From assembly GCA_017533915.1 (NCBI GenBank), contig JAFWHX010000018.1, forward strand, positions 1 to 64,000: DNA of 64,000 nucleotides. Reading direction: 5' to 3'. The DNA comes from Eubacterium sp. (GTDB lineage: Bacteria > Bacillota > Clostridia > Peptostreptococcales > Anaerovoracaceae). The position numbers were made by a program, and so were the translations under genes. The notes under the pieces were generated by a model. The model saw nothing but the letters and a program-made list of their open reading frames with translations. It had not been told where the DNA came from and did no database searches. The number at the start of each line of letters is the position of its first letter. Position 1 is the first letter of the stretch. Shown one piece after another: positions 1-64,000 of the stretch.

Positions 1-360
1 CCCAGGAATGTCCATTTGCCGGGATAGTATCCGTGATCTTGTTACCGCAGGCACTGCAGACCTTTTCTTTTATTCCGTCCTCTGTGCAGGTCGCCTCTTT
101 TGTCACAGCCCAGTCTCCATAGGTGTGCTCTATCTTCGGGATGGTTGTTACATCTTTCCTCTCATCGCAGTTTGCACAGTGCTTCGACTTGGAGCCTTCC
201 TCTGTGCAGGTCGCTTCTTTATCTACAGTGAACTCTTCATCCCAGGAATGTCCATTTGCCGGGATAGTATCCGTGATCTTGTTACCGCAGGCACTGCAGA
301 CCTTTTCTTTTATTCCGTCCTCTGTGCAGGTCGCCTCTTTTGTCACAGCCCAGTCTCCAT
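1..360. repeat. Direct repeat, 120 bp identical at 240-bp spacing
   Basis: Bases 1-120 and 241-360 are identical by eye. The intervening 120 bases encode a diverged copy of the same 40-residue CxxC module. The array continues off the left edge. Such identity inside a surface-protein gene suggests recent duplication and a potential for copy-number change. Confidence 0.85.
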
Positions 361-1810
361 AAATGTGATTAGAAGGATCAACCTCTAATAACCAACTGTT
401 TTTTTCAATCTCGTTTAATCCATCCTCATCTGAATAATAGGTGCCTATTGGGGTACATTTCCAATATGCGGAATTCCCTTTAGTGGTGCAATTTGATGCC
501 TTTGCTTCGACTAATTCTAATGAGCAAGGCATTGCAATTCCTTCATCATCGTCGCCATTACCGAAAGCAAACAATGCGGAGTTTATTTTTGCCGTTTTTA
601 AATAATAACACTTAGTTACCGAACCTGATCCAGTCATATGCGTTGAATTGCCAATCACTGCACCAGTCTCACTTTCTCCAGTAACATTTCCTGTTGAGAA
701 ACAACTATGAACATCCGACTTAGAACACTGACCGACTATCCCTCCAACATAGCTATTACCTAGAACGGGACCCTTATTGATTGAATCAGAAACACCAGAA
801 CCTGCTGAGCCTTCTTTCGTTTCCAAGCCGCAAATACCACCCACTTGGGAATCCCCTTTTACAGCGCCATAATTCTGGCATTTCTTAATTATACTGAAAT
901 TCATCCCTCCACTACTGTGTCCTGCAATTCCTCCTATTCTAATCTCAGCGTCTCCAGTCACATTTCCATAATTAATACAATTCTCAACGTTTCCACCGGA
1001 ACCCACACTGCCAGCTATGCCCCCTGACACGCTCCCCTCTATAACATCACCGTAATTAGTACAATTGGTTATGTAACTATTTTCAGTTTCTCCTGCTATT
1101 CCTCCGGAGTTACTCACATTAATAATACTACCGTAATTGTTACAATTAACAACATGACTCGCCATGCCAGCAAGACCAACAATCCCTCCCGTGCATTCGG
1201 CATATGTTGTATCTGTTATATCTCCTTCGGTAATCGTTCCATAAAAAGAACAGTTTTCTATTGTACCGTTTGTTATTCCTGATACAATTCCTCCTGTATG
1301 TGCCAAGGGATTCTTGGGGCTAATAGAAATATACGCATTTTTCACATCTAAATTCTTTATGCATCCGTATGTGGAGCCGAATAGGCCAAGATCTATATAA
1401 TTGCTATTATTTATATACATTCCAGAAATAGAATGTCCGTTTCCATCAAAAACTCCTCGAAAATATCCACCCCTATACCCAATAGGTACCCACTTAAGCA
1501 AACCTGTTTTTCCATTAACCAGTTCGCCACTATCGTCAGCTGATAAGTCTGCATCATTAAGAATAATGTCGTTATACAAAATATATTTATATTCGAGCCA
1601 ATCGCCACCAGTTTGAGCGATGTAAGCCAGCTCGCTTGCCTTTGTTATCTTGTAATAATACACATTATCTATTCTTATCGTCTCTGTTGGCTGCTCTATT
1701 GTTCCATCCCAAATATCTGGTTCCAGTTCGGATTCTGCATAAGCAACTTGCCCAATCATGATCCATACAAGAAAAACTAATGCTGAAATTATAAATCTTT
1801 TAATCTTCAT
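1..1810 (-). CDS. Secreted repeat-rich surface protein (C-terminus beyond the window)
   Basis: The frame is open from an ATG at 1810, behind a GGAGG ribosome site five bases upstream, to the window edge, so the C-terminus is missing. The protein begins with a signal peptide (MKIKRF, then a hydrophobic stretch ending VAYA). The next roughly 400 residues are Gly/Asn-rich short repeats of the type GGIAG..ENSYITNCTNYG, which resemble the GLUG repeats of bacterial adhesins. The visible end is a Cys-containing module (ATCTEDG..CSACG..HSW) of about 40 residues that occurs three times in the window. Its nearest neighbour of similar kind is the BspA-like protein at 2679-5423, which carries related CxxC modules. 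An extracellular adhesin or matrix role is inferred. The region is AT-rich compared with the rest of the window. Confidence 0.8.
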   Translation of the reverse strand, partial: MKIKRFIISALVFLVWIMIGQVAYAESELEPDIWDGTIEQPTETIRIDNVYYYKITKASELAYIAQTGGDWLEYKYILYNDIILNDADLSADDSGELVNGKTGLLKWVPIGYRGGYFRGVFDGNGHSISGMYINNSNYIDLGLFGSTYGCIKNLDVKNAYISISPKNPLAHTGGIVSGITNGTIENCSFYGTITEGDITDTTYAECTGGIVGLAGMASHVVNCNNYGSIINVSNSGGIAGETENSYITNCTNYGDVIEGSVSGGIAGSVGSGGNVENCINYGNVTGDAEIRIGGIAGHSSGGMNFSIIKKCQNYGAVKGDSQVGGICGLETKEGSAGSGVSDSINKGPVLGNSYVGGIVGQCSKSDVHSCFSTGNVTGESETGAVIGNSTHMTGSGSVTKCYYLKTAKINSALFAFGNGDDDEGIAMPCSLELVEAKASNCTTKGNSAYWKCTPIGTYYSDEDGLNEIEKNSWLLEVDPSNHIYGDWAVTKEATCTEDGIKEKVCSACGNKITDTIPANGHSWDEEFTVDKEATCTEEGSKSKHCANCDERKDVTTIPKIEHTYGDWAVTKEATCTEDGIKEKVCSACGNKITDTIPANGHSW

Positions 1811-1896
1811 ACTTTTCCTCCATATGCATAAACTACATTAAATTCTAGTCCTATTGATTACAAATCAACTTTGTATATTATAGACGTGCTTTATTC

Positions 1897-2427
1897 TCAC
1901 CACTTTTTGAAGCACTGCTTTTTACAACATTTTCCCTCCCAGCACATTCTTTCCGGATGGTTATCAACAAGACGTTTTATCCGCTTCGCTTCATTGTATA
2001 AAAGCCTAGCTAGTTCGTATCCTTCTTCTGCTTCATCTTTTACGTCTTTGATTCGATTCGTGTAAATACTGGGATCCTTATATAATCCATGGACAAACAT
2101 ATTCCTTCGTCTGATCCATCTATCTATTCGCTCCCATATTTCCTTATTGATTTTCGTTGTGCTGTTTTTACATGCTGTGTGTATTTTATACAAACGCTTA
2201 AGACATGTGATCCTTCTGCCAATTTTTATAGATCTTCTAGTATCATCATCAAGCTGCCTGTTACATGGACAGCCTAACATCCCGCATATAATTTCCAGTC
2301 GTCCTTCTATCGCAGCATATTCATACATCATTGCCTCGAAGTAATACTTACTTTCAATCGCTGCCTTTGACTGATCAAAGAAATTCCTATGCATCATTAC
2401 GGCTTTTTGTTTTTCTTCACTGTTCAT
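1897..2427 (-). CDS. HEPN-like hypothetical protein
   Basis: This 176-residue, highly basic, helical protein has no signal peptide or membrane segment. Residues 108-113 read RNMFVH, which fits the R-x4-H signature of HEPN ribonuclease domains, and the preceding helix (KEIWERIDRWIRRR) suits the fold. HEPN domains are often found in RNases of toxin-antitoxin and defence systems, but no antitoxin-like partner is adjacent: both neighbours are surface-protein genes. The C-terminus has a basic Cys cluster (CWEGKCCKKQCFKKW). The ribosome site is weak. Assignment rests on one short motif, so a non-catalytic member or an unrelated helical protein is possible. Confidence 0.55.
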   Translation of the reverse strand: MNSEEKQKAVMMHRNFFDQSKAAIESKYYFEAMMYEYAAIEGRLEIICGMLGCPCNRQLDDDTRRSIKIGRRITCLKRLYKIHTACKNSTTKINKEIWERIDRWIRRRNMFVHGLYKDPSIYTNRIKDVKDEAEEGYELARLLYNEAKRIKRLVDNHPERMCWEGKCCKKQCFKKW

Positions 2428-2611
2428 TTTTCTGCATCTTTCATATAAATCATTAAAATATAAATGCTTAGACTAATTCTTATATTATATTTATTAGACA
2501 CATTATTACTCTTTTATGTTCATATTGTTGTACTAGAGCATTTAAAAACAACCTTGAAGTTGAGATTTAAGAAATCATGCCTGTATACAATTAATCAGAT
2601 AATAAAAACGA

Positions 2612-2643
2612 GGCTGCTGCCAGAATTTCACTTGGCAGCAGCC
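2612..2643 (-). terminator. Intrinsic terminator after the BspA-like gene
   Basis: An 11-bp perfect stem (GGCTGCTGCCA with TGGCAGCAGCC) and a 10-base loop lie just downstream of the gene ending at 2679. On the minus strand it is followed by TCGTTTTTA; a shorter T run also follows on the plus strand. The rest of 2428-2678 is AT-rich with no gene I can support. Confidence 0.8.
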
Positions 2644-2678
2644 CCGTCTTTTATCATTTGATTTTTACAATAATTGGC

Positions 2679-5423
2679 TTATGCTTTACTTTTGCCTTTG
2701 ATCTTTACTTTTAACTTGATGGTCTTACTCATAGATGTGTACAGCTTGGACGAGCTGGATGACACGCGCACCTTGACAGTATATGTCTTGCCTGACTTCA
2801 GTCCCTTCTTCACCGTAATGTTACCTTTGGCTGAGACCTTTATTTTCTTGTTGCCATTTAACTTTTTGAATTTCAATTTGCCTTTTGCGTTTTTAACTAC
2901 AAAAGCTTTTGATCGTTTGAATTTCTTTTCCTTGTTTGATTTTGCTGTTAGCTTTTTACCTTTTACTGTCATATCGTTTTCTGGTATGGTCACATCGCTT
3001 AGAGTAATCTCCTTAGCGCCTTCCATATCTTCGAACAGTGCACTGCAGGTCTTGCATTTCCAGTGAGCAATATTCCCCGTACTCTTGTTCGTAGCTTTGA
3101 CTGCCTCAACCATTTCCAAATCGTGTGGTAGTTTTGCTATTATCTCACCTTCGATTAGACTATCACATCTAGAACATTTCTGATCTGCAGTTTTTCCAAC
3201 ATGCTCACATGTTGCTTCTATAGCAGATCCTGCTACTTTCTGATAATCATGGCCAAGAGCTGGGAGTTCTATCGGTTTCGCAATTTCATTTTCTCCAAAC
3301 TTATCCGAAAACAACTTATCACATAGGCTGCAATACCAATAACCTTTTATACCTGATTTTGTACATGTAGCTTTCCCCCCTCTTTTCTCTTCGAGCTTGT
3401 GGATTACTTTATACCATCCCGGATAATTATTGTCATACTCTGATAAGTTTCCTATTTTAGGGCCTTCTATTTGATCTCCAGTTATCGTTTTATATCTAAT
3501 ATACTCATGTCCACCTATACCTATGTCACTGAGGTTACACTTTTCACTCAATCCAATCTCAGTCAATTCTGTACCCTTAAGCATATCTTTCATGTATTGG
3601 ACTTTCTGCATATCAAAGCCGGTCAGGTCTAGTACTTTTAAACTACTGCATTCAGAAAACATTTCATTCATATCAATAACATTAGATGTATTAAATCCAC
3701 TTAAATCTAGTTGTGTTAATTTACTACATCCACTAAACATGTATTCCATGCCGAAAACATTAGATGTATTAAATCCACTTAAATCTAGTTTTGTCAAGCT
3801 ACAACACCTATAAAATGTGGCAAACATGTCTTCTACTTTAGATGTGTCAAATCCAATTATATTTAACTGTGTTAAGCTTTCACATCCGGAAAACGTTTCG
3901 GTCATATCAATAATATTAGATGTATTAAATCCACTCAAATCTAGCTGTGTTAATTTACTACATCCAGTAAACATATAGGCCATGCTGACAACATTAGATG
4001 TATCAAATCCACTTAAATCTAGCTGTTTTAGTTTACTACATCCATTAACTAGCCCAGCCATATGTGTTACTTTAGCCGTGTCAAATCCACTTAAATTCAA
4101 TTGTGTTAAATTCGCACAACTGCCAAACATTGTTTCCATATTTGTTACATTAGATGTATCAAATCCGCTTACATCTAACTGTTTAATACTGCTGCACTCT
4201 AAAAACATACAACTCATATCCGTTACCTTGGATGTATCAAATTCGCTTAAGTCCAATGTCTTTAAATTGATGCAGTAGTCAAACATATGATTCATATTTA
4301 TTACATTAGATGTATTAAATCCGCTTAAGTCAAGCATCTTTAAGCTTATACAGCCATCAAACATATGACTCATATCTGTTACTTTAGATGTGTCTAGTCC
4401 CGCCATGTCAACACTAGTCATATTAGATGCATGATTCAACATGTTTTTCAACGAACCAGATGCATGAACTGTTCCTAATACCTTAAAACGCTTTATATCA
4501 CTCGAACAATCTCCCCACGGGATAGTATCCACTGCGCTATCATTGAATGTATATTCCTTTCCGTCTTCTCCGAGGAATAGCTCTCCTGACCACGTTAAAA
4601 ACCACGGTACTCCTCTATATTCCCCTCTTGCTTTTATAGTGTCATCAGGTTCGACTGTTACAGTTGCAAAAGCGCCAACACAATCTAAGGTAATATCTCC
4701 CCATCCAAAATCCGCTGGTACTGTTCCTTTAGCGGTTATAAAGTACTCCCCTGCCTCATTGAAAGCGACGCTTACATTTCCTTCTTCATCAATATCTGTA
4801 TCAATAGGTGTTAATTCTCCCGTTTCCCTGTTTATTATTTCTATAACTATATCATTAGCCGAACAATCAGTATCATCCCAATTCCTAGCCTGTAATTCTA
4901 TAGTAACAGGTTCCAGTAGAGACGTCGAATAACTTGTTTTGTTGAAATAACAAAATATCAAATCATAAGACTCGTCACTTATTAGTGCGGTAATGGTGTC
5001 TCCATTTTTAATAACAGCATGATTATTCCTTGCATATTCTTTACCTATCACAAAACCATTAAAATAATTCATGCCGTACATTTTTCCGATCATTAAAAAC
5101 CCCCAAGATGGGTCTTGCAACTCTACAGATAAGTAATCAGTAATGCTATCTTCACCATATTTAGCTATATGATCAGCTATGACTGCATCAAAGCAAGACA
5201 CCCCCTCTGGTTCATATGGTATGCTTTCAGGAAAATACGTTTCTGTTAGATCACCTTTTACTACTAATGAATCAGCAATAGATACAAACCCATTTACACC
5301 TACCGCACGGTAGTCCACTGTTACGGTATCCTCTGCTGTCCCTGCAAACGATATTGAGGACATACATATAAAAAGCATAATCAAAGCAGTTGTTAAAATC
5401 GATATCTTTACCAGCTTTTTCAT
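2679..5423 (-). CDS. BspA-like leucine-rich-repeat surface protein
   Basis: The 914-residue protein starts at an ATG preceded by GGGAG and has a signal peptide (KKLVKIS, then a hydrophobic core to about residue 27). Residues of about 27-300 are a beta-rich extracellular part. From about 310 to 630 there are roughly a dozen 23-24-residue repeats of the type TSNVxxMxxMFxxCxxLxxLDLSGF, characteristic of the BspA-like / DUF285 LRR family. Two CxxC modules follow, related to those in the protein at 1-1810. A Lys/Ser-rich tail of about 90 residues ends the protein without an LPXTG motif. Family members bind host proteins or other bacteria; that function is inferred here. It is followed by a good terminator. 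Confidence 0.88.
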   Translation of the reverse strand: MKKLVKISILTTALIMLFICMSSISFAGTAEDTVTVDYRAVGVNGFVSIADSLVVKGDLTETYFPESIPYEPEGVSCFDAVIADHIAKYGEDSITDYLSVELQDPSWGFLMIGKMYGMNYFNGFVIGKEYARNNHAVIKNGDTITALISDESYDLIFCYFNKTSYSTSLLEPVTIELQARNWDDTDCSANDIVIEIINRETGELTPIDTDIDEEGNVSVAFNEAGEYFITAKGTVPADFGWGDITLDCVGAFATVTVEPDDTIKARGEYRGVPWFLTWSGELFLGEDGKEYTFNDSAVDTIPWGDCSSDIKRFKVLGTVHASGSLKNMLNHASNMTSVDMAGLDTSKVTDMSHMFDGCISLKMLDLSGFNTSNVINMNHMFDYCINLKTLDLSEFDTSKVTDMSCMFLECSSIKQLDVSGFDTSNVTNMETMFGSCANLTQLNLSGFDTAKVTHMAGLVNGCSKLKQLDLSGFDTSNVVSMAYMFTGCSKLTQLDLSGFNTSNIIDMTETFSGCESLTQLNIIGFDTSKVEDMFATFYRCCSLTKLDLSGFNTSNVFGMEYMFSGCSKLTQLDLSGFNTSNVIDMNEMFSECSSLKVLDLTGFDMQKVQYMKDMLKGTELTEIGLSEKCNLSDIGIGGHEYIRYKTITGDQIEGPKIGNLSEYDNNYPGWYKVIHKLEEKRGGKATCTKSGIKGYWYCSLCDKLFSDKFGENEIAKPIELPALGHDYQKVAGSAIEATCEHVGKTADQKCSRCDSLIEGEIIAKLPHDLEMVEAVKATNKSTGNIAHWKCKTCSALFEDMEGAKEITLSDVTIPENDMTVKGKKLTAKSNKEKKFKRSKAFVVKNAKGKLKFKKLNGNKKIKVSAKGNITVKKGLKSGKTYTVKVRVSSSSSKLYTSMSKTIKLKVKIKGKSKA

Positions 5424-5590
5424 TTCATATCTCCCATTTCAGAATCCACTTAATTGTAAGCAGTAATATTGATTAATTATAAGACACATTACGATAATGA
5501 TATGTTCATAGTATACTATCCTTTCTACGCAAAAAGATGGCATCTCTGCCATCTCCTGAGCTCTACATCTTCTATCTTGTTTCCTGAAAT

Positions 5591-5806
5591 TTATCCGATA
5601 TTATCTGCTGCTCTGTCGATCGTCTTTTTTGCATCCTCTGCCTCGGCGATCACGTTATCCAGCCTGCCAAGGAATGTTTTTGATGCATCGCCGGACCATG
5701 ATTCTCTGACTATACCGCGAACAGCATCGAGTCTTCGGATCACATCAGCCAGTTCTTCTGCTTCTGCCTGAAGTTCATATCTGGTTCTGTCGTTGTCATT
5801 ATCCAT
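5591..5806 (-). CDS. WXG100-family-like small protein (last gene of the secretion-like operon)
   Basis: This 71-residue helical protein has a central WSG turn (SWSGDASKTF, about residues 36-45) between two amphipathic helices, the layout of WXG100/ESAT-6 proteins, though it is shorter than the usual 90-100 residues. Its start codon overlaps the stop of the upstream gene (TAATG). Lying at the end of an operon with an EssC-like ATPase, it is most likely a secreted substrate or a structural partner of that ATPase. No terminator is evident between its stop and the BspA-like gene. Confidence 0.7.
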   Translation of the reverse strand: MDNDNDRTRYELQAEAEELADVIRRLDAVRGIVRESWSGDASKTFLGRLDNVIAEAEDAKKTIDRAADNIG

Positions 5807-6030
5807 TACCGTTCTTCCCCGCCAGCCGTCTCTGTCAGAAGATCCAGCCTTCTCTTCATCTTCTCGGCAGTTCCTCTGAACTCATCTATATCCGATGTTA
5901 TATAGCATACTTCTTCAGTCGCTGCCTCGCCCTGCCACACGTCCTTATCTTCCCTGTAGATATCACAGAAAGAATCCATGTCGGCGCACAGGTCATCTAT
6001 ATCCCGTTTCAGATCCTCGATCTCGTTCAC
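5806..6030 (-). CDS. WXG100-family-like small protein
   Basis: This 74-residue protein has a WQG motif near residue 32 (DVWQGEAA) flanked by acidic helices, again the ESAT-6-like helical hairpin. Its start overlaps the stop of the 6027-6320 gene (ATGA), and its stop overlaps the start of the 5591-5806 gene. The two adjacent WXG proteins could form a heterodimer like EsxA/EsxB; that pairing is inference from adjacency. Both are shorter than typical family members. Confidence 0.7.
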   Translation of the reverse strand: MNEIEDLKRDIDDLCADMDSFCDIYREDKDVWQGEAATEEVCYITSDIDEFRGTAEKMKRRLDLLTETAGGEER

Positions 6031-6320
6031 AGCCTGACCCCCTCCGTCATGTTCTCCATCCGTTCCAATGCTGCTGCATACCGTTCCGCCGCATATCTGT
6101 CATACTCGCAGACAGCTGTTATATTATCCGCTTCTGTGCGCAGCATCTTCATCTCATTATTCAGTACGTCAATGTCTTCAGCGCTGACAGTGCCGCTTCC
6201 CCTGAGCCTCTTCAGATCGTTTTCCAGCCTCTTCAGATCATCAAAGATCCTGCTCCGGACTGCCTCGCCTTCCCGGCATCTTTTTCTGAGCCTGTCTATA
6301 TTCACATATAATCTGCTCAT
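6027..6320 (-). CDS. Small coiled-coil protein of the secretion-like operon
   Basis: This 97-residue all-helical protein has heptad-like charged repeats (DDLKRLENDLKRLRGSG) and no WXG turn. It is translationally coupled to both neighbours by ATGA overlaps. It has the size of a WXG100 protein and may be a diverged partner or a chaperone, but I do not recognise a family. Confidence 0.6.
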   Translation of the reverse strand: MSRLYVNIDRLRKRCREGEAVRSRIFDDLKRLENDLKRLRGSGTVSAEDIDVLNNEMKMLRTEADNITAVCEYDRYAAERYAAALERMENMTEGVRL

Positions 6321-7216
6321 TTTCTCACCGCCTTATCCAGCGTTTCCGACATATCCGCAAGATCACTTTCACCTGGTCTTACATGCGCGGCTTTCATCAA
6401 AGCTTCGTGGTCCAGTATCATCTTCTCTGCTCTGTCTGCTTCGTCCGCTGTCCTGATGAGCACTTCCGCCATAGCATCTGATCTCAGCCCGTTCAGTTCC
6501 AGTGTCTTCTGCGCCTCATCCAGCGCTTTGACGCATCCATGGTCCATTTTATCTGCCCCGGAAAGAGTAGTATAAAGCTCTGACGACAGCCGCTTCAGGA
6601 TATCTCCGCACCCTGCGAGCTCAGTCCCGGCCCGCCTGAGTCCTTCTCCGCTGATCTTCAGCTCTGTCCCCGTCCGGCTGCCACAGCTGATCCCATTCAG
6701 TTCTCCTGAAAAGTTCTCGTCCGTATCTCTACGAATGTCGTCATCTTTACGTTTGCCGGCGCCTGCTGCACTGTAGACTGCCTGCGACTCTTCAAGCAGG
6801 AATCCCGGCCAATCCACATCATCTATCATTTTTACGATGACCCGTCCTCTTCCTGCGATGTCCGCTCTGAGGACAGCAGCTTTGCCTCTGCAGAAATACG
6901 CGATATACGGGATCCCGCTCTTAACACCGCAGACAGATGATGCAACTGCCGATGCGTCTTTTATTATCTCCGTTATCTTCTCCTGCTCTTCAGACATCAC
7001 GATCCTGCCGTCATCAAAAGCCAGGATGCCTTTCCTGTACATGCCTGCAAGCAGCCTGTTCACTACTTCCCTGCTTACTGCTCTACTTGAACGATCGCCT
7101 GCAGGGCTGTACCATTTCTTTGCTCCGGCCGCAGCAAGAAGAAGCTCCAGCTCTTTAGTGCTGAAGCTGTACCAGATATTATCGTTTTTCTTTTTTTCAC
7201 CGGGATCTCCTGCCAT
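6317..7216 (-). CDS. Unknown two-domain protein, possible secretion chaperone or adaptor
   Basis: The 299-residue product has an N-terminal part (residues 1-145, containing WYSFSTKELELLLAAAG and a basic patch) that loosely resembles EspG-type chaperones of type VII systems. A poorly conserved linker follows, then a C-terminal helical part (about 180-290) with the heptad pattern seen in substrates of those systems. It has no signal peptide or membrane helix. It sits 19 bases after the LytTR gene and overlaps the next gene by ATGA. The EspG comparison is a weak impression, not an alignment. Confidence 0.55.
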   Translation of the reverse strand: MAGDPGEKKKNDNIWYSFSTKELELLLAAAGAKKWYSPAGDRSSRAVSREVVNRLLAGMYRKGILAFDDGRIVMSEEQEKITEIIKDASAVASSVCGVKSGIPYIAYFCRGKAAVLRADIAGRGRVIVKMIDDVDWPGFLLEESQAVYSAAGAGKRKDDDIRRDTDENFSGELNGISCGSRTGTELKISGEGLRRAGTELAGCGDILKRLSSELYTTLSGADKMDHGCVKALDEAQKTLELNGLRSDAMAEVLIRTADEADRAEKMILDHEALMKAAHVRPGESDLADMSETLDKAVRK

Positions 7217-7235
7217 AACGCTACCTGGCCTTCGC

Positions 7236-7958
7236 CTACAGATCCTTCATGAGATCCTTCATTGCATTCTTATACGTCCTTGAAAGCGGAACGGTCAGCC
7301 CTTCCGTAAGATCGACCGTATTGTCCGACAGCTTCACTCCCTTCAGATGATCCAGATTGAACGCAAAGCTCCTGTGGCATCTGACAAAGCTGTCGCCCAG
7401 CACTTTCAGTACTTTCTCGAATCTTGTGTACTCACCGACTTCGTGATCCTTCAGCCTGAAGAAAACCCACGTGTCACGCGCTTCGATATAATAGATGTCA
7501 GACACCCGGATAACCTGCTTCTTCCCGCGCGTTCCGATCACGATCTTCTTTCCCGAAGCATCATCTTCCGCGTAGCAGTCCAGAATGAAATCTTTCATCG
7601 TACTCGCGCATTCCTCATCGTCAAAAGGCCTGAGGAGGAGCGACGTCGCTTTGATGTCAGGCTTTAGATACTCCGCCGGAGACAGGGATGCGTCCGCGAC
7701 GAGCATGATCCCTGTGTCTTTGCTTCTTGCCCTTATGCTCTCAGGAACTTCCGTGCTCCCGTCGTCCGGTATGGCAGTTACCGCCATCTCTTTTGCATTT
7801 CCATTATCATCGATCAAAGCCTTCACGGCCTCGTTCCCGTCGATACACTGTGATACGTCCAGCCTGGTATCCGACACGTGAGCATTGACGTCCTTCGCCT
7901 TGCCTGCGAGATAATCATTCTCATCTTCGATCTCATCTACTACCAGCATATCTGACAT
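7236..7958 (-). CDS. LytTR-domain protein with a degenerate receiver domain
   Basis: The C-terminal 100 residues (about 140-240) are a recognisable LytTR DNA-binding domain, with IYYIEARDTWVFF, then FVRCHRSFAFNLDHL and LPLSRTYKNAMKDL. The N-terminal 130 residues follow the receiver fold only in outline: an acidic start (VVDEIEDENDY) and an LLLRPF segment where receivers carry the conserved Lys of LLKPF. I see no clear phosphoacceptor Asp in a standard context. No histidine kinase is adjacent; the kinase in this operon is a Ser/Thr type. It probably regulates this operon or a linked target without aspartate phosphorylation. It lies five bases after the EssC-like gene. Confidence 0.8.
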   Translation of the reverse strand: MSDMLVVDEIEDENDYLAGKAKDVNAHVSDTRLDVSQCIDGNEAVKALIDDNGNAKEMAVTAIPDDGSTEVPESIRARSKDTGIMLVADASLSPAEYLKPDIKATSLLLRPFDDEECASTMKDFILDCYAEDDASGKKIVIGTRGKKQVIRVSDIYYIEARDTWVFFRLKDHEVGEYTRFEKVLKVLGDSFVRCHRSFAFNLDHLKGVKLSDNTVDLTEGLTVPLSRTYKNAMKDLMKDL

Positions 7959-7963
7959 CTATA

Positions 7964-10900
7964 TCACCTGTCCTCTCCGCCGTGCGCATGCTCTGTGCAG
8001 ACCGCCGTCTGGAACTCGACTGCTCTCCCGTTTATCAAAGCCATTCCTCTCCCTTTGATATCCGGATCCGGCATCCTGTATATATCTTTTGTATGGAGCG
8101 CATCCATGTAGTCATAGATACTTCTCTGGCGCAGGCACAGGGTCGTTTTGATGGTCTTCTCTGCGCCTCCTGTTATCTGGCCAAGCCCATATCCACCGCC
8201 TGTGATTATGAAGATCACACCCGCACTCTCCGCTTCCCTCATCATATCGGCAAGCTTCTTTTCGCCGCTGTACCCGGTGATGTCGCGGAGATCCTCATAG
8301 CTGTCTATCGCCACGACCGCATACGGTCTGTTGACTCCTGAAGCTTTCCTCTCTTGTATCTCTTCAGAGATCTCATCAAGGAGATCATCTGCCGCTTCTA
8401 AATCTCTTTCACATACATATCTTTCAGCCCTCAGCCAGTCAGGCTTTCCCTGTCTGCCCGAATCAAGAGCCAGTATGCTGATCTCTGTGTCTGAATCTCT
8501 CAGCGAAGCCAGCAGAGTATATAAAAGTGTCGTCTTTCCTGATGAAGGCATACCTACAACTGCTATGTTCCCGGCTTCAGGGATCCCGAGCGCAAGCGGG
8601 TAACGGCTTCTTGTCTCCGGATCATCTGCCATCCCGGCGACAGCATTTACCGCACTTTCTGCTTTGCCGTCTGAGGCGCTGCTGCGCTTAAGCATATCCA
8701 GCACATCATTCAGATCTATCTCTTTTTCAAGCGGGTCAAGCCACAGTCTCTCCACTCTCATGCCTGCCCTGGCTGAAGCAGCAGCAAGCTGGCTTTTGAT
8801 GACGTTCTCGTCTGTCCCAGCCAGAGCAGTCTGGAACTCATCAAATACCTCGTCCTCGCCCATCCTGATGTAAGCTCTTCCGGGATGAGAGATAAACGCC
8901 GCGTCAGGCTTTCCCAGTACGTCTTCGCTGTCCCGCTTATCCTGGACTCTGAGGCATATGTCTGTCCTGACGTTGCTTCTGATGTTGCCGTCAACATTTC
9001 CATCTGGTCTCTGGGTCGCAAGGATAAGATGTATCCCAAGGCTTCTTCCTGTCTGCGCTATGGTTATGAGCTCTGCCATAAGGTCAGGTTTTTCCTTTTT
9101 AAGCTCGGCAAACTCATCTATCACGATGACGAGATGAGGCATCGGCCTGCCGGCTTTTCCGTCTTCTCTCAATCTGATATAGTCGTCTATATGACTGACG
9201 CCGGCATCCGCGAGCCTGATCTGACGCTCTTTTATCTCGTCTTTCACAGCAAGCATCGCGCGCTCTATCTCACCTCCCGAGAGGTTCGTGATACGGCCTG
9301 CTGAATGAGGGATGCCTGCAAGGCTGTTCGCCATGCTCCCTCCTTTGAAATCGATCAGAATGAAGTTGATGTCTTCCGGGCTGTATTCCATGGCGAGCGA
9401 GAGCACCATCGTCTTCAGAAGCTCACTCTTGCCCGACCCTGTCATACCGGCTGCGAGCACGTGAGGTCCGTTGTACTTTTCATGGAGGTCAAGATACCTT
9501 GCTGCTCCTCCTGCTCCCACGCCGATCACGCACTTTATATGGTCATATGTCCTGTGCTCTGCCCATCTCTGAAGAATATTTATATCTTCCGTATCCTTTA
9601 TCCCGGCGGCAGAGGCAAGCGTCACGTGCTCCGGCACAGGACCCAGTCCTGAAGAGCTGCTCCCTGCAGCTGCCTGGATGCGCTTTACGAATCCTTCTAT
9701 GAGATCAGGATCCAGTTCGTCCTGCCTGAAATGCTCATCCCTCGGAGGGAGCCTGAGCTCAGAGTCAGATCTGCTGCTCCCTATCGTGAAACTGCCGTCC
9801 TGATCAAAAGCTATAACTGTAAATCCAAGATAATTCCCCAGTTTTATATATCTCTCAAATACGGTACCCTTTATCATACTGATATCGCTTATCAGTATCA
9901 CATATCTTACTTCCCGGCTTATCTCCTCACGGGTCATCGCCTCCCGTTTTATCAGGATCCCAGAGAGCTCCTGCAGATCATCCCGGCATAAGTGCGGCAG
10001 CATTCTGAAAATGTCCCAGTCCGTCGCATCGAATGTTTCACCGTCAGACAGCATCGCGATCCTGAGCCCCGACGGAGGTATGTGCGCAGCGAGCTGTATC
10101 AGAAGATCATCCGCCGTGATCTCAGACCTCTCACGGGTCTCACCGATCCATACTGCAGTCTTTCCATCGAGGTCTGCCATAAGCGGCAGGTCTTTTACCG
10201 TCCTGTACGCGGCCAGCATCCTGGCTGCTTTGTCGGCAAGTTCTCTGTCCGTAAGATACAGTTTCTCTTCATCAAGATCTATCCTGACCGGGTCTTTGAT
10301 CTCTGTTCTTCCGACGCGGATCATCATGAACCCCGGATCTCCGGGATGTCTGTGCCAGAAAGGAAGCCTGCCTCCTCCTGAGCTTCTTTCTCCGAACCAG
10401 CTTTCCTCAAGATATTCACCGGAAGACGGAAACTCTGACTCAAGATAAAGCGCTTTCTTTTGTATTGCTTCTTTTATCTCTTTTTCTTTAAGCCCAAGAT
10501 ACTCTTCATATGTCTCTTTCCAGTTCTGAGTACCGACGACAGGCTGCTCTATTTTTACCGTCACCGAGCCCGGGTCTTCCACGCCTGAAACTGTTCCAGG
10601 GTTCAGTTCATCCGGCTCGTCCCAGGCTGTGATCTGGATATCGCTGACATACGCAGATCTTAAAGCGTCATACATTGCGAGCGCTTCCCCGAGGAAGATC
10701 AGATGCAGCCCTATGATATTTATGTGATCACCGTGGAAAAGCTTCACTTTATCCATGATATGAGCTGCGTTCACGTATATACCGTTCTTGCTCAGGCTCT
10801 CGATCTCCCAGTCATATCCGGTCCTTTTCAGCACCGCGTGCTTTCTTGACACGAGTCCGAAGTGGTCGTAGCGGATGTCACACTCGTCTCCTCTTCCTAT

Positions 10901-11248
10901 CGTGACCATATCTTTTCCGGATATGTCGAGCCGTACGAATCTGTCACTCTCATCAGGCTGGTCTTCTCTCGTCAGCACGAACTTGTCTCCGTCAGCTGAC
11001 ACGATCTTTACCGTCTTTCCCGGGAGGATATCTATCATTTCACCGGCATTTACCGGATCTGTAACGGTATATCCGTCAGAGCATTTAATAAACACATCTC
11101 CTTCGCGGATCTCCAGAAGTATCCTTATACTTCTTTCAACATCAAAATCTTTCCTCTCCAGCAGGACGGCACATTCTCTGTTATCCCCTGCCGGGAGTCT
11201 GAATTCTTTATATGCATTTCTGGAATAGACCGATATGACTTTGCTCAT
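7964..11248 (-). CDS. essC: FHA-FtsK/SpoIIIE ATPase, EssC-like
   Basis: The 1094-residue protein has an FHA domain at about 110-190 (TIGRGDECDIR, VSRKHA, SKNGIYVN). An EssC-type linker follows (YEEYLGLKEKEI, then FWHRHPGDPGFMMIRVG, about 247-313), then a degenerate domain, a full FtsK-type ATPase (Walker A GMTGSGKS 601-608, Walker B VIVIDEFAEL) and a second ATPase module (GMPSSGKT 899-906, with a weak Walker B AVVAIDSYEDL). EssC/EccC motors power type VII secretion. I see no transmembrane pair between FHA and linker and no third ATPase module, and it is shorter than the roughly 1480-residue S. aureus EssC. Its start abuts the stop of the kinase gene, whose phosphothreonines the FHA domain could read. 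Confidence 0.85.
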   Translation of the reverse strand: MSKVISVYSRNAYKEFRLPAGDNRECAVLLERKDFDVERSIRILLEIREGDVFIKCSDGYTVTDPVNAGEMIDILPGKTVKIVSADGDKFVLTREDQPDESDRFVRLDISGKDMVTIGRGDECDIRYDHFGLVSRKHAVLKRTGYDWEIESLSKNGIYVNAAHIMDKVKLFHGDHINIIGLHLIFLGEALAMYDALRSAYVSDIQITAWDEPDELNPGTVSGVEDPGSVTVKIEQPVVGTQNWKETYEEYLGLKEKEIKEAIQKKALYLESEFPSSGEYLEESWFGERSSGGGRLPFWHRHPGDPGFMMIRVGRTEIKDPVRIDLDEEKLYLTDRELADKAARMLAAYRTVKDLPLMADLDGKTAVWIGETRERSEITADDLLIQLAAHIPPSGLRIAMLSDGETFDATDWDIFRMLPHLCRDDLQELSGILIKREAMTREEISREVRYVILISDISMIKGTVFERYIKLGNYLGFTVIAFDQDGSFTIGSSRSDSELRLPPRDEHFRQDELDPDLIEGFVKRIQAAAGSSSSGLGPVPEHVTLASAAGIKDTEDINILQRWAEHRTYDHIKCVIGVGAGGAARYLDLHEKYNGPHVLAAGMTGSGKSELLKTMVLSLAMEYSPEDINFILIDFKGGSMANSLAGIPHSAGRITNLSGGEIERAMLAVKDEIKERQIRLADAGVSHIDDYIRLREDGKAGRPMPHLVIVIDEFAELKKEKPDLMAELITIAQTGRSLGIHLILATQRPDGNVDGNIRSNVRTDICLRVQDKRDSEDVLGKPDAAFISHPGRAYIRMGEDEVFDEFQTALAGTDENVIKSQLAAASARAGMRVERLWLDPLEKEIDLNDVLDMLKRSSASDGKAESAVNAVAGMADDPETRSRYPLALGIPEAGNIAVVGMPSSGKTTLLYTLLASLRDSDTEISILALDSGRQGKPDWLRAERYVCERDLEAADDLLDEISEEIQERKASGVNRPYAVVAIDSYEDLRDITGYSGEKKLADMMREAESAGVIFIITGGGYGLGQITGGAEKTIKTTLCLRQRSIYDYMDALHTKDIYRMPDPDIKGRGMALINGRAVEFQTAVCTEHAHGGEDR

Positions 11249-13123
11249 TTAAAGCTTCGTACCCTTTCCGTGTTTTGCGGAACTGCTCTTTTTAGATTTT
11301 GAACTGCCTGATTTTGATTTTTTCGTCCCTGTACTTCTGGAATAATTTCTGGTGCTGCTTGCAGGCTGAGGGCCTTTGCTGACGACAACTGATACTTTCG
11401 ATCCTTTGTCCGCTTTGTCTCCTTTCGCGGGCTTCTGGCTCACTACTTTCCCCGCAGCTGTTTCTGAGGAATAGCTGTAAGACACTTTGGTCCCGAACTT
11501 GAGATCTTCAAGCGTCTTCCGCGCCTTCTTCTCTGCCATGCCGCTGAGATCCGGGACTTCTACCTGCTCAGGGCCTTTGCTTTTTACTATGCTGATCGTC
11601 TGGCCTTCCTCGCACTCGGTCCCCGCTGCTGGATCCTGGCTGATGACGCGGCCTTTCGCTACGTCCTGTGAATACTCTGACGACGCGACTTCGACCGTGA
11701 GCTTTTCCCGCTCCGCCTCGGACCTGGCCGTGCTTTCTTTTTTACCTGTAAGGTCGGGCGCCTCTATCGCTTTTCCTCTGCTTATAGTTACGTATACTAC
11801 AGAGCCTTTCCTCAGTCTCTCACCATCGGAAGTCTGTGTGATAACATGGCCTCTTTCTATGTCATATGAGAATGATCTGCCGCTCTCTTCTACTTTGAAC
11901 CCGGCTTTTTCTATCTCTTTCTCAGCAGCTTCATAGCTGAGGCCTGTCACGTCAGGCACTCTTGCAAAAAGAAGCAGGAATGCAAGCAGCGCCGAAATCA
12001 AAACAGCAAAAGCAGCTCCGGCTATGACAATGTTTCTCCTGCCGGATGTGCTCTTTGCTCGCTTTTGAGGCTTATATACTTCTGCTGCCGGACTGCTCTC
12101 ATGGATGTCTTTTACAGACTTTGATCTATCGATGACCTCCGACTCGTCAAAGCTGCTGAACATCGTCACTGTGTTTCCATCGGACGGAAACAGCGGTATG
12201 ACCGGTGCTGCATCGTCCTGTGAGTCAAGTATATCGATCAGATCCTTCCTAAGCTCAGCCGCGCTTTGATAGCGGTCTGCCGGATCATATGCACACGCCT
12301 TCAGGATGATCTCTGAAAGCCTGTCATCCGCCTTTTCAGGCGCCGGCAGAGCCTCGCCGGTCATCCTCCGCATCGTTGCTTCCTCAGCTTCAGAATACGC
12401 CATCGGATACGCGCGCTCCTGCTGGAATGGCCCCCTGTTGTCGTTCAGGAACCTGTACAGCACCAGACCAAGAGAATAGATATCCGCGGTCTGATCATAT
12501 GACTTGCCCTGATATACCTCCGGCGCCATATATGTAAAAGTACCTTTTCTGGAAAAGCCTGCATAAACTTTCTCCATCTTTCTTGCGATACCGAAATCGC
12601 CGAGCTTGAACGTTCCCTGTCTCGAATGAAAGATATTATCAGGCTTTATGTCACGATGAAGGATGTTGTTGCTCTCACAGGCCTCAAGTGCGCCTGCCAT
12701 GTCGATACCGAGCCTTACCACCCCAGCGGCGGTCAGAACATTCTCGCTGAGATACTTATACAGCGGAGTTAGGAGCTCCATCCTCAGATATATCTCCCAG
12801 CCGAACTCGTCCTGGAGCTTCTCCACCATATGATCTTCGTAGCTTACGATATTGCTGTGTCCCTTCAGCTGGGACATCAAAACGATCTCCGACGTTATGT
12901 CCTCGACCATACCGTAAAAATATGAGGTGATGTCCTCTTCGCTCATTCCGTCTCTTCTCAGAGCTTCAACCTCAAAATCATCCCGCGGGATCCTTATGAC
13001 TTTCAGAGCAGATGCATAAGTGTAGCCGAAATCCTTCCGGGTGATCCTGTAGACCTGCCCGAAAGACCCCTTTCCGAGGTTCTCCTCAACTATCCATCCT
13101 TTCCATTCTGACCCTGTTTCCAT
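11249..13123 (-). CDS. Membrane Ser/Thr protein kinase with PASTA repeats
   Basis: This is a PknB/PrkC-type kinase of 624 residues: glycine loop GKGSFG (17-22), catalytic Lys 41 in ALKV, HRDIKPDN (156-163), DFG (176-178) and an APE-like motif MAPE. One transmembrane helix lies at about 365-387. Three extracellular PASTA repeats follow (389-590), then a Ser/Lys-rich basic tail that may bind cell wall. PASTA kinases usually sit with PP2C phosphatase and cell-division genes; here the kinase opens the operon with the FHA ATPase, suggesting it phosphorylates components of this secretion-like machine. No phosphatase is present in the operon. No clear consensus promoter was found upstream. Confidence 0.92.
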   Translation of the reverse strand: METGSEWKGWIVEENLGKGSFGQVYRITRKDFGYTYASALKVIRIPRDDFEVEALRRDGMSEEDITSYFYGMVEDITSEIVLMSQLKGHSNIVSYEDHMVEKLQDEFGWEIYLRMELLTPLYKYLSENVLTAAGVVRLGIDMAGALEACESNNILHRDIKPDNIFHSRQGTFKLGDFGIARKMEKVYAGFSRKGTFTYMAPEVYQGKSYDQTADIYSLGLVLYRFLNDNRGPFQQERAYPMAYSEAEEATMRRMTGEALPAPEKADDRLSEIILKACAYDPADRYQSAAELRKDLIDILDSQDDAAPVIPLFPSDGNTVTMFSSFDESEVIDRSKSVKDIHESSPAAEVYKPQKRAKSTSGRRNIVIAGAAFAVLISALLAFLLLFARVPDVTGLSYEAAEKEIEKAGFKVEESGRSFSYDIERGHVITQTSDGERLRKGSVVYVTISRGKAIEAPDLTGKKESTARSEAEREKLTVEVASSEYSQDVAKGRVISQDPAAGTECEEGQTISIVKSKGPEQVEVPDLSGMAEKKARKTLEDLKFGTKVSYSYSSETAAGKVVSQKPAKGDKADKGSKVSVVVSKGPQPASSTRNYSRSTGTKKSKSGSSKSKKSSSAKHGKGTKL

Positions 13124-13189
13124 TACTTATGATGCCTTTCAACTATCTTCGTCTGTTAACAATATTGTATCATAATTCCATACAAAAAA

Positions 13190-13213
13190 CCGCCATGCTT
13201 TAAAACATGGCGG
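13190..13213 (-). terminator. Intrinsic terminator after metQ
   Basis: An 8-bp perfect stem (CCGCCATG with CATGGCGG) with an 8-base loop is followed on the minus strand by GTTTTTTG. It lies between the metQ-like gene and the kinase operon, so the kinase operon is separately transcribed. Confidence 0.85.
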
Positions 13214-13236
13214 CTGTGGTCAGAAATATGCTTTGT

Positions 13237-14124
13237 TTACTTTACTTTCTGCAGTACATCCAGGCTTGACTGTTTTCCGGCGTAGAGTCCCATAGGCTCG
13301 CAGTGGATAGCTGCAGCAGATACGATATGTGTGCCGTTCTCAGCATTGAAATCATCCATGTATGGAACATGCTGGAAGTAGTTGGCGTCGATCTCGCCGC
13401 TCTCTACTACATTGTTAGGCTGTACATAATCTGTGAACTCTTTGATGTCGAGCTTGATGTCCTTCTCAGCGAGGATGTCCTGAGCGATCTTCAGGATCTC
13501 TGCATGAGGGGCAGGTGAGCATGCAACTGAAACTGTCTCGCCCTTCAGGCTGTCATAATCGACGTCAGCGTCGAATCCGTCTGTCGGAGCATCAACTGTG
13601 CTTACTACAGCACCCTGATATTTCTCATTGATGAAATCCTGTACTTTCTGGCTCTCAAGTGCAGCGACCAGAGCTTTGATCTTAGGCTCATTCTCGTTTC
13701 CTTCCTTAACGGAGAGGATGTTCGCATATTTGGAAGCACTGCCCTCGATGATCAGTGAATCATTTACAGGATTCAGTCCGGCATCTATCGCATAGTTTGA
13801 ATTGATGACCGCGAAGTCTACGTCCTGCAGAGTATTAGGAAGCTGAGCAGCCTCGACTTCTTTGAACTCGATGTTATCAGGAGCTTCCACATCTCTTGCT
13901 GTTGCTGTGATGTCGACTCCGTCCTTCAGCTTGATATATCCATTATCCTGAAGCAGCATCAGCGCCCTCGCTTCGTTAGTCGTGTCATTAGGGATAGCGA
14001 TGGTGAATTTCTCACCACTGTCTGATCCGCCTTCGCTTCCGCTTCCGCCGCATGCTGTCATCATTACTGCACCGGATACCGCAAGTACTCCGATAAGCAA
14101 AACTGTCAATAATCTTTTCATCAT
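13237..14124 (-). CDS. metQ: MetQ/NlpA-family lipoprotein, methionine ABC transporter binding protein
   Basis: The 295-residue protein has a lipoprotein signal peptide with Cys at about 25 (MMTACGGSG). The NlpA/MetQ fold markers include VACSPAPHAEIL and NVVESGEIDANYFQHVPYMDDFN. Such proteins deliver D/L-methionine to the MetNI importer. No metN or metI lies beside it, so it must use a transporter encoded elsewhere. It is monocistronic, with its own promoter and terminator. No SAM riboswitch is visible upstream, unlike metK in this window. Confidence 0.9.
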   Translation of the reverse strand: MMKRLLTVLLIGVLAVSGAVMMTACGGSGSEGGSDSGEKFTIAIPNDTTNEARALMLLQDNGYIKLKDGVDITATARDVEAPDNIEFKEVEAAQLPNTLQDVDFAVINSNYAIDAGLNPVNDSLIIEGSASKYANILSVKEGNENEPKIKALVAALESQKVQDFINEKYQGAVVSTVDAPTDGFDADVDYDSLKGETVSVACSPAPHAEILKIAQDILAEKDIKLDIKEFTDYVQPNNVVESGEIDANYFQHVPYMDDFNAENGTHIVSAAAIHCEPMGLYAGKQSSLDVLQKVK

Positions 14125-14160
14125 TTCATTATTCCTCCTTATGACATCTAATGCTCTTAC

Positions 14161-14190
14161 AATATATCATCAAAACCTCGATTCGGTCAA
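14161..14190 (-). promoter_or_regulatory. Promoter of metQ
   Basis: On the minus strand a -35 TTGACC (14185-14190) and a -10 TATATT (14161-14166) are separated by 18 bases, about 35 bases upstream of the metQ start. No operator dyad is evident. Confidence 0.65.
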
Positions 14191-14288
14191 GCGTTTGCAA
14201 GGTTTTACGGGTTTTAAAAAACATATTGCCAGTTATACGTAATACTTATATATATACATCATATAATAAGCTGCACTTTCCACTGTAG

Positions 14289-15698
14289 TCAGTTCTTAAA
14301 TGCATTTACGGCTTCATAGATATTCTTAACGCCTGTGACTTTGATGTCCATCCCGTCCTTTGCGATCTTACTGGCATTTCTGGCAGGCATTATGATCTCG
14401 CTGTAGCCGAGCTTTGCTGCTTCTGCCGCGATCCTGTCGGCGTTCTGGCATGATCTGAGATCTCCCGTAAGTCCGACTTCGCCGACTGCGATCATACGCC
14501 TCCCCGGTGTGATGCCTCTCATCGATGAATAGATGGCGAGGGCGACGCCGAGATCGACTGAAGTGCTGTCCGGTCTCAGGCCTCCTACCACATTGACATA
14601 TACGTCCTGATCGCCCATGAACATGCCGAGCTTTTTCTCTATGACTGCGAGGATCATCGCAAGCCTCTGGTTATCGATACCGACTGCGGTCCTTCTCGCG
14701 AACTGGACTCCCGATGACGATGTGAGCGCTTGAACCTCGAGCAGGACAGGCCTGCTCCCTTCATAAACAGCTGTGATTACAGACCCTTCAGCCTGCTCGT
14801 CGGTGTTTTCAAGGAAACTCGCGGATAGATCTGTTATCTCTGTAAGCCCGTCTTCGCCCATCTGGAATGCTCCGATCTCGCTCGCAGTACCGAACCTGTT
14901 CTTGAATGCTCTCAGTATCCTGATGTCGTGATCTCTCTCTCCTGTGAAATTCAGCACACAGTCTACCAGGTGCTCGACTATCTTAGGTCCGGCGAGGTCG
15001 CCGCTCTTTGTCACATGCGCGACTATGAAGACAGGAATGTTCCTCGTCTTCCCATACTTCATCAGTATGTTTCCGCATGCCCTCACCTGTGAAACGCTTC
15101 CCGGCGCGGAATCCAGCTCTCCGGTATACATGGTCTGTATCGAATCTATGATAAGGAAGCTCGGCTTGAGATCATCCACAGCGTTCTCGATGTTCTCCAT
15201 GTTCGTTTCCGACATCACATAAAGGCTGTCGCCAAGATCAGGACACACCCTGTCAGCGCGCATCTTGATCTGCTCTTCTGACTCCTCGCCGGAGACATAA
15301 AGAACTGTGCAGTTTTTTGCTATATGGGCTGCTGCCTGCACGATGAGCGTGGATTTCCCTATACCAGGTTCTCCTGATATCAGAACGAGCGAGCCTTTCA
15401 CGAGACCTCCGCCGAGGACTCTGTCGAGCTCTCCTATCCCGGTGCTGATACGCTCATAATCAGCAGATCCTACTTTCCGGAGCACCGAAGGCTTAATCGT
15501 CCTGCCGCCGCCTGTTCCGAAGCTGCCGGCACCGCCGAGTCCTCTGGCATTTCTCGATCTGGGGTCATTCTCCGGCTCCAGGTCTACCTTCTCCTCAACA
15601 AAAGATCCCCAGGCTCCGCAGATACACTGTCCCATCCATTTAGGGCTCTCATATCCGCATTCCTGACAGACATATACCGTTTTAGTCTTTTTCGCCAT
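14289..15698 (-). CDS. radA: DNA repair protein RadA/Sms
   Basis: A 469-residue protein: four-Cys zinc finger (CQEC..CICG, residues 10-27), RecA-like ATPase with Walker A GEPGIGKST, the RadA-specific KNRFG motif, and a C-terminal Lon-like domain (DSTSVDLGVALAIYSS). RadA is a hexameric helicase that drives branch migration during recombinational repair. A longer in-frame start at 16052 exists, but the added 118 residues are low-complexity and read from a hairpin-rich intergenic tract. The ATG at 15698 with GGGAG nine bases upstream matches the family N-terminus, so I chose it. Confidence 0.95.
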   Translation of the reverse strand: MAKKTKTVYVCQECGYESPKWMGQCICGAWGSFVEEKVDLEPENDPRSRNARGLGGAGSFGTGGGRTIKPSVLRKVGSADYERISTGIGELDRVLGGGLVKGSLVLISGEPGIGKSTLIVQAAAHIAKNCTVLYVSGEESEEQIKMRADRVCPDLGDSLYVMSETNMENIENAVDDLKPSFLIIDSIQTMYTGELDSAPGSVSQVRACGNILMKYGKTRNIPVFIVAHVTKSGDLAGPKIVEHLVDCVLNFTGERDHDIRILRAFKNRFGTASEIGAFQMGEDGLTEITDLSASFLENTDEQAEGSVITAVYEGSRPVLLEVQALTSSSGVQFARRTAVGIDNQRLAMILAVIEKKLGMFMGDQDVYVNVVGGLRPDSTSVDLGVALAIYSSMRGITPGRRMIAVGEVGLTGDLRSCQNADRIAAEAAKLGYSEIIMPARNASKIAKDGMDIKVTGVKNIYEAVNAFKN

Positions 15699-16008
15699 TT
15701 TTCTCTCCCTGCTGCGACTCGCTTCGCGCCTCTTTAATTCATACAATGATTTGAGACGCTCGCTCGCATGCATGGCCCGCCCTGCGCAGGCGCAAACCCG
15801 TTTGCGCTTTCTGCTTCGGCCGGTCATAAAAAAGGCAGGCACAATATCGTGCCTGCCTCCAACCAGCAAATACCTTATTTTGCTTTTAGAGATCGCTGCT
15901 TGTCTGCGATCTCGCAAGGTTCGCTTCCTTGCGCCACCTACGCTGTCCCATTTGTCCAGCCAGCTGAAGCTGGGGAAAATGGGCAACGGCGTTAGATCAA
16001 GGCGAACC
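15699..16008. other. Hairpin-dense intergenic region between the EF-G-like gene and radA
   Basis: No gene is supported here. Apart from the terminator at 15834-15857 there are several compact palindromes: GCGCAAAC/GTTTGCGC (15790-15807), GATCGC/GCGATC near 15893-15913, CGCAAGG/CCTTGCG near 15914-15936, and a stem pairing CCCATTT and CCAGC with GCTGG and AAATGGG near 15946-15985. The segment AAGGTTCGC near 15917 can also pair with GCGAACCTT near 16001. It may be an untranslated structured RNA or a mosaic of small palindromic repeats. Confidence 0.5.
15828..15857 (-). terminator. Intrinsic terminator after the EF-G-like gene
   Basis: A 9-bp perfect stem (GGCAGGCAC with GTGCCTGCC) and a 6-base loop are followed on the minus strand by six T residues (15828-15833). 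Confidence 0.9.
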
Positions 16009-17952
16009 TTACTTGTTCTCCTCTTCCTCTGCGTGCTTTGCGATGATCTCATCAGCGAGGTTCTTTGGAACTTCCTCGTATCTTACGAATTCCATTGTGA
16101 ATGAGCCTCTTCCCTGTGTCATAGCGCGGAGTCCGAGCGCATAGTCGAAGAGCTCTGACTGCGGAGCTTCTGCCAGCAGCTTCTGCTCACCGTCCTGAGG
16201 ATCCATACCGAGGATCCTTCCGCGGCGCTTGTTCATGTCGCCCATGACATCTCCTGTGAAGTCATCCGGTACCAGGATCTCAAGCTTCATGATAGGCTCG
16301 AGCAGGCATGGATTTGCTTCTACGATACCTTTCTTGAACGCCAGTGAAGCAGCGATCTTGAATGATACTTCGTTGGAGTCTACAGGATGATACTTACCAT
16401 CATACAGCACAGCTTTGACGCCCTGTACCTTGCACCCTGCAAGAGGTCCCTTCTCCATGCATTCCTGGAGTCCCTTTTCGACTGCAGGGATGTAGTTCTT
16501 AGGAACTGATCCGCCGAAGATCTCCTCTGCGAATTCAAAGTCTTCTGTCGATGGGCTGAACTTGATGAATACATCTCCGAACTGTCCGGCTCCGCCTGAC
16601 TGCTTCTTATGCTTTCCTTCTACGTCTGATGTTCCCTTGATGGTCTCTCTGTAAGCGATCTTCTGTGGAACTGTCTTTACGTTTACGCCGAATCTGTCCT
16701 TCATCTTGGCAAGGACGATATTGATCTGCTTGTCTCCCTGGCCTCCGATAAGTGTCTGGTGTGTCTCGACGTTTCTGTCGACCACGAATGAAGGATCTTC
16801 TTCACGAAGCCTGTTGAGGCCTGTTCCCATCTTATCTTCATCGTTCTTGTCAGCAGCCTCGATAGCGATGTAGTATGTCGCCTGCGGGAATGCGATCGGT
16901 GCAAACTTGACCGGATTCGACTTGTCGCAGAGCGTATCTCCTGTCTCAGTGAACTGGAGCTTTGCAACAGCAACGATATCCCCAGCAGGTACTGATGCTA
17001 CGTCGATCTGCTCTTTTCCTCTCAGATAGAAGAGCTTTCCGAGCTTCTCTGGCTTTTCAGCATTCGAGTTGTATACTTCGCTTGCTGCGTCAAGCTTGCC
17101 CGTCACGACTTTGATGATCGAGATCTTGCCGACGAACGGGTCGATGATCGTCTTGAATACGAATGATGACAGAGCACCATCCTTAGACGGCTCGACTTCG
17201 CCGTCCTCTGCCTCATACGGAGCACGCTCGAGCGGAGAAGCAACACACGCCTCTACAGCGTCCAGGATGTCGTCCACACCCTGTCCAAGCTGGAATACAG
17301 ACTGGAGAACCGGTACGATGTCTCCTGCCGCGATTCCCTTGGCAAGACCTGTCTTGATCTCTTCCTCAGATAATTCTCCCTCATCAAAGTACTTTTCCAT
17401 GAGGTCTTCGTCTGTTCCGGCGATAGCTTCCATAAGCTCGTCGTCGATATCAGCAGAGATAGGAACTGAAAGCGGAGCAACTGCTACTCCAAACTGATCT
17501 CTCAGTGCTTCTACTGTCTTATCAAAATCCAGCTCGTCCTTGTCTCTCTTATTAATCACGAAGAATCTCGGTGTACCGTACTTCTCACATGCTTTCCAGG
17601 CCATCTCTGTTCCGACCTGTACGCCTGATCCTGCGTCAACGATGATCATTGCAGCCTCTGCTGCTCTCAGTGCCGCATGGACCTCGCCTACGAAGTCAAA
17701 ATCTCCCGGAGTGTCTATGAAATTGATCTTCTTTCCTTTCCATTCCACAGGAATGATAGAAGTATTGATCGAAGATCCTCTTTCTATTTCCATCTTGTCA
17801 TAGTCGGACACGGTATTTCCGCTTTCGACCTTGCCGGCCTTGGTGATAGCGCCGGAAGTCAGAAGTGCTGCTTCCAGAAATGTAGTCTTACCGCATCCGC
17901 TGTGTCCAAGCAATGCGACGTTTCTGATATTTTCACTTGTATAGCTTTTCAT
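16009..17952 (-). CDS. EF-G-like translational GTPase (EF-G2 type)
   Basis: The 647-residue GTPase has a P-loop GHSGCGKT, a DTPGD switch II and an NKRD specificity motif (canonical NKxD), followed by EF-G domains II-V. The N-terminus reads NVALLGHSGCGKTT rather than the canonical NIGIMAHIDAGKTT, and the length is below the roughly 690 residues of housekeeping EF-G. This matches the widespread second EF-G class (EF-G2-like), whose role is unclear and may be ribosome-associated under special conditions. A start at the ATG 17952 is preferred over the in-frame TTG just upstream because AAGGAGG lies at the right distance. It is monocistronic. Confidence 0.88.
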   Translation of the reverse strand: MKSYTSENIRNVALLGHSGCGKTTFLEAALLTSGAITKAGKVESGNTVSDYDKMEIERGSSINTSIIPVEWKGKKINFIDTPGDFDFVGEVHAALRAAEAAMIIVDAGSGVQVGTEMAWKACEKYGTPRFFVINKRDKDELDFDKTVEALRDQFGVAVAPLSVPISADIDDELMEAIAGTDEDLMEKYFDEGELSEEEIKTGLAKGIAAGDIVPVLQSVFQLGQGVDDILDAVEACVASPLERAPYEAEDGEVEPSKDGALSSFVFKTIIDPFVGKISIIKVVTGKLDAASEVYNSNAEKPEKLGKLFYLRGKEQIDVASVPAGDIVAVAKLQFTETGDTLCDKSNPVKFAPIAFPQATYYIAIEAADKNDEDKMGTGLNRLREEDPSFVVDRNVETHQTLIGGQGDKQINIVLAKMKDRFGVNVKTVPQKIAYRETIKGTSDVEGKHKKQSGGAGQFGDVFIKFSPSTEDFEFAEEIFGGSVPKNYIPAVEKGLQECMEKGPLAGCKVQGVKAVLYDGKYHPVDSNEVSFKIAASLAFKKGIVEANPCLLEPIMKLEILVPDDFTGDVMGDMNKRRGRILGMDPQDGEQKLLAEAPQSELFDYALGLRAMTQGRGSFTMEFVRYEEVPKNLADEIIAKHAEEEENK

Positions 17953-17987
17953 CAACCATACCTCCTTGATTATTCACAGTAATAATA

Positions 17988-18016
17988 ATTATATAACAAA
18001 ACCGGCGCCCATACAA
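17988..18016 (-). promoter_or_regulatory. Promoter of the EF-G-like gene
   Basis: On the minus strand TTGTAT (18011-18016) and TATAAT (17988-17993) are separated by 17 bases, about 35 bases before the start codon. Confidence 0.65.
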
Positions 18017-18135
18017 TGGACTATCTTCTATAATTTGTGTTATTATTAAGGAGCATATAAGAAACCGCGGCTCTCATGCAGATTCGCTTAAAATGATCTG
18101 TATAAAAATGCAGCCGCAGCAACAGAGGTGAAACA

Positions 18136-19539
18136 ATGTCAGAAAGAAGCAATGTTAAAGTAAAGGATCTCTTCCGCAGGCCGGAAGAGTTTGCAGATAA
18201 GGAGATAGTGATCAGCGGCTGGGCACGCCAGAACAGAGCATCCAATCACTTCGGCTTCATACAGCTGAACGACGGCTCGTTCTTCACGCCGGTACAGGTG
18301 GTGTACGAGCAGGAGAATCTCGGTAATTTTGATGAGATCGCAGGACTTGCACTTTCATCAGGCATAAAAGTGACCGGCACATTCGTGCTCACGCCTGACG
18401 CAAGGCAGCCTTTCGAGATCCACGCAGCAAAGATCGAAGTGCTTGCTGAATCATCTACAGAGTACCCGCTCCAGAACAAGCGCCACTCCATGGAGTTCCT
18501 TCGTGAGATCGCGCACCTCCGTCCAAGGAGCAATACTTTTGCCGCCGTTTTCAGAGTCCGTTCCATGATAGCATACGCTATACACAAATTCTTCCAGGAA
18601 CAGGGTTTTGTTTATGTACACACCCCGATCATCACTGAGAGCGACGCTGAGGGCGCCGGCGAGATGTTCCGCGTAACAGCACTCGATCCAGAGGACCCGC
18701 CGAGAACAGAAGACGGAAAGATCGACTGGTCCAAGGACTTCTTCGGGAAACCGACCAACCTCACGGTGAGTGGTCAGCTCGAGGCAGAGATCTTTGCGCT
18801 CGCGTTCAGAGACGTATATACATTCGGACCGACGTTCCGCGCCGAGAACTCCAACACTCAGCGACATGCCGCGGAGTTCTGGATGATCGAGCCTGAGATC
18901 ACGTTCGCCGACCTTGAAGACGCGATGGATCTGGCAGAAGCGATGGTGAAATACATTCTGCGCTATGTGATGGAGAACGCGCCGGAAGAGATGGAGTTCT
19001 TCAGCACTAGGATCGACAGAGGACTTGAAGACAGACTGCAGAACGTCGTGAATTCAGACTTCGAGAGGCTTTCGTACACAGATGCCGTAGCACTGCTCGA
19101 AAAAGCTGACCACAAATTCGACTTTGATCCGTACTGGGGGTGCGACCTCCAGACAGAGCACGAGCGCTACCTCACCGAAGAAGTGTTCAAGAAGCCGGTG
19201 TTCGTGACTGACTATCCGAAAGACATCAAAGCCTTCTACATGCGTCTCAACGACGACGGCAAAACGGTCGCCGCGAGCGACCTGCTCGTACCGGGGATCG
19301 GCGAGATCATCGGCGGAAGCCAGAGAGAAGAACGCCTTGACATCCTCGACGCGCGCATGGACGAGCTCGGGATGGACAAAGACAGCTACTGGTGGTACCG
19401 CGAACTTCGCAAATACGGCGGCGTAAAACACGCAGGCTACGGCCTCGGATTCGAGCGTATGATCATGTACGCGACCGGAATGAGCAACATCCGCGACGTG
19501 CTTCCGTTCCCACGCACACCAAAGACCGCTGAATTCTAG
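18136..19539 (+). CDS. asnS: Asparaginyl-tRNA synthetase
   Basis: A 467-residue class IIb synthetase: N-terminal OB fold ([23 protein letters not shown]), motif 2 ([21 protein letters not shown] region) and motif 3 ([10 protein letters not shown]) near the C-terminus. It charges tRNA-Asn directly with asparagine. GAGGTG lies six bases before the ATG. It is transcribed divergently from the EF-G-like gene; a TATAAT at 18029-18034 may be its -10. I looked for a T-box leader and saw none. Confidence 0.97.
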
Positions 19540-19556
19540 ATCTTATAGAGCTGCAG

Positions 19557-19623
19557 TTCAGGGCACATGCGCTGGTTCAGGATGCAGACAGCAATTCAGG
19601 GCACATGCGATGGTTCAGGATGC
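19557..19623. repeat. Tandem repeat, two 29-bp copies 38 bp apart
   Basis: Copies at 19557-19585 and 19595-19623 (beginning TTCAGGGCACATGCG) differ at one base. They lie in the short gap between asnS and the next gene and have no obvious fold. Confidence 0.85.
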
Positions 19624-19683
19624 TAGTTACACTTCAGAACGAATGTGAAGTGGAACCCACTATAAAACACAAGGAGAAAAAGA

Positions 19684-20346
19684 ATGTCAAATTTCAATGC
19701 CGCGAATTTCTACGCGGAATGCAAGGATCTGTTCGGGCAGTATGCAGCTGCTTTAGGATACGCAAAAAACGGGATCGATGAAGTTGCCGACCTCAAGCCG
19801 AGACGTGAGATCTTTGTTGCGACTCTGCTCGGCGACAAGTCTCTTTCCGAAGCGTGCAATAACGATCCGAAGATCTACTATTATAATGTGATCCGCTACT
19901 GCCTGACAGCCGGCATCGAATACGGCGCGCAGTGGCAGGTGAAGCCGGAAGGTTTCGAGGAAAAAGGATACGATGAGATTTTGTACAAAAACAATGTAGG
20001 ACGCCGCTCGACTGACATCACATCGAACATCTGCGAGTCACCGGAAGCGTGGAGACAGTTTCTGATAGGCCTTCACAGAGTGTGGAGCAGCCAGATGGCG
20101 CCGTACCTTTCCGGAAGCAACGCAGAAGCCACAAAAGAGCAGTCGGAGGCAGTGCTCCAGTCATGTTTTGCTGTGTTCCAGCTCGGAGTCGCGATCGCGC
20201 TAGAGAAGTTCGATGCGCCTGATGAAGCCGCCGAAACTGCCGATGCCGAAGCCGCCGATGCCGAAGCCGCGGATGCAGAAGCCGCCGATACCGATTCCGT
20301 GGATGCCGAAGCCGCCGATGCCAAAGACGCCGATGTCGAAGCTTAG
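19684..20346 (+). CDS. Unknown protein with an Asp/Ala/Glu repeat tail
   Basis: The 220-residue protein has a strong AAGGAG ribosome site. Residues 1-175 appear as a folded, mainly helical domain with aromatic-rich segments (IYYYNVIRYCLTAGIEYGAQW) and no membrane helix or signal peptide; I do not recognise the family. From about 178 it becomes a tandem repeat of ADAEA units ending at a TAG. The repeat DNA continues beyond the stop (see the next entry), suggesting the tail once was or sometimes is longer. Confidence 0.7.
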   Translation: MSNFNAANFYAECKDLFGQYAAALGYAKNGIDEVADLKPRREIFVATLLGDKSLSEACNNDPKIYYYNVIRYCLTAGIEYGAQWQVKPEGFEEKGYDEILYKNNVGRRSTDITSNICESPEAWRQFLIGLHRVWSSQMAPYLSGSNAEATKEQSEAVLQSCFAVFQLGVAIALEKFDAPDEAAETADAEAADAEAADAEAADTDSVDAEAADAKDADVEA

Positions 20347-20560
20347 GACGAAGTAACAGCAACTGAGACAGAAGCCACCGATGTCGAAGCTTAGGACGAA
20401 GTAATAGCAGCTGATGCAGAACCAGCCGAGTAACCGCAGCTGAAACAGAACCGGCCGAGTAACCGCAGCTGAAACAGAACCGGCCGAGTAACCGCAGCTG
20501 AGACAGAACCGGCCGAGTAACCGCAGCTGAGACAGAACCGGCCGAGTAACCGCATGAATC
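20332..20560 (+). repeat. 48-bp and 29-bp tandem repeats continuing past the stop codon
   Basis: A 48-bp unit starting GATGTCGAAGCTTAGGACG occurs at 20332 and 20380, both in frame with the upstream gene and both carrying the same TAG. It leads into a 29-bp unit (GAGTAACCGCAGCTG.., starts at 20428, 20457, 20486, 20515 and a partial at 20544). Because 29 is not a multiple of three, this second array cannot encode one repeated peptide. Confidence 0.85.
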
Positions 20561-20691
20561 GATGACGGACAATGTACCCGACTGAGTTAGGCGACTGATC
20601 TAGCCGCGAACGACTGATCGTATGATGTGACTTGTCATTATTTATGGCCGCGTGTTAGAAAACGGCCTGTTATATATGTAGGAGGAAAGCC

Positions 20692-20991
20692 ATGAGTAAA
20701 ACAACGAAAGTCCTGGCGATAGTAATCGCGATCCTGGTAGCTATACTGGTCATCGCAGGTGTCATCTTCTTCACACGCGCCAGCACACAGAGAAAGATCA
20801 AAGATATCGAGAGCGAATACACCGGAGGTCTGGACAGACACATTAACGTCTATTCACTTGACGGCGACAAGCTCGCCGAGTACGACGGCAGGATCGATAT
20901 CGCCGAGCGCGACAGCGGAGTCGTGAAATTCCAGCTGAAAGGAAAGCGTTATATCTATTACAACGCGATCGTAGAAGTTATTGAGAAATAG
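20692..20991 (+). CDS. Small single-pass membrane protein
   Basis: A 99-residue protein with a TAGGAGG ribosome site. One N-terminal transmembrane helix (about residues 6-28, LAIVIAILVAILVIAGVIFF) anchors an extracytoplasmic domain of about 70 residues (YSLDGDKLAEYDGRIDIAERD, VKFQLKGKRYIYYNAIVEVIE) that looks like a small beta domain. Function unknown. It stands alone between repeat tracts. Confidence 0.7.
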   Translation: MSKTTKVLAIVIAILVAILVIAGVIFFTRASTQRKIKDIESEYTGGLDRHINVYSLDGDKLAEYDGRIDIAERDSGVVKFQLKGKRYIYYNAIVEVIEK

Positions 20992-21040
20992 CCGGATCAC
21001 ATAAGCATCCAGCTCTCTTCCAAAACACTGAAGTATTGAT

Positions 21041-21127
21041 TTTTTGACAATTTGACAATTTGATCATTTGATCTTTTGGTTATTTACTTTTTTGGTTATT
21101 TGATCATTTGGTTATTTGATCATTTGT
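21041..21127. repeat. Low-complexity TTTGATCATTTGGTTA-type tandem tract
   Basis: About nine degenerate copies of an 8-10-base T-rich word (ATTTGATC, ATTTGGTT, ATTTGACA) follow one another. It looks like a slippage-prone minisatellite with no coding signature. Confidence 0.7.
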
Positions 21128-21282
21128 TTATTGCGATTATCTGTATCTTGTCTGAGCTGTCGTTTGGCAGCTCTTTTTTCATCCGCAGACATTTCAGAAT
21201 ACCGATCAAATGCATCGACTCTCCAATGATTACCTAATGAATTTATGCTTAACTCAACACGATGTTTTTTGCCAGATAACCT

Positions 21283-21436
21283 GCAGTTTATTGAGATGTC
21301 TGCTGTATTGCTCTCCCAACCGCAATTTGGGGAGATGTCTTTTATATCGCTCGCACTACCCAGTTTGAGGAGATGTTTGCTGTATAGCTCTTCCAACCGC
21401 AGTTTATCGACGTACTGTCTGCTATGCTCCCATCTG
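21283..21436. repeat. Imperfect 39-bp tandem repeat, four copies
   Basis: Units starting at about 21283, 21322, 21360 and 21399 share the pattern CAGTTT..GAGATGT..GCTGTAT.GCTCTTCCAACC. It runs directly into the 93-bp array. A small minus-strand frame across it (21112-21396) is open because 39 is divisible by three; I do not call it a gene. Confidence 0.7.
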
Positions 21437-21478
21437 TGTTTTGCTCACTTATCGACATAATCTCATTTTCGTGGCTGT

Positions 21479-21920
21479 CCCTGTAGAAAAATGCCTCGGT
21501 ATTGCTCGATTTACTACACTTTTCATCAAATCCTTGCTATTTTTTCTACAGAATCACTTCTTTGAGACCGTTTCTGTAGAAAAATGCATCGGAATTGCTC
21601 GTTTTACTACACTTTTCATCAAAATCTTGCTGTTTTTTCTACAGAATCACTCTTTTGAGGTTGTTTCTGTCTACAGAATGAGAAAAATCGTGCAAAGTGA
21701 TATCATTTTCGTTAGTTTTTTACTTCCTGTAGACGGAATCATGGGTTTTCCTACTGTTTCCGTCTACAGAATGAAGAAAATCTTGCAAAGTGATACCATT
21801 TTCGCTAGTTTTTTGCTTTCTGTAGACGGGATCATAGGTTTTCTGGCCGTTTCTGTCTACAGAACAGGAATAATCATGCAAAATGATATCACTTTTGATG
21901 ATTTTCTGCTTTTCGTAGAC
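21479..21920 (+). repeat. Array 1 of 93-bp hairpin repeats (five units: A A B B B)
   Basis: The unit landmark (CTGTAG, CTGTCT or CCGTCT) occurs at 21481, 21574, 21667, 21760 and 21853, an exact 93-bp period. Units 1-2 (type A) have arms TTCTGTAGAAAAA and TTTTTCTACAGAA around a 49-base loop, for example 21572-21584 with 21634-21646. Units 3-5 (type B) have arms of the form TTCYGTCTACAG and CTGTAGACGGRA around a loop of about 46 bases, with an internal GATATC-centred palindrome in two of them. The last unit has a weaker stem. A plus-strand frame (21441-21938) is open throughout. The same family recurs at 57.0-57.7 kb in the same orientation and A-then-B order. Confidence 0.9.
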
Positions 21921-21984
21921 GAGCAACTGATCATGTAGTATGTCTGACTGCAGAGCAACTGATCATGTGGTATGGCTGACTGCA
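21921..21984. repeat. 32-bp tandem duplication
   Basis: GAGCAACTGATCATGT begins copies at 21921 and 21953, with two mismatches across 32 bases. It follows the hairpin array directly. The remaining 21985-22168 has no gene or clear signal. Confidence 0.8.
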
Positions 21985-22168
21985 GATCACATTCAAACCT
22001 AATGCCAGATAAAGTGTGGGAATTTGAACGTATCGGAAGTACAATAATCCCCACAAATCTCTATTTAACAAGATGAAAAACATTTCGGCAAATCACAGGT
22101 TGACGAAATGTCAGAAGCTCTTGTTTTGTATTAATAACAAAAAATTGAATAATCTCTGAAAACATGGT

Positions 22169-22223
22169 TGACAAAGCATCTGGTGTGTATTATTGTATTA
22201 AGTAGTTAATACAGTAATACACA
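22169..22223 (+). promoter_or_regulatory. Promoter and GntR/YtrA operator of the ABC operon
   Basis: TTGACA (22169-22174), 17 bases, then TATTGT (22192-22197) forms a promoter. A large dyad overlaps the -10: GTGTATTATTGTATTAA (22186-22202), a 4-base spacer, and its inverted copy at 22207-22223 with one mismatch. Such a position fits autorepression by the GntR-type regulator encoded next. Confidence 0.8.
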
Positions 22224-22279
22224 AACCGTCCTTTTACGACGCGGTATGTATTGCCAAATCATATGAACAATCAATAAGG

Positions 22280-22322
22280 GGCATTTGCAGACAGAGGCAT
22301 TTGCAGAAAGGGGCATTTGCAG
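22280..22322. repeat. Three 11-bp direct repeats in the gntR leader
   Basis: GGCATTTGCAG occurs at 22280, 22296 and 22312, a 16-bp period. It lies between the operator and the start codon; role unknown. Confidence 0.7.
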
Positions 22323-22359
22323 GCTTTTCTGCAGATCGAATAAAGAAAGGCAGGTATGT

Positions 22360-22728
22360 ATGGAATGGGAATTTAAAGATGGTGTCCCGATCTATACTCA
22401 GATCATCGATCAGATGACTATGCGGATCGCAAGCGGCGCGTACAAGCCAGGCGAGAAGCTCCAGTCTGTGAGGGATCTGGCATTGGACGCGGGAGTCAAT
22501 CCTAATACTATGCAGCGCGCACTGGCCGAGCTCGAGCGAAGAAATCTCGTTTTCTCTGAAAGAACGAGCGGAAGGTTCGTCACAAAAGACAATGAGATTT
22601 TGACGGCACTTCACGAAGAGCTGGCAAAACAGTGCTTTGATGAATTCACGGAAAAGCTGCGGAAGATCGGTATGTCTGACGAGGAGATCAGCCGGTCGGT
22701 CAAAGAATGGATGAAGGAGATGAGATAA
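22360..22728 (+). CDS. GntR-family transcriptional regulator, YtrA type
   Basis: A 122-residue protein: winged helix-turn-helix ([21 protein letters not shown], then [22 protein letters not shown]) with only a short C-terminal helical tail, as in the YtrA subfamily that controls ABC exporter operons. The start at 22360 behind AAAGGCAGG gives the family N-terminus (MEWEF..GVPIY); an upstream in-frame ATG would add 25 unlikely residues. The stop overlaps the next start (TAATG). It probably represses this operon through the dyad at 22186-22223. Confidence 0.92.
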
Positions 22729-23423
22729 TGGCAAGAATTGAGATAGAAAATCTGAGCAAGGCATTCGGCAGTGTCATCGCACTTGACAATGTGAGCCTTG
22801 AACTCGATAAAGGTCAGATCGTAGGGCTGCTCGGTCCGAATGGAAGCGGGAAGACAACACTTATCAAGATCCTGACCGGACTTCTCACACCAGGAAGCGG
22901 TGAAGTGAGGATAAACGGACTTAAGCCGGGCGTGGAGACCAAGAAGATGGTAGCTTATCTTCCTGACAGGAACGCCCTGCCCGACTATATGACATCACAA
23001 CAACTGATCAGAATGTACAGTGATTTCTTCAGTGATTTCAATGCAGCAAAAGCTGAGAAGATGCTTGGCGAGCTCGGTGTGGACATGAAACAGGAAATGC
23101 GGAAGATGTCCAAGGGCACCAAAGAAAAGCTGCAGCTCTGCCTGGTCATGGCGAGAGAGGCTGACGTGTACCTGCTTGACGAGCCGATCGGCGGCGTAGA
23201 CCCGGCGACACGCGACTACATACTTAAAACGATCATATCGAACTACAATGAGGAAGCGGTGGTGGTGATCTCCACTCACCTGATCCAGGACATCGAGTCC
23301 GTCCTTGACGACGTGATCTTTCTTAAGGAAGGCCGCGTGGTGCTGCACGAGCAGGCAGACGCGATCAGAGAAGAAAAAGGCGAAAGTGTTGATAAGGTGT
23401 TCAGGGAGGTATTCAAATGTTAG
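22728..23423 (+). CDS. ABC transporter ATP-binding protein
   Basis: A 231-residue ATPase: Walker [11 protein letters not shown]-loop region, Walker B VYLLDEP and an H-loop STH. The signature segment is [11 protein letters not shown] instead of LSGGQ, a form common in bacitracin/YtrB-type exporters. It is coupled to the regulator before it and overlaps the permease gene by seven bases. The exporter may respond to cell-wall-active compounds; that is by family analogy. Confidence 0.92.
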
Positions 23424-24229
23424 GAAAGCTTTTAAAATATGAGATCCCGGCGGTAGGCCGCGGGCTTGCGCCGATGTATCTTGCATGGCTCGCTGCGTCG
23501 GTACTTCTCGGCATCACAACAGGAAGGATCGAGAGCCCGAACGGTTTCATCATAATCCCGGTGCTGGTGTACTTCAGCGTCACCATCGCGGTGTTCGTTA
23601 TGGCGATCGTACTCATCATACAAAGGTACTACAACAGTCTTTTCGGTGAAGAAGCGTACTTTTACCAGGCTCTTCCGGTATCCGCGGGTGAGCATATCCT
23701 GAGCAAAGCCCTTACGGCTCTCGTATGGGCTGTCCTGACCATGCTGGCTGCGGTGATTTCAGGAATTATCGTATTACTCCTGATGAGCGGAACTCAGGCA
23801 TTCTGGAACGGTGATCCGGTCACGTTCAGCTGGGCTGATTTCTGGAACTCATACTCGAGCGACTTCAGACTGGCTCAGTCCATAATCGTTGTAATCGAAT
23901 TCCTGATAGCATGCATCTTCAGCTTCGTGAAGAGCACCCTCGCTATCTATGCCGCGATCTCTATCGGACACATCGCGAGGAACCATGTCGTGCTTGCGAG
24001 CATCGGGGCTTACATCGGACTGCTGGTGTTTGAGTCATCGATCGGAAATCTATTCATCTCGATCGGAGCCTTTACCACAGGCAACATAGACTTCAGCACA
24101 ACGTTCGGCAGCAGCTTCGCAGCCACACAGACTTTACTGGCCATCGCGATCACTGCAAGCATCGGGCTGTCAACAGTATATTTCTTCATCTGCAAATACT
24201 TCATGGAAAATAAACTGAACCTGGCATAA
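23417..24229 (+). CDS. ABC transporter permease
   Basis: A 270-residue membrane protein with about six hydrophobic segments (for example around residues 10-30, 45-70, 95-125, 150-180, 185-215, 230-262). It overlaps the ATPase gene, so the two form the transporter. The sequence is of the ABC-2/YtrC-like type without a large extracellular domain. The operon ends near the hairpin at 24377-24433. Confidence 0.85.
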
Positions 24230-24362
24230 GGAAAGAAGCTGCGGCATGAAGCAGCATACGCAGCTAACAGGCTGCAACATCGGACAGCAATGCTGTAGCT
24301 TTATGCGGAAACAAAAATCAGTTTTAGAACATTTACATACTGTCAAATAATATAAGATAGTG

Positions 24363-24440
24363 TATAATATCAATTACAGGGGTTAGACAAACCGAGAAGA
24401 GCTGATGAGATACAGCGCTTCTCGTATCCCCTGTTTTTTT
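24363..24440 (+). ncRNA. Candidate small RNA with its own promoter, or operon terminator
   Basis: TATAAT (24363-24368), with CTGTCA 17 bases upstream (24340-24345), stands just before a self-contained hairpin: CAGGGG (24377-24382) pairs with CCCCTG (24428-24433), CGAGAAG with CTTCTCG inside, and GCTG with CAGC at the tip. Seven T residues follow. The predicted transcript is about 60-65 nt and starts at the base of the stem. It also could serve as the terminator of the ABC operon. I do not recognise a known RNA family. Confidence 0.5.
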
Positions 24441-24552
24441 GTCCTGAAATGCATCTGGCGGGCTGGCTTATCTGCTGTTCTGCAGATGCCGTATGCAGCC
24501 AATGTCCGGCCGGCGCGCAAAGATTAAAGGACAATTAATAAATTTCCTTAAG

Positions 24553-24606
24553 ACACAATATATAGTATATTTATGTGTTGACACGCCCAAATATTGCGTA
24601 TATAAT
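24553..24606 (+). promoter_or_regulatory. nrdGD promoter with paired NrdR boxes
   Basis: TTGACA (24578-24583) and TATAAT (24601-24606) are perfect consensus elements 17 bases apart. ACACAATATATAGTAT (24553-24568) matches the NrdR box consensus closely. A weaker box (24584-24599, CGCCCAAATATTGCGT) fills the spacer, 31 bp or three helical turns downstream, the known arrangement for cooperative NrdR binding. NrdR represses ribonucleotide reductase genes when dATP is high. Confidence 0.8.
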
Positions 24607-24709
24607 GTGTCTTGCACGACGTGAGGGGGAACGGAAAAAGAGCATATTATCATGCTCTCGTGCTCCCCGCGAGCATATCAGATTTGTTCTGAAAGGAGCG
24701 GTTTCAGGA

Positions 24710-25246
24710 TTGAGCGGAACGGTCAGGATAGCAGGTCAGGTAAAGCACTCCGCAGTAGACGGACCAGGCGTGAGATACGCGCTTTTCCTGCAGGGATGCC
24801 CGCATAACTGCAAGGCATGCCAGAATCCCGACACACATGATCCGAATGCCGGGACTGAACGGGATCTCGATGAAGTCATAAATGAGATCCTCTCTACCAA
24901 GTTCCTGGACGGCATCACCCTTTCAGGAGGAGACCCGTTCTTTCAGCCGGAAGCATCGCTTGCGATAGCGAAGGCTGCTAAAGAAGCCGGGCTGGACGTA
25001 TGGGCCTACTCAGGCTGGACATATGAGCAGCTCGTCGGAATGACAGAAGAAGGCATCCTGCCTCCCGAGCACGCAAAGGACGTGCTCGCATATGTGGATG
25101 TGCTCGTAGATGGACGATATGTAGATGCTCTCCATGTGGATGACGACAGACGTCAGGAATGCATGTGGAGAGGGAGCTTCAACCAGAGGCTCATAGATGT
25201 GCAGAAGAGCCTCGCAGAAGGACACGCCGTGCAGTATACCGAATAA
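24710..25246 (+). CDS. nrdG: Anaerobic ribonucleotide reductase activating protein
   Basis: A 178-residue radical-SAM protein with the cluster motif CPHNCKAC (Cx3Cx2C) and an LSGGDPFF motif. It generates the glycyl radical on NrdD from SAM. No ATG fits; a TTG at 24710, 11 bases after AAGGAG, gives the family N-terminus (SGTVRIAGQVKHSAVDGPG). The order nrdG before nrdD is the reverse of the common one. The leader 24613-24709 contains AGAGCAT/ATGCTCT with an alternative downstream partner GAGCAT, a possible attenuation switch. Confidence 0.9.
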   Translation: MSGTVRIAGQVKHSAVDGPGVRYALFLQGCPHNCKACQNPDTHDPNAGTERDLDEVINEILSTKFLDGITLSGGDPFFQPEASLAIAKAAKEAGLDVWAYSGWTYEQLVGMTEEGILPPEHAKDVLAYVDVLVDGRYVDALHVDDDRRQECMWRGSFNQRLIDVQKSLAEGHAVQYTE

Positions 25247-25325
25247 TCAGACAGGACTATTTGAAACGGATCCGCAGGACGGCGCCTGAGCCTGGGGCCT
25301 CAGGCAGGGATCCGAGGGGGGAATC

Positions 25326-27788
25326 ATGAAGAGTATCATCAAGAGGACAGGCCAGGTCGTAATGTTCGACCAGACCAAGATCGAAAACGCAGTAGCATCT
25401 GCTTTTGTAGCGACTGGCGAGCTTGACACTCGCGACGTTTCTTCAGTCGCAAGAACAGTTGCCCTGATGGCCGGATCAGCGATCCGTGAACAGGGAATCG
25501 AGACTCCTACAGTAGAACAGGTACAGGACGAAGTCGAAAATGCTTTGATGACATGCGGCTTCCCGAAGACAGCCAAGGCTTATATCCTGTACAGAAGCCA
25601 GCACCAGAAATTACGTAACACCAAGGATACTCTCCTTGACTACAAGAAGCTGGTCGACGGCTATATCGGGTCTGAAAAGGACTGGCGTGTAAAGGAGAAT
25701 TCCACAGTCACGATGTCAGTCGGCGGACTCATTCTTTCAAACTCCGGCGCGATCACAGCAAACTACTGGCTCACAGAAGTTTATGATGAAGAGATCGCAG
25801 AAGCGCACAGAAAGTGCTTCATGCACATCCACGACCTGTCTATGCTGACAGGCTACTGCGCGGGCTGGAGCCTCAAGCAGCTGATCAAGGAAGGACTCGG
25901 CGGAGTTCCTGACAGGATCACATCTGCGCCGGCCAAGCACCTTTCCACACTCTGCAACCAGATGGTGAACTTCCTCGGTATCATGCAGAACGAGTGGGCA
26001 GGAGCTCAGGCATTCTCCTCATTTGATACTTATCTTGCCCCATTTGTAAAAGCAGATAACCTTTCATATAAAGAAGTCAAGCAGTGCGTACAGTCATTCA
26101 TCTACGGCGTGAACACACCGTCAAGATGGGGCACACAGGCTCCGTTCACCAACGTGACACTCGACTGGACCGTACCTGACGACATGAAGAACAATCCGGC
26201 GATCGTCGGCGGTGAAGAGATGGACTTCACTTACGGCGACTGCAAGAAGGAAATGGATATGGTGAACAAAGCCTTCATCGAGACAATGATCGAAGGCGAC
26301 GCGAACGGACGCGGCTTCCAGTATCCTATCCCTACATATTCGATTACAAGAGAATTCGACTGGAGCGAGACAGAGAACAATAAGCTTCTGTTCGAGATGA
26401 CAGCGAAGTACGGCACACCTTACTTCTCGAATTACATCAACTCAGACATGAAGCCGTCTGACGTAAGGTCCATGTGCTGCAGGCTGAGACTCGACCTCCG
26501 TGAGCTCAGGAAGAAAGGCGGCGGATTCTTCGGTTCCGGCGAGAGCACAGGCTCCGTCGGCGTCGTAACGCTGAACCTTCCGAGATTCGCATATCTCTCA
26601 TCAAGCAAAGATGACTTCTACGAGATGCTCGACCACTACATGGATATCGCAGCACGTTCGCTCGACATCAAGCGCAAGGTCATCACAAGGCTCATGAACG
26701 AAGGCCTCTATCCGTACACAAGACGCTACCTCGGTACTTTTACGAACCACTTCTCGACGATAGGCCTGGTAGGCATGAACGAGGCGATCAAAAACGCCAA
26801 GTGGATGGATGGAGACATCACGAACAAGGAAGGCAAAGCCTTTGCTGTCGAAGTCCTGAACCACATGAGAACGAGACTTTCGGATTATCAGGAAGCATAC
26901 GGAGACCTTTACAACCTCGAAGCTACTCCTGCAGAGTCCACGACTTACAGATTTGCGAAGCATGACGTGGAAGAGTTCGGCGACATCATCACAGCAGCAA
27001 AGCCGGGCGAAGCTCCGTTCTACACGAACAGCTCACATCTTCCTGTCGGATACACGGACGACATCTTCGATGCTCTGGAGATGGAAGACGACATGCAGAC
27101 CCTGTACACATCAGGAACAGTATTCCACGGATTCCTCGGCCAGAGGCTTCCGGACTGGAAAGCAGCTTCCAACCTGGTCAGAAAGATCGCCTACAACTTC
27201 AAGCTTCCGTACTATACGATGTCTCCGACATACTCCGTATGCCGCGAGCACGGCTATATCCAGGGCGAGCATTTCACATGCCCGATCTGCGGAAAGGACG
27301 CTGAGGTGTACTCCAGGATCACAGGTTACTACAGGCCTGTAAGGAACTGGAACGACGGAAAAGCTTCCGAGTTCAGGAACAGGAAGACTTACGAGCCTTC
27401 AGACGCTGCTCTTAACGAAGCGGGATCAGATCTTCCGAATGGAAACGACATCGCTCAGGCCGCTCAGGAGAGCGCTCTGATCGGCGACAGCCTGCAGGAT
27501 GCGGCGAATGCAGCTCCTGTAAAAGAAGCGGCTGCAATGGAGCAGGCTCAGTCAAGAATGGTACTTCTCACCACGAGGACATGCCCGAACTGCAACACAG
27601 CGAAGCAGCTCCTCAACGAAGCAGGTATCCAGTATGATGTGAAATATGCAGAAGAACCTGATGGAGCGGCGCTTGCAAGTGAGTACAATATAACAGCAGC
27701 TCCTACACTGATCGTCCAGAACGGCGAGAAGGCAGATCTCTACGGAAACGTGAGCAACATCAGAGGATTCATACATAACATCCAGTAG
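25326..27788 (+). CDS. nrdD: Anaerobic (class III) ribonucleoside-triphosphate reductase with C-terminal redoxin domain
   Basis: The 820-residue enzyme has an N-terminal ATP cone (about 1-95, allosteric control), the glycyl-radical barrel, a zinc-type CPIC, and the radical site in SRITGYYRPV (Gly about 667). A linker of about 70 Ala/Glu-rich residues joins it to a glutaredoxin/NrdH-like domain (about 745-820) with the redox motif CPNC. Class III enzymes commonly use formate as reductant; subclasses that use a redoxin are known, and the fused domain suggests the latter. GAGGGGGGA precedes the ATG. It is cotranscribed with nrdG under NrdR control. Confidence 0.95.
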   Translation: MKSIIKRTGQVVMFDQTKIENAVASAFVATGELDTRDVSSVARTVALMAGSAIREQGIETPTVEQVQDEVENALMTCGFPKTAKAYILYRSQHQKLRNTKDTLLDYKKLVDGYIGSEKDWRVKENSTVTMSVGGLILSNSGAITANYWLTEVYDEEIAEAHRKCFMHIHDLSMLTGYCAGWSLKQLIKEGLGGVPDRITSAPAKHLSTLCNQMVNFLGIMQNEWAGAQAFSSFDTYLAPFVKADNLSYKEVKQCVQSFIYGVNTPSRWGTQAPFTNVTLDWTVPDDMKNNPAIVGGEEMDFTYGDCKKEMDMVNKAFIETMIEGDANGRGFQYPIPTYSITREFDWSETENNKLLFEMTAKYGTPYFSNYINSDMKPSDVRSMCCRLRLDLRELRKKGGGFFGSGESTGSVGVVTLNLPRFAYLSSSKDDFYEMLDHYMDIAARSLDIKRKVITRLMNEGLYPYTRRYLGTFTNHFSTIGLVGMNEAIKNAKWMDGDITNKEGKAFAVEVLNHMRTRLSDYQEAYGDLYNLEATPAESTTYRFAKHDVEEFGDIITAAKPGEAPFYTNSSHLPVGYTDDIFDALEMEDDMQTLYTSGTVFHGFLGQRLPDWKAASNLVRKIAYNFKLPYYTMSPTYSVCREHGYIQGEHFTCPICGKDAEVYSRITGYYRPVRNWNDGKASEFRNRKTYEPSDAALNEAGSDLPNGNDIAQAAQESALIGDSLQDAANAAPVKEAAAMEQAQSRMVLLTTRTCPNCNTAKQLLNEAGIQYDVKYAEEPDGAALASEYNITAAPTLIVQNGEKADLYGNVSNIRGFIHNIQ

Positions 27789-27818
27789 CTCAGATAGAAG
27801 AGACATAAAAAGAAAATC

Positions 27819-27842
27819 GCGGCGTGCCGGAAGGCACGCCGC
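27819..27842. terminator. Bidirectional terminator between nrdD and the PNPOx-like gene
   Basis: A 10-bp perfect stem (GCGGCGTGCC with GGCACGCCGC) and a GGAA tetraloop sit between two convergent genes. T-rich tracts follow on both strands. Confidence 0.9.
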
Positions 27843-27882
27843 TTTATTGTAATTGTCCGGATAATGTCATATCCTCACGGAT

Positions 27883-28410
27883 CTATTCGTATTTCTCGCG
27901 TTTCCTGACGAGTTCTATCGCTTCTTTCCCGGTCATGTGCTCGACTTTGAATTCCAGCATGGCAAGTGCCGGCATCTCTTTGTCGATCTCATGTGTCTTC
28001 TTCTCTTCTGACTCATCAGGCGAATAGCGGTCTGCAAGAAGACGTATAGCCGGCAGGATCTCTTCAGGTGTCTCAAGGATCTTTACACGTCCGAAAGTTA
28101 TCACGCTCTTAAAATATGTAGTAAACTCATCTGCGACCACATCGTCTCTGTCGATGATCGTGAAGCACGCTTTGTCGCATGCCCGCAGAGCGTCTATCTT
28201 ATGACCTGTCTTCGCGCAGTGGAAATAGAAGGTACCGACAGAGCCCTCTTCGCCGGATCCGTCAACATACACATAGCTCATCGGTACGCCGTACGGATAT
28301 CCTCCGTCTCCTGTTACTGACAGTACGCCTGATGTTGCTCGCCTTATCATTTCCAGGCATGCCTCATGGTCAAGCTCCTGCCTGGACCTCCTCATCTTCC
28401 TGAATTCCAT
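27883..28410 (-). CDS. Pyridoxamine 5'-phosphate oxidase-family flavoprotein (NimA-like)
   Basis: A 175-residue split-barrel protein: MRRSRQELDHEACLEMI at the N-terminus, GVPMSYVYVD, FYFHCAKTGHKIDAL and SVITFGRVKI are typical of the NimA/Pyridox_ox_2 group. These bind FMN or heme and include nitroimidazole reductases. Substrate unknown. It begins three bases after the PurF-like gene, so the two are cotranscribed. Confidence 0.88.
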   Translation of the reverse strand: MEFRKMRRSRQELDHEACLEMIRRATSGVLSVTGDGGYPYGVPMSYVYVDGSGEEGSVGTFYFHCAKTGHKIDALRACDKACFTIIDRDDVVADEFTTYFKSVITFGRVKILETPEEILPAIRLLADRYSPDESEEKKTHEIDKEMPALAMLEFKVEHMTGKEAIELVRKREKYE

Positions 28411-28413
28411 ATC

Positions 28414-29832
28414 CTATTCCTTTCCGTTCCAGCAGTATGTACAGAGCTTATCTCTGTCGATGCCGACTGAATCCAGCATGTCGTCTAATCGATTGTAATT
28501 AAGCGATGTGAAGTTCATCTGTCTGCAGATACCTGCGACCATGTTCTTGTAGCGCTCGGAATCCGGATCCGCATACTCATCGATTATATCACGGGACACG
28601 TCTTCGCCTTCTTCACGGCTGATGATTCTCCTCGCGATGAGCTCCATGTCTGACGTCGAGCGTGAGAAGCTTATGTACTTGCACCCGAACATGATCGGCG
28701 GGCACGCAGGTCTTGCGTGCACTTCCTTTGCCCCGTCGTTGTACAGGAACTCACATGTCTCGCGCAGCTGTGTCCCACGGACGATGGAGTCGTCGATCAG
28801 CAGTATCCTCTTGCCGTCTATCAGCTCATGCACCGGTATCAGCTTCATCCTCGCTATCATGTCGCGTCTCGACTGCACTGTAGGCATGAACGATCTCGGC
28901 CATGTCGGCGTGTATTTTATGAAAGGACGGGAATAGGGAACATGTGACTCGTTCGCGTATCCGATCGCATGGGCTATCCCCGAATCCGGAACGCCGGCGA
29001 CTATGTCTATATCATCCCTCGTCATGCCGTCACGCTTAGCAAGATTCGCTCCACAGTTATAGCGCATTTTTTCTACTGATACACCCTCATAGCTTGATGA
29101 CGGGTAGCCGTAGTATACCCAGAGGAATGTGCAGATCCGCATTTTCTCACCCGGCTTCATCAGGATCGTCACCTGCTCCGGCGTGATCACGTCTATCTCT
29201 CCCGGTCCGAGTTCTTTATAGTCGGCGTATCCAAGCTTCTTATATGCGAATGCCTCGAATGACGCACAGAAACCATCGGGCTTCATACCTATAGTGACAG
29301 GCGTCCTCCCCAGCAGATCCCGCGCGCAGAAGATACCTTTGTCTGTCAGCAGGATTATCGTCATAGATCCGTCGATCTGCTCCTGTGCGAACCTTATGCC
29401 TTCCACGAGGTTGTCTTTCTGGTTGATCAAAGCCGCCACGAGCTCTGTATTATTGATGAGGCCTCCGCTCATCTCCAGGAAATGCATATGACCGCTTTCA
29501 AAAACATCTTTCACCAGCGCATCATGATTGTTTATCCGCCCCACCGTCATTATCGCAAATGTGCCGTGATGTGATCTGACGAGAAGGGGCTGCGGATCGT
29601 AATCAGAGATACAGCCGATCCCGAGATTGCCGTGCATATCATTGACTTCACTCTCGAATTTTGTACGGAACGGTGAATTCTCTATATTGTGTATCGCGCG
29701 CTGATATCCTTCTTTCCTGTCGTACATCACCATTCCGGCTCGTCTCGTTCCAAGGTGTGAGTGATAGTCAGTCCCGAAAAACACATCAAAAATGCAGTTC
29801 TCTCTCGATGCCGCCGCGAAAAATCCGCCCAT
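28414..29832 (-). CDS. PurF-like amidophosphoribosyltransferase homolog lacking the N-terminal nucleophile
   Basis: The 472-residue protein has the Ntn glutaminase fold (FFGTDYHSHLGTRRAGM) and a phosphoribosyltransferase domain with an intact PRPP loop (ILLIDDSIVRGTQLRE). Active PurF begins MCGI and uses Cys after Met removal; this one begins MGGF, so glutamine hydrolysis should be lost. C-terminal Cys (CPPIMFGC, CTYC) could hold a metal or cluster. It may be ammonia-dependent, use another amine donor, or have a regulatory role. It is not beside other pur genes and is paired with an FMN-type protein. GAGAGGAG precedes the ATG. Confidence 0.85.
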   Translation of the reverse strand: MGGFFAAASRENCIFDVFFGTDYHSHLGTRRAGMVMYDRKEGYQRAIHNIENSPFRTKFESEVNDMHGNLGIGCISDYDPQPLLVRSHHGTFAIMTVGRINNHDALVKDVFESGHMHFLEMSGGLINNTELVAALINQKDNLVEGIRFAQEQIDGSMTIILLTDKGIFCARDLLGRTPVTIGMKPDGFCASFEAFAYKKLGYADYKELGPGEIDVITPEQVTILMKPGEKMRICTFLWVYYGYPSSSYEGVSVEKMRYNCGANLAKRDGMTRDDIDIVAGVPDSGIAHAIGYANESHVPYSRPFIKYTPTWPRSFMPTVQSRRDMIARMKLIPVHELIDGKRILLIDDSIVRGTQLRETCEFLYNDGAKEVHARPACPPIMFGCKYISFSRSTSDMELIARRIISREEGEDVSRDIIDEYADPDSERYKNMVAGICRQMNFTSLNYNRLDDMLDSVGIDRDKLCTYCWNGKE

Positions 29833-29893
29833 ATGAACTCCTCTCTTCTCCTGTCGCTCTCAATTCAGTGTTAAACTGTTTTATAAAATCATA

Positions 29894-29925
29894 TACCGCC
29901 TATGACCTGCTTGCCATAGGCGGTA
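29894..29925 (-). terminator. Probable terminator after the metallophosphoesterase gene
   Basis: An 11-bp perfect stem (TACCGCCTATG with CATAGGCGGTA) with a 10-base loop is followed on the minus strand by TATGATTTTAT, a weak T tract. Confidence 0.6.
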
Positions 29926-29942
29926 CAGAAAATGAACAATTA

Positions 29943-31295
29943 CTATTTCGCAAAGTGGATATCCGCTATCACGATCTCGCTGTCTGTAAGCACCCTTATC
30001 GGTGGCCCGTAGCATCCAACGCCGGATGACACGATCACCTTCATTCCGTATTTGTCTCTGAGCCCGTAAGTTGCGTCGTGGAACAGCTTTATGATCTCTG
30101 TTCCCGGGAATATCTGACCTGCATGCGTGTGGCCTGCGAATGTGACATCTGCCCCGCTCTCTGCCAGATCCTTGAATCCATCCGGCTCATGCTCCAGAAC
30201 AATGATCGGCTTGTCTCTATCCATGTCCTCCAGAAGCACATCCGGTTCCAGGCGCTTCTCCGCTTTTTCCAGAGGCTTATATTTATCGGCTCTTCCGGCA
30301 AGCTGGATCTCACCCTTGCAGATAGCAGTGTATTTGTCGTCAAGTATCTTGAATCCCGACTTCTTGAGGAACTTTTTCATCTTTCTGGTCCGGACCGCAT
30401 CCTGGGGGGCGACCATAGAGAATCCACAGAAGAGCTGTTCCTCCGCATCGTGATTCCCGTATACCCAATAAACGCCTTCTTTTGCTTTGATGCTTTTCAG
30501 GGCTTTGATGTATTCCTCAGGCTTGAGCACTGAGCTGTAGCTTGACGAGAACATATCTCCGCCGACCAGCACGACGTCCGGCTTCTCTGCGTTCAGCTTC
30601 TCGACCATCCTGCTGATCATCTCGGGGTCAGAGTTGTATGACAGGTGAAGGTCAGAAATGAAAGCGACGCGGAGATCCTTTGTGCTCTTCACATGTTTAT
30701 CGATCTTAAGGTCGTAGTGCGTGACCACAGTATCACCGGCATGCTCCGTACCGTAGATATTGATGCCGACCGCCGCCGCGATCACAGCGACGAGCAGTAT
30801 CCCCGATATGATCCTTCCGGCAAGTCCGGGCTTCTTTTCGTCAAATTCACCGGCGGAGTCTTCTGTTTCTTCAAAAGATCCGGCGACATCCTGAAACTGC
30901 ACGCCGTCTTTCTTCTCAGGGATCTCTTTCTTCGCCTCGTCATCAGAACCCCGGCTTCGCTTCGACGCGCCGGATATCAGCCTGACGATGATCTCAAATA
31001 TAGTTAAAACAAGGATGAGAGCCCCGAAATACATCAGGAATCCCATCCAGACATAGCTGTATTTTTCAAGGAAATACTTATATGCACCGTCGCGGATGAA
31101 CAGCGCAAGCACAGGAAGAAATGCTATCGAGATAAACAGGAAGCAGACTATCACACGCCTTGCGACTCCTGTGCGGTATCCGTACGAACAGTTGCAGAGC
31201 CAGTGGTCCAGCAGCAGAAGCACCAGAAGATCAAGCACTGCGTATGCTCCTATGATCTGCCATGCATTTGTCCCTGTAAATACTTCCGCACTCAT
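29943..31295 (-). CDS. Membrane-anchored metallophosphoesterase (YaeI/YkuE-like)
   Basis: The 450-residue protein has four hydrophobic helices in the first 195 residues (including AYAVLDLLVLLLLD and IISGILLVAVIAAAVGI). The C-terminal calcineurin-like domain has SDLHLS, GGDMF, GNHDAEE and GHTHAGQI, the full metal-binding set. Related YaeI/YkuE enzymes hydrolyse phosphate esters of envelope lipids such as UDP-diacylglucosamine, so an envelope substrate is plausible. It starts 13 bases after the sppA-like gene and is probably cotranscribed. Confidence 0.9.
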   Translation of the reverse strand: MSAEVFTGTNAWQIIGAYAVLDLLVLLLLDHWLCNCSYGYRTGVARRVIVCFLFISIAFLPVLALFIRDGAYKYFLEKYSYVWMGFLMYFGALILVLTIFEIIVRLISGASKRSRGSDDEAKKEIPEKKDGVQFQDVAGSFEETEDSAGEFDEKKPGLAGRIISGILLVAVIAAAVGINIYGTEHAGDTVVTHYDLKIDKHVKSTKDLRVAFISDLHLSYNSDPEMISRMVEKLNAEKPDVVLVGGDMFSSSYSSVLKPEEYIKALKSIKAKEGVYWVYGNHDAEEQLFCGFSMVAPQDAVRTRKMKKFLKKSGFKILDDKYTAICKGEIQLAGRADKYKPLEKAEKRLEPDVLLEDMDRDKPIIVLEHEPDGFKDLAESGADVTFAGHTHAGQIFPGTEIIKLFHDATYGLRDKYGMKVIVSSGVGCYGPPIRVLTDSEIVIADIHFAK

Positions 31296-31308
31296 CTGCT
31301 GTACCCTG

Positions 31309-32433
31309 CTATTTCTGTATCTCCGAAATATATGTCACTGTGAATTTTCCGTTTTCATCCATGAGCGACTTCAATCCGTCAAGCTCTGTTTCCTCTTTGC
31401 GTTTTCCGATCTCGGCAGTCTGCATAAGGAGTCTGTAAAGGAGCGGCTCATCGTTTGTATACTCGATCTTATGCACAACGCATGAATCGAGCTCAAAGCG
31501 CTTCTTCATATCCTCTACTGCCTCATCATACGTTCCGATCTCGTCGATCAGTCCGTTGTCTTTCGCCTGCTTTGCAGTATAGATCCTGCCGTCTGCCAGC
31601 TTCTTGACATCTTTGACGCTCATGCTGCGTCCTTCGGCCACGATACCGACGAACTGTTCATACGCCTCGTCTACTAGACTCTGCAGGATCTCCTGCTGCT
31701 CTTCAGTAAGCTCCTCGGTGTAGCTTCCCATGGCCTTGTTGTCACCAGCTGTGATCGTCACCGTCTTCACACCATATTTCTTGAGAAGACCAGTGATATC
31801 ATAGATAGTACCGATCGTAACTCCTATCGAGCCTGTCCAGCAGTTCCTGTTGGCTATTATCTTATCGCATGGCGCGGAGATATAGTAGCCGCCTGATGTC
31901 GCCTGTGACTTCATGTATGAATATACAGGGCGCCCTGTTGTTTCCTTGAAGTCTTTGATCGCGAGATAGAGCTCGTCCGATTCATAGACTCCGCCGCCCG
32001 GGGTATTGACCGTAATGATCAGCCCGCGGTTGTTGCTATCTTCTTTCAGCTGCTTTATCTTCTTCAGCATCCATGAATGATGATATGGCTGAGACGTAAA
32101 CTCATTCCCGCTGTCGCCCTGGATCGTACCTTCCAGCTCGAGCACCGCGATATACGGCAGATTGTAATTAAGCTCATCGCTGGTATCTGTGCCGGCGTAA
32201 AAGCCATACCTCTTCAGCCCGCCGTTTATCATTCTCAATGTGAATGAGAACATCGCAATGAAGAGCAGGATCACAGCAAGCACGATCAGGACTATCGGGA
32301 TCACGCTCGTTTTCTTCGGAGGCCTGTTGTCACGGCCATTCCTGTGATACTGCCCATTGTTCTGCGGCTGATACTGAGGCGGCTGTTCGTTTCCGCCCTG
32401 GAAAGAGCCGTTGTTATAGTTGTTATCTTCCAT
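31309..32433 (-). CDS. sppA: Signal peptide peptidase SppA
   Basis: A 374-residue protein: Pro/Gln/Asn-rich cytoplasmic N-terminus, one membrane helix (about 43-66), then an S49 peptidase domain with the nucleophile in QATSGGYYISAP and the general-base Lys in GDNKAMGSYTEE. It digests leftover signal peptides in the membrane. It is the short, Gram-positive form. The gene is flanked by other envelope genes on the same strand. Confidence 0.92.
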   Translation of the reverse strand: MEDNNYNNGSFQGGNEQPPQYQPQNNGQYHRNGRDNRPPKKTSVIPIVLIVLAVILLFIAMFSFTLRMINGGLKRYGFYAGTDTSDELNYNLPYIAVLELEGTIQGDSGNEFTSQPYHHSWMLKKIKQLKEDSNNRGLIITVNTPGGGVYESDELYLAIKDFKETTGRPVYSYMKSQATSGGYYISAPCDKIIANRNCWTGSIGVTIGTIYDITGLLKKYGVKTVTITAGDNKAMGSYTEELTEEQQEILQSLVDEAYEQFVGIVAEGRSMSVKDVKKLADGRIYTAKQAKDNGLIDEIGTYDEAVEDMKKRFELDSCVVHKIEYTNDEPLLYRLLMQTAEIGKRKEETELDGLKSLMDENGKFTVTYISEIQK

Positions 32434-32497
32434 CTTTTTCTCCTGATGAGAGCATATTAAAGCTGCTCATCAACTCTTTCTGTGTTTTTCCGCCACT

Positions 32498-32707
32498 CTA
32501 ATTCTCGAGTTCTTCTTCAGCCCAGTCGTCGCTCGACCATTCCTCGTCAGGCCATTTCTCGTTTACAAATACCTTTTTGATCATCCCATGGATGCCCAGT
32601 GCCGCTGCTGCGCCGAAGACTGCGCCGATACCAAGAGTGATCAGAATGATCTTCGCTGCTTTCGCTGCAACGCTCTTTCTTTTTTTCTCAGCTTTTTTCC
32701 TTCTCAT
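32498..32707 (-). CDS. Small membrane protein with acidic C-terminus
   Basis: 69 residues: basic N-terminus (MRRKKAEKKRKS), one membrane helix (about 18-42) and a Trp/Asp/Glu-rich tail (WPDEEWSSDDWAEEE). The ATG at 32707 follows AAGGAAGG and lies one base after the stop of the upstream kinase-like gene, so I prefer it to an in-frame TTG at 32734. Function unknown. Confidence 0.7.
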   Translation of the reverse strand: MRRKKAEKKRKSVAAKAAKIILITLGIGAVFGAAAALGIHGMIKKVFVNEKWPDEEWSSDDWAEEELEN

Positions 32708-32708
32708 C

Positions 32709-33326
32709 TCACGCCTTCCTTTCTCTTGCGGCAAGGAACTCGCAGATCACGTCTGCCGCTCCCTGTTCTCCTACAAGGCTGGAATTGATGGCGAGATCAT
32801 AGTTCTTATAATCTCCCCATTTCCTTGATGTATGGTAGTTGTAATAGTTTCTTCTGGCTTTATCATATGTCGCCATTTTCTTTTCGACTTCAGCCTCGCT
32901 GTCACCGTATTCTTCGATGCAGCGGCGGATCTTGTCCTCCTTCTCGCCGTAGACAAAGACATTGACCACGTCAGGGTCGTCTCTGAGCACATAATCCGCA
33001 CATCTTCCGACGATGACTCCTTCCCCGCGCTCTCCGATCTCTGTGATGACATCGAACTGCGCCAGGAAAAGCTTCTCGTTCATGGAGATCGCTTCACCGC
33101 CAAATCCTTCACCGAAACTTACTGCAGAAGACAGCGTATATGAAAAGCTGCTCTTTGCCTGGAGCTCCGCGCTCTCTATCACTTCCCTGGAAAGGCCGCT
33201 TTCTTTTGCAGCCATATCGATGATATCCTTATCGTACAGAGGGACTCCCAGTCTCTCTGCGATAAGCTTTCCGACTACTCTTCCACCGCTTCCATATTCA
33301 CGGCTTATCGTTATGATCTTTTTCAT
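32709..33326 (-). CDS. Cytidylate kinase-like family protein
   Basis: The 205-residue protein matches the Cytidylate_kin2 group: ITISREYGSGGRVVGKLIAERLGV at the start, with GSGGRVVGK in place of a classical Walker A, then GRCADYVLRD and an Arg-rich lid region. It is likely a nucleotide kinase with uncertain substrate. It is the first gene of a short operon with the small membrane protein. Confidence 0.85.
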   Translation of the reverse strand: MKKIITISREYGSGGRVVGKLIAERLGVPLYDKDIIDMAAKESGLSREVIESAELQAKSSFSYTLSSAVSFGEGFGGEAISMNEKLFLAQFDVITEIGERGEGVIVGRCADYVLRDDPDVVNVFVYGEKEDKIRRCIEEYGDSEAEVEKKMATYDKARRNYYNYHTSRKWGDYKNYDLAINSSLVGEQGAADVICEFLAARERKA

Positions 33327-33365
33327 ACAATTCCCCTGTTTCTGACTGAAGCTATACTCTTATAT

Positions 33366-33394
33366 ATTTTATCACAACTGTGGCTCCTGCACAA
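33366..33394 (-). promoter_or_regulatory. Promoter of the cytidylate kinase-like gene
   Basis: Minus-strand TTGTGC (33389-33394) and TAAAAT (33366-33371) are separated by 17 bases, about 40 bases before the start codon. Confidence 0.5.
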
Positions 33395-33433
33395 ATCTAT
33401 TGACTCCTGTTATGCACCTGTTCTGATCGTTAT

Positions 33434-35374
33434 CTACCCGTCGAACTGCGAGTTGTACATGCCGGCGTAGAACCCGCCTTTTGCGAGAAGTTCTTCGTGC
33501 GTGCCCTGTTCTATGATGTCGCCGTGATCCATAACGAGAATTAGATCGGCATTTCTTATCGTGGACAGGCGGTGCGCGATCACGAAGCTGGTCCTCCCTT
33601 TCATAAGGTTGTCCATAGCCTTCTGGATGAGCTCTTCTGTACGTGTGTCAACAGACGATGTCGCTTCGTCCAGGATCAAGACCCTGTTGTCAGCGAGGAT
33701 CGCTCTTGCGATCGTGATGAGCTGCTTCTGACCCGCGGATACGTTTGTTCCCTCTTCATTAAGCTTCATATCGTAGCCGCCCGGAAGTGAATGGATGAAG
33801 TGGTGTATGTGCGCGGCTTCAGCGGCCTGCTCAACTTCCTCATCAGTAGCGTCAGGACGTCCATATTTGATATTGTCTTTTATCGATGCCGAATACAGCC
33901 ATGTGTCCTGAAGCACCATTCCGAAGTTCTCACGGAGCGCGTGCCTGTCGTACTCTCTTATGTCGATGCCGTCGAGTCTTATCGCGCCTGCGTCAACATC
34001 GTAGAACCTCATCAGCAGCTTTACGATCGTAGTCTTTCCCGCTCCTGTAGGCCCCACGATCGCGACCTTCTGGCCCGGCTGCACATCCGCCGAGAAGTCG
34101 TGTATTACAGGTTTTTCAGGATCATATCCGAATCTCACGTGATCGAACGTTACCTGCCCCTTTGCCGCCGCATTCAGCACAGTGCTCTTCGCGACCGAGG
34201 CAGCACCTGCGAGCTTCTCCATTCCCGACTGCTTTTCTTCTCCCGCAAGCGTTCTCGCGGCTTCTGACTTTACGGCGCCGCTTTCGTCCTCTTCCTCTTC
34301 TTCCAGGAACTCAAACACTCTCTCGACCGCGGCAGACATCGACTGCACCTGGTTCATGACCTGCGCGATCTGCTGCAGCGGCTGGGTGAAATTCTTCACA
34401 TATTGTATGAATGCCTGTATGTCTCCGATACCTATGACTCCTTTTATCGCGAGGAACCCGCCTGAAACGGCGACTCCCACATATCCCAGGTTTCCGACGA
34501 AGAACATCACAGGCTGCATGAGTCCTGAGATGAACTGCGCTTTCCAGGCTGAGCTGTATAACACGTCGTTGTCAGCATCAAAAGCTTTTTGTGTTTCTTC
34601 CTCACGGCAGAAGGCTTTGATCACCATCTGTCCGGAAAAGCTCTCTTCTACTTTGCCGTTGAGCGATCCAAGATACTCCTGCTGCGTTACGAAGTGCTTC
34701 TGCGAAAGCCGCACGAGCAGGCTGACCATCGTGCCTGATACCGGCAATATCACCATCGCTATAGCCGTCATGAGCGGAGATATAGTGAGCATCATTATGA
34801 TAGTCCCGATCACTGTCGTCACCGACTGAATGACCATCGAGACACTCTGCGTAAGGCTCTGGACGAATGTGTCCACATCGTTCGTTATCCTTGAGAGCAC
34901 ATCGCCGTACGGCCTGCTCTCAAAGTATTTCATCGGCATCCTGTTTATCTTTTCAGCTATGTCGCGGCGCATCCTGTAGCCGATCTTCTGCGTGACGACA
35001 GCCATTATCTGAGCCTGTATGAGATTGAGGAAGCTCGCGGCGAGATATATCGTAAGAGTCAGCATCAGTATCTGCCAGATCCGGTCGTAGTCTATTCCGC
35101 CTGTCCCGTTTACTTTTGCCATGAACCCTTCCGCAAGCACGGTAGTCGCCATCCCCATGACTTTTGGACCGAGCACCTGGAACAGCGTGCCGCCCGCCGC
35201 GAAAAGCATGGCGAGGAGCACAGCATATCTGGCTTTACCCATGTAGCGGATAAGCTTCTTCAGCGCATGCTTCAGATCCTTTGGCTTTTCCGCAGGACCT
35301 ATTGCTGCCCCCGGACCTCTTGACATCGCTACCTGTGGAGGTTTTCTGATCTCAGACTTTTCGTCAGCCATCAT
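33434..35374 (-). CDS. ABC exporter half-transporter, catalytic-competent subunit
   Basis: The 646-residue protein has six membrane helices (about 50-360) and a nucleotide-binding domain with GPTGAGKTT, a VSAGQ signature, and Walker B VLILDEATSSVD with an intact catalytic Glu. An extra acidic segment of about 50 residues joins the two parts. It overlaps the stop of the partner gene (35371-37206), so the two form a heterodimeric multidrug-type exporter. Substrate unknown. Confidence 0.93.
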   Translation of the reverse strand: MMADEKSEIRKPPQVAMSRGPGAAIGPAEKPKDLKHALKKLIRYMGKARYAVLLAMLFAAGGTLFQVLGPKVMGMATTVLAEGFMAKVNGTGGIDYDRIWQILMLTLTIYLAASFLNLIQAQIMAVVTQKIGYRMRRDIAEKINRMPMKYFESRPYGDVLSRITNDVDTFVQSLTQSVSMVIQSVTTVIGTIIMMLTISPLMTAIAMVILPVSGTMVSLLVRLSQKHFVTQQEYLGSLNGKVEESFSGQMVIKAFCREEETQKAFDADNDVLYSSAWKAQFISGLMQPVMFFVGNLGYVGVAVSGGFLAIKGVIGIGDIQAFIQYVKNFTQPLQQIAQVMNQVQSMSAAVERVFEFLEEEEEDESGAVKSEAARTLAGEEKQSGMEKLAGAASVAKSTVLNAAAKGQVTFDHVRFGYDPEKPVIHDFSADVQPGQKVAIVGPTGAGKTTIVKLLMRFYDVDAGAIRLDGIDIREYDRHALRENFGMVLQDTWLYSASIKDNIKYGRPDATDEEVEQAAEAAHIHHFIHSLPGGYDMKLNEEGTNVSAGQKQLITIARAILADNRVLILDEATSSVDTRTEELIQKAMDNLMKGRTSFVIAHRLSTIRNADLILVMDHGDIIEQGTHEELLAKGGFYAGMYNSQFDG

Positions 35375-37206
35375 TCCGCCTCCTTTCTGTAAGCCGCCTT
35401 GCCGGCTGTCTCACCCGAAAGCTCTGCGAGCTCTTTTTCAGAAAGTTGCGACTCTGCTATTTCTCTATATACGCGGCACGTCTTCATCAGCTCCCGGTGA
35501 GTGCCCTTTCCGGCTATTCTGCCTTCATCAAGGACGACTATCTGGTCGGCCTTTACTATCGTGCTTATTCTCTGTGCCACGATGATCCTTGTCACGCCTC
35601 TCAGCTCTTTCTCGAGTGCTTCACGAAGCCTGGCGTCTGTCTTCATGTCCAGAGCTGAGAAGCTGTCATCAAAAACAAGTATATCCGGTTTCCTGACAAG
35701 CGCTCTAGCGATCGCGAGGCGCTGCTTCTGTCCGCCCGAAACATTGCTCCCGCCTTGTGAGACGTGCCTTTCCATTCCTTCTTCTTTATCAAAAATAAAC
35801 TCGGAAGCCTGCGCTATATCCGCTGCTTCTTTCAGCTCCTCATCAGTCGCGTCCTCGTTTCCGAATCTCAGATTCTCCGCGATAGTGCCCGAGAAAAGCA
35901 CCCCTTTCTGCGGCACGAATCCTATCGAGCTTCTCAGGTCTTCAAGCTTGACCTTCCTTACATCTATTCCATTGACCGATACCGAGCCACCAGTAACGTC
36001 GTAGAATCTCGGTATCAGATTCACGACCGTGCTCTTTCCGGATCCTGTGCTTCCGATTATTGCGGTCGTCTCTCCGGCTCCTGCTGTGAAGTCTATGTCT
36101 GAAAGCACATCCTCTTCAGCTCCCGGATAGCGGAAACAGACATGTGAGAAAACGACTTCCCCTCTATTGCCGCTGTCGTGCGCTTCAGGCTCTTCCGGCT
36201 CTGTGATCGATGATTCTGTCGATATGACCTCCTCGATCCTGTCCGCTGCGACGCCTGCTCTTGGAAGTATGATGGACATGAAGCTCATCATCAGGAACGA
36301 GAGAACTATCATCATCGAATAAGTGATGAATGCGGTCATCTGCCCTATCTGCATGCTGCCTTCATCTATCCTGGAAGCGGCGGTCCATGTAATGAGCACG
36401 ACGAGTCCGTTCATCATGAGCATCATCGTCGGCTGCATCAGGCTCATAACCCTGCTCGTAAAGAGCTGTGTGTCCGTCAGGGCTTTGTTCGCATCATCAA
36501 AACGCTTCTCCTCCATCTTCTCGCTTCCGAATGCCCGGATGACAGGAAGACCTGTCAGGATCTCACGCGAGACAAGATTAAGACCGTCGACCAGCGTCTG
36601 CATGGCCTTGAACTTCGGTATGGTGATCGACATTATAAGCGACACGAAACCGATGACTGCAAGCACGGCGAGCACGATGATCCACGTCATGCTCGCACCG
36701 GTCCCTGCAACATTCACGATGCCCCATGCGGCCATCACAGGAGCATAAAGGAGCATCCTTAGTATCATCGTCATGACCAGCTGTATCTGCTGGACGTCGT
36801 TCGTACATCTGGTGATCAGAGATGCTGTAGAGAAATGGTCCATCTCTGCATTTGAATAGCTGAGGACTTTGCTGAACAACCTGCTCCTGAGATCTCTTCC
36901 TATACTGGCGCCGACTTTTGATGCTGAATATGCGACCACAGCGGATGCCAGAAACATGATAAGAGACATGATGAGCATCTTTGATCCCTCGCTCCAGAGG
37001 TATGCCGTCTGTGTCGCCGCCATCTCCGCCTGCGTCGCTTCTTCCGGTATCGCACCTTCATATCCATAATTGAATATGCCGATGTCGATTATATTCTGAG
37101 TATATCTCGGAAGCGCGAGATCACAGTAAGCCTGCACCATCAGCACCGCCAGGATGAACAGGATATGCAGCTTGTAATTGCTTAAATTCTTCAGAAGGTT
37201 TTTCAT
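35371..37206 (-). CDS. ABC exporter half-transporter, subunit with degenerate catalytic site
   Basis: A 611-residue half-transporter: six membrane helices (about 10-310), Walker A GSTGSGKST, signature VSGGQ, Walker B ILVFDDSFSALD. The catalytic Glu after Walker B is Asp, as in one subunit of TM287/288- or LmrCD-type heterodimers. Its pairing with the 33434-35374 gene gives one canonical and one non-hydrolysing site. A minus-strand TATAAT (37244-37249) upstream is the likely -10, with a poor -35. Confidence 0.93.
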   Translation of the reverse strand: MKNLLKNLSNYKLHILFILAVLMVQAYCDLALPRYTQNIIDIGIFNYGYEGAIPEEATQAEMAATQTAYLWSEGSKMLIMSLIMFLASAVVAYSASKVGASIGRDLRSRLFSKVLSYSNAEMDHFSTASLITRCTNDVQQIQLVMTMILRMLLYAPVMAAWGIVNVAGTGASMTWIIVLAVLAVIGFVSLIMSITIPKFKAMQTLVDGLNLVSREILTGLPVIRAFGSEKMEEKRFDDANKALTDTQLFTSRVMSLMQPTMMLMMNGLVVLITWTAASRIDEGSMQIGQMTAFITYSMMIVLSFLMMSFMSIILPRAGVAADRIEEVISTESSITEPEEPEAHDSGNRGEVVFSHVCFRYPGAEEDVLSDIDFTAGAGETTAIIGSTGSGKSTVVNLIPRFYDVTGGSVSVNGIDVRKVKLEDLRSSIGFVPQKGVLFSGTIAENLRFGNEDATDEELKEAADIAQASEFIFDKEEGMERHVSQGGSNVSGGQKQRLAIARALVRKPDILVFDDSFSALDMKTDARLREALEKELRGVTRIIVAQRISTIVKADQIVVLDEGRIAGKGTHRELMKTCRVYREIAESQLSEKELAELSGETAGKAAYRKEAE

Positions 37207-37318
37207 TAGATATCCTTACCTGCGATAATTATCTGTCAGTATGATTATACCCCAACAATCATGTATTATAAAAGCATGACCGGGTTTTTCCGCTGTTTTA
37301 TCACAGTTTATAAAAAAA

Positions 37319-37345
37319 GACCGCAGCCGTCTTCCGGCTGCGGTC
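37319..37345 (-). terminator. Intrinsic terminator after the tocopherol-cyclase-like gene
   Basis: An 11-bp perfect stem (GACCGCAGCCG with CGGCTGCGGTC) with a 5-base loop is followed on the minus strand by CTTTTTTTA. Confidence 0.9.
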
Positions 37346-37388
37346 ATGTATGTTTTGTCGTTCATTTCAGATGCTTTGATGATCGGTC

Positions 37389-38525
37389 TTACTTATCGTA
37401 TTCCCCGTATTCACAGCCGATCCTCTCGGCGATTATCTCGTCGATCAGTGTCTCCCTGCCGAGTGCATCGCGGCTGTAGAGCTTAAGTGTGCCTTTCCCT
37501 GTGCCGCCGTTCCACAGCCTGTTATGGCGCTTATGGCCGTCAGGCGACTCATAGTTAATGTTCAGCATCTCCTTCTTCGGGCATCTTATCCTGGTCTCCA
37601 GTCTCGCTGTGAGCGTCGTCTGGTTGACGTACCACAGGATCTCATCTTCAGTCTCTTTGCAGTCGAACTCCGTCCTGGAACATGTCCAGACCTTGGAGAA
37701 GTTGAACTCATAGAACTTCCCCTCATAATAGATACCGCCGAGAAGCTTTCTGTTCAGCGCGACCGGTCCGATCTTCGGCCTGCCTCCGCCGATGTCGAAT
37801 ACGCTGTTCTTCAGCTTTTTCCCTGTGACAGCGCTCGTAAGGTCATTTGATGACAGCCATACCCACGGGCTCGTGAAATCACCGCCCCAGTTCTTATCTG
37901 AGTAGCCGTTGCAGTTCACCGCCTGTACGATGTATTTCTCTCCGTTCAGCGTGATCTCTCCTTCGAACAGAGTCTTCATGCCCTCTGCGTGCCAGAACAT
38001 CTCAAATGCGTTTATCTCACGGAAAAGTCCGCTCGCTCCGTATCCCACGTTGAAAGCTATGTCCTTGTACATCTTCAGCTTCCAGCTGATCTCACCCGCA
38101 TCGCACATCCATTCAGGGTGATCCTCGACGTCCTTTTCCGAAACCGAGATGCTGCCTTCAGTATACCTTTCAGAGCAGAAGCAGTCTCCGGCCTTCACCT
38201 GATACGGTACGCCGTCGGATATCTCTGTGTCTTTCAGAGAAAAGAATCTGTGCAGCTGGCCATGATCTTCGCCCCAGTATCCGGCGTTGACCATCAGATA
38301 CGACGGGAGTATGCCCGCGTCCTGTTTCTCTTTATCGTTCCAAACTATTACCGGCTCGTCCTGAGCGTGCGCCGGATTGCATGTGAAGAACTCCACATAG
38401 AACGATTTGAGCTCGCCTGTTTTCTCGTTCTCGCCTGTGAATGAATGCCACCACCAGTCATATCCTTTGCGTGCAAGCGGTCCTCTGAGCATCCACCTGT
38501 CCCTTGTGATATCATTTCCGTTCAT
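37389..38525 (-). CDS. Tocopherol cyclase-like domain protein
   Basis: A 378-residue soluble protein rich in Trp and Tyr, with the opening RKGYDWWWHSFTGENEKTG, FYVEFFTCNPA and YGASGLFREINAFEMFWHAEG. This layout resembles the tocopherol-cyclase-like (PF14249) lipocalin-type family, which in bacteria is common and mostly of unknown role. No quinone or carotenoid genes are nearby. I am fairly sure of the family and not of any activity. Confidence 0.65.
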   Translation of the reverse strand: MNGNDITRDRWMLRGPLARKGYDWWWHSFTGENEKTGELKSFYVEFFTCNPAHAQDEPVIVWNDKEKQDAGILPSYLMVNAGYWGEDHGQLHRFFSLKDTEISDGVPYQVKAGDCFCSERYTEGSISVSEKDVEDHPEWMCDAGEISWKLKMYKDIAFNVGYGASGLFREINAFEMFWHAEGMKTLFEGEITLNGEKYIVQAVNCNGYSDKNWGGDFTSPWVWLSSNDLTSAVTGKKLKNSVFDIGGGRPKIGPVALNRKLLGGIYYEGKFYEFNFSKVWTCSRTEFDCKETEDEILWYVNQTTLTARLETRIRCPKKEMLNINYESPDGHKRHNRLWNGGTGKGTLKLYSRDALGRETLIDEIIAERIGCEYGEYDK

Positions 38526-38585
38526 TTCGACTCCACCTTTCTTCCTGTATCGTCTCCTGACCGGCCTTATACTGGAATAATGTGC

Positions 38586-39902
38586 CTACTCATTGAATGC
38601 ATCGTATATGGTCCTTATCGCAGTCTCAAAATCTTTATTCGATACTCCGATGATTATGTTCATTTCACTTGAACCCTGGTCGATCATTCTAATATTTATA
38701 TTCTGCTCTGCAAGAGCATTGAACATCTTTGCTGAAACACCGGGGCGGAAGCTCATTCCGCATCCTACGGTAGCGATCAGCGCGATGTCAGTATACACGT
38801 CTACATTATCAGGCTTGAGCTGTGCTTCTATGTCCTCCATCACATCGTCAAGCTTGTCCTCGATCTCCTTGTTCGAGATTATGATAGACACGGTGTCGAT
38901 ACCGGTAGGTATGTGCTCGAAGTTGATCCTGTGGTCTTCGATGATCGAAAGAAGCCTTCTGACGAATCCTATCTCTTTATTAAGTGTATTCTTATATATC
39001 GCGATTACAGTGAAGTCTTTATTCCCCGCAATTCCGGTCACGACTCTCTTATCAGCCGGGTCATGCTCCGCTGTTATCACAGTCCCCTGGTCTTCAGGCT
39101 GATTCGTGTTTCTGATGTTGATAGGGATCCCGGCAAGCCTGACAGGGTATATCGCATCCTCATGAAGAACTGACGCTCCCATATATGACAGCTCGCGAAG
39201 CTCCATGTATGAGATATTGCCGATCGGCTTCGCGTCTTTCACGATGCGCGGATCTGCCATGAGGAATCCTGATACGTCCGTCCAGTTCTCATATATATCA
39301 GCTTTCACGGCTCTTGCCACAAGAGATCCTGTGATATCTGATCCGCCGCGTGAGAATGTTTTGATCTCTCCCGTCTCCAGATTCGTGCCGTAGAAACCCG
39401 GAAGCACCGCATGTTCATGCTTCTTAAGCTCTTCCGAGAGCCGTGCGTCTGTCTCGTCCAGCTTAACGCGGCCGCGCTTGTCGAACACGATCAGACCTTC
39501 TGTATCTACAAAATCAAAGCCAAGATACGCTGCGACGATCTTTGCGGAAAGGTACTCTCCTCTTGATACCACATAATCCCTCGGTGCTCCGCCGCTCATG
39601 CGTTCTCTTATCTCATCAAAATCTTCTGTGAGATCTATATCGATCCCCAGATTAAGCTTGACGGCGGTGAATCTGTCACAGACGACCTGAAAGATCTGGT
39701 CGCACGGGATGTTGTTCTCCATCTGCGAAAGGCACAGGAAAAGAAGATCTGTGATCTTATTGTCGCCGTCGAATCTCTTTCCCGGCGCCGATACTACCAC
39801 ATATCTTCTCTCAGGATCTGCTGATATGATCCTGCGCATCTTATCAAGCTGTATGCCGTCTGCGACGGATGAACCGCCGAATTTTGCTACTTTAACTCCC
39901 AA
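38586..39902 (-). CDS. lysC: Aspartate kinase
   Basis: A 438-residue single-function aspartokinase: KFGGSSVADG at the N-terminus, SRGGSDITGSLVARA and two C-terminal ACT domains (about 300-438). It makes aspartyl phosphate for lysine, threonine and methionine synthesis; the ACT domains bind the feedback amino acid. The start is TTG at 39902, with GGGAG eight bases upstream; no ATG fits. It precedes metK in the genome but each has its own transcript. The AT-rich 39903-39972 contains overlapping TATAAT-like words that do not allow a firm promoter call. Confidence 0.95.
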   Translation of the reverse strand: MGVKVAKFGGSSVADGIQLDKMRRIISADPERRYVVVSAPGKRFDGDNKITDLLFLCLSQMENNIPCDQIFQVVCDRFTAVKLNLGIDIDLTEDFDEIRERMSGGAPRDYVVSRGEYLSAKIVAAYLGFDFVDTEGLIVFDKRGRVKLDETDARLSEELKKHEHAVLPGFYGTNLETGEIKTFSRGGSDITGSLVARAVKADIYENWTDVSGFLMADPRIVKDAKPIGNISYMELRELSYMGASVLHEDAIYPVRLAGIPINIRNTNQPEDQGTVITAEHDPADKRVVTGIAGNKDFTVIAIYKNTLNKEIGFVRRLLSIIEDHRINFEHIPTGIDTVSIIISNKEIEDKLDDVMEDIEAQLKPDNVDVYTDIALIATVGCGMSFRPGVSAKMFNALAEQNINIRMIDQGSSEMNIIIGVSNKDFETAIRTIYDAFNE

Positions 39903-39972
39903 TTGTTCTAACTCCCAACTTCTGTTAATCTCAGTGACAGTATAATATACTTTTTCACTTAATTTTACCAGC

Positions 39973-40012
39973 AGCGCCCGGTAACGGCAATTGTTTTTTC
40001 CGTTCGGGCGCT
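39973..40012 (-). terminator. Possible terminator after metK
   Basis: AGCGCCCG (39973-39980) pairs with CGGGCGCT (40005-40012), and AACGG with CCGTT inside. There is no strong T run on the minus strand, so termination is less certain. Confidence 0.4.
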
Positions 40013-40051
40013 GTTTAAAATGCTTTAAAATTGTATCGGAAATGTATTGTG

Positions 40052-41236
40052 CTATTTATTGAGCTCTGCCTTGAGCTCATCGACCTTATCTGTATGCTCC
40101 CATGGAAGATCCACGTCGGTCCTTCCAAAGTGTCCGTAAGCTGCTGTCTGCCTGTAGATAGGGCGTCTTAAGTCGAGCTTCTCGATGATCGCTGCCGGTC
40201 TGAGATCGAAATGCTTTTTTACGATCTCTGCAAGCTGCTCGTCGTCTACTTTTCCTGTGCCGAAGCTGTCCACCATGATCGATACAGGCCTTGCTACTCC
40301 GATAGCGTAGGCCAGCTGGATCTCACATCTATCGGCGAGCCCAGCCGCGACCAGGTTCTTGGCTACATATCTTGCCGCATATGACGCTGAGCGGTCGACC
40401 TTTGTAGGGTCTTTCCCCGAGAAGCATCCGCCGCCGTGGCGCGCGTATCCGCCGTAAGTATCAACTATGATCTTTCTGCCGGTAAGTCCTGAATCACCCT
40501 TCGGTCCGCCTATAACGAAACGGCCTGTAGGATTCACGAGGATCTTGGTATCGTCATCCATGAGCTCTGCCGGGATGATCGGCTTGATCACGTACTCGAT
40601 CATATCCTTCCTGATCTGCTCCTGTGTTACGTCAGGGTCATGCTGTGTGGAAACGAGTACAGTGTCGACTCGCTTTACTTTATCATCGTCATATTCAACT
40701 GTGACCTGAGTCTTCCCGTCCGGCCTCAGATATGTCAGCGTCTTGTCCTTTCTGACCTCAGCGAGCCTTCTCGCAAGCTTGTGCGCAAGAGAGATCGGCA
40801 TAGGCATGAGCTCAGGCGTCTCGTTGCAGGCATACCCGAACATCATACCCTGGTCTCCGGCTCCGATCGCCTCTTTTTCGTCATCCATCAGGCCTTCTTT
40901 ATGCTCCAGAGCGTCGTCTACTCCCATCGCTATGTCACTCGACTGCTCGTCGATCGCCGTTAGGACGGCGCATGTGCTGCCGTCAAAGCCATACTTGGCT
41001 CTGTCGTATCCGATATCGCAGATCACATTTCTTACTATCGACGGGATATCTATATAGCATTTGGTACTTATCTCGCCCATTACCATGGCATATCCTGTGA
41101 TCGTTGTGGTTTCACAGGCTACCCTTCCGTACGGATCCTCCGTCAGGATCGCGTCCAGGATCGCATCCGAGATCTGGTCGCAGATCTTGTCTGGATGCCC
41201 TTCTGTCACTGATTCAGAAGTAAAAAATTTTTTCAT
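40052..41236 (-). CDS. metK: S-adenosylmethionine synthetase
   Basis: A 394-residue protein with the ATP motif [28 protein letters not shown] and [16 protein letters not shown]. It makes SAM from methionine and ATP. Its leader carries a SAM-I riboswitch with a terminator, so SAM shuts off its own synthesis. AGAGGGGAG precedes the ATG. Confidence 0.98.
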
Positions 41237-41271
41237 GTCGTACTCCCCTCTGCATTGTAGAAAAAAAGAAA

Positions 41272-41301
41272 ATGCCTTTTCTTATCAAAAAGAAAAGGCA
41301 T
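41272..41301 (-). terminator. Riboswitch terminator of metK
   Basis: A 12-bp perfect stem (ATGCCTTTTCTT with AAGAAAAGGCAT) with a 6-base loop is followed on the minus strand by TTTC and seven T residues (41259-41271). Confidence 0.92.
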
Positions 41302-41320
41302 GACATACTTGGATATCATT

Positions 41321-41489
41321 CCTCATCTTTCAGATAACGGATATCTGTAGGATTTGGCACCTTGCCAGTCATCACCCTACCGCGCACATCACAGGATCGA
41401 CCTGTCCCTGCGCCATCGGCAGACTTTCACGACCTTCACAGGTTGCCGGGCTTCAAAGGGCCTATTCCCTCAGCCACTCTTGATAAGGA
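41321..41489 (-). promoter_or_regulatory. SAM-I (S-box) riboswitch
   Basis: On the minus strand the aptamer begins CTTATCAAGAGTGGCTGAGGG and continues with GGCCCTTTGAAGCCCGGCAACC, the invariant S-box core, then GGTGCCAAATCC and closes with GATGAGG pairing to the first bases (P1). At about 165 nt it is on the long side because of an extended P4-side region. It controls the terminator at 41272-41301. Confidence 0.96.
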
Positions 41490-41496
41490 CGATTTA

Positions 41497-41524
41497 ATTA
41501 TACTATGTGCATGTCTGTTGTCAA
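41497..41524 (-). promoter_or_regulatory. metK promoter
   Basis: Minus-strand TTGACA (41519-41524) and TATAAT (41497-41502) with a 16-base spacer place the start of RNA at about 41490, just before the riboswitch. Confidence 0.8.
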
Positions 41525-41651
41525 GAGCTCCAGCCGTTAAAACAGGTTCTGCACCTTGTCTTGCATGTGGTTTCACAGTATACTTTAAGTACAAAGAAGA
41601 TTTTGATGCTGTGCCATGGGAAAACAGCGGATCTTACAGACGGAGACTTGT

Positions 41652-42842
41652 ATGACAGAATCACCTTTCGAAGTAATAAAGGGCGGCCTGGACGGAATAC
41701 CCGCGAGCCCCGATGAAGAGCAGAAGCCCTATTCTTTCGTATCGGCGTGGATCACTGACACGAGGCTCATGGGCGTGAATGCCATGTGCATATACTGGAA
41801 AGACCGGCTCGATACGGATCTGCACCAGTATTTCTATTTCGACGCGGTGGATACAGGATTTGAAAGGTTCGATGAAGTGAGCGGAAGTGACGGAGACGCT
41901 CTCAGAGAGATGGAGATCTCCTATGCGGGCGGTCTCGGCGGACGTAAAGTCGAGATCTGCGAGGCTGAGGCACTTTATCTGATCCAGAAATTCATGAAAG
42001 TGAACAAGAGGACAGGTGAGCCGCTTCCCAGGATCACGATAAGGCTGAAAAAGATGCTCCAGCGGAAGGCGGATCTCACCGGCGGCCAGGAAACAGTTCT
42101 GATGCAGAAGATCTGTAAGCAGCCACTCTCAACAAATGAGAAGATAAACTATTTCATGATGCGTACCTGTGACAGCGATGAAGATGGAATGAGATTCCTG
42201 TCCGGCGGGAAGCTCGGCCGCGAACAGTCGCCATGCCGCGGGACTCTGTATACTCTCCACAGCAATCAGATAAGCTATACTACAAAGAATACAGCCGTAT
42301 GCAGGTCACTGGTCGAATCAGATCAGCGGTATGAGCTGTGGATCTCAGAGATAACCATATCCGACGGGAACATCTCTTCATATAAAAGAACTTCACGTAT
42401 GAAGATATCAGAGACTGAGGCGTACATGGCTCTTTCCCATTCGGAATTCATAATGGTATATAAGATGGCTGATGATGCCGAGGCGCTGACACAGGACTCG
42501 ACTCCTTTCACCAGGCGGTCTTCACTTGTAGAGGAAGAGGACGGGATATCCTTCATGCTGTTCAGGCCGAACAACAATCACGTCGATACCAGTGACTTCA
42601 AGCTGTATGACGACATATTCGGGATCTACCACATCACGTCGACCGGGCAGTTTATCTGTTCTTCAGGAGACCAGAGGGACCTGGCTATGATGGAGCTGGA
42701 TCTGGTGTTCTCGCCGATATTCAAGTCACTCACACTGATAGGGAACTACGAGCTCAACGAGCCGGTCATGGCCCAGTTCCTTTCAAGCGGCTATAATGAC
42801 TTCAACGATTTCCTAAAACAGATCACAAGGCCGACTGATTAG
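41652..42842 (+). CDS. Conserved-looking protein of unknown function
   Basis: A 396-residue soluble protein without signal peptide or membrane helices. It starts at the ATG behind CGGAGA; an upstream in-frame ATG would add 12 residues without a ribosome site. The composition is that of an ordinary mixed alpha/beta protein (for example YFDAVDTGFERFDEV and FGIYHITSTGQFICSSGD). I do not recognise a family. It stands alone on the plus strand between metK and the DnaA-box region. Confidence 0.75.
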   Translation: MTESPFEVIKGGLDGIPASPDEEQKPYSFVSAWITDTRLMGVNAMCIYWKDRLDTDLHQYFYFDAVDTGFERFDEVSGSDGDALREMEISYAGGLGGRKVEICEAEALYLIQKFMKVNKRTGEPLPRITIRLKKMLQRKADLTGGQETVLMQKICKQPLSTNEKINYFMMRTCDSDEDGMRFLSGGKLGREQSPCRGTLYTLHSNQISYTTKNTAVCRSLVESDQRYELWISEITISDGNISSYKRTSRMKISETEAYMALSHSEFIMVYKMADDAEALTQDSTPFTRRSSLVEEEDGISFMLFRPNNNHVDTSDFKLYDDIFGIYHITSTGQFICSSGDQRDLAMMELDLVFSPIFKSLTLIGNYELNEPVMAQFLSSGYNDFNDFLKQITRPTD

Positions 42843-42939
42843 CCGTAAAAAAATGCCGTTATTATGTCAACAATTGTTCGCGGCGGAACGGATGTTTTTC
42901 ACATCTGCGAGCATGGCTGAATTCTGCGTTGCTCGTGGG

Positions 42940-43072
42940 TTATCCACATGTTATTCACAGCCTCGGAGCAAAATTTATCAACTTAGGCATGTGGATAGTT
43001 TAAAACGCTGCACACATTGAAAATACAGACCGTTCAGCGTGCTCGTCTCTTGTCAATATGAAGTTATCCACA
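42940..43072. promoter_or_regulatory. DnaA-box cluster
   Basis: TTATCCACA occurs exactly at 42940-42948 and 43064-43072. TTATTCACA lies at 42951-42959 and TGTGGATAG (one mismatch, reverse) at 42990-42998. A weaker TTATCAACT is at 42975-42983. All fall in the 277-base gap before alaX. No dnaA, dnaN or rpmH is in the window. Confidence 0.75.
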
Positions 43073-43119
43073 TTTTGTGTTCTTTTTTCAGCAATTTTTT
43101 CCATACAGCGGAGGATGCG

Positions 43120-44406
43120 ATGAAAACCACTAAATTATTTGAAAACAACACATATCTGACGTCATGCACGGCAGTAGTCCAGGATGTGTCAGACGAACAT
43201 CTGTCCGCAGATAATGGCGAACAGATGTGCCGCATCGTATTTGACAGGACAGTGTTCTTTCCAGAGGGCGGCGGCCAGAGCTGCGATGTCGGGACTGTCA
43301 AATTTACAGAACACGGTGAGCAGGTCTTTAATGTAAACGACGTTCAGGAAGAGCACGGGATCATATATCATACGATATCGGGAAGTGCTCCGTTCCCTGC
43401 TCCCGGTGACGAGATGATGCTCACCATAAACTGGGGCCATAGATTCGACAACATGCAGCGACACCTTGGCGAACATATCCTTTCCGGAGCTTTCTACAGG
43501 CTTTTCGGAGCTGTCAACAAAGGCTTCCACATGGGAGAAGATTACATGACTATCGATCTGGGCTTTGATCATGACATACAGGACCGGCTTGGGCTGCCGC
43601 ATGCAGATCTCGTTACATGGAAAATGGCAGAGGAAGCTGAAAATGAAGCTAACAGAGTGATATGGCTCGACGCGCCGGTAACACGCTCGCATTTCGACAG
43701 ACGCGAAGAGGCAGAGAAGATGCCGCTTCGCAAGAAGCTTGCCTTTGACGAAGACATATCCATCGTGACAGTCGGCGATCTGCCAGAGCCCTACGACTGT
43801 GTAGCATGCTGCGGCACTCATCCGTCGTCAGCCGGCCAGGTCGGCATCATCAAAATATATAAGATCGAGCCGAACAAAGGCATGTCGCGCATCTATCTGG
43901 AGTGCGGGCAGCGCGCGCTCAGACATTATCAGAAGCGCCTGAACGACATGTACGATATCGCATGCGACATGTCATGCGGCTTGGAAGACCTTAAAGAGAA
44001 ATATGAGATAGCTCAGCAGAAGACAAGAGTGCTCCATGACAGGCTGTCCGGCATGACCAGGCGCGTAGTCGCAGGCGAGGCAGGCTCCATCCTTGCGTCC
44101 GGCAAAAAGACCGAGATCAGATATTACGACGACCTCAGCACTGATGATATCCTCTCAATAATAAAGCAGATCGACAGACTGAAGAAATCTTCTGCCGGAT
44201 GTCCTTCTCTCGTCTTACTGATCAATACAAATGAAAACACGATCATCCTCGCGTCGCCTGACGAAAGCAGCGACTGCGGGAAGATCGTAAAAGAAAACGC
44301 CCCTGCCTTTTCAGGCAGAGGCGGCGGTAAGCCTCAGACGGCGCGCGCAATGTTCGGCACGCCTGACGATCTTAAAGGATTCATATCCAGGATCACATCT
44401 TTATAA
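43120..44406 (+). CDS. alaX: AlaX-type alanyl-tRNA editing protein (long form)
   Basis: The 428-residue protein lacks the synthetase catalytic core but has the AlaRS editing domain with zinc ligands in HLGEHILSGAFYR and CVACCGTHPSSAG, plus a C-terminal DHHA1 domain ending GRGGGKPQTARAMF. It removes Ser or Gly wrongly attached to tRNA-Ala. GGAGG lies five bases before the ATG at 43120. Its start lies 47 bases after a perfect DnaA box. Its 3' end overlaps the convergent gene by 14 bases. Confidence 0.93.
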   Translation: MKTTKLFENNTYLTSCTAVVQDVSDEHLSADNGEQMCRIVFDRTVFFPEGGGQSCDVGTVKFTEHGEQVFNVNDVQEEHGIIYHTISGSAPFPAPGDEMMLTINWGHRFDNMQRHLGEHILSGAFYRLFGAVNKGFHMGEDYMTIDLGFDHDIQDRLGLPHADLVTWKMAEEAENEANRVIWLDAPVTRSHFDRREEAEKMPLRKKLAFDEDISIVTVGDLPEPYDCVACCGTHPSSAGQVGIIKIYKIEPNKGMSRIYLECGQRALRHYQKRLNDMYDIACDMSCGLEDLKEKYEIAQQKTRVLHDRLSGMTRRVVAGEAGSILASGKKTEIRYYDDLSTDDILSIIKQIDRLKKSSAGCPSLVLLINTNENTIILASPDESSDCGKIVKENAPAFSGRGGGKPQTARAMFGTPDDLKGFISRITSL

Positions 44407-46399
44407 GGAGCACCAGCAGTATAATAAGCGCGATGCCTCCGAATACCACGATATTAAGCAGATTGCGCCCGCTGTGGTCTTCCCCGGTGAGCACCTTCTC
44501 TTTATCTGTTATTATCGACGGTACTACTTCGTTTTCCTGAGCGAATACGACGTCTGCTTTCTTCTGTGCAGGCAGTACCTCTTCTGTTTCATCTGAAGCA
44601 GCTTCTGCTGTCTGTTCGCCGGCGGCTTCTGCCTCAGCTTTTTCTTCAGCAGCCCCTGCTTCTTCCGCCTGTTCCTTCGACTCAACAGCCGCAAGTATCT
44701 CATCAGCTGTTTCAGTGCTCTTTTCCTGCGCTACCGCCTTCGGGAGCTCTATCGTTTCTTCGATCGAAGGAATATGTTCTTCTTCTGCTGTCTCCTGTGG
44801 CGCTGGCTCAGGCTCGATCTTTGGAGCCTCAAATGAGAATGCCGACCCCTGTGTACCAGCTGTACTGCCTACGCTGTATCCTGCCCACTGATCTGCTGAT
44901 GCTGCAGGTCCTTCAGGCTCCGCCGGCGCTTCTTCAACAGCCTCTGCCTCTTCAGCATGGATCTCTTCCGGTGCTTCCTCCTGGACCGGGATCTCAGCGG
45001 CTTCAGGCTCGGCCTCAGCCGGAGTTTCAACTGTTTCAGGCTGTACCGGAACCTCCGATGCTTCAGGCTCGATCTCAGCCGGAGCTTCAGCGACCGCCTC
45101 TTCTATGGCAGGCTCCTGTTCAGCAGCCATCTCTTCAGCAGGAATCTCTTCTGGTATCTCTTCTTCTGCCGGAGCCTCTGCGGCCTCTTCCTTTATTCCA
45201 TAAAGTCCGGAATATGCTTCAAGGCTCGATCCGCCTTTGAAGCCATACATATCTGCCAGTCTGACAGGTCCTTCTGCTTTAGCTTTTTCTTCTGCTTCAC
45301 GTCTCGCCTCCTCGGCGAGTCGCGCTTCTTCTTCAGCTTTACGTCTCTCTTCCTCGAGACGGGCTTCCTCGGCAAGTCTTGCTTCCTCAGCGAGGCGTGC
45401 CTCCTCTTCGGCTTTACGTCTCTCTTCCTCGAGACGGGCTTCTTCAGCCAGACGGGCCTCTTCTTCAGCTCTCAGCCTTTCTTCCTCTGCGCGTGCTTCT
45501 TCCTCTGCCAGTATCGCCTCTTCTTCGAGACGTGCTTCTTCAGCCTTCAGCCTTTCACGCTCAAGGCGTGCTTCCTCTTCAGCCCTGGCCTCTTCTTCTG
45601 CTCTGGCTTCCTCTTCAGCTTTTATCCTCGCCTGCTCAGCGATACGGGCTTCTTCCTCTGCACGTGCTTCTTCTTCAGCTGCTATTCTGGCCTCTTCCGC
45701 AGCGCGCGCTTCCTCTTCAGCCTTCTGTTTCTCTTCTTTAGCCTGACGAGCTTCTTCAATAACGCGCTGCTGGTCTTCCTCAGCCTCGCGCCTTCCCGCT
45801 TCAGCGGCGATCCTCGCCTCTTCTGCGATCCTCTGGCTCTCTTCAGCTATACGCCTGCTTTCTTCCGCTGCCTGCCTTGCCTGCTCAGCTATCCTCTGGC
45901 CTTCTTCAGCCGCGAGTCTTGCTTCTTCGGCGATACGCTTGTCTTCTTCTGCTTTCTGGCGGGCTTCCTCTTCAGCGAGGCGCTTTTCCTCATCCGCCTT
46001 CTTTCTTTCAGCTTCTGCCTGGATCCTCGCCTCTACGGCATTCCAGTACTCTCCATTATCAAAATCAACTTCCTCGATATCGGCCGAGAAAGCTTTTGTC
46101 AGCGGATTATCGAAGAGAATACCCGTCTGATCACCGAAGATCTCACCGATCTCTGTTCCTGACGCATCATAGAGATAGTCACGCATTCCCGAAATGAGCT
46201 TGCCGTTCTCGCCCTTCGGCCGGAACATGACGAGTACTGAAGAAAGCGGCTTGTCAGAACAGTTCTTCAGATACATGCGGGCGATGATGCGCCCGGTCTT
46301 GTTGTCTTTGATAAGTCCGCCAGCTTCGATCGTTACCGGCGCCTTCTCAAGATTATCTATGTCAGTCAGAGTATAAAGCTTTTCAAGTCTATCACTCAT
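44393..46399 (-). CDS. Tail-anchored protein with long charged helix
   Basis: A 668-residue protein in four parts. Residues 1-110 are a small beta-rich domain (LIKDNKTGRIIARMYLKNCSD). Residues about 120-385 are a nearly uninterrupted Glu/Arg/Ala/Lys helix made of repeats such as EEARLAEEARLEEERRKA, predicted to be a coiled coil or single alpha helix some 40 nm long. Residues 390-640 are Ala/Pro/Glu-rich and disordered. One C-terminal membrane helix (about 645-667) ends in LLIKM. It resembles no family I can name; a structural or scaffolding role at the membrane is inference. It overlaps alaX tail to tail. Confidence 0.8.
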   Translation of the reverse strand: MSDRLEKLYTLTDIDNLEKAPVTIEAGGLIKDNKTGRIIARMYLKNCSDKPLSSVLVMFRPKGENGKLISGMRDYLYDASGTEIGEIFGDQTGILFDNPLTKAFSADIEEVDFDNGEYWNAVEARIQAEAERKKADEEKRLAEEEARQKAEEDKRIAEEARLAAEEGQRIAEQARQAAEESRRIAEESQRIAEEARIAAEAGRREAEEDQQRVIEEARQAKEEKQKAEEEARAAEEARIAAEEEARAEEEARIAEQARIKAEEEARAEEEARAEEEARLERERLKAEEARLEEEAILAEEEARAEEERLRAEEEARLAEEARLEEERRKAEEEARLAEEARLAEEARLEEERRKAEEEARLAEEARREAEEKAKAEGPVRLADMYGFKGGSSLEAYSGLYGIKEEAAEAPAEEEIPEEIPAEEMAAEQEPAIEEAVAEAPAEIEPEASEVPVQPETVETPAEAEPEAAEIPVQEEAPEEIHAEEAEAVEEAPAEPEGPAASADQWAGYSVGSTAGTQGSAFSFEAPKIEPEPAPQETAEEEHIPSIEETIELPKAVAQEKSTETADEILAAVESKEQAEEAGAAEEKAEAEAAGEQTAEAASDETEEVLPAQKKADVVFAQENEVVPSIITDKEKVLTGEDHSGRNLLNIVVFGGIALIILLVLLIKM

Positions 46400-46477
46400 A
46401 ATTCACCTCCGCATTCAGGAGATACTTATTCACTATACTAGATTTTACCTTATATTCGGGTATTATTCAACAATAAA

Positions 46478-46496
46478 AACCGGGACGAGCCCGGTT
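46478..46496 (-). terminator. Intrinsic terminator after the RluB-like gene
   Basis: AACCGGG (46478-46484) pairs with CCCGGTT (46490-46496) and the minus strand continues TTTATTG. Confidence 0.75.
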
Positions 46497-46502
46497 CTGT
46501 TA

Positions 46503-47207
46503 TCACATCTTCATAAGCATCGCGACCTCGTTCGGGTTGAGCTTCCGGTACTGGCCGGGCTTAAGATGCCCGAGGCCGATTCCGCCGACTGACAGGCGGG
46601 TAAGCTCTTCCACATGCTTCCCGACCGCTTCGAACATGCGGCGGACCTGACGGTTCTTGCCTTCGTGGATCGTGACCTCAAGTATCGTAGAATGCTTTGT
46701 CCAGCTGACTACGTCGACCCTTGCGCGCGATGTCACGAACCCGCCGATGTCCACGCCGTGCCTGAGCTTCGACACGTCTTCCTTGCTGATCATTCCGGCG
46801 ATCCTGACCTGATACAGCTTCTCGATCTGATGCTTCGGATGCGTCAGGTGATACGAGAAATCGCCGTCATTCGTCACGAACAAAACCCCCGCGGTGTTGT
46901 AGTCGAGCCTTCCTACCGGGAACAGCCTCTCATCATTGTCCGCAAACAGATCGATCACGGTCATCCTGTCTCTGTCGTCAGTAACAGACGTCACACAGCC
47001 GACAGGCTTATTCAGGAGATAGTAAACTTTATTCATCAAAGGCCTCACGGCCTGTCCTTCATATACGACTTCATCGTGATCCTGCACGTCGTAGCCAGGG
47101 GTGGTCATGACCTCCCCGTTGACTTTGACCTTGCCGTCTTTTATCAGCTCGTCAGCCTTGCGCCTGCTGCAGATGCCGGCGTCCGCAAGATATTTATTTA
47201 TCCTCAT
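46503..47207 (-). CDS. rluB: rRNA pseudouridine synthase, RluB/RsuA family
   Basis: A 234-residue protein: N-terminal S4 RNA-binding domain (INKYLADAGICSRRKADELI) and catalytic motif GRLDYNTAGVL, with KNRQVRRM later. RluB modifies 23S rRNA near the peptidyl-transferase centre; RsuA modifies 16S. The 23S type is more likely by similarity. It overlaps the end of scfB by 14 bases. Confidence 0.92.
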   Translation of the reverse strand: MRINKYLADAGICSRRKADELIKDGKVKVNGEVMTTPGYDVQDHDEVVYEGQAVRPLMNKVYYLLNKPVGCVTSVTDDRDRMTVIDLFADNDERLFPVGRLDYNTAGVLFVTNDGDFSYHLTHPKHQIEKLYQVRIAGMISKEDVSKLRHGVDIGGFVTSRARVDVVSWTKHSTILEVTIHEGKNRQVRRMFEAVGKHVEELTRLSVGGIGLGHLKPGQYRKLNPNEVAMLMKM

Positions 47208-48672
47208 CTGATGCCTCCCCGGCGCCTGCCATCTCTGCCTCTGCGACTTTCATCATGAGCGCGCACTCGATGCGCTTACGGAACAGGTCGCAGCCATACT
47301 TATACACACCGGTCACTGACCCGGTCCCGTGATACGCGTTCGCCGCGCAGCCGCCGGAACAGTAAAGCCTGGCCCAGCATCCGCGGCATTCCTCGCGCGC
47401 GTAGACGTTGCACATCTTGAACTCTTCTTTAATGTCTTCACGGTCGATCCCGTTCCATATATCGCCCATCCTGAACTTCTGCTCACCGACGAACTGATGA
47501 CAAGGATACAGGTCGCCCCAGGGCGTCACCGCGAAATACTCAGTCCCGGAGCCGCACCCTGAGATGCGCTTGTAGATGCACGGTCCCTGTGTGAGATCGA
47601 TCATATAGTGATAGAAGGTTATCGGGTGTCCGGCCTTCTCGCGCTCGAGCATGCTCTTCGCCAGGATCTCATACTGCTCGTAGATCTTAGGCTTATCCTC
47701 TTCAGTCAGAGCATACGGCTCGTCAGGACTGCATACTACCGGCTCCATCGACAGCTGATCAAAGCCCAGATCGGCCATATGGAAAATATCGTTCGTAAAG
47801 TCCACGTTGTTGTGCGTGAACGTTCCGCGCATGTAATAGTTCTTTCCGCCGCGTGCTTTGACGAGTTTCTGGAACTTAGGCACTATCATGTCATAGCTCC
47901 CCTCGCCCGTTATCGTCTTGCGGAGAGCGTCATGGACTTCTTTACGGCCGTCCAGGCTCAGCACTACGTTATGGCACTCACGGTTCACAAAGTCGATCAC
48001 TTCGTCATTTATCCCGACGCCGTTAGTAGTAAGCGTGAACCGGAAATTCTTGTTGTGCGCTTTCTCGATCGATCTGGCATATTCGACTGTTCCCTTGACC
48101 ACGTCCCAGTTCATGAGAGGCTCTCCGCCGAAGAAGTCGACTTCAAGATTCACATGACTACCTGAATTCTCGATCAGAAAATCCATCGCGCGCTTTGCGG
48201 TGTCAAGCGACATCAGAGCGCGGTCGCCGTGGAATTTTCCCTGGCTTGCGAAACAGTACTCGCAATTCAGATTGCACGTATGCGCGACATGGAGGCACAA
48301 TGCTTTGATCTCTGTGTGCCTGTTCTTGAGATATGTCGCTTTCGGCTCGTAAATATCCGGCGAAAAGAGCTTCCCTGCCTCTATGAGCTCATCAATGTCA
48401 CGGAACGCAGCGTCAACTGATTCATCCGTCTCATCCGGATAATCAGCCAGTATCCTCGCCTTTATCCTTTCTTTTTCTCCGGCCGGGAACAGATCTGAGA
48501 CAGAGTGTCGTTCACTGCCCGCATTCCTTGATCTGCCCTGTTCCGGACTGGAACTCAATGCATCAGAAAAATAGCGGATGATGTCGTAGCAGACATCATC
48601 CACGTAATGCACCGAGCCGCTGTTAACGTCAAGAACGATATTATAACCGTTCAGCCTGTACTGATGTATCAT
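47194..48672 (-). CDS. scfB: SCIFF thioether maturase, radical SAM/SPASM protein
   Basis: A 492-residue enzyme: N-terminal peptide-binding part (YNIVLDVNSGSVHYVDD), radical-SAM motif CNLNCEYC (Cx3Cx2C) and a C-terminal Cys-rich SPASM region (CGSG, CHQF, CRGCWARLYCSGGC). It forms thioether bonds in the SCIFF peptide encoded 70 bases upstream. The system is almost universal in Clostridia and its biological role is not known. Confidence 0.96.
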   Translation of the reverse strand: MIHQYRLNGYNIVLDVNSGSVHYVDDVCYDIIRYFSDALSSSPEQGRSRNAGSERHSVSDLFPAGEKERIKARILADYPDETDESVDAAFRDIDELIEAGKLFSPDIYEPKATYLKNRHTEIKALCLHVAHTCNLNCEYCFASQGKFHGDRALMSLDTAKRAMDFLIENSGSHVNLEVDFFGGEPLMNWDVVKGTVEYARSIEKAHNKNFRFTLTTNGVGINDEVIDFVNRECHNVVLSLDGRKEVHDALRKTITGEGSYDMIVPKFQKLVKARGGKNYYMRGTFTHNNVDFTNDIFHMADLGFDQLSMEPVVCSPDEPYALTEEDKPKIYEQYEILAKSMLEREKAGHPITFYHYMIDLTQGPCIYKRISGCGSGTEYFAVTPWGDLYPCHQFVGEQKFRMGDIWNGIDREDIKEEFKMCNVYAREECRGCWARLYCSGGCAANAYHGTGSVTGVYKYGCDLFRKRIECALMMKVAEAEMAGAGEASDEDK

Positions 48673-48696
48673 CGTCCGATTCTTTCTAACACAAAC

Positions 48697-48716
48697 GAGG
48701 ATCCGTCAGGATCCCC
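48697..48716 (-). terminator. Short hairpin between scfA and scfB, possible leaky attenuator
   Basis: GAGGATCC (48697-48704) and GGATCCCC (48709-48716) pair around a 4-base loop; the minus strand continues CGTTTGTGTT. The T tract is poor, so partial termination would favour precursor over enzyme. Confidence 0.45.
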
Positions 48717-48742
48717 GTCTCGATCTGCTTATAATATACTGA

Positions 48743-48886
48743 TTACTGATCCTTTTCGCACTTCTGATTGGCAACGCCGCATGAAGTCTTGCATGCTGAC
48801 TGGCATGATGTCTGGCACTCGCCGCATCCGCCGTTGTTCATGCTTTCTTTAAGGTCTCTTGTTTCCAGTGTCTTGATTCTTTCCAT
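48743..48886 (-). CDS. scfA: SCIFF ribosomal peptide precursor
   Basis: The 47-residue peptide has six Cys in its last 29 residues (GGCGECQTSCQSACKTSCGV), the defining SCIFF pattern, after a leader MERIKTLETRDLKES. AAAGGCGG lies eight bases before the ATG; a longer frame upstream adds 20 residues not seen in the family. It is the substrate of the adjacent ScfB. Confidence 0.95.
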   Translation of the reverse strand: MERIKTLETRDLKESMNNGGCGECQTSCQSACKTSCGVANQKCEKDQ

Positions 48887-48917
48887 GATAATTTCCGCCT
48901 TTCTATCAACTAAAGCG

Positions 48918-48946
48918 ATTTTACGCCAAAAATAAACCTCTGTCAA
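48918..48946 (-). promoter_or_regulatory. Promoter of scfA
   Basis: Minus-strand TTGACA (48941-48946), 17 bases, TAAAAT (48918-48923). Confidence 0.8.
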
Positions 48947-49021
48947 GTTCTGCCGGAGCCGCGCACTGACGAGTTCTGCCGAAGCAGCGCCGCGGACATC
49001 CGGTTGTGCCTCTGCTGCAGA

Positions 49022-49537
49022 TCACTCCTGCTGTGTATCGGAACCTAATGCTTCTGCTATCGCTGTCACCGTCTGCTCGAGATCAAGCCCGTCCGTGTCG
49101 ACGATGAGCGCCGCCTCTTTTTCATACAACGGGATACGCTCATTATACAGATCTTCGATCGTCTGTCCCGGCGCAAGCGTGACACCGCGCGTTGCTATGT
49201 TGCTCAGGCGCTTCACGATCTCCCCGCACGGGACTTTGATGTAGACGATAGTGTCGCCTGCATTCCGGAATCTCTGCATGTTGTCATGTGAATATACCGC
49301 ACTTCCGCCGGTCGCGATGACGTAGTTGTCGCCCCCGAAGTTACTGATCACAGCGTCTTCCACATCGCGGAAATACGCGTTCCCGCGCTCGTCGATTATC
49401 TCCTGGAGCGCCTTGCCCTCGAACTTCTGGATCAGAAGGTCTGTATCGACAAAGCTCTTTCTGAGCGTTTTCGCAAGCAGGACTCCAGCCGTGCTTTTAC
49501 CGCATCCCGGCATCCCGATAAGGACCACGTTATTCAT
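49022..49537 (-). CDS. aroK: Shikimate kinase
   Basis: A 171-residue P-loop kinase: GMPGCGKST, DTDLLIQ (substrate and magnesium Asp), ERGNAYFRDVE and ATGGSAVY. It phosphorylates shikimate in chorismate synthesis. The gene overlaps scpB by eight bases and ends the mtnA-scpA-scpB-aroK operon; no other aro genes are near. Confidence 0.92.
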   Translation of the reverse strand: MNNVVLIGMPGCGKSTAGVLLAKTLRKSFVDTDLLIQKFEGKALQEIIDERGNAYFRDVEDAVISNFGGDNYVIATGGSAVYSHDNMQRFRNAGDTIVYIKVPCGEIVKRLSNIATRGVTLAPGQTIEDLYNERIPLYEKEAALIVDTDGLDLEQTVTAIAEALGSDTQQE

Positions 49538-50138
49538 CGTCCGCCTCTTTTTCTCCAGTCATATCTATAGTCATCTGACGTGGATCTGTGTCACTGTCGT
49601 CTTCTTCTACGTCCAGCACGCCTTCCAGATCCTCGATCTCCGGAAGCTCGTCCAGGGTCGCGAAGCCGAAGTTCTTAAGAAACGTATCAGTCGTCGCATA
49701 TAATATAGGACGGCCTACTGCGTCGGAGCGGCCTTTCTCACAGATAAGGCCTTTATTCTGAAGCCCTTCTATTACCCTGTCGCATTTGACTCCTCTGATC
49801 GAGTCTATCTCGCCTTTCGTTACCGGCTGACGGTATGCGATTATCGCAAGCACCTCAAGCGCAGCCTGTGAAAGCCTTCTCACTTTGACCGGCGTGCAGA
49901 GCCTCTTTACTATATCTTCGTTTTCGGGACGCGTTACGAACTGAAACGACTCATTCACCCTGCGGATCATGATCCCGCGTCCTTCCCTGTCATATTCATC
50001 GGCCAGTTCCTGAAAGAGCTCCATCGCGTCTTTTTTGCTGATGTCCACCACATCAGCCGCATCCTTGGCCGAAAGCGGCTGACCCCAGATATAGAGCATC
50101 GACTCGAACGCCGATTTTATCGATTTTCTATCAAGCAT
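49530..50138 (-). CDS. scpB: Segregation and condensation protein B
   Basis: A 202-residue protein of two winged-helix domains with the ScpB core EVLAIIAYRQPVTKGEIDSIRGV and GRPILYATTDTFLKNFGF. It binds ScpA in the SMC condensin complex. It overlaps scpA and aroK by eight bases each. Confidence 0.96.
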   Translation of the reverse strand: MLDRKSIKSAFESMLYIWGQPLSAKDAADVVDISKKDAMELFQELADEYDREGRGIMIRRVNESFQFVTRPENEDIVKRLCTPVKVRRLSQAALEVLAIIAYRQPVTKGEIDSIRGVKCDRVIEGLQNKGLICEKGRSDAVGRPILYATTDTFLKNFGFATLDELPEIEDLEGVLDVEEDDSDTDPRQMTIDMTGEKEADDE

Positions 50139-51036
50139 CTCCGCTCCTTTCCATCTCCTGGTCAGCTGTCTCTTCCGCTATCGCTTCATTGCTGGCAGCT
50201 TCTGCATTGTATGTGTGTATGTCTATTTCTCCAGGCCGTACTGTTATATGTCCGTATGTTTCCTTCTGCTCGGCATCCAGATAGCGGTCGCGCATCATCT
50301 GGAGGAGTGATGTGAAACTCACGATCGTGTTGTACCGCATCACGCCGGACAGTTCCTTCGGATCCCGGTCAGGATCTCTTCCGTCAGCACCGCCTCTGTA
50401 ATGGAAGCTGAGCGGAGGAATGAGGTCGCGGAAATCTTTTTCGGTCATGTCTCCTGAATCCAGAGCGCGTACAAAGGTATCTCTGATAAACACCATCCTG
50501 CTTTCCATCGTCTCACGCTCCCGCTCGATCCTGGTATAGCGGCGTCTTGTCTCTTCTATCCTCTGCTTCCTGATAAGGAACTGATTGAAGGCTCTGGCAA
50601 AATCAGCAAGTCCCAGACTCAGATATTCGTCAGGATTATCAAGATATTCTGAAATGTCCTCCTGCAGCTTCTCGAGCATGCTCTCTGTAGCCTCTGCCTG
50701 TTCACCGAGCATGATGCTTGCCATCTTGCACCGTTTATATGCGATGAGTCTTTCAACCAGCGCGTTTCTCGGGTCTTCTAGGACCACACCTGCAGCATCC
50801 GGCTCAGCATGCGGAAGCATCATCCTGGACTTTATGTTCAGCAGCTCCGCCGCAAGCACGAGAAATTCAGAAGATACACTTACGTTCATCTCCTTCATCG
50901 TGCTCAGATATTCCAGATACTCCCCTGTGATCTCCGAGATCCTGATGTCATAGATACTCATCTCTGAATTCTCGATCAGGTAGACGAGCAGGTCGAAAGG
51001 ACCCTCGAACTCACGGAGCTTTACTTTATAGCTCAT
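50131..51036 (-). CDS. scpA: Segregation and condensation protein A
   Basis: The 301-residue kleisin has the family start KLREFEGPFDLLVYLIENSEM and an N-terminal SMC-neck helix region, a charged middle and an extended acidic C-terminal tail (about 245-301) longer than usual. It bridges the SMC heads with ScpB. Its start overlaps the mtnA stop (ATGA). Confidence 0.96.
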   Translation of the reverse strand: MSYKVKLREFEGPFDLLVYLIENSEMSIYDIRISEITGEYLEYLSTMKEMNVSVSSEFLVLAAELLNIKSRMMLPHAEPDAAGVVLEDPRNALVERLIAYKRCKMASIMLGEQAEATESMLEKLQEDISEYLDNPDEYLSLGLADFARAFNQFLIRKQRIEETRRRYTRIERERETMESRMVFIRDTFVRALDSGDMTEKDFRDLIPPLSFHYRGGADGRDPDRDPKELSGVMRYNTIVSFTSLLQMMRDRYLDAEQKETYGHITVRPGEIDIHTYNAEAASNEAIAEETADQEMERSGDA

Positions 51037-52076
51037 AGTTCCTTTATAGCTTTAAGGTTCTCCGCGTACGGCGGCCTTACGATACCTTTTTCAGTCACGA
51101 TCGCAGTTATCAGCTCAGCCGGCGTTACGTCGAATGATGGATTGTAGGTTTTGATGCCTTCCGGCGCCATCGGCTTCTCGTACCACATCTTGTAAATCTC
51201 ATCGCCGTCTCTGAGCTCGATCTCGATATCATCTCCGGTCGGAGTATCCAGGTCGAGAGATGACGTAGGCACGAACATGTAGAATGGGATATTGTACTCC
51301 TTCGCGACTATCGCGAGCGCATTCGTCCCGATCTTATTGGCACCGTCGCCGTTTGCAGCCATGCGGTCGCATCCTACGACCACAGCGTCTACCCAGCCGT
51401 TCTTCATGACCTGATTCGCCATGCTGTCACAGATCAGCGTAACGTCGATCCCGGCTTTGCTCAGTTCAAAAGCTGTAAGACGCGATCCCTGAAGCACCGG
51501 CCTTGTCTCATCGGCGAACACCTTGAAGTTGTATCCCTTATCCTGCCCGAGATAAAGCGGCGCAAGGCTTGTTCCGTATTTTGCGGTAGCAAGCGTTCCG
51601 GCATTGCAGTGTGTCAGGATGCCCATACCTTTAGAAAGCAGGCTGAGTCCGTACTCTCCCATACTGCGGCAGGCGTCTTCATCCTCCTGCCTTATATCTC
51701 TGGCCTCCTGAAGCAGCATCTTCTTCGCGGCTGAAACAGAGCCGTCAAAACTTCTGAGCTTTTCTACGAGTCTGTCAAGCGCCCATCCAAGGTTGACCGC
51801 TGTCGGCCTGGCCTTTCTCAGATATTCAGCAGTCGACTCGACTTCCTCGATGAATTCCCCCATTTTCTCCGCTTCGCTGTCTCTTGTAGCTACATAGAGT
51901 CCGAAGGCTGCGGCGATACCGATCGCAGGGGCTCCTCTTACTCTAAGCTTCTTGATAGCAAAATACACATCTTCCTTCGTCTCGAGCGTGAGATATTTCT
52001 CTTCGCCCGGAAGACGTGTCTGGTCAAGTATCACCAGCTCATTGTTCTTGAATTCAACAGATGCAATATCGATCAA
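51033..52076 (-). CDS. mtnA: Methylthioribose-1-phosphate isomerase
   Basis: A 347-residue protein with RVRGAPAIGIAAAFG, the catalytic Cys in THCNAG and Asp in GCDRMAANGD. It converts methylthioribose-1-phosphate to the ribulose form in methionine salvage. The start is TTG at 52076 behind GGAAG. It heads an operon with the scp genes; the phosphorylase-family gene at 53845 could supply an upstream step, though the other mtn genes are absent here. Confidence 0.93.
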   Translation of the reverse strand: MIDIASVEFKNNELVILDQTRLPGEEKYLTLETKEDVYFAIKKLRVRGAPAIGIAAAFGLYVATRDSEAEKMGEFIEEVESTAEYLRKARPTAVNLGWALDRLVEKLRSFDGSVSAAKKMLLQEARDIRQEDEDACRSMGEYGLSLLSKGMGILTHCNAGTLATAKYGTSLAPLYLGQDKGYNFKVFADETRPVLQGSRLTAFELSKAGIDVTLICDSMANQVMKNGWVDAVVVGCDRMAANGDGANKIGTNALAIVAKEYNIPFYMFVPTSSLDLDTPTGDDIEIELRDGDEIYKMWYEKPMAPEGIKTYNPSFDVTPAELITAIVTEKGIVRPPYAENLKAIKEL

Positions 52077-52120
52077 TTCTTTTTCTTCCTTTCCGCATTT
52101 CCTTAGTCTGTAATCTATAT

Positions 52121-53284
52121 TTAAGCCTTAATCTGCTTATTGTCGTTTTCGTCAGGCTTTTTTTCATCGGCTTTGCTGTCGTCAGTGTTTTTTCCTTCGG
52201 ATCTGTCCTTCTCTTTTGCATCCTGCATCCTGATCACCGGTACTTTGTGGTTTTGATCGGTGAGGAAGACATATATGTACAGGAACGCCGTAAGAATAAG
52301 CATGACAGACTCAAGATACAGGTCGCGGCTCATGATGACCGCCGCCATGCCCATAATGGCGCAGATGCCGTAGATCATGAGTACCGCGCGGCGCTGGCCG
52401 TAGCCTAGCCTCATCAAGTGATGGTGCAGATGCTCTTTATCCGGCGACATGATAGGCTTTCCCGACACTACGCGCCTGAGGATAGCAAATGCCGTATCAA
52501 AGATCGGAATGCCGAGCACGAGGACCGGTACTATCACCGCGAGCAGCGTGGACCTCTTCAGAGGACTTATGACCGCAAATATGGCGATCATGAACCCCAG
52601 GAAAAGCGAGCCGCTGTCGCCCATGAAGAGCTTTGCCGGATAGAAGTTGAACGGCAGGAAACCGAGCGAGCTCCCCGCGATCGCCATCATTCCGACGCAG
52701 ACCACCATCATTCCATACCTGTCGCCATGGATATACGCGACGTACGCGATAGAAAGCGCCGCGATCGCCGCGACTCCTGCCGCGAGTCCGTCAAGCCCGT
52801 CGATCAGGTTTATCGTGTTCGTGATCCCGACGATCCAGAGAACCGTGACTATCAGGCATACAGCCGTTCCAAACTGCCAGTGGCCGCCTCCGAAATAGTT
52901 GGTGATGAATGTGATCCGGAGCCCCATATAGTACATCAGTACGGCGATCGCTGTCTGGCAGGCAAACTTGAACTTCGCGTTAAGACCGCCTTTCACGATG
53001 TCATCAGCCGCACCAAGAGCATATATCAACGTCCCTCCGACCAGAATGGCAGGCAGGCTCTCATTTCCATGCAGAAAATACAGTATCGAACACATCGTCC
53101 CCAGGTAGATGGCCATACCGCCGAATCTCGGCATCGGCTTATCATGCATGCCCCTTGCCTTGGGGATGTCCATAGCATGTATCTTCGGCGCGAGCCATAT
53201 CGCCACCGGAGTCATGGCACACGAAATAACGAATGCCATTGCAAACGCACCGAATATCTCTTTTATTGTAAGCTGTATCAACAT
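52121..53284 (-). CDS. tagO: Polyprenyl-phosphate N-acetylhexosamine-1-phosphate transferase (WecA/TagO family)
   Basis: A 387-residue polytopic protein with about ten membrane helices, the RGMHDKPMPRFGGMAI segment, the DD pair in GAADDIVKG, and HLHHHLMRLG. It links GlcNAc-1-phosphate (or a similar sugar) to undecaprenyl phosphate for wall teichoic acid or other surface polymers. The last 45 residues are charged Lys/Asp repeats. No teichoic acid genes are adjacent. Confidence 0.92.
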   Translation of the reverse strand: MLIQLTIKEIFGAFAMAFVISCAMTPVAIWLAPKIHAMDIPKARGMHDKPMPRFGGMAIYLGTMCSILYFLHGNESLPAILVGGTLIYALGAADDIVKGGLNAKFKFACQTAIAVLMYYMGLRITFITNYFGGGHWQFGTAVCLIVTVLWIVGITNTINLIDGLDGLAAGVAAIAALSIAYVAYIHGDRYGMMVVCVGMMAIAGSSLGFLPFNFYPAKLFMGDSGSLFLGFMIAIFAVISPLKRSTLLAVIVPVLVLGIPIFDTAFAILRRVVSGKPIMSPDKEHLHHHLMRLGYGQRRAVLMIYGICAIMGMAAVIMSRDLYLESVMLILTAFLYIYVFLTDQNHKVPVIRMQDAKEKDRSEGKNTDDSKADEKKPDENDNKQIKA

Positions 53285-53324
53285 ATCTTGCTTATCTGCC
53301 TCTACCCATTAAAAACTTCGGCGC

Positions 53325-53801
53325 TTATTTCTTCTCCAGTCTTTCAACTGTGATCCCCGCTTCACCGAGGATCTGCTTGGACAGCTCGTCAGGATATCCT
53401 TCCCTGATAACGATCCTCTTTATTCCTGCGTTTATTATCATCTTTGCGCAGATCGAGCACGGATGATGAGTTATGTAGATAGTCCCTCCATCGATGCTCT
53501 CTCCGAGGCATGCAGCCTGGATTATCGCATTTTGTTCAGCGTGCAGCGCTCTGCATAGCTCATGTCTCTCGCCCGACGGAACGTGGAGCTTCTCTCTTAA
53601 GCAGCCGCCGAGCTCCGCACAGTGTGCGAGGCCTTTTGGCGCGCCGTTGTATCCCGTCGCCATCGCATGCTTGTCTCTTACGATTACCGCTCCGACGTGA
53701 CGTCTCAGGCAAGTCGACCTCTGGGCCGTAAGCTCAGCCATCTCCATGAAATACTCGTCCCATGTAGGGCGATTGTCTATCATTCTCTCTTCATCTTCCA
53801 T
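53325..53801 (-). CDS. Deoxycytidylate deaminase (ComEB-like)
   Basis: A 158-residue zinc deaminase: HAEQNAI carries the catalytic Glu, and PCSIC the zinc ligands. [13 protein letters not shown] segment is typical of dCMP deaminases. It makes dUMP for thymidylate synthesis. Confidence 0.93.
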
Positions 53802-53844
53802 AATTCATCCTCTGCTAAAACATTCTATTCTGATATGTCCAGCC

Positions 53845-54618
53845 CTAAAGCGGCAGGCATTTCTCCAGCAGGTACTTCACGTATCCGCTGCTGGTATATG
53901 CCGCAAACCTCTGGTACTGGTCAGATTTACTGCTGTCAGCGTAATCGCAGACACTTTTTACTATCAATGCCTTCGGCCTCGGCTCTTTGGCATTTTCCGC
54001 AGCGTACAGAACGCTGTATGATTCCATATCCAGACCTACAGTCTTCGGAAACAGCGCTTTGATCCTCTTGTCCACAAGCTCTGTGTTTGCAACGACGTAG
54101 CTCCCGCAAGCCATCGGCCCGATGTGAACATGGAACTCATTGTCCGGATCATCCTTAGTTTTACGGACTATATCCATTATTTCATCATCGACGTGGATCA
54201 TCACAGGCCTCGGGAGAAACCCCAGGTCTCCGAATCTGATCTCTGATTCGTCGGAGCCTACATACTTCCCCGTTGAATAATCCCAGATCATATCAGGAAC
54301 TATAACGTCGCCGTAAAGCTGTGCAGCCTCTTCCCCGATGCCGGCAGCGATCCCGCTCATTATCAGATATCTCGGGTGGAAAGCGGCTGTGGCCTTTGCT
54401 GCAAGCATCGTCGCCGCGGTCATTCCCATTACCTTCTGCTGGCAGCATACGATCTTATATTCCTCGTCGCCGCGCTGAAAGTATGTCTCGAAATAATCCT
54501 GCTGGTCACCCCTGACATGGACTTTGTGCCACTCCTTGAACAAGTGCTTTACACTTCTTGTCTCAATTTCGACCGCAGTCAGTATGACCGCAGAGCACTC
54601 ATAATCATCCATATTCAT
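53845..54618 (-). CDS. Nucleoside phosphorylase-superfamily enzyme (MTA/SAH nucleosidase-like)
   Basis: A 257-residue protein with SGIAAGIG, YGDVIVPD, GLDMESYSVLYAAE and KSVCDYADSSKSD, the features of the PNP/MTAN fold including the acidic residue that binds the ribose. Either an MTA/SAH nucleosidase or a related purine nucleosidase is possible. MtnA nearby hints at methylthioadenosine salvage. The C-terminus also resembles phosphorylase-like domains found in some effector proteins, so specificity is open. It abuts truA. Confidence 0.85.
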   Translation of the reverse strand: MNMDDYECSAVILTAVEIETRSVKHLFKEWHKVHVRGDQQDYFETYFQRGDEEYKIVCCQQKVMGMTAATMLAAKATAAFHPRYLIMSGIAAGIGEEAAQLYGDVIVPDMIWDYSTGKYVGSDESEIRFGDLGFLPRPVMIHVDDEIMDIVRKTKDDPDNEFHVHIGPMACGSYVVANTELVDKRIKALFPKTVGLDMESYSVLYAAENAKEPRPKALIVKSVCDYADSSKSDQYQRFAAYTSSGYVKYLLEKCLPL

Positions 54619-55470
54619 TCAACCTGTCGTTTCTGAAAAAACCTTCATCAGGCAAAGTCCCTGAGGCGGCGCTGTATGTCCAGCCTGTGTTCTGTCTCTG
54701 CTCTCGATGATCCTTTTGAGATCATCAGGCTCGCGCTTCCCCAGTCCGACTTCAACGAGCGTTCCTGTGATTATTCGTACCATATTGTACAGGAATCCGT
54801 CGCCGCTTATGTCGATGAAGATATCCCGCGCATCAATCTCACTATCCTGGCGCTGTACCGGAATGTCCCACGCTTCAGCGGCACTGTCCCGGCTTTGTAC
54901 CGGCTCTTCGTTTATACCGATGTCCTTTATGGTGCGCACGGTGGTTTTGCCCGGCTCGCCCCCGGCTGCCTGGAAGCACCTGAAGTCATGCATGCCTTTG
55001 ATGTATTCCGCAGCCTCCCGCATCTTTGAAACGTCGAGGTTTTGTGTCACGAGATACCTGAAGTTCCTGTCGAACACAGGCATCTCAGCAGCGTTCCGGA
55101 TCGAGTATCTGTACGTCTTCCCGGCCACACTGCCGCGAAGATCAAAATCTTCTGCGACTTCTTCAGCACGGATGATTCGGACGTCGTCATTTTCCGCCCT
55201 GCTCTCCGGTCTTCCCTGAAGCCTGCTGTTCAATACTCTGGCGAGCTTATCAACCGGCACCCTCAGGTCGGCGCTGAAGACCGCCTTCTGATCACAGGCG
55301 TGCACCCCTGCGTCAGTCCTGCTCACGCCGTCGACAGTCACCGGCTCGCCGATCAGCTCTGTCAAAACTTTCTCGATCGTCCCCTGGACTGTCCTCACTT
55401 CCGGCTGGCGCTGCCACCCCGAAAAGCCCGTACCATCATATTCAATTGTCAGCAGAACTCTCTTCTCCAT
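54619..55470 (-). CDS. truA: tRNA pseudouridine synthase A
   Basis: The protein (283 residues from the ATG at 55470) has IEYDGTGFSGWQRQP and the catalytic Asp in SRTDAGVHA. It modifies tRNA positions 38-40. Upstream in-frame starts give no family-like sequence, and neither has a good ribosome site. A 14-residue tandem duplication (PVQSRDSAAEAWDI, then PVQRQDSEIDARDI) is inserted before the conserved DGFLYNMVRIITG strand. Confidence 0.93.
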   Translation of the reverse strand: MEKRVLLTIEYDGTGFSGWQRQPEVRTVQGTIEKVLTELIGEPVTVDGVSRTDAGVHACDQKAVFSADLRVPVDKLARVLNSRLQGRPESRAENDDVRIIRAEEVAEDFDLRGSVAGKTYRYSIRNAAEMPVFDRNFRYLVTQNLDVSKMREAAEYIKGMHDFRCFQAAGGEPGKTTVRTIKDIGINEEPVQSRDSAAEAWDIPVQRQDSEIDARDIFIDISGDGFLYNMVRIITGTLVEVGLGKREPDDLKRIIESRDRTQAGHTAPPQGLCLMKVFSETTG

Positions 55471-55599
55471 AATAAATCTGAAAAGCCTGCTCCGCCGCAT
55501 CACTTCGCAGGCAGAACATTCTCTCCTGTAATATATGAGAGTATACCACAAAACAGATATTAGTTCCACCTTCTTGTACAGCACAGGCAGGCCGGACAA

Positions 55600-55710
55600 T
55601 TCCAGTTCGACAATCGTACAGTGCCGACCTGATGTTTATACAGTACCAGCCTGACAACTGTATCGTGCAGAACCTGACGCATATATCGCGCCAGCCTGAT
55701 GGCTTATATC
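55600..55710. repeat. Degenerate short repeats upstream of truA
   Basis: The words TACAGTRCCRRCCTGA, TGCAGAACCTGA and CGCCAGCCTGA recur at about 23-27-base spacing. There is no coding signal. It lies between the threonine-aldolase terminator and truA. Confidence 0.5.
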
Positions 55711-55717
55711 AAAAAAA

Positions 55718-55741
55718 CCGGACAAGGTCAGCCTTGTCCGG
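55718..55741 (-). terminator. Intrinsic terminator after the threonine-aldolase-family gene
   Basis: A 10-bp perfect stem (CCGGACAAGG with CCTTGTCCGG), TCAG loop, followed on the minus strand by seven T residues. Confidence 0.93.
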
Positions 55742-55763
55742 CACTTCATAATGCCTGTTATGC

Positions 55764-56891
55764 TCATAATACCTCAGCAAGGGTCTTCAGATCCTCATCC
55801 GTTGTGGACCAGCTTGTCGCGAAGCGTACGACTGTGTGTTCGTCATCTGCCTTCTCCCAGAAACCGTACTCGACAATTCCTTTCAGTTTTTCCAGGCGCG
55901 AGTCTTCCATGATCACGAACTTCTGATTGGTCGGTGTCTCCATATAGATCTTGATTCCCTTGTCTCTGAGGATCTTTTCAAGTTTTTCTGACATCTCGAT
56001 CCCGTGGCGGCCTATCTCATAATACAATGTGTTTTCGAAAAGGCCACATTCATTGCCCGGTGCGTTCTGATCGGTTCCGGATCCTGTGTCAGGTGCATTC
56101 TGAGCGGCGCCGGATCCTGTGTCAGTTGGGAAGCTGGAGAACAGTGTATCGAACTGGACGCCGAGCAGTCTCCCTTTTGCCAACAGAGCACCACGTTTCT
56201 TCACCGCGTTCATAAAATGCTCTGGCCTGTTTCCGCGCGTGAAAACTATGGCTTCGCCGCACAAGGCTCCGCACTTGGTCCCGCCGATGTAGAAAACATC
56301 GCAAAGCTCTGCAAACTCATGAATCGTCAGGTCGCATGCGCTGCTTGCAAGTCCATATGCCAGCCTGGCGCCGTCTATATATAATGGCATCCCATATTTT
56401 CTACAGACTTCATGGAGATCTTTTAACTCGTCTTTTGTATACAATGTCCCCCATTCGGTAGGATACGAAATATAAACCATGCCCGGGAAGACTTCATGCT
56501 CATGGTTTTCATCCGAATAAAAGCCAGCGATATAGTCATCAACCGTTGAAGCTTTGATCTTGCCGTCGGTCTGTGTGAGCGGGATCACCTTGTGACCTGA
56601 ATATTCGATCGCGCCCGCCTCGTGTGTCGTGACATGTCCTGTGTCAGCCGCAAGCACGCCTTCCCAGTCGTGGAGCATCGTCGAGATCACGATCTGATTG
56701 GTCTGAGTGCCGCCCGCGATAAATTCCACATCCGCATCCGGTATTCCGACTGCAGCACGGATAAACGCCTTTGCCCGGTCGCAGTATTCGTCCGTTCCAT
56801 ATCCAGGCAGCGGTTCCATGTTCGTTCTCAAGAGGGTTCCCAGGAGCTCCGGATGTGCCCCGGCTACGTAATCACTTGCAAAAGAAACCAT
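55764..56891 (-). CDS. Threonine aldolase-family PLP enzyme
   Basis: A 375-residue fold-type I PLP protein: GGTQTNQIVI, DTGHVTTHEAGAIE, YIDGARLAYGLAS and the PLP Lys in FYIGGTKCGA. Family members cleave threonine or related beta-hydroxy amino acids to glycine and an aldehyde. The ATG at 56891 follows AGGAGG at ideal spacing; the ATG at 56912 has no site. An insert around residues 260-285 holds an 11-residue duplication (DTGSGAAQNAP, DTGSGTDQNAP). Confidence 0.88.
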   Translation of the reverse strand: MVSFASDYVAGAHPELLGTLLRTNMEPLPGYGTDEYCDRAKAFIRAAVGIPDADVEFIAGGTQTNQIVISTMLHDWEGVLAADTGHVTTHEAGAIEYSGHKVIPLTQTDGKIKASTVDDYIAGFYSDENHEHEVFPGMVYISYPTEWGTLYTKDELKDLHEVCRKYGMPLYIDGARLAYGLASSACDLTIHEFAELCDVFYIGGTKCGALCGEAIVFTRGNRPEHFMNAVKKRGALLAKGRLLGVQFDTLFSSFPTDTGSGAAQNAPDTGSGTDQNAPGNECGLFENTLYYEIGRHGIEMSEKLEKILRDKGIKIYMETPTNQKFVIMEDSRLEKLKGIVEYGFWEKADDEHTVVRFATSWSTTDEDLKTLAEVL

Positions 56892-56999
56892 GTAGACCTC
56901 CTTCTGATCCATACTTGTTTTCTCTTCTCATATTAGAACACAAAACACATGAAGTAAAGGGAAAAGCAATGACGTGCGAGTTCACCCATATTCGGTGAC

Positions 57000-57700
57000 A
57001 GCACGACTAGCCGCCTTAGCATTCCACTTTTGCCGCACTTTTCATCAGATCCTTGCTCATTTTTCTTCAGGATCCTCACTTGCAGGCTGTTTCTGTAGAA
57101 AAATGCTTCGGAATTCTCTGTTTTACTACACTTTTCATCAAAACATTGCCATTTTTTCTACAGAACCTCCTCTTGTTGGCTGTTTCTGTAGAAAAATGCT
57201 TTGGATTTCCCTGTTTTACTACACTTTTCATCAAAACATTGCCATTTTTTCTACAGAATCTCCTCCAGAATGCTGTTTTTGTCTACAGAATGATACAAAT
57301 CATGCAAAATGACATCATTTTCGGTATTTTTCTCGGTTTTGTAGACGGAATCAGGGCTTTTGGGGCTCTTTCTGTCTACAGAATGAATAAAATCGTGTAA
57401 AATGATATCACTTTTGCTAATTTTCTCGGTTTTGTAGACGGAATCAGGGTATTTGGGGCTCTTTCTGTCTACAGAATGACAAAAATCATGCAAAATGATA
57501 TCACTTTCGGTACTTTTCTCGGTTTTGTAGACGGAATCAGGGCTTTTGGGGCTCTTTCTGTCTACAGAATGAATAAAATCATGTAAAACGATATCACTTT
57601 TGCTACTTTTTTAGTTTTTGTAGACAGAACCAGGGCAATTGGGGCTGTTTCTGTAGACAGGATCGGGCCTTTGGCTTTTTCTGCTTTTGGTAGACGGGCG
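57000..57700 (+). repeat. Array 2 of 93-bp hairpin repeats (about eight units)
   Basis: Unit landmarks lie at 57093, 57186, 57279, 57372, 57465, 57558 and 57651, with a decayed unit before them at about 57000: an exact 93-bp period. The first units are type A (57091-57103 pairs with 57153-57165, 13 bp) and the later ones type B (57370-57383 pairs with 57430-57443, 14 bp counting two G-T pairs, 46-base loop). Linkers of about 19 bases separate the hairpins. The last unit is degenerate. The flanking 56892-56999 and 57701-57765 hold no gene. The array runs opposite to its neighbours, in the same window orientation as array 1. Confidence 0.9.
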
Positions 57701-57765
57701 TTTTTGTGCAAATAAAAAATCGTTGTTACCAAAAGGACTGACAAGTGCTTTCAGACAACAATGAT

Positions 57766-58695
57766 TCAATAGATAAGGTATTCTATAACCATATCGATGT
57801 GAGGCCATATGAAGATCATGTATATCGCTGCGGCGGCAGCAATATAAGGCACCATCGGAACGGTGTCATCTCTTTTGATCCTGCGGGAAGCAAGCAGGAT
57901 AACCATGTGCGCCCCAGAGATCAGAGCGGAGATCATGAATACAGCGAGCACGCCTTTGGTACCAAGCAGAAGCCCGAGCGCGGCGAATAGTTTGATATCG
58001 CCTCCGCCTACAGCATCTTTCTTATACAATACCCGCCCAAGAAGCGCTGTCGCGCCGACTATGCCAAGGCCGAGCGCGGCGCCGCAAAGCATATCCTGCC
58101 ATCCTGTATGATACTGTATCAGCCCTACTGCAGATACAGCGAGAAGAATAACAAGCTGATCTGGCACTATCCTGTATTTTATATCTGCGATCGAAAGCTC
58201 AAGCAGTATCCAGCATACTGCGAGTACGGCAACAGTGTAGAGCCAGTCATCTTTTACAAGATACAAGCCAATAGCAATGAAAAGCATTGAAAACAGATAT
58301 TTCCATGGAGTGCTCCTGACACGCTGCGGCCTGTATGATTCCGGTCCGCTATCCTTTCCGCGCCCATCGATAAGGCTTTCCGGACCCGCCGCACCAAAGA
58401 CATCTGTCTTCTGCTCCGGCAAAGCGCCCTTTCTTTTTTCACTGCCGATCTGCCTTGTAATATCAGAAGTTATCTTGCCTTCTGAAGGCACATTGCCATT
58501 CCCAGCAGCATCTATCTTTTCATCCGAACGATGAAGCTCCTCAGGAAGGGAGTCATCATAGTCAATGAACCACTTACCGGGCATGTGATTGAACAGATAG
58601 ACCGCGCCATTACCGAGCAGGACTGCTGCGATAACTGTGATCAGATATTTAATTATCTGGATAATTGCAACTGTGTCCATACTGCTGACCGTCAT
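57766..58695 (-). CDS. Prepilin peptidase (A24 family)
   Basis: The 309-residue protein has the two catalytic Asp motifs, DIKYRIVPD and GGGDIKLFAALG, within about six membrane helices in the C-terminal 190 residues. The N-terminus has one helix (about 10-32) followed by roughly 95 hydrophilic residues where classical enzymes have a Cys-containing methylase domain, so it is probably a peptidase only. No pilin or secretion genes adjoin it; its substrates lie elsewhere. Confidence 0.88.
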   Translation of the reverse strand: MTVSSMDTVAIIQIIKYLITVIAAVLLGNGAVYLFNHMPGKWFIDYDDSLPEELHRSDEKIDAAGNGNVPSEGKITSDITRQIGSEKRKGALPEQKTDVFGAAGPESLIDGRGKDSGPESYRPQRVRSTPWKYLFSMLFIAIGLYLVKDDWLYTVAVLAVCWILLELSIADIKYRIVPDQLVILLAVSAVGLIQYHTGWQDMLCGAALGLGIVGATALLGRVLYKKDAVGGGDIKLFAALGLLLGTKGVLAVFMISALISGAHMVILLASRRIKRDDTVPMVPYIAAAAAIYMIFIWPHIDMVIEYLIY

Positions 58696-58732
58696 ATAAA
58701 TAACTGCTGTTACTTCTTTACACTAATGAATA

Positions 58733-58758
58733 TCCCCGGAGTTTTTTAGCTCCGGGGA
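58733..58758 (-). terminator. Probable terminator after the 73-residue protein gene
   Basis: TCCCCGGAG (58733-58741) pairs with CTCCGGGGA (58750-58758). The T tract follows poorly on the minus strand, so confidence is moderate. Confidence 0.5.
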
Positions 58759-58783
58759 CGGTTTATAACACAGTTCTGACTAT

Positions 58784-59005
58784 TCAGATCTTTTCCTTAA
58801 GATCTGCCACTTTGTCCTGTGCCTGTTTCTTGAGGTCTTTCACTCCATCAGCGATTTTCTCGTCGATATCTGTTTTGTCCAGTACGTCCTGTGCCTGTTT
58901 CTTGAGGTCTTTCACTCCATCAGCGATCTTCTCGTCGATATCTGTCTTGTCCAGTGCGTCCTGCGCCTTTTCTTTCAGGTCCTTTAATGCATCAGAAATA
59001 CCCAT
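58784..59005 (-). CDS. Small amphipathic helical repeat protein
   Basis: A 73-residue protein made of two near-identical 24-residue repeats (ALDKTDIDEKIADGVKDLKK type) plus a partial third, with no Cys, Trp or membrane helix. The DNA of the repeats is also nearly identical. AAGGAGG precedes the ATG. It resembles LEA-like or YtxH-type stress proteins in composition only. It stands alone between glnS and the prepilin peptidase. Confidence 0.75.
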   Translation of the reverse strand: MGISDALKDLKEKAQDALDKTDIDEKIADGVKDLKKQAQDVLDKTDIDEKIADGVKDLKKQAQDKVADLKEKI

Positions 59006-59088
59006 TTCATTTCCTCCTTATTATCAGTCGACGTTTTGGCTGGGCAGCGCACCACAAATGGCCTGCTGTTCAGCCTGGCATCTTTATC

Positions 59089-60738
59089 TTATTTTGCAGG
59101 CTTCCACGATGATTTGAGCTCGACGATGCGGTTGAATACTTTGTCTGTCTCTGTCGTGAGCTTGCTGTCAGCGATGTAGTACCCGTGGCGGAAGAACTGG
59201 AATCTCTCACCTGGCTCAGCCTCGCCAAGCGACGGCTCTGCGAACCCGAAAGTCTCGCTTACAGAATTTTCGTTCAGGACCTGCTCGCCAGTCTCATCTG
59301 TAACATACAGATGCTCGTAGTTCCTTATGCGGATCTTCACAGCGGTAGTCGCTTCCACGAAGTGGATCGTGCCTTTGACTTTACGGCCATCTGGGCTGTC
59401 ACCGCCTTTAGTCGCAGGGTCGTAAGTGCAGTGAAGCTCTTTGATCGAACCGTCCTCGTTCTTGACGACTTCAGTACAGGTCACGAAGTAGGCGCCTTTC
59501 AAGCGGACCTCGTTTCCCGGAAACATCCTGAAATATTTCTTCGCAGGGACTTCCATGAAGTCCTCTCCGTCTATGTACAGCTCGCGTGAGAACGGTACCG
59601 TACGGCTTCCCATCTCCGGCACGTTCCTGTTGTTCTCTACCGCGATCTGCTCGATCTGTCCTTCCGGGTAATTGGTGATGATGATTTTGATCGGATCCAC
59701 CACGACATGCCGGCTCTCTGTCTTCAGCGAGAGATCGTCGCGGACAAAGTGCTCCAGCTCGGCGATATCGACGAGGCTGTTCGCCTTTGCGATACCGATC
59801 TCATCGCAGAAGTTCCTGATGGCTTCCGGTGTGAATCCGCGGCGTCTCATGCCGGCGATCGTCGGCATCCTCGGGTCATCCCAGCCCTCTACGAACCCAT
59901 CGTCGACCAGGGCTTTAAGCTTTCTCTTGCTGGTCACGGTGTCGGTAAGGTCGAGTCTCGCGAACTCGATCTGCTGCGGCGGTGTGTCCCATGCGCCGAT
60001 CTCGCGGAGCACCCAGTCGTAAAGCGGTCTGTGATCCTCGAACTCAAGAGTGCAGAGCGAATGTGTGATCCCCTCGATAGCGTCCTCGACAGGGTGCGCA
60101 AAGTCATACATCGGATAGATGCACCACTTGTTCCCTGTGTTATGGTGCTCGGCGTGTGAGATCCTGTATAGAACAGGGTCGCGCATGTTCATATTAGGTG
60201 ATGCCATGTCGATCTTTGCGCGGAGGACTTTCTCTCCGTCAGCATATTTGCCGGCTTTCATCTCCTCGAACAAAGCCACATTCTCTTCTACAGTCCTCGA
60301 TCTTGCGGCGCTCTCACGGCCGGGCTCTGTCAAAGTTCCTCTGTACTCTCTTATCTCATCTGCGGAGAGATCGTCAACATATGCTTTGCCCTTCTTGATG
60401 AGAGTCATCGCGTAGCCGTACATCATGTCGAAGTACTCAGACGCCCAGCAGCGCTTAGTCCAGCTGAACCCAAGCCACTTCACGTCCTCCTCGATGGACT
60501 TCACATATTCCATGTCTTCTTTGCCCGGGTTGGTATCGTCGTAGCGGAGATTACATCTCCCGCCGTACTTCGCCGCCGTTCCGAAATTGAGACATATCGA
60601 TTTGGCGTGTCCGACATGAAGATACCCGTTAGGCTCCGGCGGGAATCTGGTATATACCTCGCCGCCATACTTTCCGGACTCATTATCCGCGTCGATGATC
60701 TCTTCTATGAAATTCCTCGATTTGTTCTCTTCTGCCAT
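59089..60738 (-). CDS. glnS: Glutaminyl-tRNA synthetase
   Basis: A 549-residue class I synthetase: [14 protein letters not shown] (HIGH motif), RYDDTNP, a VTSKRKL form of KMSKS, and a C-terminal anticodon-binding region. It charges tRNA-Gln directly, so this organism need not rely on the amidotransferase route for Gln. Confidence 0.97.
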
Positions 60739-60869
60739 TTTGCATCTCCAACTTATCTTCTGATTTGAGTCTTATTATATCACAGTTTCCGGCGGTCAGC
60801 CATCCCTGCGTGCTCCTGCAGGGCTTGTTCAATCCCTGGAGATAATATCGTTCTCCGGCGCTGATCAAA

Positions 60870-60938
60870 ACATCCGGGCTTCTGGTCATACCAGGATGTT
60901 GCTTTAATACATCCGGGCTTCTGGTCATACCAGGATGT
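60870..60938. repeat. Two tandem 30-bp hairpin repeats at the cca 3' end
   Basis: ACATCCGGGCTTCTGGTCAT begins identical 30-bp copies at 60870-60899 and 60909-60938, 39 bp apart. Each has ACATCC/GGATGT outer arms and TGGT/ACCA inner arms. The cca stop lies inside the right-hand copy. The left one is followed on the minus strand by TTTTG, so it may terminate cca transcription. Confidence 0.85.
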
Positions 60939-62355
60939 CGCTTTTATAAATGACACGCGCACGTTCTATAAGTGCGCTGTGTTCGTTAGGTATCTCGCCC
61001 GCAATGACTTCGTCTATAAGTGCCGACAGGATGCGTCCCACTTCTTTTCCGGACTTCAGGCCTGCCTCCTTTGCAGCTCTGCCGTCATCACCTTCGTTTT
61101 CTCTCCCGGCTGCAGTTCTGTCAGCATCACCGTCGCTGTCTCTCCCGGCAGCGGCTCTCTGTGAGATCACCTCATCGTTCAGCAGGTCATCTCCTGTTAT
61201 ATCAAGCTGGGCACGGGAGTAGCACCTGCCCTGTTCGACTATCCCGCCGATTATCCCGAAGAGCTTCTCAGTAGCACTGTCGGACAGCTTTCCGCAAAGG
61301 CTGCGCACGCTTATGCCGTCCATCATGATATCCGGCACATCTTCATACGGAAACCTGTCGGCAAGCTTTCTCATCTCAAGAAGGACGACCAGCTCTTCAG
61401 GCAGGATCTTCTTTGCGGCCGTTTCCTTTATCGCCGACGCCAGTTTTATCGTATCGTTATCATATTTCATTTTCCGGAGAGCTCCACGGAACGCATCTAT
61501 ATCTGTTTCCGGAACTGCTCCGAAAAGATCGCTCGCGAAGCTGAACAGGCCCATCTGCTCGCCGTCGTCCGGGACATCCAGAAGAAGCGCCAGCCTCAGG
61601 GGAAGAGGATCAGGAGCATGCTCGAGCGACTTCACTGCTTTCCTGTCGATTATGCGAGCACCGGAAAACGAGATCACCTCATTCAGCTCATGCCTGTAGG
61701 CTTTTACAGCATAGGCAGCATAGGCCCCTGTGATGAGCTTATCCATTTCTTCCCTGATCCGTTCTGCAGATGCCCTGCTTACTGTATGCGCAAGTGTTTT
61801 TACAGCCTGCGCCGTTCTGGGCTCTATCATGAATCCGAGCGTACCTGCGAATCGTACAGCTCTGAGTATCCTGAGCGAATCCTCGGCAAATCTCTCTTCA
61901 GGAGCGCCGACCGCTTTGATGATCCTGCTATGAATATCCTCAAGACCTCCATACTCGTCGATAAGGCCTTTGCTCGGGGAATATGCCAGCGCATTCATCG
62001 TAAAGTCACGCCTTGCGAGATCGACTTTGATGTCTTTGCTGAAGGTGACGGAATCGGGATGGCGCCCATCGGAATATGTCCCGTCCGAACGGAACGTCGT
62101 GATCTCATACGGCTCGCCGTCCATCAGGACGGTGACAGTGCCGTGCTTTATCCCTGTCTCTATCACTTTATATCCACTGAAGCATTCCTTCGTTTCCTCC
62201 GGCGTCGCTGAAGTCGTGATATCCCAGTCGTGCGGCTTTCTTCCCATCAGAATATCGCGGACACAGCCTCCGACGACGTATGCGTCAAAGCCTGCCCGCG
62301 CAAGCATCCTGAGTATCTTATCGACTTTGTTCGGAACGTTCAGAAAATAATCCAT
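60925..62355 (-). CDS. cca: CCA tRNA nucleotidyltransferase
   Basis: A 476-residue class II nucleotidyltransferase with VVGGCVRDILMGRKPHDWDITT (DxD metal site), RRDFTMNA and GRILRAVRF-like segments. It adds CCA to tRNA 3' ends. The ATG at 62355 gives the family start; a longer frame adds 30 unrelated residues. No ribosome site precedes it, and a TATAAT lies seven bases upstream. An Arg/Asp/Gly-rich insertion with an internal duplication (AAAGRDSDGDAD, TAAGRENEGDDG) is found near the C-terminus. Confidence 0.93.
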   Translation of the reverse strand: MDYFLNVPNKVDKILRMLARAGFDAYVVGGCVRDILMGRKPHDWDITTSATPEETKECFSGYKVIETGIKHGTVTVLMDGEPYEITTFRSDGTYSDGRHPDSVTFSKDIKVDLARRDFTMNALAYSPSKGLIDEYGGLEDIHSRIIKAVGAPEERFAEDSLRILRAVRFAGTLGFMIEPRTAQAVKTLAHTVSRASAERIREEMDKLITGAYAAYAVKAYRHELNEVISFSGARIIDRKAVKSLEHAPDPLPLRLALLLDVPDDGEQMGLFSFASDLFGAVPETDIDAFRGALRKMKYDNDTIKLASAIKETAAKKILPEELVVLLEMRKLADRFPYEDVPDIMMDGISVRSLCGKLSDSATEKLFGIIGGIVEQGRCYSRAQLDITGDDLLNDEVISQRAAAGRDSDGDADRTAAGRENEGDDGRAAKEAGLKSGKEVGRILSALIDEVIAGEIPNEHSALIERARVIYKSDILV

Positions 62356-62361
62356 GTGTGT

Positions 62362-62370
62362 ATTATACCA
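62362..62370 (-). promoter_or_regulatory. Extended -10 promoter of cca, probably giving a leaderless mRNA
   Basis: On the minus strand TGGTATAAT (62370 to 62362) is a full extended -10. Six bases (ACACAC) separate it from the A of the ATG, the expected transcription start. No -35 match or ribosome site is visible. Confidence 0.65.
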
Positions 62371-62380
62371 CAGAAAAAGC

Positions 62381-62400
62381 GCTCCCGCATTCGCAGGAGC
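62381..62400 (-). terminator. Intrinsic terminator after the thiolase gene
   Basis: GCTCCTGC and GCGGGAGC pair on the minus strand around GAAT with one G-T pair, and TTTTT follows within two bases. Bases 62401-62512 hold no other feature I can support. Confidence 0.75.
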
Positions 62401-62512
62401 GCCTCGATAAGCACTTCCGGTCGTAACGCATATGCCTGGCGGCACTTACCTTCGCCTACATGTGAGGTTCAGCTGAGCGCCTGCCTCACGGTATCAGTGC
62501 ATATACGACTTA

Positions 62513-63703
62513 CTATTCAGCCTTCTCTACGATGACTGCTGTTCCCATGCCGCCTCCGATGCAGAGTGTAGCAAGGCCCTTCTTAGCTTCAGGTCTCTTG
62601 TTCAGCTCATAGATCAGAGTGATGAGGATACGGCATCCGGATGCTCCGATTGGATGTCCAAGAGCAATAGCTCCGCCGTTTACGTTCAGCTTCTCAGGAT
62701 CAAATCCGAGATCCTTGCCTACTGCTACTGACTGAGCTGCGAAAGCTTCGTTTGCTTCATAGAGATCCATGTCGTCGATCGTGAGGCCAGCCTTTTCCAG
62801 AGCTTTTCTGGAAGCTGGAACAGGTCCGATACCCATGATTGAAGGATCAACACCAGCTGATGCATAAGAAACGATCTTGGCAAGAGGCTTGATTCCAAGC
62901 TCTTTAGCCTTGTCAGCTGACATAACTACTACAGCTGCTCCTGAATCGTTGATTCCGGAAGCGTTTCCAGCTGTAACAACTCCGCCGTCCTTCTTGAATG
63001 CAGGCTTCAGCTTAGCAAGAGCTTCTGCTGTAGCGCCGAATCTTGGGAATTCGTCTGTATCGAATACGATCGGATCACCCTTTCTCTGAGGAATCGTTAC
63101 AGGAACGATCTCATCCTTGAACTTGCCTGCCTTGATAGCAGCTTCTGCCTTGTTCTGTGAAGCAAGTGCAAATGCGTCAAGCTCTTCTCTTGTGAGGCCG
63201 TATTTCTCAGCAACGTTCTCAGCTGTGATACCCATGTGATAATTGTTGTAAACATCCCACAGTCCATCATTTACCATCATGTCTACTGCAGGTGTATTGA
63301 ACATTCTTGCTCCCCATCTCATGTTAGGAAGAGCATATCCTGTCATTGACATATTTTCTGCGCCGCCGGCTACGATGATGTCAGCATCTCCAGCTTTGAT
63401 GATCTGAGCTGCGAGCTCTACTGCTCTGAGGCCAGATCCGCAGACCTTGTTGATCGTCATTGCAGGAACCTCGATAGGAAGGCCTGCGCCGAGTGACATC
63501 TGTCTTGCAACGTTCTGTCCGAGTCCGCCCTGGAGTACATCACCCATGATGACTTCTTCTACATCCTCAGGCTTGATCCCAGCCTGCTCAATGGCGCCCT
63601 TGATAGCGACAGCACCGAGTTCCTTAGCCGGTACGTTCTTCAGTGTTCCACCATAAGAACCGATCGCCGTTCTCTTGGCGCCAACTATTACTACTTCTTT
63701 CAT
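62513..63703 (-). CDS. thlA: Acetyl-CoA acetyltransferase (thiolase)
   Basis: A 396-residue thiolase: [10 protein letters not shown], active-site Cys in [16 protein letters not shown] and CIGGGMGTA. It condenses two acetyl-CoA to acetoacetyl-CoA, the entry to butyrate-type fermentation, or runs in reverse. The ATG at 63703 lies nine bases after AGGAGG and is preferred to the ATG at 63709, which is too close. It is monocistronic; the partners of the pathway are not in the window. Confidence 0.96.
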
Positions 63704-63776
63704 AACCATTTCCCTCCTTGGTTCATAAAGCCACTAAACTGGCTGGTTGATCAACAATTAAAGATAGTAATGGAAT

Positions 63777-63798
63777 CAAGAAATTTGTTAATTTCTTG
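63777..63798. promoter_or_regulatory. Perfect 9-bp dyad upstream of thlA, candidate operator
   Basis: CAAGAAATT (63777-63785), TGTT, AATTTCTTG (63790-63798) is a perfect inverted repeat about 75 bases before the start codon. It does not match the Rex consensus. The protein that would bind it is unknown. Confidence 0.55.
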
Positions 63799-63842
63799 TC
63801 GAGTTTATTCTACTGCGAGCAATATTAAAAATCAATACCTTT

Positions 63843-64000
63843 TTACTCTGGAACACGGCGGTTCTGCCCGTTTTCATCCTGCTCTCCGGAATCGGCATGA
63901 GCCGAGAGCTCGAGCCCCCATGACGCGACCTTGCTGATCATGTCGTGCGCTGTGTAGTCGAACTGGAGCGGTGTGATGGATACATAGTTGTCCCACGTCG
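63843..64000 (-). CDS. surE: SurE 5'/3'-nucleotidase, C-terminal fragment
   Basis: The last 52 codons of a frame entering from the right edge. TWDNYVSITPLQFDYTAH is the conserved SurE C-terminal segment. SurE removes phosphate from nucleoside monophosphates. The remaining part is outside the window. Its stop is about 130 bases from the thlA start. Confidence 0.85.
   Translation of the reverse strand, partial: TWDNYVSITPLQFDYTAHDMISKVASWGLELSAHADSGEQDENGQNRRVPE

Follow-up and report, generated by a model that had tools for sequence, protein, structure and literature searches.

The window, a stretch of 64,000 nucleotides from Eubacterium sp., carries two tandem arrays of a palindromic unit, the features of which are collected in Table 1. 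TRF delineates period-93 tandem arrays at 21481-21670, 21662-21896, 57036-57282 and 57272-57654, confirming for both places the 93-bp period that an earlier sequence-only reading had given for the first array, and the recurrence of the family some 36 kb away, at 57.0-57.7 kb, is borne out by a match of the second array to the first at E = 5e-104. Profile searches place type A units ahead of type B units on the same strand in both arrays, as had been claimed, with the exception of the last B unit of the first array, which scores better inverted. The units had also been called hairpins; they are inverted repeats, whose folding in vivo is putative.

The leader of the first array is common to some other arrays of the genome, as is, by eye, its trailer with the 'D'-like repeat. 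A query made of the U repeats and the half A unit finds matches outside its own locus at C1, C7 and C15, all beside A/B arrays (C numbers denote contigs of the own genome, G000, unless another G genome is named). The D query matched other array loci and not 21922..22120, and outside the query loci it found only places beside A/B arrays. Short tandem repeats flank the first array at 21050-21132 (8/16 bp ATTTGATC) and 22276-22322 (16 bp GGGGCATTTGCAGA), and several further A/B arrays of the genome likewise have short arrays around them. Tandem repeats make up 5.6% of the window, compared with 1.1% of seven random stretches of the own genome (140 kb) and 0-1.4% in five congeners. Elsewhere in the window, a SAM riboswitch (RF00162, 81.7 bits) occupies 41320-41489 (-), just upstream of an ORF at 40052-41236 (-), and a 914-aa ORF at 2679-5423 (-) contains internal repeats of 78 bp (26 residues), perhaps representing, at a guess, a leucine-rich-repeat surface protein.

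Table 1. Array features in the window, and the 'C' array elsewhere in the genome
Feature	Position	Strand	Details
Leader of first array	21290..21480	+	short 'U' tandem repeats (~39 bp, by eye); half an A unit, degenerate
Two type A units, 93 and 92 bp	21481..21665	+	outer arms GTAGAAAAA...TTTTTCTAC; starts 21481 and 21574 (profile search)
Two type B units	21666..21851	+	GTCTACAGAA...TGATATCA-like centre...TTCTGTAGAC; starts 21666 and 21759 (profile search)
Last type B unit of first array	21849..21921	-	better score when inverted (profile search)
Trailer of first array	21922..22120	+	GAGCAACTGATCATG...GGCTGACTGCAGATCACA, partly duplicated, then 'D'-like repeat (by eye)
Second array, type A units (two full, one partial)	57022..57279	+	partial A at 57022, full A at 57093 and 57186 (TRF, profile search)
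Second array, four type B units	57280..57630	+	starts 57280, 57371, 57464 and 57557 (TRF, profile search)
Second array, degenerate last unit	57640..57700	+	TGTAGAC/GTAGACG arms (by eye)
'C' array	G000 C6:68850-69140; L108:8855-9129; ~8 further loci		near third nuclease-like paralog

The A/B repeat family across the genome

Profiles built from the window units recover 24 arrays in the fetched loci, comprising 45 A units (partial ones included) and 90 B units, with 16 arrays of mixed A+B composition, one A-only and seven B-only. Many of these arrays share a leader, consisting of a half A unit and short 'U' repeats, or a trailer followed by short 'D' repeats, supporting the earlier view of a dispersed family rather than local slippage. 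A precedes B in all 16 mixed arrays, with the array at C4:42 kb carrying an additional degenerate A after its Bs. Of the 85 intervals between like neighbour units, 74 measure 93 bp and 11 measure 92 bp. Nine of the 90 B units score better on the opposite strand, a call that rests on score because B is nearly palindromic. Two contigs end inside a B array (C9:220570 and C14:186178, the ends of L062 and L063) and these ends read alike, so they are probably one array split by assembly, which would give 23 arrays.

Type A consists of GTAGAAAAA, 23 bp, TACACTTTTC, ~16 bp and TTTTTCTAC, and type B of GTCTACAGAA, a central AAARTGATATCAYTTT-like palindrome and TTCTGTAGAC. Since the spacer letters GGCTGTTTCTGT are, by eye, common to both types, A and B look like two branches of one 93-bp repeat. 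The palindromes span 66-71 bp within the 93-bp units, with GTAG sitting inside the arms, and their geometry is held closely: the arm-to-arm distance is the same in 89 of 90 B units and in all 39 readable A units (three of 42 not being readable). Relative to its length, the B core (66 bp; one change in 90) has far fewer length changes than the 27-bp spacers (11 spacing changes in 85 A+B intervals), with p = 7e-6. Mean column identity of the units is 84%, with differences throughout and the spacer itself repeated. Units resemble one another more within arrays (0.87 for A, 0.86 for B) than between arrays (0.70 and 0.77), indicating that local homogenisation also takes place.

By ORF calls the arrays are intergenic, with neighbours in all orientations, and one neighbour ORF (C15:184 kb) is readable into its array from a start further up. 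A coding repeat was considered, 93 bp being 31 codons with long open frames; the + frames are mostly open (30/41 A, 70/90 B), and the arrays are nevertheless taken as non-coding because, with pN/pS of 0.76 and 0.92, these frames do not rank lowest among the six. The gap between yicC and rqcH measures 1.5 kb here. Of 14 fetched congener loci, from all but two of the congeners, 11 contain both genes, with a gap of roughly 115-365 bp, and the other three are without yicC. The fetched congener loci yielded no paired empty site that would mark the arrays as recent insertions, all of them being too distant to show one. A second palindromic array family, 'C', has a unit of 64 bp (GTTAGTATAA...TTATACTAAC) and 11 BLAST places in the genome, corresponding to ~9 separate loci, and sometimes adjoins A/B arrays (C1:93 kb, C4:42 kb).

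Outside this genome, exact-pattern scans of 84,980 species genomes and of viral contigs, which perhaps did not include the own genome, gave no match, and the B pattern is without a match in 16 congeners. Besides the own genome, BLAST of the first array in 99 relatives (own included) brought up two matches of 31 bp, in two other genomes. Applied to 296 genomes of the taxonomic family, a sequence model of B reaches E < 1e-22 in the own genome only, the best value elsewhere being 1.7e-4; at E <= 0.01 it marks 36 of the 296 (own included) as borderline matches, two of which were inspected, look like coding sequence and are taken for chance. At the window arrays Rfam gives no match above gathering score, the only Rfam match of the window being the SAM riboswitch. 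These results agree with the earlier statement that no described element has this unit. A listing-level search of open-licence PMC text returned no account of such arrays or of their pairing with an enzyme of the kind described below, and the phrase '93 bp repeat' occurs there in one paper, on Klebsiella aerogenes.

Nuclease-like genes beside the arrays

Two arrays of unmixed composition end directly upstream of related genes. The A-only array at C18:61.7 kb ends 72 bp upstream of NucA (C18:62,141), and the B-only array at C9:116.6 kb ends 58 bp upstream of NucB (C9:116,998); the genes were invisible to the sequence-only reading because both lie outside the window. NucB comprises 284 codons and NucA 296, and the two are paralogs with 57% identity. 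The array beside NucA is the sole A-only one among the 24, and its four units score lowest among full A units, bar one degenerate and one partial unit. Similarly, the array beside NucB holds the four lowest-scoring of the 90 B units (33-43 bits, other full B units scoring at least 48). Judged from this sequence linkage, NucA and NucB are the likely owners of the A and B units. The genome encodes seven members of this nuclease-like family, including a third paralog (C6:67.6 kb) with the 64-bp palindromic 'C' array 350-420 bp upstream, while four of the seven are without a palindromic array of at least 60 bp. No homolog was found in the window or in the other fetched array loci (search at E <= 1e-4).

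The family protein is ~285 residues long. Of the 296 genomes sampled from the taxonomic family (own included), 175 encode homologs, frequently more than one. All 41 aligned homologs match the C-terminal part of PADLOC PDC-S68 and 26 of them match PADLOC HEAT_CxxC_PD-DEXK (E <= 0.01), identifying the C-terminus, by profile, as a PD-(D/E)XK nuclease-like domain. The family gives no significant Pfam, NCBIfam or PDB sequence match, and its best PHROG match (E = 0.001) is to a PHROG of unknown function. In NucA numbering, D217 and E231 are invariant in 41/41 aligned homologs, E182 is E in 40/41 and K248 is present in 37/41. The lysine of the D/E-x-K motif is missing, E231 being followed by H/Y-x-G with no K at +2. 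A phage or plasmid origin was also considered and set aside: as stated, viral contigs hold no exact-pattern match; NucA has no close relative there and none in plasmids, and three weak domain matches lie in unannotated 'Bacteriophage sp.' records.

Arrays recur beside homologs in other genomes. The three best-scoring homologs outside the own genome, all in genus g11, have arrays of 92 bp (G252), 92 bp (G268) and 94 bp (G226), situated 23-70 bp upstream of the gene start; the fourth and fifth best (G269, G006) have none, and a homolog in the congener G007 has an upstream array of 84 bp. The letters of these four arrays are unrelated to A and B; BLAST with the arrays of G226 and G007 found nothing in the own genome or in two other relatives tried for each. 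Within their genomes both recur, the former with 6.8 units of 94 bp at G226 C1 and 6.7 units of 95 bp at C13, the latter with 3.9 units of 84 bp at G007 C21 and a 39-bp fragment at C30. The fetched flanks of these recurring arrays hold no homolog, so that gene-less recurrence is seen in both such genomes searched. The gene-less 95-bp array of G226 C13 (L200) is surrounded by several short tandem repeat families (756-1982 and 2847-3074), as in the own genome. Tandem arrays of 184-188 bp also occur in congeners, at L115:16001-16493 (G006) and L126:3297-3874 (G012), and are perhaps tandem tRNA genes.

The frequency of this linkage was compared with that of random ORFs. A palindromic array (period >= 50, inverted repeat >= 7, within 1 kb) accompanies 16 of 122 homologs versus 6 of 420 ORFs in random stretches, with an odds ratio of 10.4 and p = 4e-7, the own 'C' array having been known before the test and being counted in both of its arms; subtracting five own paralogs leaves 14 of 117 (p = 3e-6). 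The remaining 106 of 122 homologs have no such array according to TRF, which misses arrays of diverged units. The 122 comprise loci returned by the homolog search of the 296 genomes, own and congener paralogs and then further places from that search in listed order, with some at contig edges skipped and duplicates removed; the A- and B-linked genes are left out because the arrays led to them. A narrower test, covering 600 bp and any tandem repeat of period >= 30 with controls from the same loci, gives 11/80 homologs versus 9/263 controls upstream (p = 0.0016) and 13/80 versus 22/312 downstream (p = 0.015), a smaller excess than that of the palindromic-array count. In a set of 80 fetched homolog regions, 16 end early at a contig end, repeats being points where draft assemblies break.

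The 16 periods are 56, 63 (four), 64, 65, 74, 76, 84 (two), 92 (four) and 94 bp. They fall near whole helical turns: the distance to the nearest multiple of 10.5 bp averages 1.25, a value as low being reached in none of 5000 uniform draws, in a test that treats homologs as independent although related genes do not have independent periods. A pitch of 10.2 bp per turn fits better than one of 10.5. Motif copies within the unit lie 28-34 bp apart in several, not all, of the 16 arrays. On a quick tree of 122 rows, 18 with arrays, which has weak supports and a single long-branched row, genes with arrays group together in part (3/500 shuffles as low), 92-94 bp arrays accompany five of six genes of the NucA clade, and the near-63 and near-92 periods are each found in at least three separate places.

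Proposed mechanism and rival explanations

Linkage to the genes, private sequences, recurrence in other genera and a fixed geometry are observed features of these arrays. We lean towards the view that the arrays are DNA sites of the ~285-residue PD-(D/E)XK-like family, with a private array beside the gene and gene-less copies scattered elsewhere; binding, cleavage, copying, autoregulation and a benefit to host or repeat are what we infer beyond the observations. On this reading, each member that has an array would own a private palindromic tandem array beside its gene, with extra copies having spread in intergenic DNA. NucA would own the A units and NucB the B units, making the window arrays gene-less composites of both and, if each protein recognises its motif, targets for the two sisters. 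Private letters, a shared geometry and the position upstream of the gene together suggest that the protein reads its own motif on one face of the DNA helix, binding inverted sites about three helical turns apart, and it would probably control its own gene through the upstream array. Gene-less copies bearing the same motif imply copying, for which a break at the array followed by repair is the simplest engine: the protein may nick or cut at the array, with repair then copying units and arrays to new places.

The phased geometry and the scarcity of core indels (p = 7e-6, given above) would also suit chromosome-architecture or regulatory DNA, where phased palindromes are occupied by the nuclease-like proteins, or by another factor, so as to bend, bridge or segregate DNA or to control neighbouring genes, with no cutting. 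A/B units are also predicted to be strongly curved, z exceeding 2 in 125 of 131 units compared with 1 of 80 AT-rich stretches of the own genome and 5 of 80 congener stretches, in a wedge-parameter model and on units that share descent. Curvature was discarded as a general answer, because it is not common to the arrays of other homologs (z from -1.8 to 2.7 in the 16 arrays), and in the same model the bend sums best at 94-95 bp, not 93. The occurrence of the arrays between genes in every orientation, the retention of catalytic-type residues and the need of gene-less spread for some copying process also argue against an architectural role, which we regard as unlikely. Less probable still is that the arrays act as RNA, with transcribed B units forming long hairpins that serve as regulatory or small RNAs, perhaps as leader RNA upstream of the nuclease genes. 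In 82 of 90 B units folding favours the + over the - strand, two B units reach z = -4.4 and -5.7 on the + strand, and covariation is slightly above shuffles (31/500 reach it). Yet the covariation is weak and fits palindromic DNA equally well, the central variable pair shows four combinations near independence, the + strand of type A folds better in only 5 of 41 units, and both the B units that score better inverted (9/90) and the lack of an Rfam match at the window arrays speak against it, so that RNA structure was not retained despite the good folding of B.

The match of all 41 aligned homologs to the nuclease end of the phage-defence candidate PDC-S68, together with the several divergent paralogs in many genomes, would fit anti-phage nucleases that are held or calibrated by the arrays as decoys or self-marks; as the shared domain covers only ~130 residues and the other ~1,100 PDC-S68 positions are absent, such a role in defence appears very improbable. 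Plain tandem-repeat DNA, arising from slippage and unequal exchange and linked to the genes by coincidence, is the least credible reading: other short tandem repeats do surround many arrays, units are homogenised within arrays and most homologs have no array, but one family occupies 24 loci in a single A-to-B order with a fixed core length, and gene linkage is repeated in several genera.

Within the reading of the arrays as sites of the nuclease-like family, a wider claim is tentative and may well prove too broad. It would describe a new repeat-enzyme partnership, in which every active paralog of a large multi-paralog PD-(D/E)XK family recognises and copies a private, helically phased array; the letters would change fast between species while the geometry (~6, 7, 8 or 9 turns per unit) stays, and two sister systems here would have fused their arrays into A+B composites.

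Comparison with known repeat systems

REPIN-RAYT is the familiar bacterial case in which a domesticated nuclease maintains palindromic repeats scattered through the genome. The arrays resemble REP/REPIN-RAYT ('REPtrons', TnpA_REP) in being palindromic intergenic repeats with gene-less dispersed copies and a copy beside a nuclease gene, the cognate pairing resting on linkage, and, like REP in BIMEs, they occur in inverted pairs and tandem runs. The copying proposed here would be analogous to the action of RAYT on REPINs with another enzyme, and the repeat-enzyme logic may, by analogy, be that of REPIN-RAYT with an unrelated enzyme. A search for the Y1 (HUH) transposase of RAYTs (PF01797) gives no match in the own genome, which is 97% complete, and is positive in 5 of 14 control genomes, E. 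coli included; the partner here has a PD-(D/E)XK-like domain instead. According to PMC8266576, REPs are 20-50 nt palindromes with a tetranucleotide, mostly GTAG, at their head, whereas the present units are 93 bp long, stand in tandem arrays and carry GTAG within their arms rather than at the head of such a palindrome. PMC8049555 describes RAYTs as single-copy, unlike the several paralogs here, three of which each have their own array. Since it lacks the enzyme that defines REPIN-RAYT and has repeats of another form, the system is not filed there. If the proposed partnership is true, it would constitute a second, unrelated solution, implying that repeat-nuclease partnerships arise more than once; it would also suggest a function for a family that is widespread in the sampled genomes and lacks a Pfam or NCBIfam match, and provide a DNA-recognition code to read, with paralogs whose candidate binding sites lie beside their genes.

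BOX elements of streptococci have the form boxA-boxB(n)-boxC, with ordered modules in variable copy number between shared ends, and are not known to have a partner nuclease. On that general description, the A/B family is similar in being a dispersed modular repeat with ordered modules and variable copies between shared ends, and different in having both of its modules, A and B, in tandem runs. Compared with MITEs, which are likewise short gene-less inverted-repeat elements in many copies, the arrays are tandem and of fixed period. The C-terminal nuclease-like domain is shared with the candidate defence proteins PDC-S68 and HEAT_CxxC_PD-DEXK, but the PDC-S68 model has ~1,200 positions against the ~285 residues of the present family, some members of which are array-linked. 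A regular repeat period and a nearby nuclease gene also recall CRISPR arrays, which differ in having unique spacers between identical repeats, whereas the A/B units vary throughout and their spacer is repeated.
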